Shown here piece by piece: positions 1 through 64,000 of a stretch of DNA of 64,000 bases (the stretch's first letter is position 1; each line of letters opens with the position of its first letter). The translations under genes and the position numbers were made by a program. Origin of the DNA: Parundibacterium terreum (GTDB taxonomy: Bacteria; Pseudomonadota; Gammaproteobacteria; Burkholderiales; Burkholderiaceae_D); the NCBI RefSeq assembly GCF_014636315.1, contig NZ_BMED01000006.1:434001-498000 (forward strand). The letters run 5' to 3'. The notes beneath the pieces were generated by a model. That model did not search any database, had not been told where the DNA came from, and worked only from the letters and a program-made list of their open reading frames with translations.

Positions 1-846
1 CATGCCGCTGATTTCTTTCGGGTAGGTATCGCTGGTGATGATGATCTGTTTCTTGGCTGCGATCAGTGCTTCAAACGCATAGAAAAATTCTTCCTGCGTA
101 CGGCTCTTGCCGCCGAAGAACTGGATATCATCGATCAGCAGCAAATCCAGCGAGTGGTAGTAGCGCTTGAATTCATCAAAGCCCTTGCGCTGGTAAGCGG
201 TCACTACGTCGCGCACATACTGTTCTGCGTGGATGTAGCGTATCTTGGCGCCGGGATTGTCGACCAGGATCTGGTTGCCTATCGCATGGATCAAGTGAGT
301 CTTACCCAGGCCTACGCCGCCATACAGGAACAGCGGATTGTAGGAGCCGCCAGGGTTGTTGGCGACCTGGATCGCAGCGGCGCGTGCCAATTGGTTGGCC
401 TTACCGGTCACCAGGCTGTCAAAGGTCAGTGCGGAATTGATGCGGCTTTGCTCGCGGCGCGGCGATACTTCAGGTTGCGCGGCGGACAGTTCCAGCAGTT
501 CGCTGCTGGCGTCATTGCCGCCGTCTTCACCACGTTGCTCGCGGGCTTCGCGGTTGGCGTTTTGCATGGAGCTGGCAGCCGCCGACGGCGCAGGCTTTTT
601 ATTCGTGCGCGGGTCGAGGATGAACTGAACGTCCACGGCCTCATCCCAGAACTGCACAGCGAGTTCTGTGATGCGGCTGGCGAACTGGGTCTTGACCCAG
701 TCCAGCTTGAAACGATTAGGCGCGCCAATGCGCAGCTTACCGTCTTCAAAATCGATCGGAGCTAGCGGTTTAATCCACGCGCTGTACTGCTGCGGCGTTA
801 GCTCCTGCTCTAATTGAGAAGAACAGGCCTGCCAGAAATTTTCCAT
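1..846 (-). CDS. dnaA: Chromosomal replication initiator DnaA (partial, N-terminal 282 residues)
   Basis: DnaA is the AAA+ ATPase that binds DnaA boxes and opens the replication origin. The frame is open from the ATG at 846 to the left edge of the window, so the end of the AAA+ module and the DNA-binding domain IV lie outside. The protein begins [18 protein letters not shown] (domain I, about residues 1-75). A variable linker covers about 80-130. The AAA+ domain starts near residue 137 with Walker [10 protein letters not shown] at 176-184 and Walker B LLIDDIQ at 236-242. It is transcribed divergently from rpmH across a 616-base gap, the common arrangement in proteobacteria. The family assignment is secure; only completeness is unknown. 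Confidence 0.98.
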
Positions 847-1462
847 GAATACTCTATCTATCAATACTTGCACATGGCTTGCAGTACCGTGTTCCGGGCG
901 CATACGGTGCGACGGAAACGCGGGGCTGCATGGCTTTTTGTTGTTTACAACCTACACTATCGTCGGCACCGTATTTGTACTCGGACATATACTAGTGGGC
1001 ACTTTGCAGGATTGTGAAATTGGCAAAATAAACCAGCCACATTAATCCTCTATTCTACCCTTGCTCGCACGAGTTATCCACAGGCGCGTGCGGAAATTTC
1101 TTTGCTGCAGAGCAGTGTTGCCCGCCATAGGGAGGGGCTTGACGAAAGCACCATAATGGTGCCACGGCGACATCTTGAGGCAGATTAAATCGCGCTAAGT
1201 GATTGACAGGTAAGCAGAAACTAGTGAATAATTCAGGGTTCCCTACCCTCTTTTATTGAGTGGTGCGCTAATTTGCTGGAAATTGCGGCGTTTGAATGTT
1301 CTTTTTGTGCATTTAAATTCATCAGTCTCCGGTGCTGAATACCTTAGTGCAGCACACCATGAGCAGCGGTTTTGGGGCAGTAGTGGTTAGTTAGTGGAAA
1401 CAGTTTTACTCGACCGCTACCCGTAATTCCGATTTTTTATTTGCTCAAATAGCGAGACCAAC
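847..1462. other. dnaA-rpmH intergenic region, candidate oriC/promoter region
   Basis: This 616-base gap contains a perfect DnaA box (TTATCCACA) at 1074-1082 and an A+T-rich stretch at about 1200-1320. A possible promoter towards rpmH is TTGAAT at 1292-1297, a 16-base spacer, then TAAATT at 1314-1319. I found only one perfect box by eye, so calling this the replication origin is inference from position. In other beta- and gammaproteobacteria the origin can lie here or on the other side of dnaA, outside the window. DnaA autoregulation through this box is another possible role. Confidence 0.45.
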
Positions 1463-1597
1463 ATGAAACGTACTTACCAACCTTCCGTCGTTCGCCGCAA
1501 GCGCACTCACGGTTTCCGCGCACGTATGGCAACCCGCGGTGGCCGCGCTGTTCTGAACGCACGTCGCGCCAAAGGCCGTAAACGCCTGGCAGCCTGA
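1463..1597 (+). CDS. rpmH: 50S ribosomal protein L34
   Basis: L34 is a small basic protein of the large ribosomal subunit. The reading frame [18 protein letters not shown]... is 44 residues and ends [11 protein letters not shown], the standard length and sequence for bacterial L34. A purine-rich GCGAGA lies just upstream of the ATG. It is the first gene of the conserved rpmH-rnpA-yidD-yidC-mnmE cluster and lies 49 bases before rnpA, so co-transcription with rnpA is likely. Confidence 0.99.
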
Positions 1598-1646
1598 TAC
1601 ACGCAGGCCATGGTGAGCAGCATCAGCGGCAGCCCGGGCTAATTGC

Positions 1647-2096
1647 ATGACCGACACTATGAGTGGCGATTTTGCACGCGTAAGGCGCATCGTTAAAACG
1701 GATGAATTTTCATCCGTTTTTCGTTTGCGCCCCGTGCAAAAAACACCACACTTCGTGCTGTATGCAAGGCCCAACGCCCTGACGCATGCGCGCCTTGGCG
1801 TCGTTGCAGCAAAGCGGTTTGCGCCGCGTGCTGTCACGCGCAACACGATCAAACGTGTCACGCGTGAAATCTTTAGACGGTCTGCACTAATCAACGTGGA
1901 TTGCATTGTGCGCTTGTCCAAGCCAGTCAACAGCAAGGCAGGTCCTGCCACTACCGCGCAGCTCAAGCGCGAGTTGCGGGGCGAGATCGTGCGCCTGTTT
2001 GCTTCGCAGGTTTTGCCCGCCGGCATGAACGCTGCGCCGGCGGATATTGCCGGGCCTCCGGCAACTCCGGCGATCCTCAGCGGCAATGCGACATGA
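1647..2096 (+). CDS. rnpA: Ribonuclease P protein component
   Basis: RnpA is the protein subunit that helps the RNase P RNA remove 5' leaders from pre-tRNAs. The 149-residue product has the expected basic core, including [26 protein letters not shown] and [20 protein letters not shown]. The latter corresponds to the family's conserved RNR-type motif, with T in place of the second R. It has a C-terminal Ala/Pro tail not needed for the fold. An in-frame ATG at 1659 is an alternative start, and no strong ribosome site separates the two. Its stop overlaps the yidD start in an ATGA arrangement, indicating translational coupling. Confidence 0.96.
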
Positions 2097-2479
2097 AATC
2101 CCCGGTGCAATCCCTGCTGACGATTTTATTGCGCGGATATCAACTGGGCATCAGCCCCATGCTGGGACAAAACTGCCGTTTTTATCCGACCTGCTCCAAT
2201 TACGCGATAGAAGCCATCAGGGTGCACGGCGCTGCCAGGGGAAGCTTGCTGGCAGGCAAACGCTTGTGTAAATGCCATCCCTGGCATCCGGGCGGCATCG
2301 ATATGGTGCCTGGCTCACCTGGAGCGGAAGCGGCCGGCGAGCAGAAAAAAGCTGAAAATCAGCAAGTAGTCCCCACATCCGACGATGGTTCTATACAATC
2401 CGCCGGTGCGCCTGCAGAAGCAGGCAGGCAGCGCCCGGTCTTTTTAGAGCCTTCCGGTCATTCTTCACCATTCTCCTGA
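2093..2479 (+). CDS. yidD: Membrane protein insertion efficiency factor YidD
   Basis: YidD is a small membrane-associated protein thought to assist YidC-dependent insertion of inner-membrane proteins. The core is diagnostic: [35 protein letters not shown], then [11 protein letters not shown] chose the ATG at 2093, which overlaps the rnpA stop; the longer open frame upstream is only rnpA read in another frame. At 128 residues it is longer than many YidD proteins (about 70-100). The extra length is a hydrophilic, low-complexity C-terminal tail of about 45 residues. It ends 8 bases before yidC, supporting one operon. Confidence 0.95.
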
Positions 2480-2487
2480 CAATACAA

Positions 2488-4161
2488 ATGGATATCAAAC
2501 GTACCGTCCTGTGGGTTGTTCTTACGGTGTCAATGTTGCTCCTCTGGGACAACTGGCAGCGTTTTAACGGCAAACCATCGATGTTTACCCCGACGCACGC
2601 GACGCAGAGCAAGGATCTGGCTTCGGCCAAGGCTGCCGTTGCGCCAACCAGCACTACCGTGACCAGTACGCCAGGCACGGCCAGCGGCGATACGCCGGCG
2701 GTCAAGAGCGAGCGCATCACCATCACTACCGATGTGCTGAAGGCTGACATCGATACGATAGGCGGCGAGCTGAAGCGCCTGGAACTGTTGCAGCATAAAG
2801 ATGCGCATGACAGCGCGCACAACATCGTGCTGTTCGACGATAGCGCAAAGCGCGTCTATCTGGCGCAGACCGGCCTGCTGGGCGGTGCCTTCCCCAACCA
2901 TAAATCCGGTTTCGTCGCCAAGCCTGGTCCGCGTACGCTGGACGGCAGCAACGAAGTGCAACTGGTGCTGGAATCCGAACAGAACGGCGTCAAGCTGACC
3001 AAGACCTTCACTTTCAGGAAGGGCGATTATGTGATCGACGTGAAGCATAGCGTCACCAACAACACCGGCGCACCGATCACGCCTTCGCTGTACCTGCAAC
3101 TGGCGCATGACGGTACCAAGCCGGAAGGCGGCTCCATCTTCAGCGGCCCTAGCGAATTCTATGCGCCGGCTGTGTATACCGATGCAGACAAGTTCCAGAA
3201 GCTGGATTTTGAAAAGATCCACAAGGCAGAAGCCGAGAAGAACGGCAAGAGCAATGATTCCCACGCCACCAAGGCCGACAACGGCTGGGTAGCGGTGATC
3301 CAGCATTTCTTCGTTTCTGCTTTCATTCCGCAAGAAAAAGTACAGCGCGAGATCTACACCAAGCAAGTGGATACCAATCTGTACGCAGTCGGCAGCATTT
3401 TACCGCTGGGCACGATTGCTCCAGGCGCAACGGCAACGATGGATGCCAAGCTGTACTCCGGTCCGCAAAACACCTCTTCGCTGGAAAAAATTGCTCCCGG
3501 CCTGGAACTGGTCAAGGACTACGGTTTCCTGGCGATCATCGCCAAGCCTTTGTTCTGGCTGATGGAACATATCCACGCCTTGCTGGGCAACTGGGGCTGG
3601 ACTATCGTGCTGTTCACCATCGTGATCAAACTGGCGCTGTTCCCATTGTCCGCTGCCGGCTATCGCAGCATGGCAAAAATGAAAGTGGTAACGCCGAAGA
3701 TGACGGCCATCCGCGAGCGCTTCAAAGGCGATCCGCAAAAGATGAACCAGGCGATGATGGAATTGTATAAAACCGAGAAGATCAATCCTCTCGGCGGCTG
3801 CTTCCCTATCTTGATCCAGATGCCGGTGTTCCTGGCGCTGTACTGGGTATTGCAAGCCAGCGTGGAAATGCGCGGCGCGCCGTGGATGGGCTGGATTCAT
3901 GATCTGACCGCACCTGATCCGCTGTACATCTTGCCCGTGGTGTATGCAGTATCGATGTTCATCCAGACCAAGCTGAACCCGGCTCCTGCCGATCCAGTGC
4001 AAGCGAAGATGATGATGTTCATGCCGCTGGCTTTCTCGGTGATGTTCTTCTTCTTCCCATCCGGCCTGGTACTGTACTGGGTAGTGAATAACGTGTTGTC
4101 GATTGCACAGCAATGGGTGATCAACAACAAGCTGATCCCGCAGGCACCTGCGGCAGCATAA
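2488..4161 (+). CDS. yidC: Membrane protein insertase YidC
   Basis: YidC inserts and folds inner-membrane proteins, alone or with SecYEG. The 557-residue protein has the Gram-negative layout: an N-terminal membrane anchor ([18 protein letters not shown]), a large periplasmic beta domain (about 60-345), and a conserved C-terminal membrane core with five segments. The core includes [18 protein letters not shown] and the [24 protein letters not shown] signature. The hydrophilic groove arginine expected in this family lies in the GYRSMAKM cytoplasmic region. It follows yidD and is closed by a strong terminator at 4189-4219. Confidence 0.98.
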
Positions 4162-4188
4162 AACGCTGCGCTCCAAACGCTCCACACT

Positions 4189-4219
4189 AAAAAAGCCCGT
4201 GCCTAGCGCGGGCTTTTTT
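4189..4219 (+). terminator. Rho-independent terminator after yidC
   Basis: AAAAAAGCCCG at 4189-4199 pairs with CGGGCTTTTTT at 4209-4219 across a 9-base loop and ends in a T6 run, 27 bases after the yidC stop. It separates the rpmH-yidC operon from mnmE. Confidence 0.9.
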
Positions 4220-4422
4220 GTTGCTGGGTTACACTAGCGGCTATGCGTAGAAATGATGTTGTTCAGGTATTGCTGATCCTTGGATCTCTAGTCGCGCCGG
4301 TCCGGCATTTCCTGCCGTCTATCGCATCCATGGGTTTCATAGCGCCTTTACTGTGTCATTTGCGTCACACCTGCAAAGATAATTACTCACAGCCTGCGTG
4401 CAAGCGCAGCTAGAATTTCAAC

Positions 4423-5823
4423 ATGACTTACGATTCATCCCCGATTACCGCAATTGCCACGGCGCCCGGCCGCGGCGGCATAGGCGTGGTCCGCATCTCC
4501 GGCAAGGACCTTCACGCAGTAGTACAGGCGCTGTTTGGCGAACAGGTTTTCAAACCGCGCCATGCGACTTACATCCCTTTTACGCAGGCAGACGGCAGCG
4601 TGATTGACCAGGGCATCGCGATCTACTTCAAGGCCCCGCATTCCTACACCGGTGAAGACGTGCTGGAACTGCAAGGCCATGGCGGCCCTGTCGTCATGCA
4701 GATGCTGTTGAACCGTTGCCTGGAAGCAGGCAGGGACCTGGGCCTGCGCCTGGCCGAACCCGGCGAATTCACTCAGCGCGCCTTCATGAACGACAAGCTG
4801 GACCTGGCCCAGGCCGAGGCCGTGTCCGATCTGATCGAGGCGTCCACCGAGGCTGCTGCCAAATCGGCTTCGCAGTCCCTGTCCGGCGTGTTTTCCAACG
4901 TGATTCACAATCTGGTGGAAAAGGTGGTACACCTGCGCATGCTGGTAGAGGCCACGCTGGATTTTCCTGAAGAAGAAATCGATTTCCTGGAAAAATCCGA
5001 CGCCCGCGGACAGTTGGCGACCATCCAGGCTGCGCTGAAGCAGGTCTTCGAACAGGCAGCGCAAGGCGCGCTATTGCGCGAAGGCCTGAACGTGGTGCTG
5101 GCAGGCCAGCCGAATGTGGGCAAGTCTTCGCTGCTGAATGCGCTGGCCGGTGACGACATCGCGATTGTGACGCCTATCGCCGGCACCACGCGCGACAAGG
5201 TTACCGAGACCATCCATATCGAAGGCATACCGCTGAACATCATCGACACGGCCGGCATACGCCATCACGCCGATGAGCATTTTGAGGCAGGCGGCGAGAT
5301 TGACCTGGTGGAAGCGATAGGCATAGAGCGCACCTGGGCCGAGGTCGACAAGGCCGACGTCATCCTGCACTTGCTAGATGCCAGCCGTGGCCCTACCCGC
5401 GCCGATGAAACCATCATAGAACGCTTCCCGGACAGTGTGCCGGTGATACGCATCTGGAACAAGATAGACCTGTCCGGCCACCACGCCAGCGTGGACGTGA
5501 TGGATGATGCGACGCATGTGTATGTGTCGGCGCAAGACCATATAGGCATAGACCTGCTGCGCAAGGAATTGCTGCGCATCGCCGGCTGGCAGCAGACCGG
5601 TGAATCGCTCTACCTGGCGCGCGAACGCCACCTGATCGCTTTGAAGCATGCGCATGAACATCTGGAAAACGCAGCAGAGTATGCCGCGCAGAATGATCAA
5701 TCGCTGGATTTATTTGCTGAAGAACTGCGATTGACGCAAGACCGTTTGAACAGCATCACCGGGGAATTTACTTCCGATGATTTGCTGGGTGTGATTTTTT
5801 CACGCTTCTGCATAGGCAAGTAG
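4423..5823 (+). CDS. mnmE: tRNA modification GTPase MnmE (TrmE)
   Basis: MnmE works with MnmG to modify the wobble uridine of certain tRNAs (5-carboxymethylaminomethyl or methylaminomethyl groups). The 466-residue protein has the N-terminal folate-binding domain (begins [20 protein letters not shown]), a helical domain, and an inserted G domain with GQPNVGKSS at 228-236, DTAG and NKID. It ends in the invariant FCIGK, whose cysteine is important for modification. It is complete and standard in length. It is preceded by the yidC terminator and a 200-base gap and followed by its own terminator, so it is probably a single-gene unit. Confidence 0.98.
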
Positions 5824-5838
5824 CACGGGTCTGCATAA

Positions 5839-5869
5839 GAAAAAGGCTGGCGCAATGCCAGCCTTTTTT
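5839..5869. terminator. Bidirectional terminator between mnmE and the M64 peptidase gene
   Basis: AAAAGGCTGGC and GCCAGCCTTTTTT form an 11-base-pair hairpin with A and T runs on either side. It lies 17 bases after the mnmE stop and 22 bases beyond the stop of the convergent peptidase gene, so it can serve both. Confidence 0.88.
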
Positions 5870-5891
5870 ATGAAGCGGAAGAAAACAGCTG

Positions 5892-7811
5892 CTAGGCCAA
5901 ATGAATCTGGCCGTCGGCGATTCCTATCAGTTTGATGGCGGCCTGGATATCGGTCGCGGTCACTGCGCCGGCGATCGCCATGCCGTTGACGATGGAAGCT
6001 TCCGGCGTCAGGTAGCCCAGGCCCCATTCCACCGCAAACTTGTCGGCCACCGTGACCTTGTTGTCCAGCAGGTTTGCCACCCAGCCCCAGGTCGCGTCAC
6101 CCTTATAGGTATGCGCGCCGGACAGGATCGCGGCTACCAGCGAGCCGTGCGTATACGCGCCGCTCACCAGATTGCCTACCCAGTAGTCCAGCCCGGTCTG
6201 GTCCGCGCCTTGCGGGCGGCCCAGGGTATTCTTGTAGATCAGGTTGACGAAGTCGGCATTGCTCAGGCTGTCGGTGAAACCGGTCTGGGCCGGGAATTGC
6301 GTCGCCGCAGAATAAAAAGCATCGCCTATCTGCTTGATAGACATGCCGCCCTTGAGCTGGGTGATCCAGTAGTCAAGGCCGTCCGCATCCGGCATGCGGT
6401 TGAAATAGGCCACATACAATTCTTCCAGCGAATGCAGTTGTGCGGTGCTGATGCTGTGCGCATCGGCCTGCACGCCCAGGTTCACCGTGTAATCGCTGAA
6501 TTGCAATTTCTCTACATTGGTCGCGGCCCAGTGCGGCGTATCTTTTCCGCCTATCAGCACGGTGCCGCTGGCCAGCTTGCCGAGATAGGCAGTAGCAGAG
6601 GCCAGGTCGCCCAGCTTGGCATTGAATTGCAGGGTGTCGCTGCCGGCACCGCCGTCTACATAGATACCCATCGCGCTTTGCGGTGCGTCTATGCTGATCA
6701 GGTTATTGCTGCCGTCCATGCGCAGCATGCTGTTGCTCGCGGCGACACTGTAGTTGGCGCCGGCCGGTGTCAGGGTCTGGGCGCTGAGGCTGGATTGCTC
6801 GGATTGCTGGGTATCGGCCAGATGCTGCCGTATGTAACCGGTAATGTCGCTGGTGGTCAGGCTGACCGTTGCGCCGCTGGTGCCGCCGGCAGCATAGGCA
6901 TCAAAATAATCGCCGTTGGTATTCTTGACCGAGTTGCCGTTGATTTTCCAGTCGAAGGAAAACAGGCTGTCATCCGGCGTGCTGATCTTGTACAGGCCGG
7001 GTATGTCGCTGCTCATGGTCAGGTAATCGCCGATCGCGTGGTAATAGGCCAGCGCAAAGGCTTCCTTCTCTGGCGCGCTGAAGGCCACTCCCAGATGGTT
7101 CATCTTGGAATCCAGCGTGGCGCGCCAGACCCCGGTGGCACGGTAATAGCCGCCTTCATAGGCGCCCACCGTGCCCAGTCCATCCTTGTAGCCGAGCCAG
7201 GCCGACCATGGAACATTGGTCGGTGAAGCCGACACGTGCGGGCTATGGGTGAAGCCGTAATCGCTCATGCTGAACTGGCTGGCGACGCTGGCGTCCACGT
7301 ATTCATCCTGCAGGCCGGCAAAGCTGTGACCTATCTCGTGCAATACTATTTCCGATGCCTGGCTATTGCCGGCTGCGGCCCAGGCCACCGAACCGCCGGC
7401 GCCGCCATACAGCTTGGTATTCACCAGCACAATGGTCAGCTCATGTGCATTGGCAGAGGTCGATTGCGCGACATAATCCTGCACCTTGCGCTCATCGCCA
7501 TACAGCAGACGGCCGTCGCTACCGTGCTGGGTGGCATTGAAATAGGTATTCACCGCCACGTTGTTGTTAGGCTGGTCGGTGCCCGATTGTTCGGACGCGA
7601 CGAACAGCGCACTGGCATTGAAAAAATTCTTGTAGTTGGAAAACGGTGCATTCAGCACGCCATTGGCCGAACCGAGAATGGAGTTCAGGTAGCTGTTGGC
7701 GTCGGCCAGGAATTTGGCCTTTTCCGCCGCGGTATACCCTTCAGCGACAAAAACAATGTCTACTCTCTGTGCGCTGGAGCCGGTGTTTAACAGCGTGGTC
7801 AGGTCAGCCAT
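5892..7811 (-). CDS. M64 (IgA peptidase-like) metalloprotease with C-terminal DUF4214-like repeats
   Basis: I chose the ATG at 7811 (MADLTTLLNTGSS), giving 639 residues; a longer open frame upstream is not supported by family-like sequence. The N-terminal half resembles peptidase family M64: VDIVFVAEGYTAAEK, then the zinc motif HEIGH at 158-162 followed by FAGLQDEY. A middle beta-rich part contains GGAGSDTLQF, which resembles one RTX-type calcium-binding nonapeptide. The C-terminal part has two LxxLYxAYFNRxPDxxGLDYWxxQL-type units, the DUF4214 pattern. There is no N-terminal signal peptide. This fits a cell-surface or type I-secreted protease, but no secretion genes lie nearby and export is inference. 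Confidence 0.8.
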   Translation of the reverse strand: MADLTTLLNTGSSAQRVDIVFVAEGYTAAEKAKFLADANSYLNSILGSANGVLNAPFSNYKNFFNASALFVASEQSGTDQPNNNVAVNTYFNATQHGSDGRLLYGDERKVQDYVAQSTSANAHELTIVLVNTKLYGGAGGSVAWAAAGNSQASEIVLHEIGHSFAGLQDEYVDASVASQFSMSDYGFTHSPHVSASPTNVPWSAWLGYKDGLGTVGAYEGGYYRATGVWRATLDSKMNHLGVAFSAPEKEAFALAYYHAIGDYLTMSSDIPGLYKISTPDDSLFSFDWKINGNSVKNTNGDYFDAYAAGGTSGATVSLTTSDITGYIRQHLADTQQSEQSSLSAQTLTPAGANYSVAASNSMLRMDGSNNLISIDAPQSAMGIYVDGGAGSDTLQFNAKLGDLASATAYLGKLASGTVLIGGKDTPHWAATNVEKLQFSDYTVNLGVQADAHSISTAQLHSLEELYVAYFNRMPDADGLDYWITQLKGGMSIKQIGDAFYSAATQFPAQTGFTDSLSNADFVNLIYKNTLGRPQGADQTGLDYWVGNLVSGAYTHGSLVAAILSGAHTYKGDATWGWVANLLDNKVTVADKFAVEWGLGYLTPEASIVNGMAIAGAVTATDIQAAIKLIGIADGQIHLA

Positions 7812-8449
7812 AAATTCTGGAATCTTTCTTTTGTTGCACAAAAAAAGTGCCCTCGGCGAGAGTGCACAATAAGACGGGCACGCCGACTCTTGGAGCAAGA
7901 ATTATATTGCCATTTTGCAAGTATTTGTAGAAAATCCAGCATTTCTGAAACGCTAGGCCTTTGCCCAAGAACTCGGGCGGCAGGCGATAACCAAGCTCCA
8001 CTTCGGCAAACGGCGGCTTATACTTCAGGCCGCCGAAACAATCAGTGCTGGAATCCTCTGACATGCGTTCTCGCCGCTGCGCCCAAGAGCCTCGATATTC
8101 AGCAAGTCTCTATACGAAGTGATTAAAGGTGACTGGTGAGTGATAGATCATTGACCTGGAAATTTCAGAATACTCTAGCTCAAAAAAAGTTCGCGGGTAT
8201 TCGGAAAGCGGGACTACTCCACGCGTTCGAATGAGCCTCATCTTCGTACCGAGAGCGAAAACGTTTGTAAGGTTTAGGGCACTTGGCCACGGTGGCTCTT
8301 TATGGAAGTTTCGAGCGACGACGATAATTTTTCGTTGGGCCATCTTTCGAGAAGCCACACGCTACGCGACAGCGACAGATTATTGAGAGGGGTATCTCGA
8401 GTTCACCACGTTCATTGGGGCCAATGAGCTGCGTTTATGTGGTTCAACA
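7812..8449. other. Accessory intergenic region with decayed sequence
   Basis: This 638-base stretch has visibly lower GC than its surroundings. It holds the GNAT fragment (7955-8039). It also contains an 82-codon minus-strand open frame (8110-8358) that I cannot assign to any family and that has no convincing ribosome site. The rest shows no recognisable gene. The region looks like the eroded left part of the patch that contains the broken methyltransferase. Confidence 0.5.
7955..8039 (-). pseudogene. GNAT acetyltransferase gene fragment
   Basis: The minus strand reads GGLKYKPPFAEVELGYRLPPEFLGKGLA, about 28 residues. This matches the acetyl-CoA-binding core region of the intact GNAT gene at 9397-9912, which reads SGLKYMPPFAEVELGYRLLPEFWGKGLA. 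By hand the 85-base segments 7955-8039 and 9593-9677 differ at about 8 positions. Sequence on both sides of the fragment is unrelated, so only this piece survives. The divergence suggests a remnant of a related but not identical gene rather than a fresh duplication. Confidence 0.8.
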
Positions 8450-9130
8450 TTGATTGGCATGGCGTATCATGTAGTCTTTGAAAATCGGATACCTAAAGTG
8501 CAAAAAAATAGCATTCTTCGCTGGTCGGGTAGCAAAGCGAAGCTGATACCTGCCTTGATGAATCTCGCACCTCCCAAGTATGAGCGGTATATTGAGCCAT
8601 TTGCTGGCTCGGCGTCGCTATATTTCGAACTGATGCCAATCCAGGCAATTGTGGCCGATGTCAATCCTTGCGTTATCGACGTCTATCAGGCTATCAAGTC
8701 CGATGCTGATGCCGTTTCAGATATGCTTGATAGTATTCCGAGGACGCGGGAGGCATACTATTCTTTGCGGGCGTTATCACCTATTTCTCTGACAATCGAA
8801 CAACGTGCGGCCCGACTTATTTTCCTGATGAAAGCATGCTTCAATGGTGTCTATCGCACTAATCGACGTGGGCAATTTAATGTCCCGATGGGAGATAAAA
8901 TCTACGCATTGCCAAGTCGTGATGAACTGTTATTCGGTCGACGAACCGGTTCGGACAATTGCATTATTAGATGCTACCCTGCGGGGACTTTCCTTAGACT
9001 ACAATGTCGTGATGCTGCCAAGTGGGCCAAAAATATTCGTCCTTTGCTCGCTGTTGACCCAGACTATGTACCCGTCTTCTGCGGTCTGGAGAATAAGTTC
9101 AGGAGGGTCAATTACAGCGCGTGAAGTGAA
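8450..9130 (+). pseudogene. Decayed D12-class (Dam-like) DNA adenine methyltransferase
   Basis: The first 150 residues match the D12 class: ILRWSGSKAKLIPALMNL (SAM-binding motif I region), IEPFAGSASLYFEL, ADVNPCVIDVYQAI and KACFNGVYRTNRRGQFNVPMG. After about residue 165 the frame loses similarity. The expected CGDF-type segment appears in another frame (MLPCGDF near 8971). The catalytic DPPY motif seems to remain only as VDPDYVPVF in the first frame. That implies at least two frameshifts and a changed catalytic motif. The codon use is more A+T-rich than the neighbours, consistent with transfer from a phage or restriction-modification source. I call it inactive; a sequencing error could explain one frameshift but not the DPDY. 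Confidence 0.75.
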
Positions 9131-9396
9131 GCCAAGTCGTCACTTCGTCGGGTTGCGATGGATGCCTGAAGTAGGGTAATAGAGTTGCTATTAGTTTTTG
9201 GTTTTACTTTCAGTCGGCATTTCGGCCTTAGTTTGCACCAACAATTATAAGGACTACGTTTGCCAAAGATTGAGTAGTTATTGGACTACTCCCGACGTGC
9301 GCATCTGTGAGATGTAGTCCAATTGTTTGCCTCAAAACTTCTGCTAAAAACCAGTCGCTGCGATCTACCAACAGGAGTCGGTAGGGTTGGTGAGTG
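9131..9396. other. Intergenic remnant after the methyltransferase pseudogene
   Basis: About 266 bases with low GC and no gene I can support. It forms the right end of the atypical patch; normal composition resumes within the GNAT gene. Confidence 0.4.
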
Positions 9397-9912
9397 TTAC
9401 AAATCCCGTGCAAACATATTCATATCCACGCCCGGAACTAGCTCCATCCTGACTTGCTTCTCCACTTCAAATCCCAGCTTGCGCGCGACATTCGCCGAAC
9501 CCTCATTCTCCGGGTGCACCAGTGCGATCAGCTTGGTCAGGTTCAAGGATTCCTTGCCAAATTTGATGGAGGCTTTTCCGGCTTCCTGCGCCAGGCCTTT
9601 GCCCCAGAACTCCGGCAGCAGGCGGTAACCCAGCTCCACTTCGGCAAATGGCGGCATATACTTCAGGCCGCTGAAACCTATCAGTTGCCCGCTTTCTTTC
9701 CACACCACGGCAAAGCGGCCGAAGCCGTATTTTTTGTAATCGGTGACTGGCCCTTCCAGCAGGCTGGCGCGCACTTCTTCCACCGATGCCATCGGTTTGT
9801 TGCCGACATAGCGTATTACCTCGGGGATCACGCACAGCGGGAAGTAGGCCTCCGCATCGTCAGTCGTAAAGGGGCGCAGCAGCAGGCGTTCGGTTTCTAT
9901 GATGGTTTTCAT
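9397..9912 (-). CDS. GNAT family N-acetyltransferase (RimJ/RimL-like)
   Basis: The 171-residue protein begins IETERLLLRPFTTDDAEAYF, the usual start of RimJ/RimL-type acetyltransferases. It contains the acetyl-CoA-binding region ELGYRLLPEFWGKGLAQEAGKA and the ENEGSANVARKLGFEVE segment. It would transfer an acetyl group from acetyl-CoA to an amine, but the substrate cannot be deduced. It is a single gene next to the methyltransferase remnant, and its paralogous fragment lies 1.6 kb away. Confidence 0.9.
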   Translation of the reverse strand: MKTIIETERLLLRPFTTDDAEAYFPLCVIPEVIRYVGNKPMASVEEVRASLLEGPVTDYKKYGFGRFAVVWKESGQLIGFSGLKYMPPFAEVELGYRLLPEFWGKGLAQEAGKASIKFGKESLNLTKLIALVHPENEGSANVARKLGFEVEKQVRMELVPGVDMNMFARDL

Positions 9913-9949
9913 CGGCTTCTGATTTTCCTTGGTATTCTATGAATGTTGT

Positions 9950-10864
9950 TTATAGCAAAGTGTCCAGTGCTGTTTTTATCTTCGGCGCCAGCTTCGCCAG
10001 TTGATCATACTTGCTGCCGCTGGTTTCCACGTACAGCGCAGACAGGAAGGCACGGGTATTGTGGCGTTTTGCCAGGCCGGCCTGGCTCTGGAAAACTTCG
10101 TTCCATGAAGTGAAGGGCGCCGGTGAGGATACTTGCTGCAGCCACGCATCCCATTCTGCTTCAGTATGCAGCTTGCGGCCCATGATATACAGCGCGGGCC
10201 GCGCCAAGCGTTCCGCTTCGCCGTACAGGTAGAAATGCCCGCTGGACGGTGCGACCTGGCTCGCTATCGCTGCCAGTATCTGATCCAGTTGCGGCTTGCC
10301 CAGCGCCGGATTCAGGCCCAGTTGCATCAGCAGGTCGGCATCATGCGCGATACCGTGCCGCCAGCCTTGCTGCTGGTCAAAGCCGCGGTAATCCCGCTGG
10401 GTTTGCAGATAGGCGGTGGCGTGATCCAGCAGGTCTTGCCGCTGAACGATGCTCAGGTAGGGCTCGATGCGATCCACCCTTGCCAGTTCGGATAGCACCA
10501 GTGCGGAGAACGGCGCGCGAAAGCCGTCGCTGTCCGCGTGTGCGGGTTCCAGCGCCGGCAACAGGCTGGCGTACAGCGTCTCGCGCGTGGCTTTATCCAG
10601 CTTGCTGCCGCGCAGCCAGGTGCTATAGGCCTCAAAAGCGACGTCGTCGCGCAATACCGGATTGGGCGACGCCAGGCAGGGAACCAAGGCCAGTGCCAGT
10701 TGCTGGCGCTGCGCATCATCGCTCACTTCAAATTGCTTTGCCTTCAGCGCAGTCAGTTGCTCTACGCTCCAGCCTGGCGGCGGGCAAGGGGCTGCAAACG
10801 CCATTGTCTGTGCAGTGGCCGCCAGCGCGAGGGCCAGTAATGCCGCAGTACGGTAATTTTTCAT
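9950..10864 (-). CDS. Secreted DUF2785-like protein
   Basis: I chose the ATG at 10864 (MKNYRTAALLALALAATAQTM...), which gives a clear Sec signal peptide ending near AFA|APCP; an upstream ATG adds six residues. The 304-residue mature part is mostly helical. It contains LVLSELARVDRIEPYLS and GFDQQQGWRHGIAHDADLLMQLGLNP, features I associate with the DUF2785 family of unknown function. It is expected in the periplasm or on the surface. No partner gene is evident; it is divergent from the ICL/PEP-mutase gene. Confidence 0.72.
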   Translation of the reverse strand: MKNYRTAALLALALAATAQTMAFAAPCPPPGWSVEQLTALKAKQFEVSDDAQRQQLALALVPCLASPNPVLRDDVAFEAYSTWLRGSKLDKATRETLYASLLPALEPAHADSDGFRAPFSALVLSELARVDRIEPYLSIVQRQDLLDHATAYLQTQRDYRGFDQQQGWRHGIAHDADLLMQLGLNPALGKPQLDQILAAIASQVAPSSGHFYLYGEAERLARPALYIMGRKLHTEAEWDAWLQQVSSPAPFTSWNEVFQSQAGLAKRHNTRAFLSALYVETSGSKYDQLAKLAPKIKTALDTLL

Positions 10865-11047
10865 CACTCCTCCGGCGGCCAAAAAAGTTGAGTTTTAGCT
10901 TGTTCACCCATGATGCAGACAATTCCAACGCGAGGCAAGTTCCCGCAATATGAGGGCTATAGTAAAGATGGATGTCCGAAACCAGCCAGTCCGATGCAAA
11001 AGATGATGCGATGATGTACGCTATATTCTTCAATGAAAGGAAAATTC

Positions 11048-11878
11048 ATGGAAACTCACGCCGAAGCCGCCAGCCAGGCCAACCTCGCCCATCAGTTTCA
11101 CGCCTTGCATGCGCATGAAGGTAGTGCGTTGGTATTACCGAACGTATGGGATGCAGTCAGCGCCAGGCTGATGCAGCAATGCGGCGCGAAGGCGATCGCT
11201 ACGACTAGCGGCGGGGTCTCCTGGGCGCATGGCTATGCGGATGGTGGCGCGCTGCCTATGGCCGCTCATCTGGCGACAGTGCGCGAGATCGTGCGCGTGG
11301 TGCAACTACCGCTGACGGTGGATCTGGAGAACGGCTATTCCGACGATCCGGCAATAGTCGCTGCCAACGTCGGTGAATTTATCGCTGCAGGCGTGGTCGG
11401 CATCAATATCGAAGATGGTGCCGCAGCGCCGGAATTGCTGATGGCGAAAATAGTTGCCATCCGCGAAAAAGCCGCCGCGATGGGCCTGGACCTGTTCGTC
11501 AATATCCGCACCGATGTGTATTTGCGCAAGCTGGTGGAAAACGACAAGCTGGCAGCCGAGACGATACGCCGTGCGGAGTTTTACAAACGTGCCGGTGCTG
11601 ACGGCTTGTTCGTGCCGGGACTCGCGGATTTGAATGCTTTGCGCAGTATTGCCGAGGTGGTCGGCATGCCGGTGAATGTGATGGCAGTGCCAGGGCTTGC
11701 CAATGTGCAGCAACTGGCCGCACATGGCGCACGCCGTGTCAGCGCCGGCACTGCACTGATGCAGGCCGCGCTGGGCACGACTGTCAAGCTGGCCAAGGAT
11801 ATGCTGGACGGCGGCAGTGTAGAGGGCATGTTCGCCGGCAGCCTGGGCTACGGCGAAGTGAACGCCTTATTCCCCTAA
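11048..11878 (+). CDS. Isocitrate lyase/phosphoenolpyruvate mutase family protein
   Basis: The start at 11048 (METHAEAASQ) follows an AAAGGA ribosome site; an ATG 15 bases upstream overlaps that site and is less likely. The 276-residue protein has the TIM-barrel family features: PNVWDAVSARLMQQCGAKAIATTSGGVSW near the N terminus, DLENGYSDDP (Mg-binding acidic region) and GINIEDGAA. The classical lyase KKCGH loop is not seen, so it is probably one of the oxaloacetate hydrolase/PEP-mutase-like members rather than a true isocitrate lyase. The substrate is unknown. It is a single gene, convergent with the FHA gene. Confidence 0.85.
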   Translation: METHAEAASQANLAHQFHALHAHEGSALVLPNVWDAVSARLMQQCGAKAIATTSGGVSWAHGYADGGALPMAAHLATVREIVRVVQLPLTVDLENGYSDDPAIVAANVGEFIAAGVVGINIEDGAAAPELLMAKIVAIREKAAAMGLDLFVNIRTDVYLRKLVENDKLAAETIRRAEFYKRAGADGLFVPGLADLNALRSIAEVVGMPVNVMAVPGLANVQQLAAHGARRVSAGTALMQAALGTTVKLAKDMLDGGSVEGMFAGSLGYGEVNALFP

Positions 11879-11910
11879 AAGCTGTCGCGAAATTAGCCGG
11901 GCTGGTGCCT

Positions 11911-12894
11911 TTACTCTGAACTATCCGTATCCAGGTCGTCATGGCTGACGGCCTTGCTGCGGTCCGCATCCACCTTCTCTTTCAGGTTCTTTGCTTCATT
12001 GATGAACTGATCGACCGGCTTGTCCTGACTGAGGCGCAAGGACGGCGGCAGGATTTGCGCCATGTACAGTTCATCGGCTGCCTGCCCATAGCGCTGGAAA
12101 TTCATCATCAGCATCAGGCCGGAGCCGATCAGGCCGAGTATCAGGGCGGTGGTCGCAATGCGGCGCGGATGGCGTGGGTTGATGGTAATCAGATGGAAGT
12201 ACACCATCGCCGCTGTAATCGCGATGACGACGTGGCTGCCGTAGCGGCTCAGTATTTCCAGTGACAATGCATACGCCGTAGTCGCGCTGAACAGGCTCCA
12301 GACTTCCATCGCCGCCATGCCGCAGCCGGCGATAAACAGATGCCGGCCAAAGCGCGCGTGGCCGCCGAACAGGCGATTGGCAAAGGCCCAGACGCCGCTC
12401 CAGATCAGGCCGCCGCTGAGCACATAGGCAATCGCCATCAGATAGCGTATCGCCTCAAACTTGCTGACATCGCCCAGCCAGGTACCCAGCGCGCTGAGCA
12501 TGGCCATGATGGCCAGGCCGCTCAGGGCCGGTGGCCAGCCTTCCCAGCCGTGTATCGTGGTATCGGCCAGCTCATCGTCCACCTGAAAATCGGCGGCGCG
12601 CACGCGCAGGTTGGTATGACCCAGCCTGACCACGGTATTGCCGTTGATACTGATCAGCGGCAGGCGCTTGCCCTTGTGGACGATGCCGTTATGGCTGCCC
12701 AGGTCGCGTATATGCAGGCTGCCGTCTTCGCCCTGCTCCACCACTGCGTGATGGGCGGCGGTGTGCGGATCATCCAGGATGAAATCGTTGTCATAGCCGC
12801 GCCCTATGCGTATCGGCAGCGCGTTGACCTGGTGCCTGTGCCTGACTTCATCGTTGGAGGCCAGCACTTCGACAAAATAGGAGCCGCTCATCAT
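11911..12894 (-). CDS. FHA-domain integral membrane protein
   Basis: Residues 1-110 form a forkhead-associated domain (IRIGRGYDNDFILDDPHTAAHHAVV, then LGSHNGI and VVRLGHTNLRV), which in this family binds phosphothreonine peptides. It is followed by four or five hydrophobic segments between about 125 and 275, and a charged, acidic tail. The start overlaps the stop of the upstream protease gene by four bases, so the two are translationally coupled. The FHA domain would be cytoplasmic. No Ser/Thr kinase lies in the window, so the phospho-ligand is unknown. Confidence 0.85.
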   Translation of the reverse strand: MMSGSYFVEVLASNDEVRHRHQVNALPIRIGRGYDNDFILDDPHTAAHHAVVEQGEDGSLHIRDLGSHNGIVHKGKRLPLISINGNTVVRLGHTNLRVRAADFQVDDELADTTIHGWEGWPPALSGLAIMAMLSALGTWLGDVSKFEAIRYLMAIAYVLSGGLIWSGVWAFANRLFGGHARFGRHLFIAGCGMAAMEVWSLFSATTAYALSLEILSRYGSHVVIAITAAMVYFHLITINPRHPRRIATTALILGLIGSGLMLMMNFQRYGQAADELYMAQILPPSLRLSQDKPVDQFINEAKNLKEKVDADRSKAVSHDDLDTDSSE

Positions 12895-14219
12895 TTGCCT
12901 CCCTTGCTCAGGGATTCAAGGAAGATGCGCGACACCCGCAGGCCGTTATCGTAAGACACGCCCTTGGTTTCTATGCGGCTTTGCAGGCTCATCATCGCCT
13001 GGTCGGTGCTTGCAGTCAGTAGAATGAAGTCATACAGGCCGGTGAACTTGCGGTAGGCGCGCACGCAAAGCACGGCACGCACCGGTAGTTTCTTATTGCT
13101 GACAAACTGCTCATTGCAGGCCGGCGCAGTCACTTGCGTACTCTTGTAACTGCCGCTAACCTGGTTCTTGAAGGCATTGGAGACCAGCTCGGAAAAGCGC
13201 AGCGCATTCAGTTCTATGCTGCGGGTGTAGGCATGCTGTATCGATACCTGCCCGGTTTGCAACTGGCCGGATACATAGATTGCGGATTCGGTCTGGCAGC
13301 GCATTTCATCCACGGTATAGGGAATGTCCGGCTTGGCATTGGACTGGCCCCAGCAGCGCACCTGGTCCGATTCCCTGACGGGCACGCGGTAAGGGCCCAG
13401 GGTCTTCAGCGTCAGCGGGCTTTCCAGCAGCTTGTCCACGATCACGCCCTGATGGGCCATCAGTTGCTGGCCGACGATCAGGCTGAAGTCCTTGGCCGGC
13501 TTGGCCTGCAATTTCACTTTGGCCAGCAGTTCCTGCACATAGCGCACCGGCACCAGAAAGCTGACCAGCTCGCCGTCCAGCCGTTTGGACACGTTCACAC
13601 CGGCGACTTTGCCGTCCACCGTCACATTCGGACCGCCGCTCATGCCGGCATTGATAGGGCCGGTAAACATCAATTGGTCGTAAAAGCCGCGCCGTATGAT
13701 GCCGTTGTAGGAACCTTCAGAAATCGCAAAGCCCAGATCCAGCGGGTTACCCAGCGAATACAGGTACTGGCCTTGGGTCAGCTCCGGCAACTGCTGTATT
13801 TGTTCCGGCACCTTGAAGTAGCCGGTGCCGGTGCGCCCTACCCTGACGACTGCCAGATCGTGCAAGGCATCTACCGCCAGCAACTCCACCGCGCCGCGCT
13901 GGTTGGCGGTATCGACGTATTCGCCGACATAGGTTTCAGGCTCCAGCGCAATTTGCGATACGACGTGGTAATTGGTGACGACCAGATTGCTATTGTCGAT
14001 CAGAAAGCCCGAGCCTACCGAGGCTTGCGTACGCCCGTTTTTCAACAGCACGCGTATCTGCAGCAGATCGTTTTGCGCGGAAGAGTACAGTTTTTGGGCG
14101 GAGGAGGAAGGCGCGGGCAAGGGCACTTGCTCCTGCGGCGATGCGGCGGCAAAAACGGTATTTGCTATCAGCGCGCCCATAAACAGGACGGGCAGGGCGG
14201 CCAGACTCAATTTTCTCAT
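12891..14219 (-). CDS. Secreted trypsin-like serine protease with extra C-terminal domain
   Basis: The 442-residue product has a signal peptide (MRKLSLAALPVLFMGALIANTVFAA). It then has a chymotrypsin-fold protease with a complete triad: His85 in VTNYHVV, Asp121 in ALHDLAVV and Ser194 in NAGMSGGP. This is the HtrA-like arrangement, but no PDZ domain is recognisable. The C-terminal 180 residues, with several cysteines, are of unknown fold. It should act in the periplasm. It is the first gene of a two-gene unit with the FHA membrane protein, so the pair may link envelope proteolysis to cytoplasmic phospho-signalling; that link is inference. Confidence 0.88.
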   Translation of the reverse strand: MRKLSLAALPVLFMGALIANTVFAAASPQEQVPLPAPSSSAQKLYSSAQNDLLQIRVLLKNGRTQASVGSGFLIDNSNLVVTNYHVVSQIALEPETYVGEYVDTANQRGAVELLAVDALHDLAVVRVGRTGTGYFKVPEQIQQLPELTQGQYLYSLGNPLDLGFAISEGSYNGIIRRGFYDQLMFTGPINAGMSGGPNVTVDGKVAGVNVSKRLDGELVSFLVPVRYVQELLAKVKLQAKPAKDFSLIVGQQLMAHQGVIVDKLLESPLTLKTLGPYRVPVRESDQVRCWGQSNAKPDIPYTVDEMRCQTESAIYVSGQLQTGQVSIQHAYTRSIELNALRFSELVSNAFKNQVSGSYKSTQVTAPACNEQFVSNKKLPVRAVLCVRAYRKFTGLYDFILLTASTDQAMMSLQSRIETKGVSYDNGLRVSRIFLESLSKGGK

Positions 14220-14371
14220 CGTGTTTATCTAGGAAAGCGTTTCCCGCTGTGGACAGGTTTGTTCAAGAAAATTGTCAAAGTATAAATATGCTGCTTGGAG
14301 CTGTCTATCACAATTTAAGCATAGTCCCATACATTACGGCCCACCATCGCTGTTGATGGCCGGCAGTAAAT

Positions 14372-14401
14372 GAAAAAGCCACGAAATCATCGTGGCTTTT
14401 G
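14372..14401. terminator. Hairpin terminator between the M3 peptidase and the protease gene
   Basis: AAAAAGCCACGA and TCGTGGCTTTT form a hairpin with A and T runs on both sides. It lies just downstream of the minus-strand M3 peptidase stop (14429) and is well placed to end that transcript. Confidence 0.8.
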
Positions 14402-14428
14402 TGGTTTTGCAGTGTGCTTGCGTGCCGT

Positions 14429-16615
14429 TTATTTGCTGCCGCTGGCCGCTGTTGAGGTCAAACCGCGGCGTTCCAGCAAAGGCTGCAGCTTGGCGTCGCG
14501 CCCGCGGAAGTTACGGAAGGCTTCCATCGCATCCATGCTGCCGCCCTTGGACAATAGCTGCTGGCGGAACCAGTCACCGTTCTTGCGGGACAGGCCGCCG
14601 TTTTCCTTGAACCATTCTACGGTGTCCGCATCCAGCACTTCTGCCCAGATATAAGAGTAGTAGCCTGCCGAGTAGCCGCCGGAGAATACGTGCGAGAAGT
14701 AAGTGCTGCGGTAGCGCGGCGGCACCGGCGCATAGTCCACGCCGGCTTGCTTCAGTGCGTTGGCTTCAAATTCCAGTGCATCTTCCGGGATCTGGCTGGT
14801 GCTCAGTTGATGCCAGCGTTGGTCCAGCAAGGTCGCGGCCAAATATTCGGTAGTGGTAAAGCCCTGGTTGAACTTGCCTGTAGCGGTCAGCTTGTCGGCC
14901 AGCGCCTGCGGCATCGGTTCGCCGGTTTGATAATGCTTCGCATAGTTTTGCAGCACTTCAGGCCAGACCGACCACATTTCATTGACCTGTGAAGGGTATT
15001 CGACAAAGTCGCGCGGCACGCTGGTGCCGGAGAAGCGTGGATAGCGCACATTGGAGAACATGCCGTGCAGCGCGTGGCCAAATTCGTGGAAGGCGGTACG
15101 CACTTCGTCATAGGTCAGCAGGGTAGGCTGCCCTTCAGGCGGCTTTGGAATATTCAGATGGTTGGCCACCACGGGACGGGTGCCGAACAGGAAAGACTGA
15201 TCCACATACTCATTCATCCAGGCGCCGCCGCGCTTGTTGTCGCGCGCATACATGTCGGCCAGGAACAGTGCCAGCGGCTTGCCGTCCGCATCGAATACCT
15301 CAAACACGCGCACCGTAGGGTTGTATACCGGCAGGTCCTTGCGTTCCTTGAAGGTGATGCCGTACAGCTTGGTCGCCGCATAGAACACACCGTTTTGCAG
15401 CACATTGTTCAGTTCAAAGTAAGGGCGCAGCTGCGATTCGTCAAAGCTGTACTTGGCTTTGCGCACCTGTTCTGCGTAGAAGGCCCAGTCCCAGGCTGCC
15501 AGCTTGAAGCCGCCCTTCTTCGCATCAATCAGCTTTTGCATTTCTGCAGCTTCTTTTTTTGCATTGGCGACGGCGGCCGGTGCCAGCTCAGCCAGCATCT
15601 TGTTGACTGCAGTCGTGGTTTTGGCAGTGCCGTCTTCCAGTGAATAGGCCGCATAGGTTGGGTAGCCGAGCAACTGGGCTTTTTCCGCGCGCAGCTTGGC
15701 CAGGCCGATGGCGATTTCGCGGTTGTCGAACTCGCCGCCATGGTTGCCGCGCTCTACCGACGCGTCATACAGGCGCTTGCGCAGTGCGCGGTTGGTCAGC
15801 GTGGTTTCATACGGCTGGCCGGTGGTGTTCATCAGCGCGATCACGTATTTACCCTGCAGGCCGCGCGCCTTGGCGGCATCGGCTGCTGCTGCAATTTCAC
15901 TGTCGCTGAGGCCCTTCAGCTCGGCCTTGGTATCGACAATGACTGCAGAGACATTGGTTTCTTTCAATACGTTCTGGCTGAAATTGGTGCCCAGGCTGGC
16001 CAATTGCCCATTGATGGCTTTCAGCTTGGTCTTGTCGGCGTCGGACAATTTGGCGCCGGCGCGTACGAAGTCGGTGTAGTAGCGGTTCAGCAACTGGCGC
16101 GATTCAGCGTCCAGCGCCAGGTTGGCACGCTGCTCGTACACGCTGCTGATGCGTTTGAACAGCTTGGCATTAAGCTTGATTGCGTCATTGTGCGCGGCCA
16201 GCTTGGGCGCGAGGTCGCGAGATATCGCTTCCAGCGTGGGATTGGTATTGGCGCCTGTCAGGTTGAAGAACACGGCAGAAACGCGGTTCAGCATCTGGCC
16301 GCCCTTTTCCATTGCGACGATGGTGTTGTCGAAGGTAGGCGCGGCTGGGTTGTCCGCAATGGCATTGATCTCGGAGGCTTGCTGGCGCATCGCTTCGGTG
16401 AAGGCAGGCGCATAGTGCTCGTCCTTGATCCTGTCGAAGGCGGGCATGCCGTAAGGCAGAGTACTCGGTGTCATGAATGGGTTGCCGGCCGGCACAGGTG
16501 CCGGAGTGGCCGCACTGGCGCCGCTACCATTGGTGTTTGCTTGCGGAGCATCTGCTGCGATGCTGGAATTCAGTGCAAGGCTGGAGCAAAGCATCATGAA
16601 CAGGAGACGTGACAT
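14429..16615 (-). CDS. M3 family oligopeptidase (peptidyl-dipeptidase Dcp-like), exported
   Basis: I chose the ATG at 16615 (MSRLLFMMLCSSLALNSSIAAD), which supplies a signal peptide; the longer frame upstream lacks a plausible start. The 728-residue protein carries the M3 thimet-peptidase zinc motif in AFHEFGHALHGMFS and the flanking RYPRFSGTSVPRDFVEYPSQVNEMW. This places it in the Dcp/oligopeptidase A group, which removes dipeptides or cleaves short peptides. Export to the periplasm is predicted from the signal sequence and an Ala/Pro-rich linker after it. It is a single gene bounded by terminators. Confidence 0.92.
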   Translation of the reverse strand: MSRLLFMMLCSSLALNSSIAADAPQANTNGSGASAATPAPVPAGNPFMTPSTLPYGMPAFDRIKDEHYAPAFTEAMRQQASEINAIADNPAAPTFDNTIVAMEKGGQMLNRVSAVFFNLTGANTNPTLEAISRDLAPKLAAHNDAIKLNAKLFKRISSVYEQRANLALDAESRQLLNRYYTDFVRAGAKLSDADKTKLKAINGQLASLGTNFSQNVLKETNVSAVIVDTKAELKGLSDSEIAAAADAAKARGLQGKYVIALMNTTGQPYETTLTNRALRKRLYDASVERGNHGGEFDNREIAIGLAKLRAEKAQLLGYPTYAAYSLEDGTAKTTTAVNKMLAELAPAAVANAKKEAAEMQKLIDAKKGGFKLAAWDWAFYAEQVRKAKYSFDESQLRPYFELNNVLQNGVFYAATKLYGITFKERKDLPVYNPTVRVFEVFDADGKPLALFLADMYARDNKRGGAWMNEYVDQSFLFGTRPVVANHLNIPKPPEGQPTLLTYDEVRTAFHEFGHALHGMFSNVRYPRFSGTSVPRDFVEYPSQVNEMWSVWPEVLQNYAKHYQTGEPMPQALADKLTATGKFNQGFTTTEYLAATLLDQRWHQLSTSQIPEDALEFEANALKQAGVDYAPVPPRYRSTYFSHVFSGGYSAGYYSYIWAEVLDADTVEWFKENGGLSRKNGDWFRQQLLSKGGSMDAMEAFRNFRGRDAKLQPLLERRGLTSTAASGSK

Positions 16616-16942
16616 AGTGGTTCCCAAAAAAATGGATAGAAAAGAGATGGATAATTCCTGATTACTTTTGCTTGCCTGCAGCAGGGGCGTTTTTATATTT
16701 CTGGCCGGTAATATGCAAAACAGGCATTCAATACAGGATTTCAATGCAGGATGTAAATAGTGTTACCTGACTATGACAGGATATTCTGCCATTTGATTCC
16801 TGGAAACTGGCAAATAGCGAAAATTCGATACAGAATTGTTGAATTTTCTTAAAAACCGCAACTTTGTATAGCAAAAATGAAGAAAGCCGGGATTTGATTC
16901 CGTGGCGGAATCATGCCGGCTTTCAAGGGTCTTTCTAACGTT
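16616..16942. other. Intergenic region upstream of the M3 peptidase
   Basis: This 327-base gap contains the aminotransferase terminator at 16882-16925 and the A+T-rich promoter region for the M3 peptidase gene. I see no gene or structured RNA in the rest. Confidence 0.5.
16882..16925 (-). terminator. Long hairpin after the aminotransferase gene
   Basis: AAAGCCGG pairs with CCGGCTTT and encloses a second perfect stem, GATTCCG/CGGAATC, with a three-base loop. This two-part hairpin lies just beyond the stop of the minus-strand aminotransferase at 16943. The T-run on the minus strand is short, so termination is likely but not certain. Confidence 0.7.
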
Positions 16943-18103
16943 CTATCGCTGCAGGAATTTCTCCAGCCGGCTGGCGCCCAGTTCCAGCTTGTCCAGTGAA
17001 CTGGCGAAGCACCAGCGCACATAGCCCTCGCCCTCGGGGCCGAAGGCGCTGCCGGGTGCCAGTCCCAGTCCGGCTTCCCGCACCAGGCGCTTGCAGAGAT
17101 CCAGCGTATCGGTCTGGCCGTCCACCCGGAAAAACAGGTACATCGCTCCCTTGGGGTTCGGGGTGGTGATGCCCGGCATCGCGTTCAGGCGCTGGTACAG
17201 GAAATCCCGTGCGGCCTGATAGCGTTCCAGCGTATGGCGCACGATCTCATCGCCGCGCTCTATCGCCGCGATACCGGCGCGCTGGATGAAGCCCGGCGCG
17301 CACGAAGTATTGTATTCAATTAATTTGCCCAGATCGGCCATGATTGCTTCCGGCGCGACAATCCAGCCCAGGCGCCAGCCTGTCATCAGCCAGGCCTTGG
17401 AAAAGCTGTTGGCCGAGATCAGCCGGTCTTCCGGCACGCTGATGTCCAGAAAGGACGGCGCGCACTGCTGGCCATACACCAGGCGCTCATACACGTCGTC
17501 GGCGAGGATCCAGATGCCGTGCCGGCGGCAATGCTCCAGCACGATTTGCTGTTGCTCGCGCGGCATGACCCAGCCGGTTGGATTATTCGGTGAATTGATG
17601 AACACCGCCTTGGTGCCCGGCGTCAGCGCATCCAGCAATTGCTGCAAGTCCAGCTCCCAGGTCAGGCCGAACTGCAGCGGCACCTTGACGATTTCCGCGC
17701 CGAGTATCTTGGGAATCTCCACCAGATTTGGCCAGATCGGGGTAACCGCCACCACGCGGTCGCCCGGGTTCAGGATGGTTTGGGCGATCAGCATCAGTGC
17801 CGATACACCGGCAGACGTAACCGCCACCCTCTCCGGTCCTATGGACTGGTGCAGGCCGGACAGGTAGTTGGCGATCGCTGCGCGCAGCGGCGGAATGCCG
17901 TAGTTATGGGTATAAAAGGTATCCCCGGCATCCAGCCCCTGCTTGGCCGCATCGCGGATGAACTGCGGCGTGACTTCGTCCGGCTCGCCGAACCAGAAAG
18001 GCAGTACGCCTTCCAGGCCTATGCCGGCATTGGCGACTTCGCGGATTTGGGATGCGCCCAGTTGCTGGACGATGGATCTTGCGTGAGGGAGGTGCTGGGT
18101 CAT
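16943..18103 (-). CDS. Pyridoxal phosphate-dependent aminotransferase, class I/II
   Basis: The 386-residue protein has the fold-type I hallmarks: INSPNNPTGWV, ILADDVYERLVY, the PLP-binding lysine in SANSFSKAWLMTGWRLGW, and a C-terminal FFRVDGQTD...GLGLAPGSAFGPEGEGYVRWCFA with the substrate-carboxylate arginine. It belongs to the aspartate/aromatic aminotransferase group; the amino acid substrate cannot be fixed from sequence. A 42-codon frame in the same orientation lies 18 bases upstream and may share its transcript. Confidence 0.93.
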   Translation of the reverse strand: MTQHLPHARSIVQQLGASQIREVANAGIGLEGVLPFWFGEPDEVTPQFIRDAAKQGLDAGDTFYTHNYGIPPLRAAIANYLSGLHQSIGPERVAVTSAGVSALMLIAQTILNPGDRVVAVTPIWPNLVEIPKILGAEIVKVPLQFGLTWELDLQQLLDALTPGTKAVFINSPNNPTGWVMPREQQQIVLEHCRRHGIWILADDVYERLVYGQQCAPSFLDISVPEDRLISANSFSKAWLMTGWRLGWIVAPEAIMADLGKLIEYNTSCAPGFIQRAGIAAIERGDEIVRHTLERYQAARDFLYQRLNAMPGITTPNPKGAMYLFFRVDGQTDTLDLCKRLVREAGLGLAPGSAFGPEGEGYVRWCFASSLDKLELGASRLEKFLQR

Positions 18104-18121
18104 TGTCGGGTTTTGTGTGGC

Positions 18122-18250
18122 TTAGCAGAGGGACAGGTTTTGGGCGAGGCTCAGCAGCAGCGAGGGTTGCAGCCAGGCAGCGGCGCTGGCTGCTGCGATG
18201 AGCGCCATTGCCAGGGCCAGTAGCAGTTTTTGGAGTTTGCTTGCTTGCAT
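18122..18250 (-). CDS. Possible small single-pass membrane protein
   Basis: This 42-codon frame reads MQASKLQKLLLALAMALIAA..., with one hydrophobic segment of about 20 residues and a short C-terminal tail ending in cysteine. It sits 18 bases upstream of the aminotransferase start in the same direction. No clear ribosome site precedes the ATG and I recognise no family, so it may be non-coding. Confidence 0.35.
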   Translation of the reverse strand: MQASKLQKLLLALAMALIAAASAAAWLQPSLLLSLAQNLSLC

Positions 18251-18361
18251 GATGAGCGGTAGGGAGTGTTGTGGGATTTAGTTTAACGCAAAGTGGGTGG
18301 GGTGGTGGGCTGGTGGGTTGACCGGGCCAGTTTTGGGTTTGTGGTTTTATAAGTCGATTGC

Positions 18362-18592
18362 ACTTTGTGGATATAAGCCGGGGGTGGCCCGGCGGCCACT
18401 CACTTTTCTTTGCTTCGCCAAAGAAAAGTAAGCAAAAGAAAGGCGACCGCAAGCCTCGCCCCTTCGGGGTTCCCGATTGTGCAGTACAAAAAATGGGAAA
18501 CGGGCGAAACTCGCTGCGCTCAGACACCCCCGTTTCTGATCCATTTTCTGTACCGCACAATCGGCGAGGCTCCGAGCGGTTTAACATCAAAA
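18362..18592 (+). repeat. Dispersed multi-hairpin repeat, copy 1
   Basis: This sequence recurs at 45685-45933 in the same orientation. It contains a GTGGCC/GGCCAC hairpin (18384-18399). A second hairpin, ACTTTTCTTTG/CAAAGAAAAGT, has a CTTCGC loop (18402-18429). A long composite stem pairs 18473-18504 with 18529-18564 through CCGATTGTGC/GCACAATCGG, GTACA/TGTAC, AAATGG/CCATTT and GAAACGGG/CCCGTTTC. It is followed directly by the CAACTG tract. The translated motif FFASPKKSKQKKG is a familiar artefact of similar repeats in many beta- and gammaproteobacterial genomes, from memory. No transposase is encoded. Confidence 0.9.
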
Positions 18593-18593
18593 G

Positions 18594-18719
18594 CAACTGC
18601 AACTGCAACTGCAACTGCAACTGCAACTGCAACTGCAACTGCAACTGCAACTGCAACTGCAACTGCAACTGCAACTGCAACTGCAACTGCAACTGCAACT
18701 GCAACTGCAACTGCAACTG
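18594..18719 (+). repeat. Hexanucleotide tandem repeat, 21 perfect copies of CAACTG
   Basis: The 126 bases 18594-18719 are 21 uninterrupted copies of CAACTG. The tract is the 3' tail of repeat copy 1; copy 2 ends in only three degenerate units (CAACCG, CAACGG, CAACTG). Perfect identity means it is likely to vary in length by slippage. It lies 112 bases upstream of the start of the alkylation-repair gene. Confidence 0.98.
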
Positions 18720-18831
18720 CAAAAGCAGGGCAACGGGAGAATCAGCTTGCCCCTGGTGTGTGCGCAGCGGTTCTAATTGCAATGTCCGAAAACGGCTAGA
18801 CGCTGGATTTGGGTGCGCGTATAACGTCGTC

Positions 18832-20346
18832 ATGGCTACTTTACTTTCTGAATCTCCTGCTTCCGCATCTCCGGTATCGCTGCTGGACCCGGAGCATTGC
18901 TATCGGGCGCTGGTGGCGCGGGATAGCCGGTTTGACGGGGTGTTTTTTATCGGCGTGAAGACGACTGGTGTGTACTGCCGGCCGGTTTGTGCGGTGAAGA
19001 CGGCGCGGGCTTCTTCATGTACTTATTATTCCAGCGCCGCGGCGGCGGAGGCGGCGGGGTTTCGGCCTTGCTTGCGCTGCCGGCCTGAGCTTGCGCCTTA
19101 TGCCTTGCAGCAGAACCTGGCGTATGCGGTGTGGCAAAGGATTGCTGCCGGGGCCTTGAATGATGGCGATGTGGAGCGGCTGGCGGAAGAGATAGGCTTG
19201 TCTTCGCGGCAACTGCGGCGGGTCTTGCTGCAGCATTTTGGGGTGACGCCGGTGGAGCTGGCGCAGACGCAGCGGTTGCTGTTTGCCAAAAAGCTGCTGC
19301 AGGAAACCGGCCTGCCGATGACCGATGTGGCCTATGCGGCGGGATTTGGCAGTGTGCGGCGTTTCAATGCGCTGTTCGCGGAACGCTACAAGATGGCGCC
19401 GGGGTCGATACGCCGCGCTTCGGCCACCGATAGCGAGGGCATTATCCTGCGCCTCGCTTACCGGCCGCCGTATGCGTGGGATGAGGCTTTGCAATATCTG
19501 GCGGCGCGGGCCATGCCCGGGTTGGAGGCAGTGCTGGAGGATAAATCCGGCAAGTCCTATGTACGCAGTGTCAGCATAGGCGACAGGCAGGGCTGGTTGC
19601 AGGTCAGGCATGTGGCGGACAAACAGCAACTGAGCTTGCAGGTGGCCCCTGCACTGGCGCCGGTGCTGATGCCGCTGCTGGCCAAGGTACGTAACCTGTT
19701 CGATCTGGATGCAAATCCTTTGGTGATGGAGTCTTATCTGCAGACCGATACGTTGCTGGCGGCGCAGATACAGCGCACGCCGGGTTTGCGGGTGCCGGGG
19801 GCATTTGATGCGTTTGAGTTGGCGATACGCGCGATACTCGGCCAGCAGATCAGCGTGGCCGGGGCTTCGACGGTGGCCGGGCGGCTGGTGCGCCGCTTCG
19901 GTATGCCTATAGAAACGCCGTTCGCTGAAGTTAGCCATCACTTTCCAGCAGCAGATTTGCTGGCGGGGATGCCGGTGGAAGAGATCGCGCAGATAGGGCT
20001 GACCAAAAGCCGCGCGGCGACTATCCGCAATCTGGCGGTGTTTGCGGTGGAGGGCGGTTTGCAGATGCCGGCCGGTATCTCGCTGGAAGATGCGGTGGCG
20101 AGGCTGAAGACTGTCGGCGGAGTCGGTGAATGGACTGCGCAATACATTGCGCTACGCGCCTTGCGCTTTGCCGATGCCTTCCCGGCCGGCGACCTGGCGC
20201 TGCAGAAGGCGGCCGCCGTAGCACCGGAAACCCGTATCACTGAAAAGCAATTGCTGGCGCGCGCGCATCCATGGTCGCCGTGGCGCTCCTATGCCGCATT
20301 GCTGCTATGGCAATCTTTGTCTTACCCTAAACAGAGCAAGGACTAG
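18832..20346 (+). CDS. Alkylation repair fusion: Ada-N zinc domain, AraC-type HTH and AlkA glycosylase
   Basis: I chose the ATG at 18832 (MATLLSESPASASP), because sequence upstream is repeat DNA. The 504-residue protein has three modules. Residues 20-88 are an Ada N-terminal domain with zinc ligands Cys49, Cys53, Cys80 and Cys83. Their spacing is the same as in E. coli Ada, so Cys49 would be the methyl-phosphotriester acceptor. Residues 95-195 are an AraC-type DNA-binding domain (LSSRQLRRVLLQHFGVTP). Residues 200-504 are an AlkA-type 3-methyladenine glycosylase with a helix-hairpin-helix (VGGVGEWTAQYIALRAL) and a following Asp in FPAGDLALQK. It probably senses methyl damage, activates transcription and excises alkylated bases. 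ogt follows four bases downstream. Confidence 0.93.
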   Translation: MATLLSESPASASPVSLLDPEHCYRALVARDSRFDGVFFIGVKTTGVYCRPVCAVKTARASSCTYYSSAAAAEAAGFRPCLRCRPELAPYALQQNLAYAVWQRIAAGALNDGDVERLAEEIGLSSRQLRRVLLQHFGVTPVELAQTQRLLFAKKLLQETGLPMTDVAYAAGFGSVRRFNALFAERYKMAPGSIRRASATDSEGIILRLAYRPPYAWDEALQYLAARAMPGLEAVLEDKSGKSYVRSVSIGDRQGWLQVRHVADKQQLSLQVAPALAPVLMPLLAKVRNLFDLDANPLVMESYLQTDTLLAAQIQRTPGLRVPGAFDAFELAIRAILGQQISVAGASTVAGRLVRRFGMPIETPFAEVSHHFPAADLLAGMPVEEIAQIGLTKSRAATIRNLAVFAVEGGLQMPAGISLEDAVARLKTVGGVGEWTAQYIALRALRFADAFPAGDLALQKAAAVAPETRITEKQLLARAHPWSPWRSYAALLLWQSLSYPKQSKD

Positions 20347-20350
20347 TACC

Positions 20351-20836
20351 ATGTATTACACCAATTACGACAGCCCGGTGGGCAAGCTGTTACTGGCGGC
20401 AAGCGACAAGGGGCTGGCAGGCATCTATTTTGAGCAGCACAGACATTTCAAGGGCAGTGCAGGCTGGCAACAGGATGACGGCCACGCAGTACTATTGCAG
20501 GTCAGGCAGCAATTGCAGGAGTACTTTGCAGGGCAGCGCCGGCAGTTTGATTTGCCGCTGGATTTATCTGCCGGTACCCCCTTCCAGCAATCGGTGTGGC
20601 AGGCCTTGCTGGATATCCCGTTTGGTGCAACCGCCAGCTATGGCGAGCTGGCAAAACGCATAGGCAAGCCGAGTGCGGTACGCGCGGTGGGGGCAGCCAA
20701 CGGTCGTAATCCGGTTTCCATTATCGTGCCCTGCCACCGCGTCATTGCAGGCTCCGGCGCGCTCACCGGCTACGCCGGCGGCTTGGCGAATAAGCAAGCC
20801 TTACTGGAGATGGAGGCGCCTAAGGGCTTGATTTAG
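20351..20836 (+). CDS. ogt: Methylated-DNA--protein-cysteine methyltransferase
   Basis: This enzyme removes methyl groups from O6-methylguanine by irreversible transfer to its own cysteine. The 161-residue protein has the active site PCHRV with Cys128, preceded by GTPFQQSVWQALLDIPFGATASYGELA and AVGAANGRNP, and ends in the YAGGLANKQALLEME segment. The start at 20351 (MYYTNYDSPVG) matches the family; an upstream in-frame ATG overlaps the AlkA-like gene. It lies four bases after that gene, so the two form an adaptive-response operon with Ada activities split over two proteins. Confidence 0.96.
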   Translation: MYYTNYDSPVGKLLLAASDKGLAGIYFEQHRHFKGSAGWQQDDGHAVLLQVRQQLQEYFAGQRRQFDLPLDLSAGTPFQQSVWQALLDIPFGATASYGELAKRIGKPSAVRAVGAANGRNPVSIIVPCHRVIAGSGALTGYAGGLANKQALLEMEAPKGLI

Positions 20837-20899
20837 CAAGGAAAATTGTACCTGGAGTAATTTTAATTTCTTGGTGGAATGTAAAATAACTATTTTATG

Positions 20900-20965
20900 T
20901 TGCGATGCACAAAAAACGCTTGACGCAGATTTCGAAGCGGGTAGAATAGTAAATGTTGCAGTGCA
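20900..20965 (+). promoter_or_regulatory. Phasin promoter flanked by two TTGCRNTGCA boxes
   Basis: A sigma-70 promoter is visible: TTGACG at 20920-20925, a 16-base spacer, and TAGAAT at 20942-20947. Two similar boxes flank it, TTGCGATGCA at 20900-20909 and TTGCAGTGCA at 20956-20965. TGC/GCA-rich sites like these are the kind bound by PhaR, the repressor of phasin genes in PHB producers. That PhaR is the binder is inference; no phaR gene is in the window. Confidence 0.55.
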
Positions 20966-21028
20966 CCATAAGCAGTTTCCAGATGGACGTCGCTGCCATA
21001 TTTATCTTTTCACTCTAAAGGAAATACC

Positions 21029-21592
21029 ATGTACACGACTCCAGAACAATTCATCGCCGCGACTAAAACCAACCTGGAAAACCAGTTTGCTTCCCTGACA
21101 GCAATGAACAAGAAAGCCTTTGAAGGCCTGGAACAAATCTTCGCATTGAACGTTAGCGCTGCCAAAGCGACTATCGAAGAATCCACAGCAACGGCAAAAC
21201 AACTGATGGGCGCTAAAGACCCACAGGAATTCCTGTCCCTGACAGCAGCTCAAGCCAAACCTAGCGCAGAAAAAGCACTGGCCTACGGCCGTCACCTGGC
21301 AAGCATCACTACTGCAACCCAGGCAGAATTCACCAAGGCTGTTGAAGCGCACATCGCTGAAACCAACACCAAGGTTGTCGCACTGATCGACGAAGTGACT
21401 AAAAATGCACCTGCTGGTTCCGAACAAGCTGTTGCCGCTCTGAAAACAGTTATCGGCAACATCAATGCCGGTTACGAACAACTGAGCAAAACCAGCAAGC
21501 AAGCTGTACAGACTCTGGAAGAAAACCTGGCTGCTGCAACTCAACAGTTCACACAAGCTGCTGAAAAAGCAACTCCACGCAGCAAGAAGTAA
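21029..21592 (+). CDS. phaP: Phasin family protein
   Basis: Phasins coat polyhydroxyalkanoate granules and control their number and size. The 187-residue protein is almost entirely amphipathic helix, rich in Ala, Glu, Lys and Gln, beginning YTTPEQFIAATKTNLENQFASLTAMNKKAFEGLEQI. This is the pattern of the betaproteobacterial phasin family. Codon use is strongly biased (many GCT/CTG/AAA codons), suggesting high expression. A strong ribosome site (AAAGGAAATACC) precedes the ATG, and a terminator ends the gene, so it is monocistronic. A thiolase gene for the same pathway follows. Confidence 0.93.
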   Translation: MYTTPEQFIAATKTNLENQFASLTAMNKKAFEGLEQIFALNVSAAKATIEESTATAKQLMGAKDPQEFLSLTAAQAKPSAEKALAYGRHLASITTATQAEFTKAVEAHIAETNTKVVALIDEVTKNAPAGSEQAVAALKTVIGNINAGYEQLSKTSKQAVQTLEENLAAATQQFTQAAEKATPRSKK

Positions 21593-21659
21593 TTTGCCTG
21601 CCTGAGCTGAGTGCCGGTGCCTGAGGTAATACCTGGGTTGGCACGCAGAGCTGGAAATA

Positions 21660-21690
21660 GAATGGACCGCAATCGCGGTCCATTTTTTTT
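21660..21690 (+). terminator. Rho-independent terminator after the phasin gene
   Basis: ATGGACCGC and GCGGTCCAT pair across an AATC loop and are followed by a run of eight T residues, 68 bases after the phasin stop. Confidence 0.93.
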
Positions 21691-21840
21691 GCGCGGCGTT
21701 TTGGCACGCCGCTGCACAAGTTACGGCGGCGAGTATAATCAGTATGCGACTTACTAAAATGACAGCGGCTCTGCTAAAGATAGCCGCGCTCATTCGCCAC
21801 ACCGGCTTGGCTCAGACTAAGCCCTAACCAGGAGAATCCT

Positions 21841-23016
21841 ATGCAAGACGTAGTTATCGTGGCCGCTGGCCGTACAGCGGTAGGTAAATTTGGCGGTTCC
21901 TTGTCTAAAATCGCCGCATCCGACCTGGGCGCGCATGTGATCAAGGCTTTGCTGGCCAAATCCGGCCTGAGCGGTGACCAGATCAATGAAGTGATACTCG
22001 GCCAGGTGCTGACCGCCGGCGTAGGCCAGAATGCAGCGCGCCAGGCGTCGATACGCGCCGGCTTGCCGAACATGGTGCCGGCCTTCACGATCAATAAGGT
22101 ATGCGGCAGCGGTTTGAAAGCCACGCACCTGGCGACTCAATCCATCCGTTGCGGCGACGCCGACATCATCATCGCTGGCGGCCAGGAAAACATGAGCGCA
22201 TCGCCGCATGTGCTGAACGGTTCGCGCGAAGGTTTCCGCATGGGCGACACCAAGCTGGTGGACACAATGATCGTGGATGGCCTGTGGGATGCGTTCAACC
22301 AGTACCACATGGGCACTACCGCTGAAAACGTCGCGAAGAAATATGATGTGTCGCGCCAGGAGCAGGATGAGTTTGCAATGGCTTCGCAAAACAAGGCAGA
22401 GGCAGCGCAAAAAGCCGGCAAGTTCAAGGATGAAATCATTCCTCTGGAAATCCCGCAGAAAAAAGGCACGATCGTTTTTGACAGCGATGAATTCATCAAG
22501 CACGGCACCACGCTGGAATCCCTGTCCGGCTTGCGCCCTGCTTTTGCCAAGGACGGCACGGTTACAGCCGGTAATGCATCCGGTCTGAATGACGGCGCAG
22601 CGGCAGTAATCATGATGTCGGCCCGTAAGGCGGAAGAACTGGGCCTGAAACCATTGGTCAGGATCAAGGCATATTCGTCAGCCGGCGTGGACCCCAGCAT
22701 CATGGGCATGGGACCGGTACCTGCCGCCCAGTTGTGCCTGAAAAAAGCCGGCTGGACACACCAGGACCTGGACCTGATGGAAATCAATGAAGCCTTTGCT
22801 GCGCAGGCGATAGGCGTCAACAAGGAGATGGGCTGGGATACCAGCAAGATCAACGTCAATGGCGGCGCGATCGCGATCGGCCATCCTATCGGCGCATCAG
22901 GTGCCCGTATCCTGGTGACATTGATCCATGAAATGATACGCCGCGATGCCAAGCGCGGCCTGGCCAGCCTGTGCATAGGCGGCGGCATGGGCGTAGCGCT
23001 GGCGATAGAGCGCTAA
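21841..23016 (+). CDS. phaA: Acetyl-CoA acetyltransferase (thiolase)
   Basis: This thiolase condenses two acetyl-CoA to acetoacetyl-CoA, or the reverse, the first step of PHB synthesis and the last of fatty acid or acetoacetate breakdown. The 391-residue protein has the nucleophilic Cys88 in INKVCGSG, the NEAFA motif, [14 protein letters not shown] with the active-site His, and SLCIGGGMG with the second Cys. A CAGGAG ribosome site lies before the ATG. The position next to phasin favours a biosynthetic PhaA role, but an AtoB-like role cannot be excluded. It is followed by its own terminator. Confidence 0.93.
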
Positions 23017-23040
23017 GCAAGAGCCTCCGCATCAATCTGA

Positions 23041-23070
23041 AAATCCCGGTGGAACTACCGGGATTTTTTT
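23041..23070 (+). terminator. Rho-independent terminator after the thiolase gene
   Basis: AAATCCCGGT and ACCGGGATTT pair across a GGAACT loop and run into a T tract, 25 bases after the stop codon. Confidence 0.92.
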
Positions 23071-23224
23071 TACTCCAATGGCGGCAAGAATGTTGTAGAC
23101 AGGGAAAATTAGTAAAAATATACTCCTTGTCACTGTTGATCGCCTGTCAAAGCCATGAGCTGCCCCACAGAGGGTAAAGGCGACACTCCGTCGATCCCGA
23201 ATCTGTCCAATAAAAGGAAATGCC

Positions 23225-24544
23225 ATGAAGTGGAAAACCCTCCTTGCATCCGGTTGCCTGCTGTATGGCATGGCGGCTGCGGCCCAGGCTGTCACTGCAG
23301 ACCAGGTGAAAAGCTTCACGCTGCCCAATGGCATGAAGTTCCTGGTGCTGGAAAACACCGCGATACCGAATGCGAACATGTATACCTTCTGGAAAGTCGG
23401 TTCGCGCAACGAGGTACCCGGCATCACGGGTTTGTCCCATTTCTTTGAACACATGATGTTCAACGGCTCCAAAAAATACGGTCCCAAGCAGTTCGACCGC
23501 ACGATGGAAGCCAGCGGCGGTTCGAACAACGCGTATACCAGCAATGACGTGACCGTGTACCAGGACTGGTTTCCTGCGACTTCGCTGCCGGTGATTTTCG
23601 ATCTGGAGAGCGATCGCATCGCCAACCTGGCGATTGATCCCAAGATGGTGGAAAGCGAACGCGGCGTGGTGCTGTCCGAGCGCAGCACCGGGCTGGAGAA
23701 TTCCAATTTCCGCGCCTTGTCGGAACAGGTGGAAGCCGCCGCATTCAGCGCGCATCCCTATTCATGGCCGGTGATAGGCCATGAATCCGATATCAAGGCC
23801 TGGACCCAAGATGATCTGCGCCGCTATTTTGATGTCTACTATGCGCCGAACAATGCAGTGGCCGTCATCGTCGGCGATGTCAAAGCGGACGAAGTGAAGC
23901 GTCTGGCGGAGCAGTATTTTTCTGCCATCCCCAAGCGCCCGCTGCCGCCGGTAGTGCGTACCGTGGAGCCGGAACAAAAAGGCGAGCGCCGCGTTTTCGT
24001 GCGCAAGGAATCCGCTACCAGCGTGAACCTGATGGTGGCCTTCAAGACGCCTGCCACCAATAGCGACGATTATTACGCGCTGGATGTCTTGCAAAGCATA
24101 CTGGGCACCGGCAAGACTTCGCGCTTGTACAAGGCGCTGGTGGATACGCGGCTGGCGACCGATGCCGGCGCCTTCCGCAGCAAGAATTTTGATCCCGGCG
24201 TGCTGAGTATCTACGCGGTGGCCGCCCGCGACGTGCCTGCAGCCAAGCTGGAACAGGCATTGCTGGCGGAACTGGACAGGGTCGCACAGGAAGGTGTCAG
24301 CGCGGATGAGCTGCAAAAGGTCAAGAATCAAAAGCTGCTGAATTTCTATCGCGCACAGGAAACGATCAACGGCAAGGCTTCCCAGCTGGGTGAGTACGAA
24401 GTGTTCTTCGGCGACTATAAAAAACTGTTCGACGCGCCGGAGGCATACCGCAAATTAAGCGTCGCGGATATCCAGGCCGTTGCCGCAAAATATTTCAAGA
24501 AGTCGCAGCGCACCGTCGGTGTACTCGCGTCCAAGGAGGATTGA
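23225..24544 (+). CDS. M16 zinc peptidase, catalytic subunit, periplasmic
   Basis: The 439-residue protein has a signal peptide (MKWKTLLASGCLLYGMAAAAQA). It carries the inverted zinc motif of family M16, HFFEH at 72-76, with the more distant glutamate in VESERGVVLSER. Both M16 halves are present. It is closely coupled to the next gene, which encodes a partner without zinc ligands. Together they resemble the two-subunit M16B proteases, in which one chain is catalytic and the other completes the chamber. The likely substrates are short periplasmic peptides; this is family knowledge, not shown here. Confidence 0.93.
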   Translation: MKWKTLLASGCLLYGMAAAAQAVTADQVKSFTLPNGMKFLVLENTAIPNANMYTFWKVGSRNEVPGITGLSHFFEHMMFNGSKKYGPKQFDRTMEASGGSNNAYTSNDVTVYQDWFPATSLPVIFDLESDRIANLAIDPKMVESERGVVLSERSTGLENSNFRALSEQVEAAAFSAHPYSWPVIGHESDIKAWTQDDLRRYFDVYYAPNNAVAVIVGDVKADEVKRLAEQYFSAIPKRPLPPVVRTVEPEQKGERRVFVRKESATSVNLMVAFKTPATNSDDYYALDVLQSILGTGKTSRLYKALVDTRLATDAGAFRSKNFDPGVLSIYAVAARDVPAAKLEQALLAELDRVAQEGVSADELQKVKNQKLLNFYRAQETINGKASQLGEYEVFFGDYKKLFDAPEAYRKLSVADIQAVAAKYFKKSQRTVGVLASKED

Positions 24545-24546
24545 TG

Positions 24547-25947
24547 ATGAAGCGTTTCTTTATATTGGCATTTGCCGGGCTGAGCAGTTTCGCCACGCTG
24601 GCTGCGGCGGGCGACTTCCGTCTGCCCGCGTTTGAAACCGCAAAATTGTCGAACGGGCTGACCGTTTATTTGATGGAGCGTCATGACGTTCCTTTGATCG
24701 CGGTACGCGCTGTATTGAAGGCAGGCGCGGTCAGTGATGGACAGCAGGCGGGCCTCGCCAACCTGACCGGCGACGGCCTGCTGCTGGGTAGCGAGAAGTA
24801 CGATAAAAAAACCGTAGACCAGACTTTCGATTTCCTCGGCGCGCGCATCAGCAGCGTCACGGGAGCTGAGCAAAGTGGACTGGTGGCCGATTTTGCGCGC
24901 GATGATGCAGCCAAACTGCTGCCCATCTTTGCCGACATGCTGCAGCACCCGGTGTTTGAAGAAAATGAATTCGGCAAACTGCGCGCGCGCACCGTGGATG
25001 AATTAAGGCAAGCCAAGGAAAGCCCGCGTAATGTGGTGCAGACTTATTACCGCAGCATGCTGTTCGGTGATGGCGCCTATGCCAACCCGGTCTCCGGTTC
25101 GCTGACCAGCGTTGCTGCCCTGCAGCGTAGTGACTTGCAGGCTTTTCACCGTGCCTACTACCGGCCTGACAATGCAGCGCTGGTCGTGGTGGGTGACTTT
25201 AAGCCGACAGCGATGCGCCAGCAACTGGAAGGCCTGTTCGGGAAATGGCGTGCCAACGGCGAGTTGCCCAAGCCGCGGGCCAATGGCACGGTAACAGCGC
25301 CGAAGTCTCGCGTGTGGCTGGTGAATAAATCCGATGCGGTGGAAACTACCTTCCTGTTCGGCGGCGCCGGCATTGCCCGCAACGACCCCGACTATGTGCA
25401 ACTGCAAGTGCTGAATACGATACTGGGCGGGCGCTTTACTTCCTGGCTCAACGATGAGCTGCGGGTCAATTCCGGCCTGACCTATGGTGCCCGCAGCGAA
25501 TTCTCGCCACTGTCACAGACCGGCACGTTTGCCGTTTCCAGCTTTACTGCAACGCCGAAGACCGAAGCCGCGCTGGCGCTGGCCGCTTCCACCTACCAGC
25601 GCTTGTGGGACAAGGGCATCGACGCGGCAACGCTGGAATCCGCCAAAGCCTATGTCAAAGGCCAATACCCGCCGCGCTTTGAGACCAGCCAGCAACTGGC
25701 CGGCTTGCTGGCCGATATGTATATCAACAAGGTGGGACGCGATCAAATTGACCACTTCACCCGCGATGTCGACAGCCTGACGCCGGAACGCGCCAAGCTG
25801 CTGGTGGACAAGCATTTTCCACGCGACAAGCTGCAGATGGTGCTGATCGGCAAGGCCGAGGCCATCCGCGGCATCGCCGCCAAATATGGCGAGATTACCG
25901 AGCTGGATATCACCGCCAGCGGTTTCGCGCCTACGACAGTTAAATAA
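24547..25947 (+). CDS. M16 peptidase-like partner subunit lacking the zinc motif
   Basis: The start is ATG at 24547 or 24544. The first of these sits six bases after an AAGGAGGA ribosome site, and the second overlaps the previous stop as TGATG. The protein has about 466 residues with a signal peptide (MKRFFILAFAGLSSFATLAAAG). It is an M16 homologue, with QLEGLFGKWRANGELPKP and a later LGGRFTSWLNDELR-type half. The HxxEH zinc site is absent: the aligned segment is GLANLTGDGLL, replacing His, Glu and His by Asn, Gly and Asp. It is therefore a non-catalytic chain for the preceding peptidase. Confidence 0.92.
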   Translation: MKRFFILAFAGLSSFATLAAAGDFRLPAFETAKLSNGLTVYLMERHDVPLIAVRAVLKAGAVSDGQQAGLANLTGDGLLLGSEKYDKKTVDQTFDFLGARISSVTGAEQSGLVADFARDDAAKLLPIFADMLQHPVFEENEFGKLRARTVDELRQAKESPRNVVQTYYRSMLFGDGAYANPVSGSLTSVAALQRSDLQAFHRAYYRPDNAALVVVGDFKPTAMRQQLEGLFGKWRANGELPKPRANGTVTAPKSRVWLVNKSDAVETTFLFGGAGIARNDPDYVQLQVLNTILGGRFTSWLNDELRVNSGLTYGARSEFSPLSQTGTFAVSSFTATPKTEAALALAASTYQRLWDKGIDAATLESAKAYVKGQYPPRFETSQQLAGLLADMYINKVGRDQIDHFTRDVDSLTPERAKLLVDKHFPRDKLQMVLIGKAEAIRGIAAKYGEITELDITASGFAPTTVK

Positions 25948-26027
25948 ACAGGATGGCGGCGCCCAGGGATGGTATTGATCCCTGGCCGCTTCCGGTATTT
26001 TCGATTTTCCTTCGCTCCCACAAGACC

Positions 26028-28517
26028 ATGTCACGTTCACGTAAACTCATTGCCCCGCTAGTGCTGGGCAGCACGCTTGCTGCAGGTAGTGCAGCGGTAT
26101 TCGCGGCCTCCAGCACGGAAGCCAACGCCAGCGGCCCTGCCATCTCCGGTTACCAGTTGCCGGTGCCGGAACTGCAGGCGATTGTCGACGCGCCGCGCGC
26201 GCCGCAATTCCGCCTCGGGCCGCAGCGCAAGCAAGCCTTGCTGATCAGCTTGCCGGGTTTGCCCGGTATTGCCGAGGTGGCGCAGCCGGAACTGAAACTG
26301 GCGGGTTTGCGCATCAATCCCCGGGTACGTGCCTCCAGCCATTTCGACTTCGGCAATGGATTGACATTGCTGGATATTGCCAGCGGCAAGACCCGCTCGG
26401 TCAGCGGCCTGCCGGCCAATCCACGGATAGAGAACGTGGCCTGGTCTAACGATGAACGCTGGGTAGCTTTCAGCCGCTGGGCCGACGACGGCGTGGAGCT
26501 GTGGCTGCTGGATGTGGAAAAAGCGAGCGCAAAGAAACTGATCAAGGACAAGCTGAACGCAACCACCAGTGCCGGTTTTAGCTGGCTGAACGGTTCGCGC
26601 AGCTTGCTGCTGAAACTGACGCCGGCCAAACAGGCGGCGGCACCGGTGGCCTCCATCGTGCCGGCCGGCCCCAATATGCAGGAAACAAGGGGCGGCAAGC
26701 TGACCCAGACCCGCACCTATCCGGACATGCTGAAAACCGCGGCCGATGCCGATCTGCTGGACTGGCAGTTGCAAAGCCAGCTTGCGGTGGCCAATGTGCA
26801 GGGTGAAGTCAAACGCATAGGACCGGTGGCGACCTTGATCGGCGCGCAGGCTTCGCCGGATGGCAAGCTGATCCTGACCACGCAGATGCATCGCCCCTAT
26901 TCCACGATCTTGCCGGTGTACCGTTTCCCGCAATTGGTCGAGGTCTGGGATATCCAGGGGCACAAGCTGAAAACCATCGCCGAGCGCCCTATGCAGGAGC
27001 GCCTGCCCAGCGGCAACGATGCAGTGCAGACCGGCCCGCGTGAATTCGGCTGGCGCAGCGACCAGCCGGCGACACTGTACTGGGCGGAAGCGCAGGCCGG
27101 CGGCGATCCTGAAGTCATCGCCGATGTCCATGACATCCTGTTCCAGCAAGCCGCCCCGTTTGATGCGGCTCCGCAAAAACTGCTGGCGATGGCCTGGCGT
27201 TTTTCCGGTGTACAGTGGGGTAACGATGGCCTGGCGCTAGTGACTGAGAGCTGGTGGAAGACCCGCGACACCCGCACCTGGCGCATACAGCCCGGCCATG
27301 CCGATGCTAGGCCGGATCTGCTGTTCGCCCGCAAATCGGAAGACCAGTATGCCAATCCGGGCACGCCATCCACTAGCCCGAATGCCTACGGCAGGGCGGT
27401 GCTGCGTACCGCTGCTGATGGCAAGTCGCTATTCCTGGCCGGTGTAGGGGCCAGCCCGGAAGGCGACCGTCCTTTCCTGGACAGGTTTGATCTGGACAGC
27501 AAGCAGGCCACCCGCCTGTGGCGTTCGCAGGCGCCCTATTATGAGCAAGTGGCTGCACTGCTAGACGATAGCGGCAACAACTTCGTCACCAGCCGCGAAT
27601 CGACGCAAGAGCCGGCCAATTTCTATGTGCGTACAGTAGGCAAGGATGAGCCGCGTGCGCTGACGCATTTCACCGACCCCACGCCGCAGTTCAAGGGCGT
27701 GCAAAAGCAGCAGATCCGCTACAAGCGCGCCGATGGCGTGGACCTGACCGCCACCCTGTACCTGCCGCCGGACTACGATCCCAAGCGCGACGGCCCGCGC
27801 CCGATGCTGATGTGGGCTTACCCGAGGGAGTTCAAGACTGCCGAGGCCGCCAGCCAGGTCAAGGATTCGCCGTATAAATTCAACCGCATCAGTTACTGGG
27901 GGCCGCATGTAATGCTGGCGCGCGGCTACACGGTGCTGGACGGCCCTTCCATGCCCATCATAGGCGAAGGCAAGCAGGAGCCGAATGATACTTATCTGGA
28001 CCAGTTGAAGATGGATGCGCAGGCAGCCGTCGACGAAGTAGTGCGCCTCGGCGTGGCGGACCGCAGCCGTATCGCCATCGGCGGCCACAGCTATGGCGCC
28101 TTCATGACGGCCAACCTGCTGGCCCATACCCGCCTGTTCCGCGCAGGTATTGCAAGGTCCGGCGCTTACAACCGCACGCTGACACCGTTCGGCTTCCAGT
28201 CCGAAGACCGTAATTATTGGGAAGCCATCGATGTTTACCAAGCAATGTCGCCGTTCAATTTTGCGCACCAGATCAAGGACCCCATCCTGCTGATCCACGG
28301 TGAGCAGGATAATAATTCGGGTACTTTCCCTATCCAGAGCGAGCGCATGTACCAGGCGCTGCAAGGCCTTGGCGCAGTCACTCGACTATCGACACTGCCT
28401 AACGAAAGCCATGCCTACCGCGCGCGTGAATCCATCATGCACATGCTGTGGGAAGAAGACCGCTGGCTGGATAAATACGTGAAAAACGCTAAGCCGGAGG
28501 CACCTGCGGCGAAGTAG
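26028..28517 (+). CDS. S9 family prolyl oligopeptidase-like exported peptidase
   Basis: I chose the ATG at 26028 (MSRSRKLIAPLVLGSTLAAGSAAVFA), which provides a signal peptide; 25 extra residues from an upstream ATG look untranslated. The 829-residue protein has an N-terminal beta-propeller-like region and a C-terminal alpha/beta-hydrolase domain. The nucleophile Ser is in IGGHSYGAFMTANLL, the acid in HGEQDNNSG and the base His in NESHAYRARES. It resembles the S9 glutamyl/acylaminoacyl peptidases. It follows the M16 pair by 80 bases in the same direction, so a common periplasmic peptide-degradation operon is likely. Confidence 0.92.
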   Translation: MSRSRKLIAPLVLGSTLAAGSAAVFAASSTEANASGPAISGYQLPVPELQAIVDAPRAPQFRLGPQRKQALLISLPGLPGIAEVAQPELKLAGLRINPRVRASSHFDFGNGLTLLDIASGKTRSVSGLPANPRIENVAWSNDERWVAFSRWADDGVELWLLDVEKASAKKLIKDKLNATTSAGFSWLNGSRSLLLKLTPAKQAAAPVASIVPAGPNMQETRGGKLTQTRTYPDMLKTAADADLLDWQLQSQLAVANVQGEVKRIGPVATLIGAQASPDGKLILTTQMHRPYSTILPVYRFPQLVEVWDIQGHKLKTIAERPMQERLPSGNDAVQTGPREFGWRSDQPATLYWAEAQAGGDPEVIADVHDILFQQAAPFDAAPQKLLAMAWRFSGVQWGNDGLALVTESWWKTRDTRTWRIQPGHADARPDLLFARKSEDQYANPGTPSTSPNAYGRAVLRTAADGKSLFLAGVGASPEGDRPFLDRFDLDSKQATRLWRSQAPYYEQVAALLDDSGNNFVTSRESTQEPANFYVRTVGKDEPRALTHFTDPTPQFKGVQKQQIRYKRADGVDLTATLYLPPDYDPKRDGPRPMLMWAYPREFKTAEAASQVKDSPYKFNRISYWGPHVMLARGYTVLDGPSMPIIGEGKQEPNDTYLDQLKMDAQAAVDEVVRLGVADRSRIAIGGHSYGAFMTANLLAHTRLFRAGIARSGAYNRTLTPFGFQSEDRNYWEAIDVYQAMSPFNFAHQIKDPILLIHGEQDNNSGTFPIQSERMYQALQGLGAVTRLSTLPNESHAYRARESIMHMLWEEDRWLDKYVKNAKPEAPAAK

Positions 28518-28548
28518 TCTGAAGCCGCATGGAGCAGTTGCAAAGAGG

Positions 28549-28573
28549 GGGCCGGAATTTTCCGGCCTTTTTC
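28549..28573 (+). terminator. Rho-independent terminator after the S9 peptidase
   Basis: GGCCGGAA and TTCCGGCC pair around a two-base loop and are followed by TTTTTC. This ends the M16-M16-S9 unit. Confidence 0.92.
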
Positions 28574-28629
28574 TTTTGGGCCGATTGCCAGATAATGATT
28601 GCCAATATCCGTATCACACAGGAGAAGGC

Positions 28630-29205
28630 ATGGACAAAGGCAGGTTGGAAGCATTCAGCGATGGCGTCATCGCGATCATTATCACCATCATGGTGCTGGA
28701 ACTGAAGGTGCCGCATGGGACAGACCTGAATGCGCTGCTGCCCTTGCTGCCGGTATTTTGCAGCTACGTGCTGAGCTTCATCTATGTCGGCATCTACTGG
28801 AACAACCATCACCACATGCTGCATGCTGCGAAGCAGGTCAGCGGTGCGGCCTTGTGGGCCAATCTGCATCTGCTGTTCTGGCTTTCGCTGATTCCTTTCG
28901 TTACCGGCTGGGTGGGAGAAAACCAGTTCACGTCATTGCCGCTGGCGCTGTATGGTTTTGTCTTGCTGATGAGCGGTTTCGGCTACTACCTGCTGGCGCG
29001 CGCGCTGGTTGCCAGCCATGGTGGGGATTCCGCTCTGGCGAAGGCGATAGGCAAGGACGTCAAGGGGATTACTTCCGTGATCTGCTATGCGGTGGCGATT
29101 CCCGCTGCATTCTGGAACCCATGGGCAGCGTTCGTGATTTACGTCGGCGTTGCGGGGATGTGGTTTATCCCTGACCGCAGGATAGAACAGGTGATGGAGC
29201 GCTAG
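28630..29205 (+). CDS. TMEM175/DUF1211 family membrane protein (putative potassium channel)
   Basis: The start is the ATG at 28630, after a GGAGAAGG ribosome site. The 191-residue protein begins MDKGRLEAFSDGVIAIIITIMVLEL, which carries the FSD motif of the bacterial TMEM175 family in its first membrane helix. It has about six hydrophobic segments. Members of this family form K+-selective channels as oligomers. It is transcribed alone after a terminator, so its physiological role here cannot be inferred from neighbours. Confidence 0.9.
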   Translation: MDKGRLEAFSDGVIAIIITIMVLELKVPHGTDLNALLPLLPVFCSYVLSFIYVGIYWNNHHHMLHAAKQVSGAALWANLHLLFWLSLIPFVTGWVGENQFTSLPLALYGFVLLMSGFGYYLLARALVASHGGDSALAKAIGKDVKGITSVICYAVAIPAAFWNPWAAFVIYVGVAGMWFIPDRRIEQVMER

Positions 29206-29456
29206 CTGAATTCCCGATGGTTGCTCAGCCTGCGAGCCGCAAACAGGATTTTTCAATAAATAATGTCAATTTCTGTGGTTAGGGCCGCCACGATGTGAGC
29301 ACAAAAACATTATTTGGGTATGATTGCGTGAAAATAGTGCGGTATTCGGCCTGTTTCCAGCGAGATACTGCAAATCAAGGGCTCGCTGTTGCTTTATGGA
29401 AATGACCCCGGTGGTATTTTCATTTATCATGACAGAGCTTACCTAAAGGTGTGAAT

Positions 29457-29873
29457 ATGTTAAGAGTAGTGATCATGGACAGTAGCGCGGTTGCCCGCAA
29501 CCTGCTGGGGTCCGTACTGACAAGCGGCGGCCATGAAGTGGTCGGCGACAGCAATACCGGTGCGGCCAACCTGGCGCGCATGGTCAAACTGCGGCCGCAA
29601 ATAGTTTGTGTCGATATCGGTGAGCTGAGCGAAGAAGGCTTGGCACTGCTGGATGCGATACGCAGTGCGCTGCCCAAGGCGCTGGTATTCCTGGTATCCA
29701 GCAAGATCGATGCAGAGACCATACAGGCTACGCAGCAAAAAGGCGTGCAGGGTTTTATCGTCAAGCCTTTCAATACGGTTGCCGTACTGGCGACCATACG
29801 CAATACCATCCTGAAAATAGCCAAGCAGCAGCAAGCCAAGCCCGCTGACGGCGACGCCCAGGCCAGCGCCTGA
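29457..29873 (+). CDS. Stand-alone CheY-like receiver protein
   Basis: The 138-residue protein is a single receiver domain: VVIMDSSAVARNLLGSVLTSGGHEVVG, the phospho-acceptor Asp in QIVCVDIGELS, and the conserved Lys in FIVKPFNTVAVLATI. Only one acidic residue (MDSS) occupies the usual N-terminal acidic pair, which may affect Mg binding. A short Gln/Ala/Lys tail follows, with no output domain. A GTG six bases upstream is an alternative start. No kinase is adjacent; the M1 peptidase gene follows closely. It probably works by protein-protein contact, as CheY does. Confidence 0.88.
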   Translation: MLRVVIMDSSAVARNLLGSVLTSGGHEVVGDSNTGAANLARMVKLRPQIVCVDIGELSEEGLALLDAIRSALPKALVFLVSSKIDAETIQATQQKGVQGFIVKPFNTVAVLATIRNTILKIAKQQQAKPADGDAQASA

Positions 29874-29886
29874 CACCGCCTGCATC

Positions 29887-31206
29887 TTGGCATTGCCCGT
29901 TTCTTTCTTATCCCGCATCCGTCGTTTCATCTTGCCGCTATCGGCCGCCTGGCTGGGCTGGCAGGGCGGCGCCGATGCGGCCGAGATTCTTTCTTACCAT
30001 GCGCGCCTGCAGCCGGATATGGCGATGCACAGCATCCAGGGACAGACACGCATAGCATTGCGCGGTACAGCGCAAGCTGCTTCGCAGCTTTCTTTTCCCG
30101 TGCATGCATTGAATGTCACGGCGCTTGAGCTGGATGGCTCCAGCATTCCGGTCAATATCGCGCAGGGCAAGCTGCTGGTAGCACTGCCTGCAAGTCCCCC
30201 GGGGCAAACACACAGCCTGCAGATATCCTATCAGGGCAAGCCTGACAAGGGCCTGGTGTTCGGCACTGACTATGTGTACACCGCCTTCCATACCTGCCAC
30301 TGGATGATTTGCGACGAAGCGCCGGGGATAAGGGCGAGCATCAATATGGAGATACAACTGCCGGCCGATTACAAGCTGGTGGCGAGCGGCGTGCCGGTGG
30401 CAATCAAGCCGGGGCCGGATGGGCTGGTGAGCCACCTGTGGCATCAGCAGCGCGCCGACGCCAGCTATTTGTATGGATTTGCAGCGGGCAAATTCCAGCA
30501 AACCACAGAGCGAGTGGGCGAGGTGACGCTGGACTATTACGGCGCGGTAGACGACGCAGCCGCTTTACGCAAAAAATTCCAGCCTACTTCACAGATGCTG
30601 GAATTCCTGCAGCAAAAAGCCGGCGTGCCCTTCCCTCACCCTACGTATTCGCAGGTATTACTGCCCGGCTCAGAAGCGCAGGAGCTCAGTTCGTTTTCCG
30701 TCATCGGTAAGCAGATGCTGGATCCGATACTGGATGAGCCGAGGGAAGACTGGGTCATCGTGCATGAACTGGCGCACCAGTGGTGGGGCAATTCGCTGAC
30801 CTGCCGTGACTGGAAGGATTTCTGGCTGAATGAAGGCATCACGGTATTCATGGTGGCTGCCTACAAGGAACAGCGCTGGGGCCATGCCGCCTATGTGCAT
30901 GAACTGGAACTGGCGAGTAAGCGCTGGCAGGCAGCGATAGATGCAGGTTTCGACAAGCCGCTGGCCTATGTCGGCGACTACCCTTCCCTGCGCATACAGC
31001 GGGCAATCACCTACAGCAAGGGTGCGATTTTCATGGATGTGCTGCGCAAGGAGTTAGGGGATGAGCTGTTCTGGCAAGGCTTCAGGCACTATACGCAGCA
31101 ATATGCCGGCAAGTCGGTGGACAGCAGGGATTTCCAGCTTGCCATGGAACAAACGGCAGGCCGTCCGCTGGGAACCTTGTTCGATGCCTGGGTGAACGGC
31201 AAGTAA
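29887..31206 (+). CDS. M1 family aminopeptidase-like zinc peptidase, exported
   Basis: No ATG precedes the signal-like segment FILPLSAAWLGWQGGADAAE, so a TTG at 29887 (or 29893) is the probable start; the first ATG lies about 45 codons later, inside conserved sequence. The 439-residue protein has an N-terminal beta domain and the gluzincin site HELAHQWWG...NEGITVF (HExxH plus downstream Glu). It lacks the large C-terminal helical domain of full-length M1 enzymes, so it is a short-form member. It lies 13 bases after the receiver gene and may be co-transcribed with it. Confidence 0.88.
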   Translation: MALPVSFLSRIRRFILPLSAAWLGWQGGADAAEILSYHARLQPDMAMHSIQGQTRIALRGTAQAASQLSFPVHALNVTALELDGSSIPVNIAQGKLLVALPASPPGQTHSLQISYQGKPDKGLVFGTDYVYTAFHTCHWMICDEAPGIRASINMEIQLPADYKLVASGVPVAIKPGPDGLVSHLWHQQRADASYLYGFAAGKFQQTTERVGEVTLDYYGAVDDAAALRKKFQPTSQMLEFLQQKAGVPFPHPTYSQVLLPGSEAQELSSFSVIGKQMLDPILDEPREDWVIVHELAHQWWGNSLTCRDWKDFWLNEGITVFMVAAYKEQRWGHAAYVHELELASKRWQAAIDAGFDKPLAYVGDYPSLRIQRAITYSKGAIFMDVLRKELGDELFWQGFRHYTQQYAGKSVDSRDFQLAMEQTAGRPLGTLFDAWVNGK

Positions 31207-31397
31207 GTCATTGCTGTCTTGGGTCTGATGAGGTGTTGCGGCGGCATTGCTGAGCTCCCCCGGCTTATCCAGCTTACCCAGCTTTATCCCGGTTTTGGCG
31301 GATTTCATCGCCAGCATCTGGATTTCGTCGCATCTTTCCCCTACTCTTGCGTTACAAGCCACAATGGCAACACTAAAAGAGGATTTGGGGATGAGAG

Positions 31398-32891
31398 ATG
31401 ACTGCCGTAAATAAAACCAGCTTGCCGGCGAGGCAAGACCAGTTGCTTCCCACCGAAGTATCGATGCGCAGCAGCACCTGGTTTGACCGCTCTTCCAGCT
31501 ATCCCATCTTCAGCGGCACCTGGTACCGCTACCGGGTGATCTCTGCGCTGGTATCAATGGTGCTGATGCTGGTGATCTTCCTGCTGATTGCCTTCGCCTC
31601 CAGGGATCAGTGGAAAAGTGTCGTGGTGCCGGGGGCGTCGCTGGGCCTGGGCATGCTTTGCCTGCTGACTTCCGGCATCGGCATGGCCGTACTGGTGCGC
31701 CGCCAGGGCTGGCCGGTGCGCAAGGAGGCGATAGGTCTGGTCACTGCCTTGCTGCTGGGCCTGTTGCTGTCATGGGGCGTGGTCAGCGGTAGCGGCACAC
31801 TGGCGCGCATGCTGGTTTATGGATCTGCGTCTTCAGAGGTATCCATTGCGCTGACGGGCAATATCCGCGAAGTAAAGAAGGATGAGGCGGAAAAAGCGGA
31901 GAAGGTGGATGGCGAGGGTAAGACTGCAAAAGCGGCGGCGCCGGCCGATTCTTCTCCGGCGGTAGAAGTTGGTCCCGGTGTTGGAGAGCCTTCGCCTGCT
32001 GAAGTATCTGCGGCATCGTCCAGTTCAACTGCTGCCTCCGCTCGCTCCTCCTCCTCCGGCGACGCTGGGTCCGAAGGCCGGAATAAGGAAAACACGGACA
32101 ACACGGAAAACAAGGACAAGGAACGCAAGAATATGTGGGGCACCGTTGCCGGTGTGCTGGGGGTCAGTGCATTCGTGCTGCACTTCGGTGGCTGGATGGA
32201 TTTGTTTTTGTTCTTCCGCCAGCGCCGCCGGCTTGAAGAAGTGCTGCGGCAGCAGGAAATGGACAGGCTGAAAGCGGCGCGCAATGAAGCGGAGCTGCGC
32301 CTGTCGGTACTGGTGGCGCAGGTGGAACCGCACTTCCTGTTCAATACGCTGGCGGGCGTACGCTCGGCGATTGTCACTGAACCGCAAAGGGCGACTGCCA
32401 TCGTTGATCATCTGGTGGATTATCTGCGCGCCACGATACCGCAAATGCGTAGCGACGGCAGCAGTGCACAAGCGAGGCTGGGCCCGCAACTGGAAGCGGC
32501 GCGTGCCTATCTGGCGCTGATGCAGGCGCGCATTCCGCGGCTCAGTTATTCGGTGGAATCAGACGTGGACATGCAGGATGCCGCAATACCGCCGCTGATC
32601 CTGATTTCACTGGTGGAAAATGCGGTCAAGCATGGCATAGAGCCGAAGATAGGGGCTGCACGCATAGCCATCCGGGCCAGGGAAATAGAGGTCGGCGGTG
32701 TGCAAAGCCTGGAGCTGAGCGTCAGCGACGACGGCGTCGGCTTCGGCGGCACCACCTCCGGCAGCGGCCTGGGTTTATCGAATATCCGGGAAAGGCTGGA
32801 AACCCTGTATGGTGAGCAAGCCAGCCTTACATTGAAAGCATTGCCGGAAGGCGGAGTGGCGGCGATCATCCTGTTGCCGCTGTCGGCGTGA
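31398..32891 (+). CDS. LytS/AlgZ-type sensor histidine kinase with long low-complexity loop
   Basis: The 497-residue protein has three hydrophobic segments at about 45-130. It then has a Ser/Ala/Glu/Lys-rich low-complexity stretch of roughly 100 residues, and a fourth hydrophobic segment near 250. A coiled coil (RRRLEEVLRQQEMDRLKAARNEAELR) leads to a HisKA_5-type kinase: VEPHFLFNTLAGVRS with the phospho-accepting His, LVENAVKHGIEPK, DDGVGFGG and GSGLGLSNIRERL. It would phosphorylate the LytTR regulator encoded 45 bases downstream. By the number of membrane segments the low-complexity loop should be periplasmic. Confidence 0.93.
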   Translation: MTAVNKTSLPARQDQLLPTEVSMRSSTWFDRSSSYPIFSGTWYRYRVISALVSMVLMLVIFLLIAFASRDQWKSVVVPGASLGLGMLCLLTSGIGMAVLVRRQGWPVRKEAIGLVTALLLGLLLSWGVVSGSGTLARMLVYGSASSEVSIALTGNIREVKKDEAEKAEKVDGEGKTAKAAAPADSSPAVEVGPGVGEPSPAEVSAASSSSTAASARSSSSGDAGSEGRNKENTDNTENKDKERKNMWGTVAGVLGVSAFVLHFGGWMDLFLFFRQRRRLEEVLRQQEMDRLKAARNEAELRLSVLVAQVEPHFLFNTLAGVRSAIVTEPQRATAIVDHLVDYLRATIPQMRSDGSSAQARLGPQLEAARAYLALMQARIPRLSYSVESDVDMQDAAIPPLILISLVENAVKHGIEPKIGAARIAIRAREIEVGGVQSLELSVSDDGVGFGGTTSGSGLGLSNIRERLETLYGEQASLTLKALPEGGVAAIILLPLSA

Positions 32892-32936
32892 TCCGAACTG
32901 AATTAATCTGCGTACATAGAATTGAAGGAAAGATAG

Positions 32937-33695
32937 ATGCCTACTGCCATTATTGCTGATGACGAAGACCTTCCGCGTTCAGAACTGCGCCGCATGCTGG
33001 CCGATGTCTGGCCGGAACTGCAGATACTGGCCGAGTGCGAGCATGGAGCGGACGCGCTGGAGGCGATACAGCACTACGCGCCGGATATAGCCTTTCTCGA
33101 CATACGCATGCCCGGCCTCAGTGGCCTGGATGTGGCAAACGCCGTGAAAGGCCAGTGCCACGCGGTGTTTACGACAGCCTATGACAATCACGCGCTGGAA
33201 GCTTTTGCCGCAGGAGCGCTGGATTATCTGCTGAAACCCTTGTCGCGTGAGCGCCTGCAGGAGGCGGTGAACCGGCTGCGCGAGCGCCTGTCCAGCAGCC
33301 AGTCCGCACCGGATATCAGCAAGCTGATGAGTGAACTGGACAAGCGCCTGCGCGGCAGCGTGGCAACGGAGCGCATACGCTGGATCAGTGCCAGTGTCGG
33401 CGATACGATCAAGATGTTCCCTGTGGAGAAAATCCTGTTCTTTGCATCGGATGAAAAATATACCAGAGTCGTCAGCAGCGATGATGAGGCACACGTACGC
33501 AAGCCGCTGCGTGAGCTGATAGACGGGCTGGATCCGGAAGTGTTCTGGCAAATCCATCGCAGCGTGGTTGTGCGCGCGGACGCGATCGCCAAGGCGCATC
33601 GCGATGAGCTGGGTAAGGTGACAGTGGAACTGCGCGGCTGCAAGGAAAAACTGAAGGTCAGCCAGGCCTATTCATGGCGCTTCCGGCCTATGTAG
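32937..33695 (+). CDS. LytTR-family response regulator
   Basis: The 252-residue protein has an N-terminal receiver (ADDEDLPRSELRRML, phospho-acceptor Asp in IAFLDIRMPGLSG, Lys in DYLLKPLSRERL). It also has a C-terminal LytTR DNA-binding domain (FPVEKILFFASDEKYTRVV, then HVRKPLRELIDGLDPEVFWQIHRSVVV). Regulators of this class bind direct repeats upstream of their targets. It pairs with the kinase gene just upstream. No target operon is apparent in the window. Confidence 0.95.
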   Translation: MPTAIIADDEDLPRSELRRMLADVWPELQILAECEHGADALEAIQHYAPDIAFLDIRMPGLSGLDVANAVKGQCHAVFTTAYDNHALEAFAAGALDYLLKPLSRERLQEAVNRLRERLSSSQSAPDISKLMSELDKRLRGSVATERIRWISASVGDTIKMFPVEKILFFASDEKYTRVVSSDDEAHVRKPLRELIDGLDPEVFWQIHRSVVVRADAIAKAHRDELGKVTVELRGCKEKLKVSQAYSWRFRPM

Positions 33696-33720
33696 GGCCA
33701 GGTTCAGCGGCAGGAAGCAG

Positions 33721-36144
33721 TCAGGAAGATTGCAGTTTTTCCTGCGGCGGGAACAGATAGGTGCTCTCGAATTCTGCCGGAGTCAGGGCCGGCGAATACA
33801 GGAAACCCTGCAACTCGTCACAGCCCAGGGTTTGCAGGAAGGCGCGCTGCTCTTCGGTTTCAACTCCTTCTGCAATGACCTTCAATTTCAATGCATGCCC
33901 CAGGCTGGCGATTGCGGTGACGATGGCGACATCGCTTTCATCATCCGGCAAGTGCTGGACAAAGGAGCGGTCTATCTTCAGCTTGCTGATGGGGAAGCGC
34001 TTCAGGTAGCTGAGGCTGGAATAGCCGGTGCCGAAATCGTCAATTGCCATCTTGACGCCCAGCTTGGCCAGGGATTCCAGTACCCTCAGCGCCTCATTGG
34101 CATCCCGTACCAGGATGGATTCGGTCAGTTCCAGTTCTATGCGGTCCGGCGCCAGACCGGCTTCCTGCAAGGCCATGGCCAGGTTTTCGACAAAGTCGGA
34201 CTGCTGGAACTGCAGCGCTGACACATTGATCGATACCCTGAGTACCTGGTTGCCCTGATTCCATTTTGCCGCCTGCTTGATGGCGCTGGCCATTACCCAG
34301 TTGCCGATGGCGACGATGACGCCGGTTTCCTCCGCAATGGGGATGAACTGCGCCGGGCTGATCTCGCCCATGTCTTTGTCGTTCCAGCGCAGCAGCGCTT
34401 CGGCGCCTATCACCTGGCCGCTGGCCAGGTCTATCAGCGGCTGGTAATGCAGGCGGAAGCTGTCATGCTCCAGCGCCTGCCGCATCGCATGGTCCAGCTT
34501 CATGCGTGACAACAGGCCGATATTCATCTGGCGCTGATAGAAGCGGAAATCGGAACGGCCGCGCTCCTTGACGTGGTACATCGCGCTGTCGGCATTTTTG
34601 ATCAGGTCATCCATCGTCATGCCGTCGGCCGGATACAGGGCCACGCCTATGCTGCAGGTGACAGTGAAGCTCATGCCGTCCAGCGTGAACGGCACGTTCA
34701 ATTCTTCCAATACCCGGCGCGCGCAAATTTCCGCGCCGCTGGCGTCAGCCTGATGCAGCAGCAAGACAAATTCATCGCCGCCGAGGCGGGATGCGGTATC
34801 CACCTGGCGTATGCATTTCTTCAGCCGTTCAGTTACCTCGATCAGAACGCGGTCGCCAAAAGGATGGCCCAGCGAATCATTGATCTGCTTGAAGTGATCG
34901 AGATCGATGAACAGCAAGGCAAACGTGCTGTTGCTGCGGCTGGCGACGCCTATGGACTGCTTGATCCTCTCGGCCAGCAACAGGCGGTTCGGCAAGCCGG
35001 TCAGGATGTCGGAAAAAGCCAGTTCCTCGATCTTTTGCTTGGCCGTATGGGTTTCCGTCCTGTCCTTGAAAAAACCTATGTAGTGTATGGTCTTCCCGTC
35101 TTCATCCTGCACCCGCACCAGCGAGATCATGCACAGGTAGGCATGGCCGTTCTTGCGGCGATTCCACAATTCGCCTTCCCAGAAACCCTTGATTTCCAGC
35201 TCTTCCAGCAACTTCTCTACCTGGTCGTTATTGCTTTGCTCGGAAAAGAAATCACGCGGCGTCTGCCCTATCATTTCTTCTTCGTGATAGCTGGTCAGCC
35301 GTTCAAAGCTGGGGTTGGTGGTGATGATCTTTTGTTCGCCGTCGGTGATGAAGATGGCATCGGTGCTGGATTCAAATACCTTGGCGGCCAGTTGCAGGCG
35401 GGCTTCGTCAGCCAGGCGCTGCGTGATGTCGCGGTAGGAATAGACCCGGCCTATGGGGCGGCCGCGCGCATATTGCGGCAGCGTGACGCGCTCCAGGATT
35501 TTCCCCGAGCGCAGCACCAGCACATCGGTTGCCTCCATCAACGGGGAGCGCGCAATCGTGCCCAGCCGCTCCATGTAATGGCCCGCATCCACCATGCATT
35601 TGTCCATCCAGGAATAGATGGCGGCGTCGTCGCGCTGCGTCAGCAAGTCTTCCGGCAAGCCCCATAGCTTGGCGAACAAATGGTTATAACTGCGGATTGC
35701 GCCGTCCAGGTCAGTCACCAGGATGCCATCGGCGGTTGATTCCAGCGTTGCCCTCAGTTCGGCGATCAGTTTTTCCAGCTCGTTTTCTACCTGGCGCTGG
35801 CTGGTATGATCGCGGATCGCGACCACGTAGACGGAATTATCCAGCCCCACCTTGACCAGCGATACGCGGCGTTCCACCTGTATCGTGCTGCCATCCTGGC
35901 GCTGCAGCAGCGTTTCGGAAAAAATATTGTCGGACAGGCCGGCGGCCACGTCTTCCCAGAAGAACAGGTCTTCCGGCGCGGCTGCCAGTTCCACCACGGC
36001 GGTGCCCATTAGCGTATCCGGCGGCAGGCGCAGCAGCGTGTGCGCGGAGCGGTTGGCTCCGAGTATGCGCAATTGTATAGGGTCGACCAGTAATACAGCC
36101 TCCAGCATTCCTTCTATCAGCGGCTGCCACTGGTGCGGTTTCAT
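33721..36144 (-). CDS. PAS-GGDEF-EAL bifunctional c-di-GMP protein
   Basis: The 807-residue soluble protein has three PAS-like sensor segments (about 8-120, 125-245 and 255-375). A GGDEF domain follows with an intact RLGGDEF active site, then an EAL domain with GAEALLRW, the catalytic region DDFGTGYSSLSYLKRFP, and EGVETEEQ. Both domains look catalytically competent, so it may make or degrade cyclic di-GMP depending on the PAS input. There is no membrane segment. Its start overlaps the stop of the upstream HD-GYP gene by four bases, coupling the two. Confidence 0.94.
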   Translation of the reverse strand: MKPHQWQPLIEGMLEAVLLVDPIQLRILGANRSAHTLLRLPPDTLMGTAVVELAAAPEDLFFWEDVAAGLSDNIFSETLLQRQDGSTIQVERRVSLVKVGLDNSVYVVAIRDHTSQRQVENELEKLIAELRATLESTADGILVTDLDGAIRSYNHLFAKLWGLPEDLLTQRDDAAIYSWMDKCMVDAGHYMERLGTIARSPLMEATDVLVLRSGKILERVTLPQYARGRPIGRVYSYRDITQRLADEARLQLAAKVFESSTDAIFITDGEQKIITTNPSFERLTSYHEEEMIGQTPRDFFSEQSNNDQVEKLLEELEIKGFWEGELWNRRKNGHAYLCMISLVRVQDEDGKTIHYIGFFKDRTETHTAKQKIEELAFSDILTGLPNRLLLAERIKQSIGVASRSNSTFALLFIDLDHFKQINDSLGHPFGDRVLIEVTERLKKCIRQVDTASRLGGDEFVLLLHQADASGAEICARRVLEELNVPFTLDGMSFTVTCSIGVALYPADGMTMDDLIKNADSAMYHVKERGRSDFRFYQRQMNIGLLSRMKLDHAMRQALEHDSFRLHYQPLIDLASGQVIGAEALLRWNDKDMGEISPAQFIPIAEETGVIVAIGNWVMASAIKQAAKWNQGNQVLRVSINVSALQFQQSDFVENLAMALQEAGLAPDRIELELTESILVRDANEALRVLESLAKLGVKMAIDDFGTGYSSLSYLKRFPISKLKIDRSFVQHLPDDESDVAIVTAIASLGHALKLKVIAEGVETEEQRAFLQTLGCDELQGFLYSPALTPAEFESTYLFPPQEKLQSS

Positions 36145-37442
36145 GGCATATCCCCTGCAGGAACCAGTTCACGGCTACGCTCGAAGAAATAGCACAGGCG
36201 CTTGCGCGGGGACAGATAGTCGTAGGCTGCCTTGGGCAGCTGTATCGGCTTCAGGCTGCGGTGTATGCCCAGGTTGGCCTCGGCTTCCAGGTTGATGATC
36301 AGCGCATCGTCGCGCGGCACTTCCGGGTTGTGTATCAATATCCTCGGCTTGATAGGACGGGAAGAATTGACCGAAACAACCATCGCATATCTTTCATCGG
36401 TCAGTTGCACTACCGAGCCGGGTGGGTAGATGCCCATCATCCGTATGAACGCAGTCAGCGTAGGGATGTGGAACTGGGTTTTAAACTGGGTGAAGATTTG
36501 CGACAGTGCCTCGTGCGGCGTAATCGCCAGCGCCGGATTGCCGGGATTGCACAGATTGTCATAGCGGTTGACCAGCGCAACGATACGGCTCAGCGGCGAC
36601 ATCTTGTCGGTCCTGATCTGGCTCGGGTAGCCGCTGCCGTCTGCATGCTCGTGGTGCTGGCCTATCAGCAACATCGCGTGGGCGGACAGACCCATCTTGC
36701 GGCCCATCGTGACGCCATGGGCGACGTGGCCCTGATACAGCTGGCGCTCTGCATAACTGAAATGCTCATCCAGCCAGCGCAAGCGGTCCGGCAATTCCAT
36801 CTTGCCTATGTCGTGCAGCAGCGCGCCTATGCCGAGCTCCAGCATTTCTGCCTTGCTCAGCTCCATTGCCTTGCCCAGCAACAGCGAAATGACGGTGACA
36901 TTGATGGAATGCAGCGAAGTCTTTTCGCCGGCTTTTTCGGACAGCAGGCGTATCGCGGCTTCATCTTCGGTCAGGATTTCCTGCAAGAAGGAGTGAATCA
37001 GGTTTTCTGCATGCTCGCGCGCGACTTGCGGCTGTGCGTGCACCGAATCAATCACCATCTTGAAAGTCTGCGTGGCGTGATTGAACTGCTTTTCGCAGGC
37101 CATAAGGCTGGCTTGCTGGCCTGCCAGCAATTCGCGCCGCTTGCGGGTTTCCGCCGCTTTCGGGGATTCTACTTCTACCAGCAGCGGTTTCACCGGCGGC
37201 TCTATGCCTGCGGCCTGGGCAGCATCGGCAATGGCTTCGGCCTGGGATTCGGGTGTGCTTTTTTCCGGGGAATAGCGTATGCGTTCCAGGCCCAGCGAAC
37301 GTATGGCAGCGATCTGTTCCTGGCTGGTGATGGAAAAACTATTGACGGGAAACGGGTGGTCCATCCAGCCTATGTCAAGATACACAAACATCCCAATGCG
37401 CAATTGGGAGAGATCTATAAATTGTGGGTAGGTATCAGTCAT
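36141..37442 (-). CDS. HD-GYP domain phosphodiesterase with N-terminal DUF3391-like domain
   Basis: The 433-residue protein begins with a DUF3391-like region (IDLSQLRIGMFVYLDIGWMDHPFP). It contains an HD-GYP domain with HDIGKMELPDRL and HHEHADGSGYP, the metal-binding and signature motifs of c-di-GMP phosphodiesterases. It is the first gene of a two-gene unit with the PAS-GGDEF-EAL protein, so two c-di-GMP enzymes are made together. Their opposing or additive activity probably tunes a local pool; that is inference. Confidence 0.93.
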   Translation of the reverse strand: MTDTYPQFIDLSQLRIGMFVYLDIGWMDHPFPVNSFSITSQEQIAAIRSLGLERIRYSPEKSTPESQAEAIADAAQAAGIEPPVKPLLVEVESPKAAETRKRRELLAGQQASLMACEKQFNHATQTFKMVIDSVHAQPQVAREHAENLIHSFLQEILTEDEAAIRLLSEKAGEKTSLHSINVTVISLLLGKAMELSKAEMLELGIGALLHDIGKMELPDRLRWLDEHFSYAERQLYQGHVAHGVTMGRKMGLSAHAMLLIGQHHEHADGSGYPSQIRTDKMSPLSRIVALVNRYDNLCNPGNPALAITPHEALSQIFTQFKTQFHIPTLTAFIRMMGIYPPGSVVQLTDERYAMVVSVNSSRPIKPRILIHNPEVPRDDALIINLEAEANLGIHRSLKPIQLPKAAYDYLSPRKRLCYFFERSRELVPAGDMP

Positions 37443-37639
37443 GGAGCCAGTGCTGTTTGCTTGCCTTCGTGAACCCGCATATTCCGTGCTTCATTACTTG
37501 CATTATTAACATGTAAAATGAGAAAAATCCATTACTTTTGGAGTTTGCGCTTTTTTAAACGGCAAATCCCGGGCTTTTAATATAAAAAGCGCCATTCTCA
37601 TTTTGGATAAGTCTAAGAGTTTTCTTGGAGGGTATTCTA

Positions 37640-37678
37640 ATGGATATTAGGCCGCTTCTTGCTGCCGTGTGGAAATGA
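37640..37678 (+). CDS. Possible 12-residue leader-type peptide
   Basis: MDIRPLLAAVWK is preceded by GGAGGG with seven-base spacing, an unusually good ribosome site for an intergenic region. The plus-strand terminator about 110 bases further on would give a short transcript. Nothing downstream on the plus strand could be regulated by it, so it may instead be a small RNA with a dual-function frame, or chance. Confidence 0.25.
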   Translation: MDIRPLLAAVWK

Positions 37679-37787
37679 TTGTGCTGAGACTGTTGCGAAA
37701 TGTGTCCGGGCAAGCTTTTTCCCGTGATGAATTAGGCAATTAATAAGCAACTAAGTACTGATCTTAGAGTCCCGCTTCTAAGCCCGG

Positions 37788-37816
37788 CGAGGCTATTGTC
37801 AAAAACAATAGCCTCT
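37788..37816 (+). terminator. Plus-strand rho-independent terminator
   Basis: GAGGCTATTGT and ACAATAGCCTC form an 11-base-pair stem with a CAAAA loop, followed by TTTTT. The T-run is on the plus strand. On the minus strand, where metH is read, the stem could still act but without a U tract. Confidence 0.75.
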
Positions 37817-37833
37817 TTTTCACAGAAACAGGA

Positions 37834-40800
37834 TCAGAGATTTGGCGCCAGCCAGCGCTCCACATCTTCCTTGTTCACGTTACGGCGTTTTGCCATATCG
37901 CTCACCTGGTCGTCGCCTATCTTACCGACGCTGAAATACTTGGATTCGGGGTGGGCAAAATAGAAACCGGATACTGCCGCGCCGGGTATCATCGCGAACG
38001 ACTCGGTGATGTGCATGTCGATTTCTTCGCACTGCATCAGCTTGAAGGCATCCGCCTTGACCGTATGCTCGGGGCAGGCCGGATAGCCTGGGGCCGGACG
38101 TATGCCTTGATACGCTTCCTTGATCAGCGCCTCGTTGCTGAGGTTTTCATCGCTGATATAGCCCCACAAATCCTTGCGTACCCTTTCATGCAGATGTTCG
38201 GCAAAGGCTTCGGCCAGACGGTCTGCCAGCGACTTCAGCATGATGCTGCTGTAATCGTCATGCGCATCTTCGAAGCGCTTCTCATGTTTTTCTATGCCCA
38301 GGCCCGCGGTTACCGCAAACAGGCCTATGTAGTCGGCGACACCTGAGGATTTCGGTGCAATGAAATCAGCCAGGCACTGATTGGGCCGGGCAACGCCGTC
38401 TATCACAGGTTTTTCAGTTTGCTGGCGTACGCCGTAATAGGTAAACGCCACCTGACTACGGGTTTCGTCGGTATAGATCTCGATGTCGTCGTCATTCACG
38501 CTATTGGCAGGCAGCAGCGAGATGATGCCGTTGGCTGTCAGCCAGCGGCCTTCTATGATTTTCTTCAGCATGGCCTGGCCCTCGGCAAAAACCTTGCTGG
38601 CAGCATCGCCGACCACTTCATCGGTCAGGATGGCCGGATACGGCCCCGCCAGATCCCAGGTCTGGAAGAAGGGACCCCAGTCTATATACTGGGCGATGGT
38701 GGCCAGGTCGTAGTTCTTGAAGATGCGGCGGCCGATGAACTTCGGTTTGACCGGCGCAAACTCGCCGGAAAATTCCAGCTTGGCCTTGTTGGCGCGCGCT
38801 GCCGCCAGGCTCAGCATGGGGATGGCCTTCTTGTTTGCATGCTGCACGCGGATGCGCTCGTAATCGATCGCCAGTTCTTCCACATACTGCTCGCGCTGAT
38901 CTACGGTCAGCAGCGACTGCGCCACCGATACCGAGCGCGATGCATCCGGCACATACACTACCGGACCTTCATAGTTCGGTGCAATCTTTACTGCAGTATG
39001 CGCGCGGCTGGTCGTTGCGCCGCCTATCAGCAGCGGTATCTTCAGCATGCGGAAATGCGGATCGCGCTGCATCTCCTTGGCGACATAGGCCATTTCTTCC
39101 AGCGAAGGGGTGATCAGGCCTGACAGGCCGATGATGTCGGCATTTTCCGCCTTGGCCTTGGCCAGGATTTCGGAGCAGGGCACCATCACGCCCATATTCA
39201 CGACTTCAAAGTTATTGCATTGCAGGACTACGGTGACAATGTTCTTGCCGATGTCATGCACATCGCCCTTCACGGTCGCGATGACGATCTTGCCCTTGGG
39301 CTTGGTGTCGCCGCTGCGTTTCTTTTCTTCTTCAATATACGGCACCAGGTGGGCCACCGCCTGCTTCATCACGCGCGCGGACTTCACTACCTGCGGCAGG
39401 AACATCTTTCCCTGGCCGAACAGGTCGCCGACGATATTCATGCCTGCCATCAGCGGCCCTTCGATCACCTGGATAGGGCGGCCGCCGTTGTCCATGATGG
39501 CGGCGCGTGCCTCTTCGGTGTCTTCGACTATCCATTGCGTGATGCCATGCACCATCGCATGCGACAGGCGTTTTTCCACAGGCTCGCTACGCCATTCCAG
39601 TGTCGCTTCTTCCTTCTTGCCTCCGGCTTTCAGGGTGGCGGCGAATTCGATCATGCGTTCGGTCGCGTCTTCGCGGCGGTTCAGCACGACGTCTTCCACC
39701 CGCTCACGCAGTTCCGGATCCAGTTCGCTATACACGCCGACCATGCCGGCGTTGACGATGCCCATGGTCATGCCGGCCTGGATGGCGTGGTACAGGAAGA
39801 CCGTATGGATGGCTTCGCGCGCAGGGTCATTGCCGCGGAAGCTGAAGCTGACATTGGAAACGCCGCCGCTGATCTTCGCACCGGGCAGGTTTTCATGTAT
39901 CCAGCGGGTCGCGTTGATGAAATCGACCGCGTAGTTATTGTGTTCTTCTATGCCGGTGGCAATCGCAAAGATGTTCGGATCGAAGATGATGTCTTCCGGA
40001 TCGAAATCCAGTTCCTTGATCAGCAGATCGTAGGCGCGCTTGCAGATTTCCACCTTGCGTTCATACGTATCGGCCTGGCCTTTTTCATCGAAGGCCATCA
40101 CGATCACGGCGGCGCCGTAGCGTTTGCACAGCGTGGCCTGGCGCAGGAATTCAGCCTCGCCCTCTTTCATCGAGATGGAATTGACGATGGCCTTGCCCTG
40201 CACGCATTTCAAGCCTGCCTCGATGACGCTCCATTTGGACGAGTCGATCATGATGGGCACGCGGGCGATGTCCGGTTCGGAGGCGATCAGGTTCAGGAAG
40301 CGTGTCATCGCTGCCAGTGAATCCAGCATCGCCTCATCCATATTGATATCGATGACCTGCGCGCCGTTTTCCACCTGCTGGCGGGCCACGGCCAGTGCCT
40401 CGTCATATTGCTCGTTCAGGATCAGGCGGGCGAAGGCTTTGGAGCCGGTCACGTTGGTGCGCTCGCCGACGTTGACGAACAGCGAATTGTGATCGACGAC
40501 AAAGGGTTCCAGCCCGGACAGCTTCATGCTGGACGGTACTTCAGGCACCAAGCGCGGAGCGACCGGTTGCAGCAGATCGGCGATCGCCCTGATATGCGCT
40601 GGCGTCGTACCGCAGCAGCCGCCGGCGATATTCACGAAACCGCTTTCTGCAAACTCTTTCAGCAGTGACGAGGTATCGGCAGGCAATTCGTCAAAGCCGG
40701 TATCGCTCATGGGATTGGGCAGGCCGGCATTCGGATAGATGCAGACGAAGGTGTCGGCAATCTTGGACAGTTCTTCCGCATACGGGCGCATCAGGGTTGC

Positions 40801-41580
40801 GCCCAGTGCGCAGTTCAGGCCTATCGTCAGCGGCCTTGCGTGGCGCACGGAATTCCAGAAGGCGGGCACGGTCTGGCCCGACAGGATACGGCCGGACGCA
40901 TCGGTGACGGTGCCGGAGATCATGATCGGCAATTTCTTGCCGGTTTCTTCAAAATAGGTATCGATCGCAAACAGCGCGGCCTTACAGTTCAGCGTATCGA
41001 AGATGGTTTCCACCAGCAGCACGTCGGCGCCGCCGTCAACCAGGCCACGCGTCTGTTCAAGATAGGCGGCTACCAGTTGATCAAAGCTGACATTGCGCGC
41101 TGCCGGGTCGTTCACGTCCGGCGAGATCGATGCGGTCTTAGGCGTAGGGCCGAGCGCGCCGGCAACGAAGCGCGGCTTGTCGGCGCTGCTGTATTTGTCG
41201 CAGGCAGCCCGCGCCAGTTTTGCCGATTGCACGTTCATCTCATAGGCCAGGTGTGCCATATGGTAGTCGTCCTGCGCCACCGTGGTCGCGCCAAAGGTAT
41301 TGGTCTCGATCAGGTCGGCGCCCGCGGCCAGGTATTGCTCGTGGATTTCCTGGATGATGTGCGGCTGCGTCAGCGACAGCAATTCATTATTGCCCTTGAC
41401 AAACAGCTCCCGGCCGGGACCGGTGAAGTCCTTGAAGCGCTCGCCGCGATAGTCTTCTTCGGTCAGCTTGTATTGCTGGATCATGGTACCCATCGCGCCA
41501 TCCAGGATCAGGATGCGGCGCGACAGCAGGTCGCGCAAATGGGTTTCAGTAGCGGATACGGTGGCAGGGCTATTCATCAT
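37834..41580 (-). CDS. metH: Cobalamin-dependent methionine synthase
   Basis: MetH transfers a methyl group from 5-methyltetrahydrofolate through cobalamin to homocysteine. The protein of about 1248 residues is full length. It has a homocysteine-binding domain ([13 protein letters not shown], then the zinc cysteines in [11 protein letters not shown]) and a pterin-binding domain ([14 protein letters not shown]). The B12 cap and Rossmann modules follow ([12 protein letters not shown] with the cobalt-ligand His), then the C-terminal AdoMet reactivation domain ([16 protein letters not shown]). The start is ATG at 41580 or 41577 with no strong ribosome site. A SAM-II riboswitch and terminator lie directly upstream, so expression should fall when SAM is plentiful. 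Confidence 0.98.
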
Positions 41581-41596
41581 CTTGATTTCATAAAGC

Positions 41597-41630
41597 AAAA
41601 AACCCGATCGACTTATGCAGGCGGATCGGG
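41597..41630 (-). terminator. Leader terminator (attenuator) before metH
   Basis: On the minus strand CCCGATC (41630-41624) pairs with GATCGGG (41609-41603) across a 14-base loop and runs into six T residues (41602-41597), only 17 bases before the metH ATG. It lies directly after the SAM-II aptamer, the position expected of a transcription-attenuating expression platform. Confidence 0.85.
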
Positions 41631-41634
41631 CTAT

Positions 41635-41690
41635 GTCCTTTTAGCTGCACTTATTACGCGCCCGCAATCTGAGTCTCAAATCGGCGCAAT
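41635..41690 (-). ncRNA. SAM-II riboswitch upstream of metH
   Basis: The minus-strand RNA reads GCGCC-GAUUUGA... then AUUGCGGGCGCGUAAUAAG and UGCAGCUAAAAGG. This matches, element by element, the SAM-II aptamer as I know it (GCGC-GAUUUAA... AUUGCAAGCGCGUGAUAAA-UGUAGCUAAAA). Stem P1 is GCGCC/GGCGC. The pseudoknot can form between UUGC in loop 1 and GCAG near the 3' end. Placement 55 bases upstream of methionine synthase fits its known targets in methionine and SAM metabolism. SAM binding should repress metH. Confidence 0.9.
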
Positions 41691-41884
41691 CAGCGGTCTG
41701 TAACAGGCGCCTTTTGAGTGGCTGCTACAGTTCACCAAGTCAAATTATACGTCAAATCAAGGGCTTGGGTGAAGCGGGGCAGCAGGTCTGGTTGATTTTG
41801 CAACGTCTTCTGCGCCTTCCGATGGAATAAAACAAGGCAGGCAAGAACGGTGGATGCGCATGGCAGACGAGGCATGGACAAAAA

Positions 41885-41922
41885 AAGGGCACATCACCGT
41901 TAGATTGGCGATGTGCCCCAAA
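41885..41922 (-). terminator. Rho-independent terminator after the TerC gene
   Basis: GGGCACATC and GATGTGCCC form a nine-base-pair stem; on the minus strand it is followed by a run of T residues. It lies about 65 bases after the TerC stop and separates that gene from the metH leader. Confidence 0.88.
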
Positions 41923-41985
41923 GGGAACCGTTAATTAATTTACAAAGCTGCTACCTGTTTACTGCCGTCTGCTATAGGCGCCGAC

Positions 41986-42948
41986 CTAGTGTTTTTTGTG
42001 CTCCGGCCGGGTGGCAACCAGGCTAGCGATGATGGAACTGACCAGGATGCCGCCTATGACCAGCAGCGAGATTGCGGTAGGAATATGCATCCATTGCACA
42101 ATCAACATCTTGACGCCGACAAACATCAGCACGAAGGCGAGACCGAACTTCAGCAGATGGAAGCGTTCCGCCATGTCCGCCAGCAGGAAGTACAGTGCGC
42201 GCAAGCCCATGATCGCAAAGATGTTCGACGTGAAGACAATGAAAGGATCGGTCGTAATCGCGAAGATCGCCGGTATCGAATCCACAGCAAAGATCACGTC
42301 GGAAATCTCGATCAGGATCAGTACCAGCAGCAGCGGTGTGAACAGGCGCTTGCCGCCTTCAACCACGCTGAATTTCTCGGCGCGGAAATTGTCGGTGAAG
42401 GGCAGCAGTTTCCTGGACCAGCGCAATACCGGATTGGCATTCAGGTCCGGCTCTTTTTCCGCCGATACCAGCATGCGGAAGCCGGTCACCAGCAGGAACA
42501 CGCCGAACAGGTACAGCACCCAGGCAAACTGGGTCACGACCCAGACGCCGGCCAGTATCATCACGATACGCATGACGATCGCGCCGAGCACGCCGTACAG
42601 CAATACCTTGCGCTGATATTGCAGCGGTACCGAGAAATGGCTAAAAATCAGCAGGAACACGAAGACATTGTCGACAGACAGCGATTTTTCTATCACATAG
42701 CCAGCCAGGAATTCCATCGCCTTGGCATCCGCCACGGCTGTGCCTACGGTGTCTTTCAGGTAGAGCCACAGGCCAAGGTCAAACAGCAGCGCCAAGCTGA
42801 CCCAGACGCCGGACCAGATGGCTGCTTCTTTCACGCCTACCTTGTGCGAGCGCGAACCGCCCAGCGCAAAGACGTCGAGCAGCAGCATTCCCAGCACAAA
42901 GGCGATAAAGACGGCCCACATCCAGGGCTGGGCGATGGTTTGTATCAT
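41986..42948 (-). CDS. TerC/Alx family integral membrane protein
   Basis: The 320-residue protein has about eight or nine membrane segments, starting WMWAVFIAFVLGMLLLDVFALGG. It has the family's conserved acidic sites LSVDNVFVFLLIF and EISDVIFAVDSIPAIFAIT, and ends in a His/Lys tail. Members act in metal (notably manganese) export or tellurite/alkaline stress. The Alx subgroup is often controlled by the yybP-ykoY riboswitch, but I see no such element in the short upstream gap. It follows the BI-1 family gene by 106 bases in the same direction and may be co-transcribed with it. Confidence 0.93.
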   Translation of the reverse strand: MIQTIAQPWMWAVFIAFVLGMLLLDVFALGGSRSHKVGVKEAAIWSGVWVSLALLFDLGLWLYLKDTVGTAVADAKAMEFLAGYVIEKSLSVDNVFVFLLIFSHFSVPLQYQRKVLLYGVLGAIVMRIVMILAGVWVVTQFAWVLYLFGVFLLVTGFRMLVSAEKEPDLNANPVLRWSRKLLPFTDNFRAEKFSVVEGGKRLFTPLLLVLILIEISDVIFAVDSIPAIFAITTDPFIVFTSNIFAIMGLRALYFLLADMAERFHLLKFGLAFVLMFVGVKMLIVQWMHIPTAISLLVIGGILVSSIIASLVATRPEHKKH

Positions 42949-43054
42949 GATGGTTCTTTCTTTTGCGTTGGGAGGGCTGCTTCAGCCACATCAAAATCTG
43001 TATTGGCAAGAGCGTGGGCATGGCATGCCCACCCTACGCAATCTCTACTCGATA

Positions 43055-43747
43055 TCAGTCGTCACGGCTAACAAAGCCCAGCAACTGCAACAGGCTGATG
43101 AACAGATTGAAGATCGTGATGTACAGGCTGACAGTGGCCATGATGTAGTTGGTCTGGCCGCCGCGGATAATGTCGCCGGTTTCATACAGGATCATGCCGG
43201 ACATCAGCAATACCATGACTGCGGAAATCGTCAGCGACAGGGCCGGGATCTGGAAGAAGATCGCGCCCAGGCTGGCAACGAAGGTAACCAGGATGCCGAT
43301 AGCCAGGAAGCTGCCGAGGAAGCTGAAGTCACGCTTGCTGATCAGCGCATATGCAGACAGGCCAAGGAAGATCGCGCCGGTCATACCCATCGCACCCATC
43401 ACAATCGCGCTGCCGCCAGGCATGCCGAGGTAGCGGCTGATGATGGGGCCGAGCGTGAAGCCCATGAAACCGGTCAGCGCAAACACGAAGGCAATGCCCA
43501 GGCCGCTGTTACGGAATTTGGTGGTCAGGAACAGCAGGCCGAAATAACCGACCAGCGTGAGCAATATGCCGGGACCGGGCAGCGCGAGGGCGACGCTGGC
43601 AGCAGCAGTCAGCGCACTGAACAACAGGGTCAGGGACAGCAGCGCATAGGTATTGCGCAAGACCTTGTGGGTTTCGCTGGCGCTGGCATCGATGTAGTCC
43701 ACCGTCTGCACATTACGCAGCGTGGCGCGGTTCATATTCAATTTCAT
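43055..43747 (-). CDS. Bax inhibitor-1/YccA family membrane protein
   Basis: The 230-residue protein has seven hydrophobic segments and the family features LRNTYALLSLTLLFSALTAA near the N terminus and MILYETGDIIRGGQTNYI towards the C terminus. Family members act as pH-sensitive calcium-leak channels or, as in YccA, modulate the FtsH protease. It is the upstream neighbour of TerC, so both may contribute to membrane stress or ion balance; that is inference. An AGGAGA ribosome site precedes the ATG. Confidence 0.93.
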   Translation of the reverse strand: MKLNMNRATLRNVQTVDYIDASASETHKVLRNTYALLSLTLLFSALTAAASVALALPGPGILLTLVGYFGLLFLTTKFRNSGLGIAFVFALTGFMGFTLGPIISRYLGMPGGSAIVMGAMGMTGAIFLGLSAYALISKRDFSFLGSFLAIGILVTFVASLGAIFFQIPALSLTISAVMVLLMSGMILYETGDIIRGGQTNYIMATVSLYITIFNLFISLLQLLGFVSRDD

Positions 43748-43916
43748 GCTTTTCTCCTGAAATGTCGAAAAGCTGCGGATAAGTGCTCAGTCCTGATTGC
43801 AGCCCTTCACCTTCCCAAAGAAGGTAGCAACAGTGTAGTGCGGGCTAATAAACAAAAAAAGTCGAATATAATTGATAAATACATCGTATAAATCGATGAG
43901 TTGAGGGGTATTGGCC

Positions 43917-44849
43917 ATGAGTAACCTGAACTACAAGCACCTGCACTATTTCTGGGTGGTCGCCAAGGCAGGCAGTATCGCGCGCGCCAGCGAACAACTG
44001 CATTTGACGCCGCAGACCATCAGCGGCCAGCTCAGCCTGTTTGAAGAAATCCAGGGAGAGCAGTTGTTTGAAAAGAGCGGCCGCAACCTGGTGCTGACCG
44101 AGGCTGGGCGGTTGGTGCTTAGTTATGCGGAAGAAATTTTTACCCTGGGACAAGAACTGGAAGAAGTGCTGCATCACCGGCCTACTGAGCGCACCGTGCA
44201 ATTGCGGGTTGGGGTCTCGGATGCGGTGGCGAAACCGGTGGCCTACCGCTTGCTGGAGCCGGCACTGAGCCTGCCGCAGACCTTGCGCATCAATTGCCGC
44301 GAAGGCAAGCTGGAATATCTGCTGGCGGAATTGGCGGTGCACAAGCTGGACATCGTGATCACCGACAGCCCCATGCCGCCCACCGTCAATGTGCGCGGCT
44401 TTAACCATTTGCTGGGCGAGTGCGGCACCAGTTTCTTTGCCACTGCTGCACTAGCGCAGCAATATGCGACCGATTTTCCGGCTTGCCTGGATGCCGCGCC
44501 GCTCTTATTGCCGGGGGAAGACTCGGCCTTGCGTTCCAAGCTGATGCACTGGATTAACGCGCAACAATTGCACCCACGTATTACCGGCGAGTTTGACGAT
44601 AGTGCGCTGATGAGCGCCTTCGGCCAGGCCGGCGCCGGCTTTTTTGCCGCGCCTTCCGCGATTGCAGACATGGTAGTCAAGCAATACGGTGTGGTGCAGG
44701 TAGGCAGTACCGAAGAAATCCGCGAGCAGTTCTATGCGATCTCGGTACAGCGCAAGCTGACCCATCCTGCGGTGCTGGCAATCAGCCGCGCAGCGCAGCA
44801 GGATCTGTTTGGTCTTGGCGCTAGCGCAAAAAGTCGCGCACTATCGTGA
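43917..44849 (+). CDS. LysR-family regulator, NhaR-like
   Basis: The start is the ATG at 43917 (MSNLNYKHLHYFWVVAKAGSIARASEQLHLTPQTISGQ), which opens directly into the winged-helix domain typical of NhaR. The remaining residues form the LysR effector-binding domain (VQLRVGVSDAVAKPVAYRLLEPAL...). NhaR activates the sodium/proton antiporter gene nhaA in response to sodium in enteric bacteria. No antiporter gene is in this window, so its target is unknown. The 3' end overlaps the convergent hydrolase gene by 29 bases. Confidence 0.9.
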   Translation: MSNLNYKHLHYFWVVAKAGSIARASEQLHLTPQTISGQLSLFEEIQGEQLFEKSGRNLVLTEAGRLVLSYAEEIFTLGQELEEVLHHRPTERTVQLRVGVSDAVAKPVAYRLLEPALSLPQTLRINCREGKLEYLLAELAVHKLDIVITDSPMPPTVNVRGFNHLLGECGTSFFATAALAQQYATDFPACLDAAPLLLPGEDSALRSKLMHWINAQQLHPRITGEFDDSALMSAFGQAGAGFFAAPSAIADMVVKQYGVVQVGSTEEIREQFYAISVQRKLTHPAVLAISRAAQQDLFGLGASAKSRALS

Positions 44850-45654
44850 TCTGATCCAGCACATTCAGTGCCGGCGCGTGGCCGCAGCCTGCCACCGTCA
44901 CCAGTGTGGCTTTGGGGCCGCGCTGCGTCATGGCCTGGGCGGTGTCTGCCAGCAGCAGGTCCGAGCTTTCTCCGCGCAGCACCAGTGTCTTGCAGCTCAG
45001 GCTATCGTACTCGTCCCAGCGCAGGTAATCATTTTCATGTTCTATGAATTGCATCACCATATTAGGATCGTAGTGCGGCGTGACCTTGCCGTCCGGCAGG
45101 CGGCGCACCGAGCTTTCCGTCAGGCGACGCCATTGCTCGTCGCTGAGCCAGCCGTACGGGGTATAGATTTGCCTGAAATAGGCTTCCAGTTCGGTCACCG
45201 TGTTAAAGCTGGCCGGTGATCCGGCGTAGCTGCGGATGCGATTGATCGCTGTCTCCGCCAGTTGCGGGCCATTGTCGTTCAGCACCAGATGGGTGATGCG
45301 GTCGCGTAGCGTGGTGGCAGCGGCAAGCATGCCTATCGCGCCGCCCATCGAGGTGCCTACCCAGCGCATGCTGGTGATGGCTAGCTGGTCTGCCAGGCCG
45401 GTCAGCAGTTTTACATAAAATTCCAGGCAGTATTCGGTTTGAGGTTCCGGGCTCCACTGCGACAGGCCGCGGCCCAGCATGTCGGGGACGATCACGTGGT
45501 AGTCGCCGGCCAGTGCTGCGGCCAGGTCGTCGAAGTCGCGGCTGGTTCTGGCCAGGCCGTGGCTTAGGAGGACGGTGGGTTTGTGGGGGGAACCCCATTG
45601 CAGGTAGTGGAGTTCTCTTTGGTGGATGGTGAGGTAGTGGGAGGATGGTCGCAT
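44821..45654 (-). CDS. Alpha/beta-fold hydrolase
   Basis: I chose the ATG at 45654 (MRPSSHYLTIHQRELHYLQWG); the open frame upstream runs through repeat DNA and is not coding. The 277-residue protein has the alpha/beta-hydrolase landmarks: VLLSHGLARTSRDFDDLA (oxyanion region), the nucleophile Ser in WVGTSMGGAIG, an acid in VLRGESSDLL and the base His in AGCGHAP. The substrate is unknown. It overlaps the convergent NhaR-like gene at its 3' end and has the structured repeat copy 2 in its upstream region. Confidence 0.88.
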   Translation of the reverse strand: MRPSSHYLTIHQRELHYLQWGSPHKPTVLLSHGLARTSRDFDDLAAALAGDYHVIVPDMLGRGLSQWSPEPQTEYCLEFYVKLLTGLADQLAITSMRWVGTSMGGAIGMLAAATTLRDRITHLVLNDNGPQLAETAINRIRSYAGSPASFNTVTELEAYFRQIYTPYGWLSDEQWRRLTESSVRRLPDGKVTPHYDPNMVMQFIEHENDYLRWDEYDSLSCKTLVLRGESSDLLLADTAQAMTQRGPKATLVTVAGCGHAPALNVLDQITIVRDFLR

Positions 45655-45684
45655 TTTGATTGCTCTATGGACTGATTCGGGAAT

Positions 45685-45933
45685 ACTTCGTGGATACAAG
45701 TCGGGGGTGGCCCGACAGCCACTCACTTTATTTTGCTTCGCCAAAATAAAGTAAGCAAACAAAAGGCGACCGCAGACTTGCCCTTCGGGTGATGGCGCTA
45801 GCGCCATCACATTTTGCGCATCACAAAAAATGGGAAATGAACGAAACTCGCCTTCGGCTCAGACAACGTTCATTTCTGATTCATTTTCTGTGAAGCACAA
45901 AATGCTTCGTCCCCAGCGGATGAAGTTCAAAAA
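45685..45933 (+). repeat. Dispersed multi-hairpin repeat, copy 2
   Basis: It has the same order of elements as copy 1 at 18362-18592. The GTGGC/GCCAC hairpin is followed by ACTTTATTTTG/CAAAATAAAGT with the same CTTCGC loop (45725-45752). A long composite stem then pairs 45810-45843 with 45867-45904 through TCACA/TGTGA and GAAATGAACG/CGTTCATTTC. A perfect 22-base palindrome at 45789-45810 replaces a small hairpin of copy 1. Many stem positions differ from copy 1 yet remain paired. It lies between the 5' end of the hydrolase gene and the 3' end of the livM-like gene and fills most of that 325-base gap. Confidence 0.9.
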
Positions 45934-45955
45934 CAACCGCAACGGCAACTGCAAC
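45934..45955 (+). repeat. Short degenerate hexamer tail of repeat copy 2
   Basis: CAACCG, CAACGG, CAACTG and a partial CAAC follow the copy 2 hairpins at the same relative position as the 21-unit CAACTG tract of copy 1. This shows that the hexamer tail belongs to the element. Confidence 0.8.
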
Positions 45956-45979
45956 ACCAGTGCGGAGTTAAATTTTGAA

Positions 45980-47041
45980 TCACGCTTTCTTCTGGCGCAG
46001 CTTTCCTACTATGCCCGTCGGTAAAAAGTATACCGACAATACAAACAGTACGCCCAGCCACAGCAGCCAGCGGTCGGGGTGGAAGAAGTTGGCGATGAGC
46101 GGGATGCCTTCCAGGCCGCTGTGCAGTAGTTTCATGCCGTCTTGCAAATAATTTTGTGCGATGACGAAGATCGCTGCGCCTATCGCTGCGCCGTACATCG
46201 AGCCCATGCCGCCTATGACGACGATCAGTAGTACGTCTATCATGATGTCGAAGCTGAGCACGGTGTCGGGGCCTACATAGCGTAGCCAGATGGCGTATAG
46301 TGCGCCGGCCAGGCAGGCTAGTAGTGCTGCCAGGCAGTTGCCTACGGTGCGGTAGGTGACGGGGTTGAAGCCTATTGCGGCGACGCGGAAGTCGTTTTCG
46401 CGTATGGCTTGCAGTACGCGGCCGAAGGGAGAGTTGACTATGCGCAGGCAGAGCAGGAAGAGCGCGGTGCTGCCGAAGAAGACGGCGTAGTAGGCCAGCG
46501 TCTTGCCGTTCCAGTCCACCCCTAGCCAGGGTTCTTCCAGAAACTGGGTGCCGGGAGAAAGCAGTGCGGGCAGGCTGAAGGTGAGGCCGTCCTCGCCGCC
46601 GGTATAGTCGGAAAATTGCGATGCGAGGATGACGAAAAATGAGGCCAGTGCCAGCGACATCATCGCAAAGAAAATGGTCCTGACCCTGAGCGACAGCAGG
46701 CCCAGCAGCAGCGCCAGTAAAACGGCAAGCAGCATTGCCGCCAGCACGCCCAAGAACAGCGGCAGCCAGCCGGCATCGAACCTGGACATGGCGATGCCGA
46801 CGCCATACGCGCCTATGCCGAAGAACATCGTGTGCGCGAACGATACGATGCCGGTATAACCCAGCAGCAGGTCATAGCTGGCGGCCAGCACGATGAAAAC
46901 GCAGATCTTGGCGGCGACGTTCATCGCACGCGTGCCGGGGAAAATGAAGGGCGTCAACAACAGGCCGAGCAACACCAGCAGCAACAGCGCTGCCAGGATT
47001 TTGCTGTTCGGCAGGTCGCCGGAAAAGAGTTTTCTGATCAT
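45980..47041 (-). CDS. Branched-chain amino acid/amide ABC transporter permease, LivM type
   Basis: The true start is the ATG at 47041 (MIRKLFSGDLPNSKILAALLLL), overlapping the livH-type stop as ATGA; the longer frame upstream is livH DNA in another frame. The 353-residue membrane protein has the LivM layout of about ten segments and the GMGSMYGAAIGAAIFV loop that contacts the ATPase, with FGRVLQAIRENDFRVAAIGFNP in the conserved cytoplasmic region. It is the last gene of the SBP-ATPase-ATPase-permease-permease operon. The substrate may be branched-chain amino acids, but amide or urea transporters look similar. Confidence 0.92.
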   Translation of the reverse strand: MIRKLFSGDLPNSKILAALLLLVLLGLLLTPFIFPGTRAMNVAAKICVFIVLAASYDLLLGYTGIVSFAHTMFFGIGAYGVGIAMSRFDAGWLPLFLGVLAAMLLAVLLALLLGLLSLRVRTIFFAMMSLALASFFVILASQFSDYTGGEDGLTFSLPALLSPGTQFLEEPWLGVDWNGKTLAYYAVFFGSTALFLLCLRIVNSPFGRVLQAIRENDFRVAAIGFNPVTYRTVGNCLAALLACLAGALYAIWLRYVGPDTVLSFDIMIDVLLIVVIGGMGSMYGAAIGAAIFVIAQNYLQDGMKLLHSGLEGIPLIANFFHPDRWLLWLGVLFVLSVYFLPTGIVGKLRQKKA

Positions 47042-48030
47042 CGCGATGCCACCGGGAACAGGCCTTGCGGCCGCCATAAGAGGATCAGCACCATCAGCAG
47101 GATATTCGCGCCCAGTGCAATCTTGGGCGCCAGGAAACCGACGTAATTGGCCATCAGGCCGACCAGCAGCGCCCCGGCGAAACAGCCGCCCACCGACCCC
47201 AGCCCGCCTATGATGATGACGATGAAGATCAGCACCATCAGTTGCGCGCCCATCGTGGCGCTGACGGTTTCCTGGTACAGGCCCCACAATACGCCGCCGA
47301 GACCGGCCAGCGCAGAACCTGCCACAAAGACCCCGATGAACAGCCTGCGTATCTTGTAGCCCAGGGTTTCCACCATTTCCGGATTTTCCACGCCGGCACG
47401 CACCAGCAGGCCTATCTTGCTGCGGTTCAGGATCAGCCACATCGCGATGAAAATCAGCAGGCCCAGCACGACCGCGATCACGCGGAACTTTTCTACCGCG
47501 ACATCGCCGAAAATCCAGGCGCCGCGCAGGCTGGCCGGGCGGGCCAGCGATATCTGTTCCGGTCCCCAGATTGCGTGTATCAGTTGTTCGGCAATGATCA
47601 GGCCGCCGGTGGTGATCAATATCTGTTTCAGATGCTGTCCATACACCGGGCGGATAATGAGGCGCTCAAAGGCCCAGCCGAGCAGGCCCGAGACCAGGGC
47701 CGCCGCCGCCATCGCAATGCCGATGGCGATCAGGTTGAGTGCGGCATTTTCCGCCTGCATCCAGCCTGCCATCGGCAGCAGCACGCTGGTAGCGACGAAG
47801 GCGCCGATGGCGATGAAGACGCCATGGCCGAAATTCATCACGTCCATCAGGCCAAAGACCAGTGTCAGGCCGCTGGCCATGATGAAGATCATCATGCCCA
47901 TAGCCAGCCCGGCGATGGTCAGCGTGATCCAGGTCGGCAGGTTGGGCACCAGGATCAGACCCGTCAGCATTACCAGCGGGATGATCATTTGCGGCAGCTT
48001 GCGGCCCAGCTTGTCAGATAAGTGTTGCAT
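47038..48030 (-). CDS. Branched-chain amino acid/amide ABC transporter permease, LivH type
   Basis: The start is the ATG at 48030, overlapping the upstream ATPase stop by one base. The 330-residue protein has the LivH features: MASGLTLVFGLMDVMNFGHGVFIAIGAFVA, NRSKIGLLVRAGVENPEMVETLGY (cytoplasmic coupling region) and GGLGSVGGCFAGALLVG. It forms the membrane channel together with the LivM-type protein. The tight overlaps on both sides indicate one polycistronic mRNA. Confidence 0.93.
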   Translation of the reverse strand: MQHLSDKLGRKLPQMIIPLVMLTGLILVPNLPTWITLTIAGLAMGMMIFIMASGLTLVFGLMDVMNFGHGVFIAIGAFVATSVLLPMAGWMQAENAALNLIAIGIAMAAAALVSGLLGWAFERLIIRPVYGQHLKQILITTGGLIIAEQLIHAIWGPEQISLARPASLRGAWIFGDVAVEKFRVIAVVLGLLIFIAMWLILNRSKIGLLVRAGVENPEMVETLGYKIRRLFIGVFVAGSALAGLGGVLWGLYQETVSATMGAQLMVLIFIVIIIGGLGSVGGCFAGALLVGLMANYVGFLAPKIALGANILLMVLILLWRPQGLFPVASR

Positions 48031-48764
48031 CAATGCGCTCCCACGCTAAGGCCCAGCAGTCTTTGCTGCAACTCTGTATCCCTACTCAGCTCCGCCATAC
48101 TGCCGTTATGGATAATGCGGCCGGAGTCCATCACCGCCACCGCATCTCCCAGGGCCTGGGCGACGGCCAGGTTTTGTTCCACCAGCAGTATCGTCGCGCC
48201 CTCTTTTTTCAGTTCCCGCAGTGCCGCTATCATGCTGTTGATCATCACCGGCGCCAGTCCCTTGGACGGTTCATCGAACATATACAGTCTGCGTTTTTCC
48301 AGGATCGCGCGTCCTATAGCCACCATCTGTTTCTGGCCGCCCGACAGTTTGCCGGCCGGTTTTTCCCAGAATTGCTTCAGCGCCGGGAACAGGCCGAAAA
48401 TCCACTCCAGCCGCTGCGGGTCCATAGGGCCGGAGCGGGCCGCCAGCAGCATGTTTTCACGCACGCTGAGATCGCTGAAGATACCCATGTTTTCGGGCAC
48501 ATAGCCTATGCCGCGCAAGGCGATGTCGGCGGTATTCATGCCCTTGATGGAGGCGCCGTCCAGGCTGAGCTCGCCGGCGCTGGCCTGCCACAGGCCCATG
48601 ATGGTGCGCAGCGTTGTGCTCTTGCCCGCGCCATTGCGCCCCAGCAGCATGGTCAACTGCCCGTGGGCGACATTCAGATCCACGCCCTGCAGGATGTGGT
48701 AGGGACCGATATGCGTGTGGACTGCCTGCAGTGTCAGCAGATTGCTGCTTTTACTGTTAATCAT
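48030..48764 (-). CDS. ABC transporter ATP-binding protein, LivF type
   Basis: The 244-residue ATPase has Walker A LLGRNGAGKSTTLR, the LivF-type YVPENMGIFSDLSVRENM segment, the ABC signature KLSGGQKQMVAIGRA and Walker B YMFDEPSKGLAPV. It energises transport together with the LivG-type ATPase encoded just upstream, which it overlaps by four bases. Confidence 0.94.
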   Translation of the reverse strand: MINSKSSNLLTLQAVHTHIGPYHILQGVDLNVAHGQLTMLLGRNGAGKSTTLRTIMGLWQASAGELSLDGASIKGMNTADIALRGIGYVPENMGIFSDLSVRENMLLAARSGPMDPQRLEWIFGLFPALKQFWEKPAGKLSGGQKQMVAIGRAILEKRRLYMFDEPSKGLAPVMINSMIAALRELKKEGATILLVEQNLAVAQALGDAVAVMDSGRIIHNGSMAELSRDTELQQRLLGLSVGAH

Positions 48765-49531
48765 GCTGCCGCTCCTTCAGTGGCGGCAATTCCCAGATAG
48801 GCTTCCTGCACCATCTTCGATTGCATGACGGCGGCAGGTTCTCCATCGGCCACCAGTTGGCCCTGGTTCAGCACAATGATGCGGTCGGCCAGTCTTTCGA
48901 CCACGTCCATCTTGTGTTCTACCAGCAGGATGGTCTTGTCTTTCTGTTGCTTGATGGTGGCGATCAGGTCCAGTATCACCGGAGCCTCGTCATGGCTCAT
49001 GCCTGCGGTTGGTTCGTCAAACATGAATACATCCGGCTTCATAGCCAGCAGCAGGCCCACTTCCAGCTTACGCTGGTCGCCGTGTGGCAATTCGGCGGCT
49101 GGGGTATCCCGCCTGCCGCCCAGTGATATCTGCTCCAGTATCTGTTCGGCTTCTTCGATCAGCACCCGGTGTGAAAACCAGGTGGAGAATATCTGCACCC
49201 CCAGCTTATGCCTGGCCTGTATCGCCAGCCGCACGTTTTCCAGCACCGACAGGCGGGGAAACAGATTGGTCAACTGGAAAGCTCGCCCCAGGCCGCGCTG
49301 CGCGCGGGTTGCCGCATTTTCCTGTGTCAGGTCTTGCCCATGCAGCAGCACCTGGCCGCTGGTGATCGGCAACTGGCCCGAGATCAGGTTGAAATAGGTG
49401 GTCTTGCCGGCGCCATTGGGGCCGACGATGGCGGTCAGCGTGCCCGGCGCAAAGGCGCAGGATACCTGGTTGACAGCAACGTGGCCGCCAAAATTGACGG
49501 TCAGTGCGCGGGTTTCTAATGATGTGCTCAA
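48761..49531 (-). CDS. ABC transporter ATP-binding protein, LivG type
   Basis: I prefer a TTG start at 49531 (M-STSLETRALTVNFGGHVAV), which matches the normal LivG N terminus. An ATG at 49564 lies inside a 12-base-pair hairpin and adds 11 residues without family similarity. The protein (256 residues) has Walker A IVGPNGAGKTTYFN, the LivG-type AFQLTNLFPRLSVLENV segment, a degenerate signature LPHGDQRKLEVG and Walker B FMFDEPTAGMS. It overlaps the next ATPase by four bases. Confidence 0.9.
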   Translation of the reverse strand: MSTSLETRALTVNFGGHVAVNQVSCAFAPGTLTAIVGPNGAGKTTYFNLISGQLPITSGQVLLHGQDLTQENAATRAQRGLGRAFQLTNLFPRLSVLENVRLAIQARHKLGVQIFSTWFSHRVLIEEAEQILEQISLGGRRDTPAAELPHGDQRKLEVGLLLAMKPDVFMFDEPTAGMSHDEAPVILDLIATIKQQKDKTILLVEHKMDVVERLADRIIVLNQGQLVADGEPAAVMQSKMVQEAYLGIAATEGAAA

Positions 49532-49562
49532 GCGGATACCGATGAGTGAAGACAGCAGGCAC

Positions 49563-49591
49563 ATCCTGCCTTCGTGTGGCGAAGGCAGGAT
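49563..49591 (-). terminator. Intercistronic hairpin between the SBP gene and livG-type gene
   Basis: ATCCTGCCTTCG and CGAAGGCAGGAT form a perfect 12-base-pair stem with a five-base loop, starting 10 bases after the SBP stop. It has no U tract. It is likely to be a partial terminator or a 3'-end stabiliser that leaves more mRNA for the binding protein than for the membrane components. Confidence 0.6.
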
Positions 49592-49601
49592 ACAGGAAGG
49601 A

Positions 49602-50786
49602 TCAGCGCTTGTTCTTGATAGGGATGTTCATATCCTCTATCTTCAGCTCGCGTACCAGTTCCGGCACGCCCCAGGCAAAAGCGGGATCGACCTTGATCTT
49701 GAAGTGGTACATCGATTGCAGCGCCTGGTGGTCTTCCTTGCGGAAGATCATTTTCCCTTTCGGCGTCTGGAATTCCATGCCTTCCATCGTTTTGATCAGG
49801 TTCTCGCTGCTGAGATTATTGCCGGCCTTGGTCAGCGCCTCGACCGCCGCTATGCCCGCTGCCATGCCGCCTGCGGTAAAGAAATCAGGCGGTGTCTTGT
49901 AGGTTTTATAGTGATTGGCGACCAGCCATTCATTGACGGGATTTTTCGGTATGCCGAAGTAGTAATAGGTCGCGCCTTCCATGCCGGGGAAATTCTTGTA
50001 GGCGGTCATCGCCGGCAGGATATTGCCGCCGGTGGCTATTTCTATGCCGTAGCGCTTCAGGTCCAGGTCGGCAATCTTGAACGGGTTGCCGGCGCCGGCC
50101 CAGATCACGAAAATGACTTTACGGCCCGGCTTGTCTTTCAGCGCATCAATCAGGTGCTGTGCGCCGGCGGTGAAATCGGTGGTCGTGGTCGGCAGGTATT
50201 CTTCATGCACCAGCTTGGCTCCCTTGCCGGACAAGGCCTGCTTGAAAGCTTTTACGCCATCCTTGCCGAACGCATAGTCCTGCGCCAGCGTGGCTATCGT
50301 CACGCCCGGCTTGTCCAGCGCCACCGCATTGGAGATCGCGTCCTGCGAAGAATTGCGGCCGGTGCGGAAGATATAGCGGTTCCATTTTTCACCGGTGATC
50401 GAATCGGCAACAGCGGGTTCCACTATCAGTATCTTTTTATATTCTTCGGCGACCGGCAGCATGGCCAGTGCCACGCCGGAAGAAGTAGGGCCGATTGCCA
50501 GGTCTACCTTGTCATCGCCGTAGGCCTGTGCCAGCAGCGATTTGCCGACGTCGGGCTTGCCCTGGCTGTCTTTTTCTATCAGCACGATCTTGTTACCGTT
50601 GACCATCATCGTGCCCTTGGTCGCATAGTCCAGACCCATCATCAGGCCGATCTGGGTTTGCTTGGCGTAGGCTTCCAGGGCCCCGGTCTTGTCATACACG
50701 TGGGCGATCTTGATGTCTTTGGCGCCAGCGGCCAGAGTGACAACGGCAATAGCGGCAGCAACAGCGGTAAGGGCAAAGCGTTTCAT
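49602..50786 (-). CDS. ABC transporter substrate-binding protein, LivJ/LivK-like
   Basis: The 394-residue protein has a signal peptide (MKRFALTAVAAAIAVVTLAAGAK) and the periplasmic-binding-protein type I fold: IKIAHVYDKTGALEAYAKQ, IVLIEKDSQGKPDVGKSLLAQ, LAIGPTSSGVALAML and TLAQDYAFGKDGVKAFKQAL. It captures the solute for the downstream permease. An AGGAGACAT ribosome site precedes the ATG. It is the first gene of the five-gene operon. The exact ligand cannot be read from the sequence. Confidence 0.93.
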   Translation of the reverse strand: MKRFALTAVAAAIAVVTLAAGAKDIKIAHVYDKTGALEAYAKQTQIGLMMGLDYATKGTMMVNGNKIVLIEKDSQGKPDVGKSLLAQAYGDDKVDLAIGPTSSGVALAMLPVAEEYKKILIVEPAVADSITGEKWNRYIFRTGRNSSQDAISNAVALDKPGVTIATLAQDYAFGKDGVKAFKQALSGKGAKLVHEEYLPTTTTDFTAGAQHLIDALKDKPGRKVIFVIWAGAGNPFKIADLDLKRYGIEIATGGNILPAMTAYKNFPGMEGATYYYFGIPKNPVNEWLVANHYKTYKTPPDFFTAGGMAAGIAAVEALTKAGNNLSSENLIKTMEGMEFQTPKGKMIFRKEDHQALQSMYHFKIKVDPAFAWGVPELVRELKIEDMNIPIKNKR

Positions 50787-51188
50787 TATGTCTCCTGATA
50801 ATGAGTACTTCGATGGTGAAACCAGGATCGGATGTGCACGAAAGACGCCGCCACTTTGTTATAGGTGTCAGGCATTGAGGGAAAATGGCCACGGCCCGGC
50901 CGGGGCCAGACTGCGATATTTTCTTCGGGCGGATGCGCTGCCCTGTCTCCGATTATTCGTTATAGTAAGTTTTCTGGTGCAATTTTCGATACTATATTTG
51001 GCAACTTGCGAAGACAATACAGTAGAACTACTGGGGTAGGCGAGCTATTTTGTTGGGGAGTGCAGTGGTCTGCATCGCATGCGGAGTGATCCAGGCAGCG
51101 GATTTTAACTGAAGCAGGGGAGCGCGCGGCCGGGGCTGGCGGGAGCATACTAAGCCCGGCAACTGGTATGCAGGTTCCGGGGGCTGCT
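50787..51188. other. Intergenic region between fmt and the ABC operon
   Basis: This 402-base gap holds the promoter region of the ABC operon on the minus strand and the end of the fmt transcript. I see no conserved RNA, gene or convincing terminator in it. Confidence 0.4.
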
Positions 51189-52166
51189 TTATTTGGTGAA
51201 GTGTAGTCCGGCTTCCACAGCGAAGCCTTTCAGAAATTCTGCAACCGGCAGGCGTTTGCCGCCCGGCTTTTGCAGTTCGGTCAGTTTCAGCATGCCGTTG
51301 CCACAAGCGACCAGCACGCCATCTTGCGGATTGGCGGCCAGCACCTGGCCGGCGGAATAGCTGCCGGCGCGAATCTCTGCCGCTTCCGCATTCCAGATCT
51401 TGATCGTCGTGCCTGCGTAGCCGGCATTGGCTGCCGGGAAGGGATTGAAGGCGCGTATCTTCCTGGCGAGCTCGTCTGCAGGCCGGCTGAAATCCAGTGC
51501 CGCTTCTTCCTTGCTGATCTTTGCCGCGTAAGTGACACCGTCTGCTGGTTGCGGAGTAGCCGGCAGTTCGCCTTGCTGTAATTTTTCCAGTGCGGCGACT
51601 ATCATGCGGCCGCCCATGTCCGCCAATTTATCGTGCAGGCTGGCGGTGGTATCGGTTGCCGCAATAGTGAGCGCTTCCATGCTCAGCATGGGGCCGGTGT
51701 CCAGTCCTTCTTCCATCTGCATGATGGTAATGCCGGTCTCGGTATCCCCGGCTTCTATCGCCCTGTGTATAGGCGCTGCGCCGCGCCAGCGCGGCAGCAG
51801 CGAGCCGTGGATATTGATGCAGCCCAGGCGCGGAATGTCCAATACAGAGCGCGGCAGTATCAGGCCATAGGCGGCAACCACCATCACGTCATGCGGCGTG
51901 CTCTGCAAAAGCTGGTGCGCTTCTTTGGCGATGTCGGGATATTTGCCGTCCAGCCGCAAGGATACCGGCTGGGCCACGGGGATCTGATGCTGCAGCGCGA
52001 ATTGCTTGACGGCTGAAGCCTGCAATTGCATGCCGCGTCCTGCCGGACGGTCCGGCTGGGTCAATACCAGCGGGATTTCAAAGCCGGCCTGATGAAGGGC
52101 CTGCAGCGCGACTGCGGCGAATTCCGGCGTGCCGGCAAAAATGACTCGCAAGCGGTTTTCACGCAT
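51189..52166 (-). CDS. fmt: Methionyl-tRNA formyltransferase
   Basis: Fmt formylates the initiator Met-tRNA using 10-formyltetrahydrofolate. The 325-residue protein begins [19 protein letters not shown] and has the catalytic signature [19 protein letters not shown] and a downstream Asp in [10 protein letters not shown]. The C-terminal beta-barrel ([24 protein letters not shown]) contacts tRNA. It overlaps the def stop by one base, the standard def-fmt pair. Confidence 0.98.
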
Positions 52167-52693
52167 CAGCGGACTTTCTGCTTGCTGCGGATTTCTTCAC
52201 GCTCTTCCTTCAGCATCTTGGTCTTGATGCGGTTGCGCTTCAGCGGCGACAGGTATTCCACGAACACCTTGCCCTTCAGGTGATCCATTTCGTGCTGTAT
52301 ACATACAGCCAGCAGGCCATCGGCCTTGACTTCGAAGGATTTGCCGTCCAGGTCCAGCGCCTTGACCTTGACCTCAGCCGGGCGTTCTACGCCATCGTAA
52401 ATGCCGGGTACGGACAGGCAGCCTTCGTCGTAAACCTTGGTTTCTGCACTGGCCCAGACAATCTCGGGATTGATGAAAACGCGCAGCTCGCTATTGGTGT
52501 CGGAGATGTCAATCACGATCAGTTGTTCATGTACATCGACCTGGGATGCAGCCAGGCCTACGCCAGGGGCGTCATACATGGTTTCGGCCATATCGGCGGC
52601 CAATTTTTTCAGGCGTTCATCAAAAACAGTGACCGGCTTGGCAACTTTGTGTAAGCGGGGATCGGGATAACGCAGGATATTTAATATAGACAT
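52166..52693 (-). CDS. def: Peptide deformylase
   Basis: Def removes the formyl group from the first methionine of new proteins. The 175-residue enzyme has all three motifs: [24 protein letters not shown] (metal-ligand Cys) and [12 protein letters not shown] (metal-ligand histidines and catalytic Glu). It is translated with fmt on the minus strand and is divergent from the LysM protein gene. Confidence 0.98.
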
Positions 52694-52988
52694 AAGACAT
52701 TTCGCAACAGCGGATCAGTACAACTAAGCGGTTTTTCTTGCTAGTTCAAGGATTTATGGGCAGAATTTGATTCAATTTGGCAAGTTTTGCAGATGCAGGT
52801 CTTATCATTGCTGCACTATTTTACGCGTGGAAGCGGAGCTTCATGAATAAAATTGCGGATTATGCGGGTACTGGGGACCAGTCAGCACAATCCAGCGCAA
52901 AACACCTTCATGCTCAGGCAATTGGTATAAGCTGCAACGGAATACCTTTACGACAGCACTATGACGTACCACGCATCGGACAATATAC
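52694..52988. promoter_or_regulatory. Divergent promoter region between def and the LysM gene
   Basis: This 295-base gap must contain promoters for both directions. No operator or RNA motif stands out; I could not choose a single convincing promoter by eye. Confidence 0.4.
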
Positions 52989-54089
52989 ATGAAAAAGTTT
53001 AGCACAATCGCTCTGGTTCTCGCTTTTGCCTTCCCCGCCATCGCTGCGACGCAGGCCTATGCGCAGGACGCACAGGCTTCTCCAGCAAGACTGGCTGGCA
53101 AATGCAGCTTCTTGCCCGACGCACCGGACAAGCACGTCGTCGTCCGCGGAGATACCCTGTGGGGCATTTCGGGTAAATTCCTGGCTAACCCATGGTGCTG
53201 GCCGCAAGTCTGGGGCATGAACCGCGATGAGATCCGCAATCCGCACTGGATTTATCCGGGCCAGATCGTCTACTTCGACCGTGTCAACGGACGCTTGCGT
53301 CTGGGCCAGGTTGTTGGCGGAAACGGCGAGGCATCCGGTGTCACCAAGCTGTCGCCGCAATTGCGTACGCAGGGACTGGGCGTGGATGCGATTCCCGCTA
53401 TTCCTTCCAACCTGATCGAGCCTTTCCTGTCGCAGCCGCTGATCGTTGAAGAAAATGAGCTGCTGAATGCGCCACGCATCGTGGCAACGCAGGAAGGCCG
53501 CGTGGTACTGGCCAAGAACGACAAGGCCTATGTGCGCGGCGACTTGAAGGGCGGTACCTCGTTCCAGGTATTCCGTCCGGGTGCGGCATTGAAGGATCCA
53601 GAAACCAAGAAAATCATCGGCTACGAGGCGGTGTTCCTGGGTACTGTGAAACTGGACCGTGCCGCCAAGGGCAGCGACAGTGTCGATAGCTTCATCGTGG
53701 TCAATGCCAAGGAAGAAATGACTGTCGGCGACCGTCTGGTTCCTATTCCGCCTACACCTATCCTGAACTATATGCCGCATCCGCCAGACCAGACCGTGGC
53801 GGGCAGGGTCGTAGCTGTCTACGGCGGCGTGGGCCAGGGCGGGCAAAACAATATCATCAGCATCAACCGTGGTGCGAACAGCGGCCTGAACCTAGGTACT
53901 GTGCTGGAACTGTCGCGTTTCGGTGAAACAGTGCCGGATCCTACTGACGGCAAGAAACCGATCAAATTGCCGGATGAAAAATACGGCAATCTGTTCATCT
54001 TCCGCGTATTCAATAATATTGCTTACGGCCTGGTCATGCAGGTGACCAATACCGTGCAGGTCGGCGATATTGTGGCCTCACCTGAATAG
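52989..54089 (+). CDS. Exported LysM-domain protein
   Basis: The 366-residue protein has a signal peptide (MKKFSTIALVLAFAFPAIAATQAYA). A LysM peptidoglycan-binding domain follows at about 48-97 (KHVVVRGDTLWGISGKFLANPWCWPQVWGMNRDEI...WIYPGQIVYFD). The long C-terminal part of unknown fold contains repeated beta-rich segments. Proteins of this type sit next to dprA in many betaproteobacteria. A role at the cell wall is inferred from LysM; the biochemical function is unknown. dprA starts 11 bases after its stop. Confidence 0.92.
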   Translation: MKKFSTIALVLAFAFPAIAATQAYAQDAQASPARLAGKCSFLPDAPDKHVVVRGDTLWGISGKFLANPWCWPQVWGMNRDEIRNPHWIYPGQIVYFDRVNGRLRLGQVVGGNGEASGVTKLSPQLRTQGLGVDAIPAIPSNLIEPFLSQPLIVEENELLNAPRIVATQEGRVVLAKNDKAYVRGDLKGGTSFQVFRPGAALKDPETKKIIGYEAVFLGTVKLDRAAKGSDSVDSFIVVNAKEEMTVGDRLVPIPPTPILNYMPHPPDQTVAGRVVAVYGGVGQGGQNNIISINRGANSGLNLGTVLELSRFGETVPDPTDGKKPIKLPDEKYGNLFIFRVFNNIAYGLVMQVTNTVQVGDIVASPE

Positions 54090-54100
54090 TCAGTGCCGTA

Positions 54101-55204
54101 GTGGCAGCAGGAAGCTTGTCCGACACTGAGCTGGCAGACTGGATACGCCTGGAGCAAACGCCGGGCGTAGGCCAGGAGACCGCGCGTAAGTTACTGGCGG
54201 CATTTGGCCTGCCGCAGCAAATTCTTGCTGCCGGCTTTCCTGCCTTGCGCTCGATAGTGCCGGATCGTATTGCACTGCCGTTGAGCCAGCCTCCAAGCGA
54301 ACAGATACTGTCCCAGATTGCCCGCACGCTGGAGTGGTGCGACCAGCCAGGCAATGCCGCGCTGACCCTGGCCGATGCCGGCTATCCTCCCTCACTGCTG
54401 AATATACCGGATCCGCCGGTCATCCTGTACGTTAAAGGCAGACTGGACTTGCTGCAGGCACCGTCCATTGCGGTGGTCGGCAGCCGTAACGCCACGGCGC
54501 AGGGCATAGACAATGCCGAAAAATTTTCTGAATCCTTAAGCCGCGCAGGCTGGACGATAGTGTCCGGCATGGCGGCGGGAATCGATGCCGCTGCACACCA
54601 GGGCGGTTTGCGTGGGCCGGGATCGACTGTTGCGGTGATAGGTACCGGTGCGGATATTGTTTATCCTGCACGCAACCGCGCACTGGCGCATCTGATAGCG
54701 GATGGCGGCTGTATCGTCAGTGAGTACCCGCTAGGCATGCCGGCTATCGCCGCCAACTTCCCGCGCCGCAATCGTATTATCTCCGGCTTGGCGAAGGGCG
54801 TGCTGGTGGTGGAAGCGGCTGCGCAATCCGGTTCGCTGATCACTGCGCGCATGGCAGCGGAGCAGGGGCGTGATGTATTTGCCATCCCGGGATCCATCCA
54901 TTCGCCGCTGGCCAAGGGCTGCCACCTGCTGATCAAGCAGGGTGCCAAGCTGGTGGAGTCGGCACAGGATATTCTGGATGAGCTGATGATGGGCCCGGCT
55001 CAGCCGTCCTTGCAGGCGAGCTTGGCAGAGGCCGGGGCCGACCATCCGTTATTGTCGGCAATGGGCTACGATCCTGTGCATATTGATACTCTGGCCTTGC
55101 GTACCGGGCATGATGTGGCAGAATTACATGGACAGCTATTAACTCTGGAGCTGGATGGCAGCATAGAGCAGTTGCCGGGAGCGAACTACCGGCGCGTTGC
55201 CTGA
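54101..55204 (+). CDS. dprA: DNA-processing protein DprA
   Basis: DprA binds incoming single-stranded DNA during natural transformation and loads RecA. The 367-residue protein starts at a GTG and has an N-terminal helical (SAM-like) region. Its Rossmann-like DprA core has VVGSRNATAQG, VSGMAAGIDAAAHQGGL, VIGTGADIVYPARNRAL, FPRRNRIISGLAKGVLVVEAAAQSGSLITA and KGCHLLIKQGAKLV. A C-terminal winged-helix-like tail is present. The gene is intact, so transformation capacity is possible, but no other competence genes are in the window. Confidence 0.96.
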   Translation: MAAGSLSDTELADWIRLEQTPGVGQETARKLLAAFGLPQQILAAGFPALRSIVPDRIALPLSQPPSEQILSQIARTLEWCDQPGNAALTLADAGYPPSLLNIPDPPVILYVKGRLDLLQAPSIAVVGSRNATAQGIDNAEKFSESLSRAGWTIVSGMAAGIDAAAHQGGLRGPGSTVAVIGTGADIVYPARNRALAHLIADGGCIVSEYPLGMPAIAANFPRRNRIISGLAKGVLVVEAAAQSGSLITARMAAEQGRDVFAIPGSIHSPLAKGCHLLIKQGAKLVESAQDILDELMMGPAQPSLQASLAEAGADHPLLSAMGYDPVHIDTLALRTGHDVAELHGQLLTLELDGSIEQLPGANYRRVA

Positions 55205-55294
55205 GCTTTCTTCTGTTGCGATTTCCTTATAAATTTCGCATCGGCAAGTAGCGTAGGGCTTGTTTCAAAACGTCCTTGGGGATACAGTGACAGT

Positions 55295-55771
55295 ATGTTT
55301 GATATTCTTGTATACCTTTACGAAACGTACTATCGCCCGGATGCCTGTCCGGATGCAGAAGCCTTAGCCAAAAAATTGTCGGCAGTCGGATTCGAGGAAG
55401 ATGAAATTTCCGAAGCGCTGGACTGGCTGACCGTGCTGGCCGACAACACCAATGGCCTGGCCCAGAAACTTCCCGAAGCTGCTCCCTTTTCTACCGGCTT
55501 TCGCGTCTATGCGCAGCAGGAGATTGCGATACTTGGTGCGCCGGCAATGGGTTTCATACAGTTCCTTGAGTCTGCAGCCTTGTTGAATCCTCAACAACGT
55601 GAAATCGTCATTGAGCGCGCGCTGGCAATCAATGAATCACCGGTGCCTCTGGATAAGATCAAGGTCATCGTGCTGATGATGCTGTGGAGCCAGGGTAAAG
55701 AGCCGGATATGCTGATGTTCGACGAATTGCTGCTGTCGGACGACGAGAGCGAACCCCGCTTATTGCACTGA
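55295..55771 (+). CDS. smg: Smg family protein (DUF494)
   Basis: The 158-residue protein begins [38 protein letters not shown] and contains [26 protein letters not shown], the DUF494/Smg pattern. Its function is unknown. It is conserved downstream of dprA in beta- and gammaproteobacteria. The two genes are in the same direction here, with a 90-base gap. Confidence 0.94.
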
Positions 55772-56199
55772 TATTGCATTGATGCGTCTATTCTGCCTTG
55801 CGCCGGCTATTATTAGTGAGCGCCAGCAGAATAAGCTGAATGCAAGATAATTATTTCCATTTTGTAACATTTCTCCGGTATTGACGCTTAAATTGGCATT
55901 TAAGTCGGCAATAAGGTGGCAAAAGTCACATGCCGATTGCGGTTTTATAGCTAACGCGTTTATCATCCCCGCTAAATTCCCCTAATTAGGGTAGTCTTAC
56001 GCTTAATTTGGACTGTCGGTCCGGTTTTGTTGCTTAAATAATTATAGAAATTGTTATTGCCGGGATACGTGATGCAATAGGCGATACTAATTTAGTAAAT
56101 TAGCAATAAAATAGAAATCAAGCTGTAACAGCATTAATTCAGCAACAATCAAAGCACAGCCGGCAGTTTTGCTAAAGAACCAATCCGAGATATCACACT
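55772..56199. other. A+T-rich intergenic region with inverted repeats before topB
   Basis: This 428-base gap is clearly richer in A+T than the flanking genes. It contains three inverted repeats: CTTAAAT/ATTTAAG at 55887-55904, CCCTAATTAGGG at 55980-55991, and CTAATTT-AGT-AAATTAG at 56087-56103. No gene is supported. It may be a regulatory region for topB. Confidence 0.5.
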
Positions 56200-58833
56200 A
56201 TGACCAAAACCCTCATCATCGCCGAGAAGCCCTCTGTCGCCAATGATATTGCGAAGACCTTGGGCGGCTTTACCAAGCACGATGAGTATTTCGAATCCGA
56301 CGAGTATGTGTTGTCTTCTGCGGTCGGCCACTTGCTGGAAATAGCGGTTCCCGAGGAATATGACGTCAAGCGCGGCAAGTGGACTTTCACGCATTTGCCG
56401 ATGATTCCGCCGCATTTTGCGCTGAACCCTATCGCCAAGACCGAGTCGCGGCTGAAGGTGCTGAACAAGCTGATCAAGCGCAAAGATGTGTCCGCACTGA
56501 TCAATGCATGTGACGCGGGCCGCGAGGGTGAGCTGATTTTCCGCCTGATTGCGCAGCATGCGAAGGCCAAGCAGCCGGTCAGCCGCCTGTGGCTGCAGTC
56601 GATGACGCCGGGTGCGATACGCGACGGCTTCAAGCATTTGCGCACGGATGACGAGATGCTGCCGCTGGCTGATGCGGCCCGCTGCCGTTCCGAGGCGGAT
56701 TGGCTGATCGGTATCAACGGTACCCGCGCGATGACCGCGTTCAATTCAAAAGAGGGCGGTTTCTACCTGACGACGGTAGGCCGGGTGCAGACTCCGACGC
56801 TGTCCATCGTGGTTGAACGTGAAGAAAAGATCAAGAACTTCGTGTCGCGCGACTATTGGGAAGTGCGGGCCGAATTCGTTTGCGCTGCCGGTATTTATGA
56901 AGGCCGCTGGCTGGATCATCAGTTCAAGAAGGATGAGTTCGATCCCGAAAAACGTGCCGAACGCCTGTGGAGCAAAGCTGCCGCCGAGTCCATCGTATCC
57001 GCCTGCCGCGGCAAGATGGGCAATGTCACCGAAGAATCCAAGCCGGCGACACAGATGGCCCCCGCACTGTTTGATTTGACCAGCCTGCAGCGTGAGGCCA
57101 ACTCGCGTTTCGGTTTCTCAGCCAAGAACACGCTGGGCCTGGCGCAGGCACTGTACGAAAAACACAAGGTCCTGACCTATCCGCGTACTGATTCCCGCCA
57201 CCTGCCGGAAGACTACCTGAGCACGGTGAATGACACGCTGGAAGCGGTGTCTGAAAATAATAACTACCACCAGTTCGCCAAACAGATTCTGAAAAGCAAC
57301 TGGGTCAAGCCGAACAAGCGTATTTTCGACAATACCAAGATCAGTGATCACTTTGCGATCATCCCGACGACGCAAGTGCCGAAGAATTTGTCCGAGCCTG
57401 AGCAAAAGCTGTACGACCTGGTGACCCGCCGCTTCATGGCAGTCTTTTTCCCGGCTGCGGAATTCCAGGTAACGACCCGTATTACAGAAGTATCCGGCCA
57501 TCAGTTCAAGACTGAAGGCAAGGTCATGACCAATCCGGGCTGGCTGGCCATTTACGGCAAGGAAGCCCAGGACGAAAAAGACCCTGAAAACAAGGGCAAC
57601 CTGGTTGCGGTCGCCAAAGGCGAAAAAGTCAAAACCGAAACGATCACCGCCAATGGCCTGGTGACCAAACCTCCTGCACGCTATTCGGAAGCAACGCTGT
57701 TGTCCGCCATGGAAGGCGCCGGCAAGCTGGTGGATGATGAAGACCTGCGCGAAGCGATGGCGGGCAAGGGGCTGGGAACGCCGGCAACCCGTGCTGCAAT
57801 CATCGAGGGTTTGCTGAACGAGAAATACCTGCTGCGCGAAGGCCGCGAACTGATGCCTACGGCCAAGGCCTTCCAGTTGATGACGCTGCTGCGCGGCTTG
57901 GGCGTGGATGAGCTGACTTCTCCCGAGCTGACCGGAGAATGGGAATATAAACTGTCGCAGATGGAACGCGGCAAGATCAGCCGTGAAGAATTCATGCGCG
58001 AAATCGCGCAGATGACGCAGATCATAGTCAAGCGCGCCAAGGAATACGATAACGATACTATCCCCGGCGACTATGCCACGCTGAAGACGCCTTGTCCGAA
58101 TTGCGGCGGCGTGGTCAAGGAAAACTATCGCCGCTTCGCTTGCACCAAGTGCGAATTCTCGATGAGCAAGACGCCGGGCAGCCGCCAGTTTGAAGTGGCT
58201 GAAGTGGAAGAATTGCTGAACAAGCGCGAGATAGGACCGTTGCAGGGCTTCCGTTCCAAGATGGGCCGTCCGTTTGCGGCGATACTGAAGATCGTGCCGG
58301 ATGCCGATAATAGCAACCTGAAGCTGGAATTTGATTTCGGCCAAAACCAGGGCGACGACGAAAACGGCGAAGGCGTCGATTTCACCGGCCAGACACCGCT
58401 GGGGCCTTGCCCTAAATGCGGCAGCGGCGTGTACGAGATGGGCCTCGCCTATGTCTGTGAAAAATCGGTCGCCAAGCCCAAGGCTTGTGACTTCCGCAGC
58501 GGCCGCATCATCCTGCAGCAGGAAATTTTGCCGGAACAAATGGCCAAGCTGCTGAATGAAGGCAAGACTGATTTGCTGCCGGGCTTCATTTCGCAACGTA
58601 CCCGCCGGCCATTCAAAGCTTTCCTGGTGCGCGGCAAGGACGGCAAGGTGAGCTTCGAATTTGAAGAACGCAAGGCCAAGGCGCCGGCCAAAGGCAAAGC
58701 TGCGGCCACCGAAGCGGATGCGGCTGAAGAAAAACCGACCAAGAAAGCAGCAGTGAAGAAGGCTCCCGCGAAAGCACCGGCCAAGGCTGCAGCAGCTAAA
58801 AAGACGGCTGTGAAAAAGAAAGCGGCGGCCTGA
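56200..58833 (+). CDS. topB: DNA topoisomerase III with zinc-finger and Lys/Ala-rich tail
   Basis: This type IA topoisomerase relaxes and decatenates DNA by single-strand passage. The 877-residue protein has the Toprim domain (LIIAEKPSVANDIAKTLGG, then NACDAGREGELIFRL) and the active-site Tyr327 in LTYPRTDSRHLPEDY. Two C-terminal topoisomerase zinc-binding segments follow (CPNCGGVVKENYRRFACTKC and CPKCGSGVYEMGLAYVCEKS), and a 55-residue Lys/Ala/Pro-rich basic tail. Long tails of this histone H1-like type are common in betaproteobacterial DNA-binding proteins and probably add non-specific DNA affinity. It is a single gene. Confidence 0.96.
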   Translation: MTKTLIIAEKPSVANDIAKTLGGFTKHDEYFESDEYVLSSAVGHLLEIAVPEEYDVKRGKWTFTHLPMIPPHFALNPIAKTESRLKVLNKLIKRKDVSALINACDAGREGELIFRLIAQHAKAKQPVSRLWLQSMTPGAIRDGFKHLRTDDEMLPLADAARCRSEADWLIGINGTRAMTAFNSKEGGFYLTTVGRVQTPTLSIVVEREEKIKNFVSRDYWEVRAEFVCAAGIYEGRWLDHQFKKDEFDPEKRAERLWSKAAAESIVSACRGKMGNVTEESKPATQMAPALFDLTSLQREANSRFGFSAKNTLGLAQALYEKHKVLTYPRTDSRHLPEDYLSTVNDTLEAVSENNNYHQFAKQILKSNWVKPNKRIFDNTKISDHFAIIPTTQVPKNLSEPEQKLYDLVTRRFMAVFFPAAEFQVTTRITEVSGHQFKTEGKVMTNPGWLAIYGKEAQDEKDPENKGNLVAVAKGEKVKTETITANGLVTKPPARYSEATLLSAMEGAGKLVDDEDLREAMAGKGLGTPATRAAIIEGLLNEKYLLREGRELMPTAKAFQLMTLLRGLGVDELTSPELTGEWEYKLSQMERGKISREEFMREIAQMTQIIVKRAKEYDNDTIPGDYATLKTPCPNCGGVVKENYRRFACTKCEFSMSKTPGSRQFEVAEVEELLNKREIGPLQGFRSKMGRPFAAILKIVPDADNSNLKLEFDFGQNQGDDENGEGVDFTGQTPLGPCPKCGSGVYEMGLAYVCEKSVAKPKACDFRSGRIILQQEILPEQMAKLLNEGKTDLLPGFISQRTRRPFKAFLVRGKDGKVSFEFEERKAKAPAKGKAAATEADAAEEKPTKKAAVKKAPAKAPAKAAAAKKTAVKKKAAA

Positions 58834-58921
58834 TCCTGTTTTGTGCCGTCCGCGCTACAAGCGGACTGGTAAGGAGCCGGGTATTTCGTTTATAGTTTGA
58901 ACATATTTCAGACCGGCGTGT

Positions 58922-58979
58922 CGCTATCCGGGCTTGGGTTTGGCAGAGCTTCTGCTACCCAGGCCGACTGGCGATAGCG
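58922..58979 (+). other. Composite stem-loop in the leader of the DUF1631 gene
   Basis: Three stacked stems are visible: CGCTATC/GATAGCG (58922-58928 with 58973-58979), GGCTTGGGT/ACCCAGGCC (58931-58939 with 58957-58965, one G-U pair) and GCAGA/TCTGC (58943-58947 with 58951-58955) with a GCT loop. No T-run follows, so it is not a standard terminator. It lies 80 bases before the DUF1631 start and would be in its 5' leader if the TATAGT at 58891-58896 is a -10 box. Confidence 0.6.
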
Positions 58980-59058
58980 CTACAGGGCATTACATTGCAG
59001 CCGGCGCCGGGGTTCCCTCGGCAGACTCTCATGTCGCTTGAAAGCGATAAGGATCAAT

Positions 59059-61836
59059 ATGGATTCGAATACGTTATTGGCGACCACTCGTACCGAGTTT
59101 CTTCGAACGTTTGTGGATGCGGTCAATACCTCTATTCCATACTCGGTTGAGGCACTCTACAAGAAAGCCGATCAAAGTCATTCCTCCATCGAGCAAGGCT
59201 GGATGCTGACTGCACGTAGCGTGCTGCGGGTCAGGCAAGAGCACCTGGTGCAGCAAATGCGCAAGGAGATGGAAAATCTGCTGAACCGCAGTTTCCAGAC
59301 GACCTACAATAATTTCCGGCCTACCGTGGCTTTCCAGAGCGATACCCTGTCGCTGGTAGAGTCTTCTGCGATGGAAGACGAGTTGCGCATCAACCAGATT
59401 ACGCAGAATTTCCGTAATGAAGCCGAAGAGCAATTGCGCGATCTGAATATCCGCGTTGCGCTGCTGTTTGACCAGGACACGATCAAGGAGAGGGAAAACC
59501 CTTTCCGCCCTTATCTGTTCTCGCGCTGCATTACGACTTCGGTGGAAACGCTGGAGCAAAGCGAGGCTTTGAACACGATACTGGTAACGCAACTGGCGGA
59601 GAGCCTGGCTCCGCATGTCGCCGAAATCTACAATAGCGTGAACTCGCAACTGGCGAAACACGGTATCGCCGCGCAGTTGCAACTGAAAATAAAGAAATCG
59701 CCTACCCAGTCCGGCCTTCCTCCCGGCTATATGCCTGAGGATATTCTGGCCGATGATGCGGGGGACGGCGCTGCTGCGGCGATGCCCGGTGGCCGTGGCA
59801 TGGCCGGCGGGTTTGCCGGCGGCGGTTCCGGTGGATCTGGTGGAGGCGGAAATGGCCAAGGCGGCAGCGGCGGTGCATATCCCGCCGACATGGGCAGCGG
59901 CCAGTATGAGATAGGCGGCAGACAGTACGATATAGAGTCGCGCGTATTGTCCTCGGACACCCCCAAGGGCAGGGTGGAACAACTGCTGGATTCGGTGCGC
60001 ATGATGGCGGGCGGTATTGCCAATGCAATGCCTGGGCGCAGTAACCAGCAGCAGTTCGCAGATACTATGCCGGGACAAGCGATGCCAGGGGCGCCGAATA
60101 TCTATGGTGGGTCGGCAGGGATGCCGGGCGCACCGGGGATGCAGGCTGGCGGCGGAATGCCGGGTGGCGCGCAGGACGCATCGGCAGGTGCGGAGGCAGG
60201 CGCGGCCAGGCCGGGCTGGCTGGGCAGCGGCCAGGTAATTGGCGATGTGCTGAGGAATTTTTTCTCCGGCGGCGGCTCAAGCTGGCAGTCCAAGGTTGCC
60301 AGCCAGATGGCCGCAGGCAGTAGTGGCGCTGCAGACGGCGGCGCGCCGTTCCCCAATTCACAGATGCGCTATGACGGTGGTTTGAATGTGCCGACGATAC
60401 AGCGTGTCGATTCTCCGCTGACTGCTTCGGTACGTAGCCTGCAGAGCAGCCAGACTCCGGCGACTGAGCAGATGCTGGACCAGCACGGCGAGGTCCGTAA
60501 CCTGATCCTGGAAAGACGCTCGCAGCTCAATAATGAAGCCAAGGGCGTGGACGAGCAGATGACGATAGATATCGTCGCGATGCTGTTCGAGTTTATCTTG
60601 CGCGACGGCCAGGTGCCGGCAGAGGTCAGGGCCCAGCTCGGCCGCCTGCAATTCCTGGTGCTGAAGATGGCGTTGCGGGACCCCAGCCTGCTGAAGCAGA
60701 AAGGTCATCCGGTCCGCCTGCTGATCAATCGCATTGGTTCGATCTCGCTGGGGTTGAAGCAACTGGATCCGGACGGCACCCATGTCACTGCCGAAATTGT
60801 CAGGATAGTCGCCACGCTGCTGGATGACGAGACCGAGGATTCGCTGGCCTTTGCGCAGGCACTGGATGAGCTGGATGCTTTCATTGCGCAGGAACTGCGT
60901 GCACGCAATAACAATGTCGAACGTACCGTGCAGGCGGTAGAGCAGGCGCAGAACCGCACTCTGCGCTTTGCGCACACGACGGCGCAGATGGCGCAAGCCT
61001 TGGCCGACCTGACGATCGATCCTTATCTGAAGCATTTCCTGCAAGATGACTGGGTGCATGCAATCGAGCATGCGGACCGTAGCGATGCCAAGCGTGCGCG
61101 CCGCTATCGCCTGCTGGTTGCCGATTTGCTATGGAGCATAGTGCCCAAGCTGAAGGATGAAGACCGCAGTCAGTTGTTTGCACTGCTACCCATCATCCTG
61201 AATACCCTGCGTGAAGGCTTGAGCCTGATAGGCTGGGATAGTGCCAGGCAACAGACCTTGCTGAACTGGCTGGTGGATGCGCATACCAGTGCATTGAGGG
61301 CTGGGCACGGTGCGCAATCTTCGCCACCCTTGCCGGTGATTCACGAGCACTTCAGCAAATTTATCGATAATCCCGAAACCGTGTCAGCTGCGGATGTCAA
61401 AGGCGACGTAGCGGAAAACAGGCAATTCCTGGATGATGCCTTCAAGGAAATGAATGTCGAGGTCCATCTGATAGACAGGATGCTGGAAGGAGACCAGGAG
61501 CTGGCGGCAGCTGTGCCCGGCACCAGCGAACCGGCTACTGAAGAGGCCGAAACGGCGCAGGCGACGGTGATGGAAAGATTGCAGAGCGGCGTCTCGCTGG
61601 AGATCAATCTGGGTGGCAAGCCTAGCCAGGGCCGCCTCAGCTGGATAGACCCTAAATTGTCCAGCCTTGTATTGACGCTGGACGGGCAGACCGCTCCGTC
61701 TATGGTCAGCGTAAATATGTTCCGCCGGCTGATCGACCATGGCCGGGTACGCTTCCTGGAAACCGAGCCGCTATTCGAGCGCGCGGTGCAATCCCTGCTG
61801 CTGTCGGCAGACCACGTTACGCATGCTGCGCACTGA
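59059..61836 (+). CDS. DUF1631 family protein with Gly/Met-rich insert
   Basis: The start is the ATG at 59059 (MDSNTLLATTRTEF) after an AAGGA ribosome site. The 925-residue protein is predicted soluble. The N-terminal helical part (1-225) and C-terminal part (430-925) match the betaproteobacterial DUF1631 pattern (DIVAMLFEFILRDGQVPAEVRAQLGRLQFLVLKMAL, LLVADLLWSIVP). A low-complexity region rich in Gly, Ala, Met and Pro separates them at about 230-405. The C terminus has a PilZ-like feel (RLSWIDPKLSSLVLTLDGQ) but no RxxxR is seen. Function unknown. Confidence 0.85.
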   Translation: MDSNTLLATTRTEFLRTFVDAVNTSIPYSVEALYKKADQSHSSIEQGWMLTARSVLRVRQEHLVQQMRKEMENLLNRSFQTTYNNFRPTVAFQSDTLSLVESSAMEDELRINQITQNFRNEAEEQLRDLNIRVALLFDQDTIKERENPFRPYLFSRCITTSVETLEQSEALNTILVTQLAESLAPHVAEIYNSVNSQLAKHGIAAQLQLKIKKSPTQSGLPPGYMPEDILADDAGDGAAAAMPGGRGMAGGFAGGGSGGSGGGGNGQGGSGGAYPADMGSGQYEIGGRQYDIESRVLSSDTPKGRVEQLLDSVRMMAGGIANAMPGRSNQQQFADTMPGQAMPGAPNIYGGSAGMPGAPGMQAGGGMPGGAQDASAGAEAGAARPGWLGSGQVIGDVLRNFFSGGGSSWQSKVASQMAAGSSGAADGGAPFPNSQMRYDGGLNVPTIQRVDSPLTASVRSLQSSQTPATEQMLDQHGEVRNLILERRSQLNNEAKGVDEQMTIDIVAMLFEFILRDGQVPAEVRAQLGRLQFLVLKMALRDPSLLKQKGHPVRLLINRIGSISLGLKQLDPDGTHVTAEIVRIVATLLDDETEDSLAFAQALDELDAFIAQELRARNNNVERTVQAVEQAQNRTLRFAHTTAQMAQALADLTIDPYLKHFLQDDWVHAIEHADRSDAKRARRYRLLVADLLWSIVPKLKDEDRSQLFALLPIILNTLREGLSLIGWDSARQQTLLNWLVDAHTSALRAGHGAQSSPPLPVIHEHFSKFIDNPETVSAADVKGDVAENRQFLDDAFKEMNVEVHLIDRMLEGDQELAAAVPGTSEPATEEAETAQATVMERLQSGVSLEINLGGKPSQGRLSWIDPKLSSLVLTLDGQTAPSMVSVNMFRRLIDHGRVRFLETEPLFERAVQSLLLSADHVTHAAH

Positions 61837-61961
61837 CAAGCCGCCATTCTGCTTGCTGTAAGGAAAACAATTTTCTGGCGACTAATCGGTCTGGGGCACA
61901 AGGCATGGTCCTGTTGCGGAGTGCGAGCCCGATTGATTGAAGATTGCTGCCAAGGGAATTC

Positions 61962-62570
61962 ATGCGAAAAGAAACCGGACTAAAGTCACTAGGGGCCGTG
62001 CTTATTATCTGCGGCACCGCCTTGCTGGCCCCGGAACTGGCTTCGGCACAGAGCAAAGTGCAAGACCTTGCTGCTGAGGCGGGGTCATTAAACGAAAACA
62101 GTATCGCGACAATAGAGCTGCCCCTGCTGGCCGGCTGGTATCAGGGGCGCCTGGTGCACTACATTTCCACCGATATGTCCGACCAGGGCATGGCGCGGCA
62201 GACCGCGACTAATTATGTGCCGCGCCTGCGGCATGCGTTGCGTCCGCCGGTTCCCGGTCAGCCTTCCGCGGTGGACCGCGTATATAAATTCCCCAACTTC
62301 AACCAGGGCAGCGTGTTTCCGTCGGCGCCGCAACCGGCCGGGTACGCCAATGCCAGTACCGAATACACGCCATTGTGGGTGGTCTATATGGTGAACTGGC
62401 TGCCTGGGGCGACGCCGCGGGTACTGCGCTCGGAGGAAGAGGTGCTGGATGCCGAGGAAAAGAAGCTGGTCAGCATACAGGCGACCGATATCGTCGTAAA
62501 TTGCCCCATCCTGTTTGCGCTGAAGGACGGCAAGCTGCAGGATTTGCGCATCCATATACAGCGTCCTTGA
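61962..62570 (+). CDS. Secreted protein of unknown function
   Basis: The start is the ATG at 61962 (MRKETGLKSLGAVLIICGTALLAPELASAQ) after an AAGGGAA ribosome site, giving a clear signal peptide and 202 residues. The mature part contains ELPLLAGWYQGRLVHYISTDMSDQGMA and PLWVVYMVNWLPGATPRVLRSEEEVLDAE. It suggests a compact beta-rich extracytoplasmic domain that I cannot name. It lies downstream of the DUF1631 gene with a 125-base gap and may be separate. Confidence 0.75.
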   Translation: MRKETGLKSLGAVLIICGTALLAPELASAQSKVQDLAAEAGSLNENSIATIELPLLAGWYQGRLVHYISTDMSDQGMARQTATNYVPRLRHALRPPVPGQPSAVDRVYKFPNFNQGSVFPSAPQPAGYANASTEYTPLWVVYMVNWLPGATPRVLRSEEEVLDAEEKKLVSIQATDIVVNCPILFALKDGKLQDLRIHIQRP

Positions 62571-62592
62571 GTATGCCTGAGCCTGAAAAGCG

Positions 62593-62616
62593 CAGGGCCG
62601 CTGGATGGCGGCCCTG
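62593..62616. terminator. Hairpin between convergent genes
   Basis: CAGGGCCGC and GCGGCCCTG pair across TGGATG. It lies between the 3' ends of the secreted-protein gene and the CDF transporter gene. There is no strong T-run, so it may be a weak bidirectional terminator. Confidence 0.55.
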
Positions 62617-62641
62617 ATAAAAGCTTGCGCTTGCCCGTCGT

Positions 62642-63562
62642 CTAGTCCTTGCCGGCCTCGATATCCGGTTCAAAGAAACACCATTTCGCCTGCGGCCAGG
62701 TCTGCTGTATGCTTTCTTCCACCTCATTGATCGCATGAACCAGTGCCAGGTCGGATTCCTGGCGGCGCATCTTGGCCTGTACCGCGATCATCAGTTGCTC
62801 GCCCCATTGCAGGGTAATCAGGTTGATCACGGATTCCACATGCGGGTGTGCCTCTATATGTGCCTTGATCGCGTCATTCACTTCCGGTGCGGCAGATTCG
62901 CCGGTAATCATGGCCTTTACTTCGCGCGTAACAAAGAAAGCAACAATCATCAGCAGTACGCCAACCACGATGGAGCCGACCGCATCCCAGACCGGGTTGC
63001 CAGTCGCAACCGCCAGTACCACTGCAACAAAGGCGACGGCCAGGCCGGCCAGTGCTGCGATATCTTCGCCTGCAACTACCATCAGTTCAGACTGGCGGGT
63101 TTCGCGGAACCAGGTAAAAAAGGATTTGCCGCCGGAAATCTTGTTGATCTCCTTCATCGCGCCATACAGGGAAAAGGCTTCCAGCACGACAGAGATGCCC
63201 AGCACTGCGAGGGCGACCACAGGATTTTTCAAGGGCTCTGCATGCTTCAGGCGCTCTATGCCCTCCATGACTGAGAAAGCTCCGCCCAGGAAGAACAGCA
63301 ATAAGGCGACCATCATTGCCCAGAAGTACACTACCCTGCCGTAACCCATAGGATGGGAAGCGGTGGGAGGGCGCTTGGCCTCTTTCAATCCCAGTAGCAG
63401 GAAGACCTGGTTGGTACAGTCTGCCAGAGAGTGGATAGCCTCGGCCAGCATGGCGCCGGAGCCGGTGAAAATTGCGGCGGCGAATTTCGCGACAGCAATC
63501 CCGCCATTGGCGCCTAATGCATAGAAGATGGCCTTGGTGGAGCCTTCGGTATGGGATGACAT
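62642..63562 (-). CDS. Cation diffusion facilitator (CDF) family metal transporter
   Basis: The 306-residue protein has six membrane segments with the CDF metal site: GSGAMLAEAIHSLADCTNQVFLLLGL (His and Asp of helix II) and VVAGEDIAALAGLAVAFVAV (the helix V partner). A cytoplasmic C-terminal domain follows (HPHVESVINLITLQWGEQLMIAVQAKM). CDF proteins export Zn, Fe, Co or Mn by proton antiport; the metal is not predictable here. It is a single gene reading away from the rRNA operon. Confidence 0.92.
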   Translation of the reverse strand: MSSHTEGSTKAIFYALGANGGIAVAKFAAAIFTGSGAMLAEAIHSLADCTNQVFLLLGLKEAKRPPTASHPMGYGRVVYFWAMMVALLLFFLGGAFSVMEGIERLKHAEPLKNPVVALAVLGISVVLEAFSLYGAMKEINKISGGKSFFTWFRETRQSELMVVAGEDIAALAGLAVAFVAVVLAVATGNPVWDAVGSIVVGVLLMIVAFFVTREVKAMITGESAAPEVNDAIKAHIEAHPHVESVINLITLQWGEQLMIAVQAKMRRQESDLALVHAINEVEESIQQTWPQAKWCFFEPDIEAGKD

Positions 63563-64000
63563 ATTTGTCTATATATAGAAAGATGGGGAAAGGATAAACA
63601 TACCGGCTTCCATCCAATCTTGCAATAAACCTAATCAGTGAAAATAATTTACAAAAAAGCTTGCCAGTGTGTGGGTGGCTTGCTATAGTTCGGCTCCCGT
63701 CGCGACACGCAGTAAAAGGCGCGAAACAAGCAGTGCAGTTAAGGCGAGTTTTGAAGCTGGATTTGCGAGCGAAACGAGACGGGAAAGAAGTAAAAGCGAG
63801 AGGTACGGCAAGTTGGTACGGTAGTAAAAAATAAGTGCGCTGAGTTAAAAAAGAAGTTGACGAAGCGAATTAAATACTACATAATCTCGTTTCTCTGCTG
63901 CTGACAAACAAAACGATTTGCAGCGAAGCGGAGAAGAGCAAAAGTAGCAAAAGCTACCGAGCGAAACGCACTACAGAATACCGATCTTTAACAATTAACA
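63563..64000 (+). promoter_or_regulatory. rRNA operon promoter and leader region
   Basis: Two sigma-70 promoters read rightwards. The first is TTGCCA at 63661-63666 with a 17-base spacer and TATAGT at 63684-63689, preceded by an A/T-rich UP-like segment at 63640-63660. The second is TTGACG at 63857-63862 with a 17-base spacer and CATAAT at 63880-63885. The window ends in GATCTTTAACAATTAACA (63983-64000), which contains a boxA-like antitermination sequence of the kind that precedes 16S rRNA. The 16S gene itself should start just beyond the window; that is inference. Confidence 0.8.

Follow-up and report, generated by a model that had tools for sequence, protein, structure and literature searches.

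According to PMC3733652, REP units are palindromes of 20-40 bp, and REP-type elements lie mostly between convergent or co-directional genes. The arms of the repeat described here, unlike such units, are about 210-250 nt long and hold a predicted three-stranded pseudoknot. Known pseudoknots with a triple helix are, as far as we know, RNA domains or riboswitches, not repeats; one of them, SAM-V, is an RNA pseudoknot with U.A-U triples in its major groove. Comparison of copies reveals a dispersed inverted-repeat element of wide occurrence, with a predicted pseudoknot whose third strand covaries with its stem.

Two solo arms and their family in the genome

The window, by which we mean the whole stretch of 64,000 nucleotides that was analysed, belongs to an assembly of 6.37 Mb. 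The original prediction described two copies of a dispersed repeat in it whose stems stay paired in spite of changes on both sides; both copies lie where they had been placed, every stem quoted for them is present, and inspection of the two confirms that the doubly changed stems still pair (Table 1). Two things had been missed: each copy is an arm of an inverted-repeat unit, and the short hairpin changes in concert with a third segment (Y1 in Table 1).

Table 1. Positions of the two arms and of their structural elements, numbered along the window
Feature	Position	Strand	Remarks
A-type arm	18362..18592	-	Solo, no B partner found adjoining; 85-94% identical to other full A arms
A arm, P5 element	18377..18399	-	GTGG/CCAC and GCCGGG/CCCGGC, both with compensatory changes
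A arm, stem S2	18399..18433	-	Short hairpin of the original prediction; base CTTAC/GTGAG plus Y2 and R strands; 18399 common to P5
A arm, S1 3' strand GGCGA (minus strand)	18415..18419	-	Within the short-hairpin loop
A arm, third strand Y1 (TTTCTTTT on minus strand)	18434..18441	-	Mirror of Y2
A arm, S1 5' strand TCGCC (minus strand)	18442..18446	-	
A arm, outer stem P1 (AGCCTCGCC/GGCGAGGCT)	18452..18571	-	Strands 18452-18460 and 18563-18571
A arm, long composite stem P2	18481..18556	-	GCGGTACA/TGTACTGC, AAAATGG/CCATTTT, GAAACGGG/CCCGTTTC
Perfect hexamer array (CAACTG)n	18593..18722	.	21.7 copies; position of the linker in complete units
B-type arm	45685..45933	-	Solo; place G000:C6:479685
B arm, P5 element	45700..45722	-	GTCGGG/CCCGAC
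B arm, stem S2	45722..45756	-	Y2 TTTATTTT, R AAAATAAA on minus strand; 45722 common to P5
B arm, S1 3' strand GGCGA	45738..45742	-	
B arm, third strand Y1 (TTTTGTTT on minus strand)	45757..45764	-	G opposite the sole T-A pair of S2
B arm, S1 5' strand TCGCC	45765..45769	-	
B arm, B-specific hairpin (GTGATGGCGC/GCGCCATCAC)	45789..45810	-	
B arm, long composite stem P2	45818..45896	-	

At least 47 pieces of the genome match copy A, at 30 places that were all inspected; note that this count comes from the 40 of 58 first-look candidates that were scored and that some arms give two pieces. Of the 30 places, 16 hold inverted pairs; the other 14, which include both window copies, hold solo arms. An inverted pair measures 449-653 bp and consists of one A-type and one B-type arm facing apart around a linker; one of the pairs, L031, has only a fragment of the A arm. 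To B arms, the A arm of the window is about 72-80% identical. The linker of complete units is degenerate and of a CAAAAGC type, whereas a perfect CAACTG array stands beside the window's A copy; short tandem arrays of CTTGCA, CTTGAT and TTGCTG, related to the CAACTG array, adjoin arms in Xanthomonadaceae.

Some arms carry additional sequence. An 85-bp GC-rich palindromic sequence (GGTGTAGCAGGGG...CCTGCAAGGG), a second, nested repeat, is inserted in five B arms (L034, L053, L054, L055 and L058) and also in L063, at the same loop position in this genome and in another genus. The short-hairpin loop of both A and B arms (L039, L040, L044, L051, L054, L055) can hold a 14-bp insertion (ACCTCGGCGGCCCC). 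Elsewhere in the window, two 89-nt stretches (7951-8039 and 9589-9677) that are 90% alike lie 1.6 kb apart and perhaps belong to neighbouring paralogous genes.

The plus strands of the two window copies fold much more favourably than dinucleotide shuffles (z = -5.8 for A and -7.2 for B), and none of 200 shuffles did as well in either case. Our own covariation test, with shuffles and column slides as controls, drew on 33 of the 45 arms in the genome (16/18 A and 17/27 B), those that carry insertions or a large deletion being excluded. Across 42 named pairs, 92.3% of cells are paired compared to 84.7% after shuffling, 136 cells have changed on both sides compared to 50.5, and covariation reaches 0.248 compared to 0.121 ± 0.007, a set of values that 0/500 shuffles attained in each case; sliding the columns by 1-3 gave at most 0.092. 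Two other measures were less favourable: 21/500 shuffles reached the 14 pairs with a change on both sides, and all 500 reached the 22 further pair types. Note that the cells are not independent: because much of the change separates the A from the B sub-family, there are fewer events than cells. Helices differ in how well they hold across A and B together. P1, drawn from A, is only 73% paired, while in the GAAACGGG-type helix every pair holds (100%), four of them doubly changed and none changed on one side only. The two helices of P5, each with compensatory change in one pair (AU/GC, 18 and 13; CG/UA, 25 and 5), can coexist only as a small pseudoknot; GTGG/CCAC and GCCGGG/CCCGGC of the A arm may form a second knot of this kind. 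That selection for structure, beyond repeat homology, lies behind the paired changes, as had been suggested from the two window copies, is supported by compensatory changes across many copies, genomes and families.

The third strand and the predicted pseudoknot

On the minus strand the core of the A arm reads TCGCC-TTTCTTTT-GCTTAC-TTTTCTTT-GGCGA-AGC-AAAGAAAA-GTGAG. The short hairpin is TTTTCTTT/AAAGAAAA, and the pyrimidine segment upstream of it, TTTCTTTT, is the mirror of its pyrimidine arm. Further copies repeat the relationship with other letters: TTCTTTT/TTTTCTT, TTTTCTTT/TTTCTTTT, TTCTTTCT/TCTTTCTT, TTCTTTTT/TTTTTCTT and TTCTTCTT/TTCTTCTT, and in Xanthomonadaceae TTCTCTTT/TTTCTCTT and TTTCCTTT/TTTCCTTT, twelve different exact mirror patterns in total. 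That the segment is a mirror and not a direct copy points to a parallel pyrimidine third strand (T.A-T, C.G-C), since that geometry requires a mirror. The short hairpin, taken on the minus strand, would then be half of a pseudoknot of the H type that includes a parallel third strand.

Could Y1 instead be a direct repeat, and so an alternative Watson-Crick partner for R? Among 89 asymmetric arms whose strand was fixed by TTAC/GTGA alone, with Y1 left out of account, 79 are exact mirrors and none is an exact direct copy. Allowing shifts of register, the mirror fits better in 91 of 101 asymmetric arms and the direct repeat in 6, with 4 ties, and we reject the direct repeat. Triples are T.A-T or C.G-C in 788 of 815 cases in the 112 arms outside Xanthomonadaceae, most of them from Oxalobacteraceae. 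For all 147 arms, two of which were taken on the wrong strand and counted as misses, 626 of 657 triples at positions 4 and up are canonical; we quote these positions because the search patterns had preset triples 1-3 for Xanthomonadaceae, and the strict pattern two Y1 bases. Over the 55 distinct arm types, again at positions 4 and up, 234 of 251 match, compared to 158 ± 7 with shuffled third strands (0/10000), although arms are related and all such counts overstate the number of independent events.

The exceptions fall into few kinds. In six arms, all from this genome and including window copy B, S2 contains one T-A inversion and the third strand has G there. Of the natural bases, G best recognises T-A in the pyrimidine third-strand motif, and Griffin and Dervan reportedly found in 1989 that it is the best third-strand base for a T-A inversion; copy B carries this G. 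In two further classes, of five and three arms, G faces a G-C pair at the third strand's base end, and the remaining exceptions are single mutants or shifts.

The other parts of the knot vary in step as well. Comparative evidence agrees with loop 1 lying as a parallel third strand on the purine strand of S2, and there are two stems, of which the second uses the loop of the first, with both S1 and S2 kept by compensatory change. S1 pairs the bases before the third strand with the hairpin loop. It is TCGCC/GGCGA in 76 of 84 cases outside Xanthomonadaceae, and within that family GGCCC/GGGCC, GACCC/GGGTC, GGTGC/GCACC, GGCTC/GAGCC, GTGGCC/GGCCAC, AAGCGT/ACGCTT, TCGGC/GCCGA and others; it thus differs by clade yet still pairs. 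Its 37 distinct types form 4.30 bp on average, compared to 2.09 ± 0.18 when shuffled; 32 of them form at least 3 bp, there are 23 distinct helices of at least 4 bp, and in a few arms S1 amounts to only 0-2 bp. The 5-bp base of S2 covaries too (CTTAC/GTAAG, GTTAC/GTAAC, GTGAC/GTCAC, CATAC/GTATG, CCTAC/GTAGG). In pseudoknots a base of about 5 bp suits a short link that crosses the deep groove.

Which strand carries the structure can be read from pairs that depart from Watson-Crick pairing. Using pair sets predicted without G-T pairs and scoring departures on the minus strand, we count 21 G-T and 7 C-A cells in 14 arms sorted as A, 14-22 and 7-17 in 21 arms sorted as B, and 191 and 91 in 75 arms from other genomes. 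By number of affected pair positions, G-T exceeds C-A by less (8 versus 5, 8-12 versus 2-6, and 40 versus 38 for A, B and other arms), and at 40 versus 38 in the largest set the asymmetry by position is weak. At the base of S2, TTAC stands opposite GTGA in 145 of 192 collected arms, which makes a G-U wobble on the minus strand and a C-A mismatch on the other, and in TTAC/GTGA arms the pyrimidine strand Y1 is on the same strand throughout, one blank row apart. Given that G-T departures outnumber C-A departures and that the third strand is kept on the same strand, selection seems to be directed at a single strand, of RNA or single-stranded DNA, which is the complement of the strand on which the repeat was first described. 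The original prediction had allowed for RNA or a cruciform. That choice is now narrower: the G-T excess and the same-strand third strand speak for a single strand, be it RNA or single-stranded DNA, and a symmetric duplex cruciform seems disfavoured.

Occurrence and probable insertion

Similar repeats had been mentioned for many beta- and gammaproteobacterial genomes, and we do find the module in Oxalobacteraceae, Xanthomonadaceae, Burkholderia, Pasteurella, Aeromonas and others. A pattern for the genome's own family, in which both arms were free and an Oxalobacteraceae-type loop and tail were fixed, matches 31 of 195 genomes (this one included) and 12 of 44 genera, and its reversed control matches once. 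Arms were confirmed in loci titled Herminiimonas, Herbaspirillum, Undibacterium, Collimonas, Glaciimonas and Oxalicibacterium; matches titled Massilia were due to chance (L147 has no arm and its genome no match). Many of the at least 107 matches listed in a wider genome scan are likewise chance coding matches. In Xanthomonadaceae, the family of a Xanthomonas genome, a second pattern matches 36 of 79 genomes with up to 80 copies, the control matching none.

Records of a plasmid collection contain the module in Variovorax, Burkholderia, Paraburkholderia, Caballeronia, Pasteurella, Aeromonas, Pseudoalteromonas and Ilyobacter. No annotated feature underlies the best of these places, several of the records being barely annotated, and a good S1 is not visible in two of eight such sequences inspected (Paraburkholderia and B. 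cenocepacia). The Ilyobacter plasmid NC_014633.1 has five further places (L317, L320-L323) with a short loop and no S1, unlike L315; these may be a degenerate or simpler form in another phylum.

Other searches yielded little. A strict pattern applied class-wide matches 9 of 369 genomes, of which the eight besides this one have a single match each, without pyrimidine arms, and look like chance. E. coli, searched with the Pasteurella core, and phages, searched with the window's A arm, gave no match, and two viral contigs that match the core pattern have no arm. One follow-up pattern proved too narrow, recovering three of six records. At gathering score, Rfam 15 matches nothing in the window or in 20 loci, and 37 of 41 sub-threshold Rfam matches lie on the hexamer array or its edge. 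Titles and abstract openings returned by a literature search, in which subscription journals were thinly represented, contain no description of this element.

Two sites allow comparison with relatives. The gene flanking one unit (L045) is present in 37 of 38 other congeneric genomes drawn, and at 29 of 29 loci examined it adjoins the partner gene with no arm in between; one of these empty loci carries an unrelated hairpin. At the site of a second unit (L038) there is no arm in 29 of 29 congeneric loci, with the partner gene within reach in 20, bearing in mind that badly decayed arms would escape detection. The family pattern gives 33 strict matches in this genome and 0-2 in ten congeners. Most simply, the unit would be a lineage-specific insertion that has multiplied in this genome. 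No target-site duplication was seen by eye at its 16 units.

Inverted units also occur in other genera and in Xanthomonadaceae. At L090 (1502-2660), an ORF of 194 aa (1760-2344, minus strand) lies between two divergent arms that are 1.1 kb apart; it has no Pfam family above cut-off and is possibly a cargo gene. In genome G648 (L324-L338) units often end in a CGTCATCCCGGC-type hairpin, either CGTC-tagged REP or dRS3-like, and these units are composite mosaics of two repeat families.

Explanations and known systems

Comparison establishes pairings, three-strand covariation, an asymmetry between strands and lineage-specific presence at two sites, all as patterns of aligned copies. The explanation we favour, and think rather probable, is a REPIN-like mobile element recognised through its single-stranded triple-helix knot. 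Each copy would be one arm of a miniature mobile element, with the inverted arm pair usually the spreading unit. As a single strand, the minus-strand arm would fold into the long composite hairpin followed by an H-type pseudoknot, composed of S1 (TCGCC/GGCGA here), Y1 as loop 1, and S2 with its 5-bp base and 7-8 bp of Y2.R. Y1 would be the parallel Hoogsteen strand in the S2 major groove, forming T.A-T and C.G-C triples. We infer that the knot is formed in cells, that its shape is what a trans-acting enzyme recognises in the single-stranded element, and that spread is driven by such recognition, in the way hairpins serve REPINs and IS200/IS605 elements.

Which enzyme might this be? A Y1 (HUH) transposase would be the likeliest candidate. 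Among Xanthomonadaceae, a Y1_Tnp gene is present in 16 of 16 genomes with at least four copies compared to 35 of 63 others (p = 0.0004), and among genomes of at least 3.4 Mb in 15 of 15 compared to 22 of 31 (p = 0.02). In the window's own family Y1_Tnp is uninformative because it is nearly ubiquitous (180 of 195 genomes). The Y1_Tnp of a 71-copy genome passes the NCBIfam cut-off for REP-associated tyrosine transposases (134.8 versus 80 bits); that of a 26-copy genome (G588, 71 bits) and the sole one of the window's genome (52 bits) fall below it. The latter protein (L218, 1465-2184) reads LPECLHLL in the expected HxH region, which we take to be the place of that motif, with the first histidine apparently missing. 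It is therefore perhaps catalytically dead, and perhaps a non-catalytic relative of RAYT. Adjacency of the RAYT kind must be rejected: no arm lies beside Y1_Tnp at any of 31 loci examined (that of this genome and 30 of 111 from Xanthomonadaceae, with flanks of up to 1.5 kb). Our leading guess is a RAYT-like enzyme recruited in trans.

Unlikely, though the strongest of the rivals, is an independent, structured non-coding RNA that serves the host, for instance as an sRNA or part of an RNP, the inverted pair being two divergently transcribed copies. The elaborate, RNA-like architecture with its compensatory changes would suit such a molecule, as would the excess of G-T over C-A departures on one strand, the divergence of the arms around a central linker, and the occurrence of U.A-U major-groove pseudoknots in RNA, of which SAM-V is an instance. 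However, copy numbers from 0 to 80 within one family and empty sites in congeners look selfish, and the repeat belongs to no Rfam family.

An effect in cis on mRNAs, with the arms blocking exonucleases or terminating transcription behind genes, we regard as improbable. Placement is what speaks for it. Ten of the 16 units in this genome lie between convergent genes and five between co-directional ones; one has an uncalled flank and none was called divergent. Across 160 arms from all sets, classified with another ORF heuristic, 64 are convergent, 43 sense, 41 antisense and 12 divergent, where gene calls are heuristic ORFs and two of 30 arms from this genome come out as divergent. Although the structure of one strand is under selection, antisense arms between co-directional genes are about as frequent as sense arms (41 versus 43). 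This lack of sense bias gives no indication of a cis role, and we reject a strand-specific role on mRNA; what the placement indicates is avoidance of promoters. Nor does a U-run follow P5 in either window copy.

Two further explanations have very little probability in our estimation. A bacterial SINE-like retroelement, whose RNA is reverse transcribed and then inserted, would fit a structured RNA in dispersed copies with short tandem hexamers adjoining the arms, and RVT_1 is somewhat commoner in Xanthomonadaceae genomes with any copy (11/36 versus 4/43, p = 0.02). But RVT_1 has no match in the window's genome and is absent from 13 of the 16 Xanthomonadaceae genomes with at least four copies (3/16 versus 12/63 others, p = 1), so that a reverse transcriptase route is not supported for high-copy genomes. 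The same slim chance we give to a role in duplex DNA, where the mirror repeat would form H-DNA, or the entire element a cruciform with an effect on supercoiling or replication. Mirror repeats of the polypurine-polypyrimidine kind are the textbook sequence for H-DNA. But H-DNA would have no need of R and S1 sharing a strand, and the two nevertheless covary; the G-T asymmetry between strands also speaks against either form.

Returning to a mobile element recognised through its knot, we tentatively suggest, at rather less than even chances, that it represents an unnamed class, spread from Beta- and Gammaproteobacteria to a plasmid of Fusobacteriota and recognised via a three-stranded pseudoknot of its own single strand. 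If three-stranded recognition is true, this would be the first such mobile DNA, with base-triple covariation as its evolutionary record; we know of no earlier mobile DNA that depends on a triple helix. Three segments covary over 7-8 consecutive triples, in twelve exact patterns, while S1 turns over between clades, and to our knowledge triple helices seldom receive such clear comparative support. Should the knot serve as the recognition signal of a mobile element, it would be a new nucleic-acid address beside hairpins, attC sites and terminal inverted repeats, and would explain common intergenic repeats of large bacterial families that are missing from Rfam. It hints at a way of recognising and copying DNA or RNA not known before, and the three-strand model can be tested directly with three-way rescue mutants.

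How does the element compare with what has been described? Like MITEs (BOX, RUP, ERIC, Correia), it is short, non-coding and modular with inverted ends. It differs from them in that no target duplication was seen by eye and no parental transposon found, and in that conserved structure resides in the arms and not in short ends. The end hairpin of the G648 units resembles dRS3 of the neisserial intergenic mosaic elements (NIMEs), whereas the units inspected in the window's genome have no dRS3-like hairpin; we know of no pseudoknot in NIMEs. With REPINs it shares dispersed inverted pairs of palindromic units, a copy number that is uneven among related genomes and a proposed structure-dependent recognition. 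At the foot of the hairpin, where a conserved tag of the GTAG type would be expected, a check by eye found no fixed tag (GTAG or GTGG at P5 in arms of this genome, GTGA/GTAA at the base of S2 elsewhere). Many intergenic copies, inverted pairs and convergent or co-directional placement are likewise features of REP/BIME/REPIN repeats with RAYT (TnpA-REP), according to PMC3733652. Unlike in REP-RAYT systems, however, no arm lies beside the Y1_Tnp loci examined, and the Y1 protein of this genome looks degenerate. Despite the REPIN-like layout we therefore do not file the element as a REPIN, since RAYT adjacency fails. With RNA triple-helix pseudoknots, as exemplified by SAM-V, it shares a loop 1 predicted to form U.A-U and C.G-C triples along the deep groove of stem 2. 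Unlike them, it places this fold in a high-copy dispersed repeat, in which the third strand covaries over 7-8 consecutive triples.
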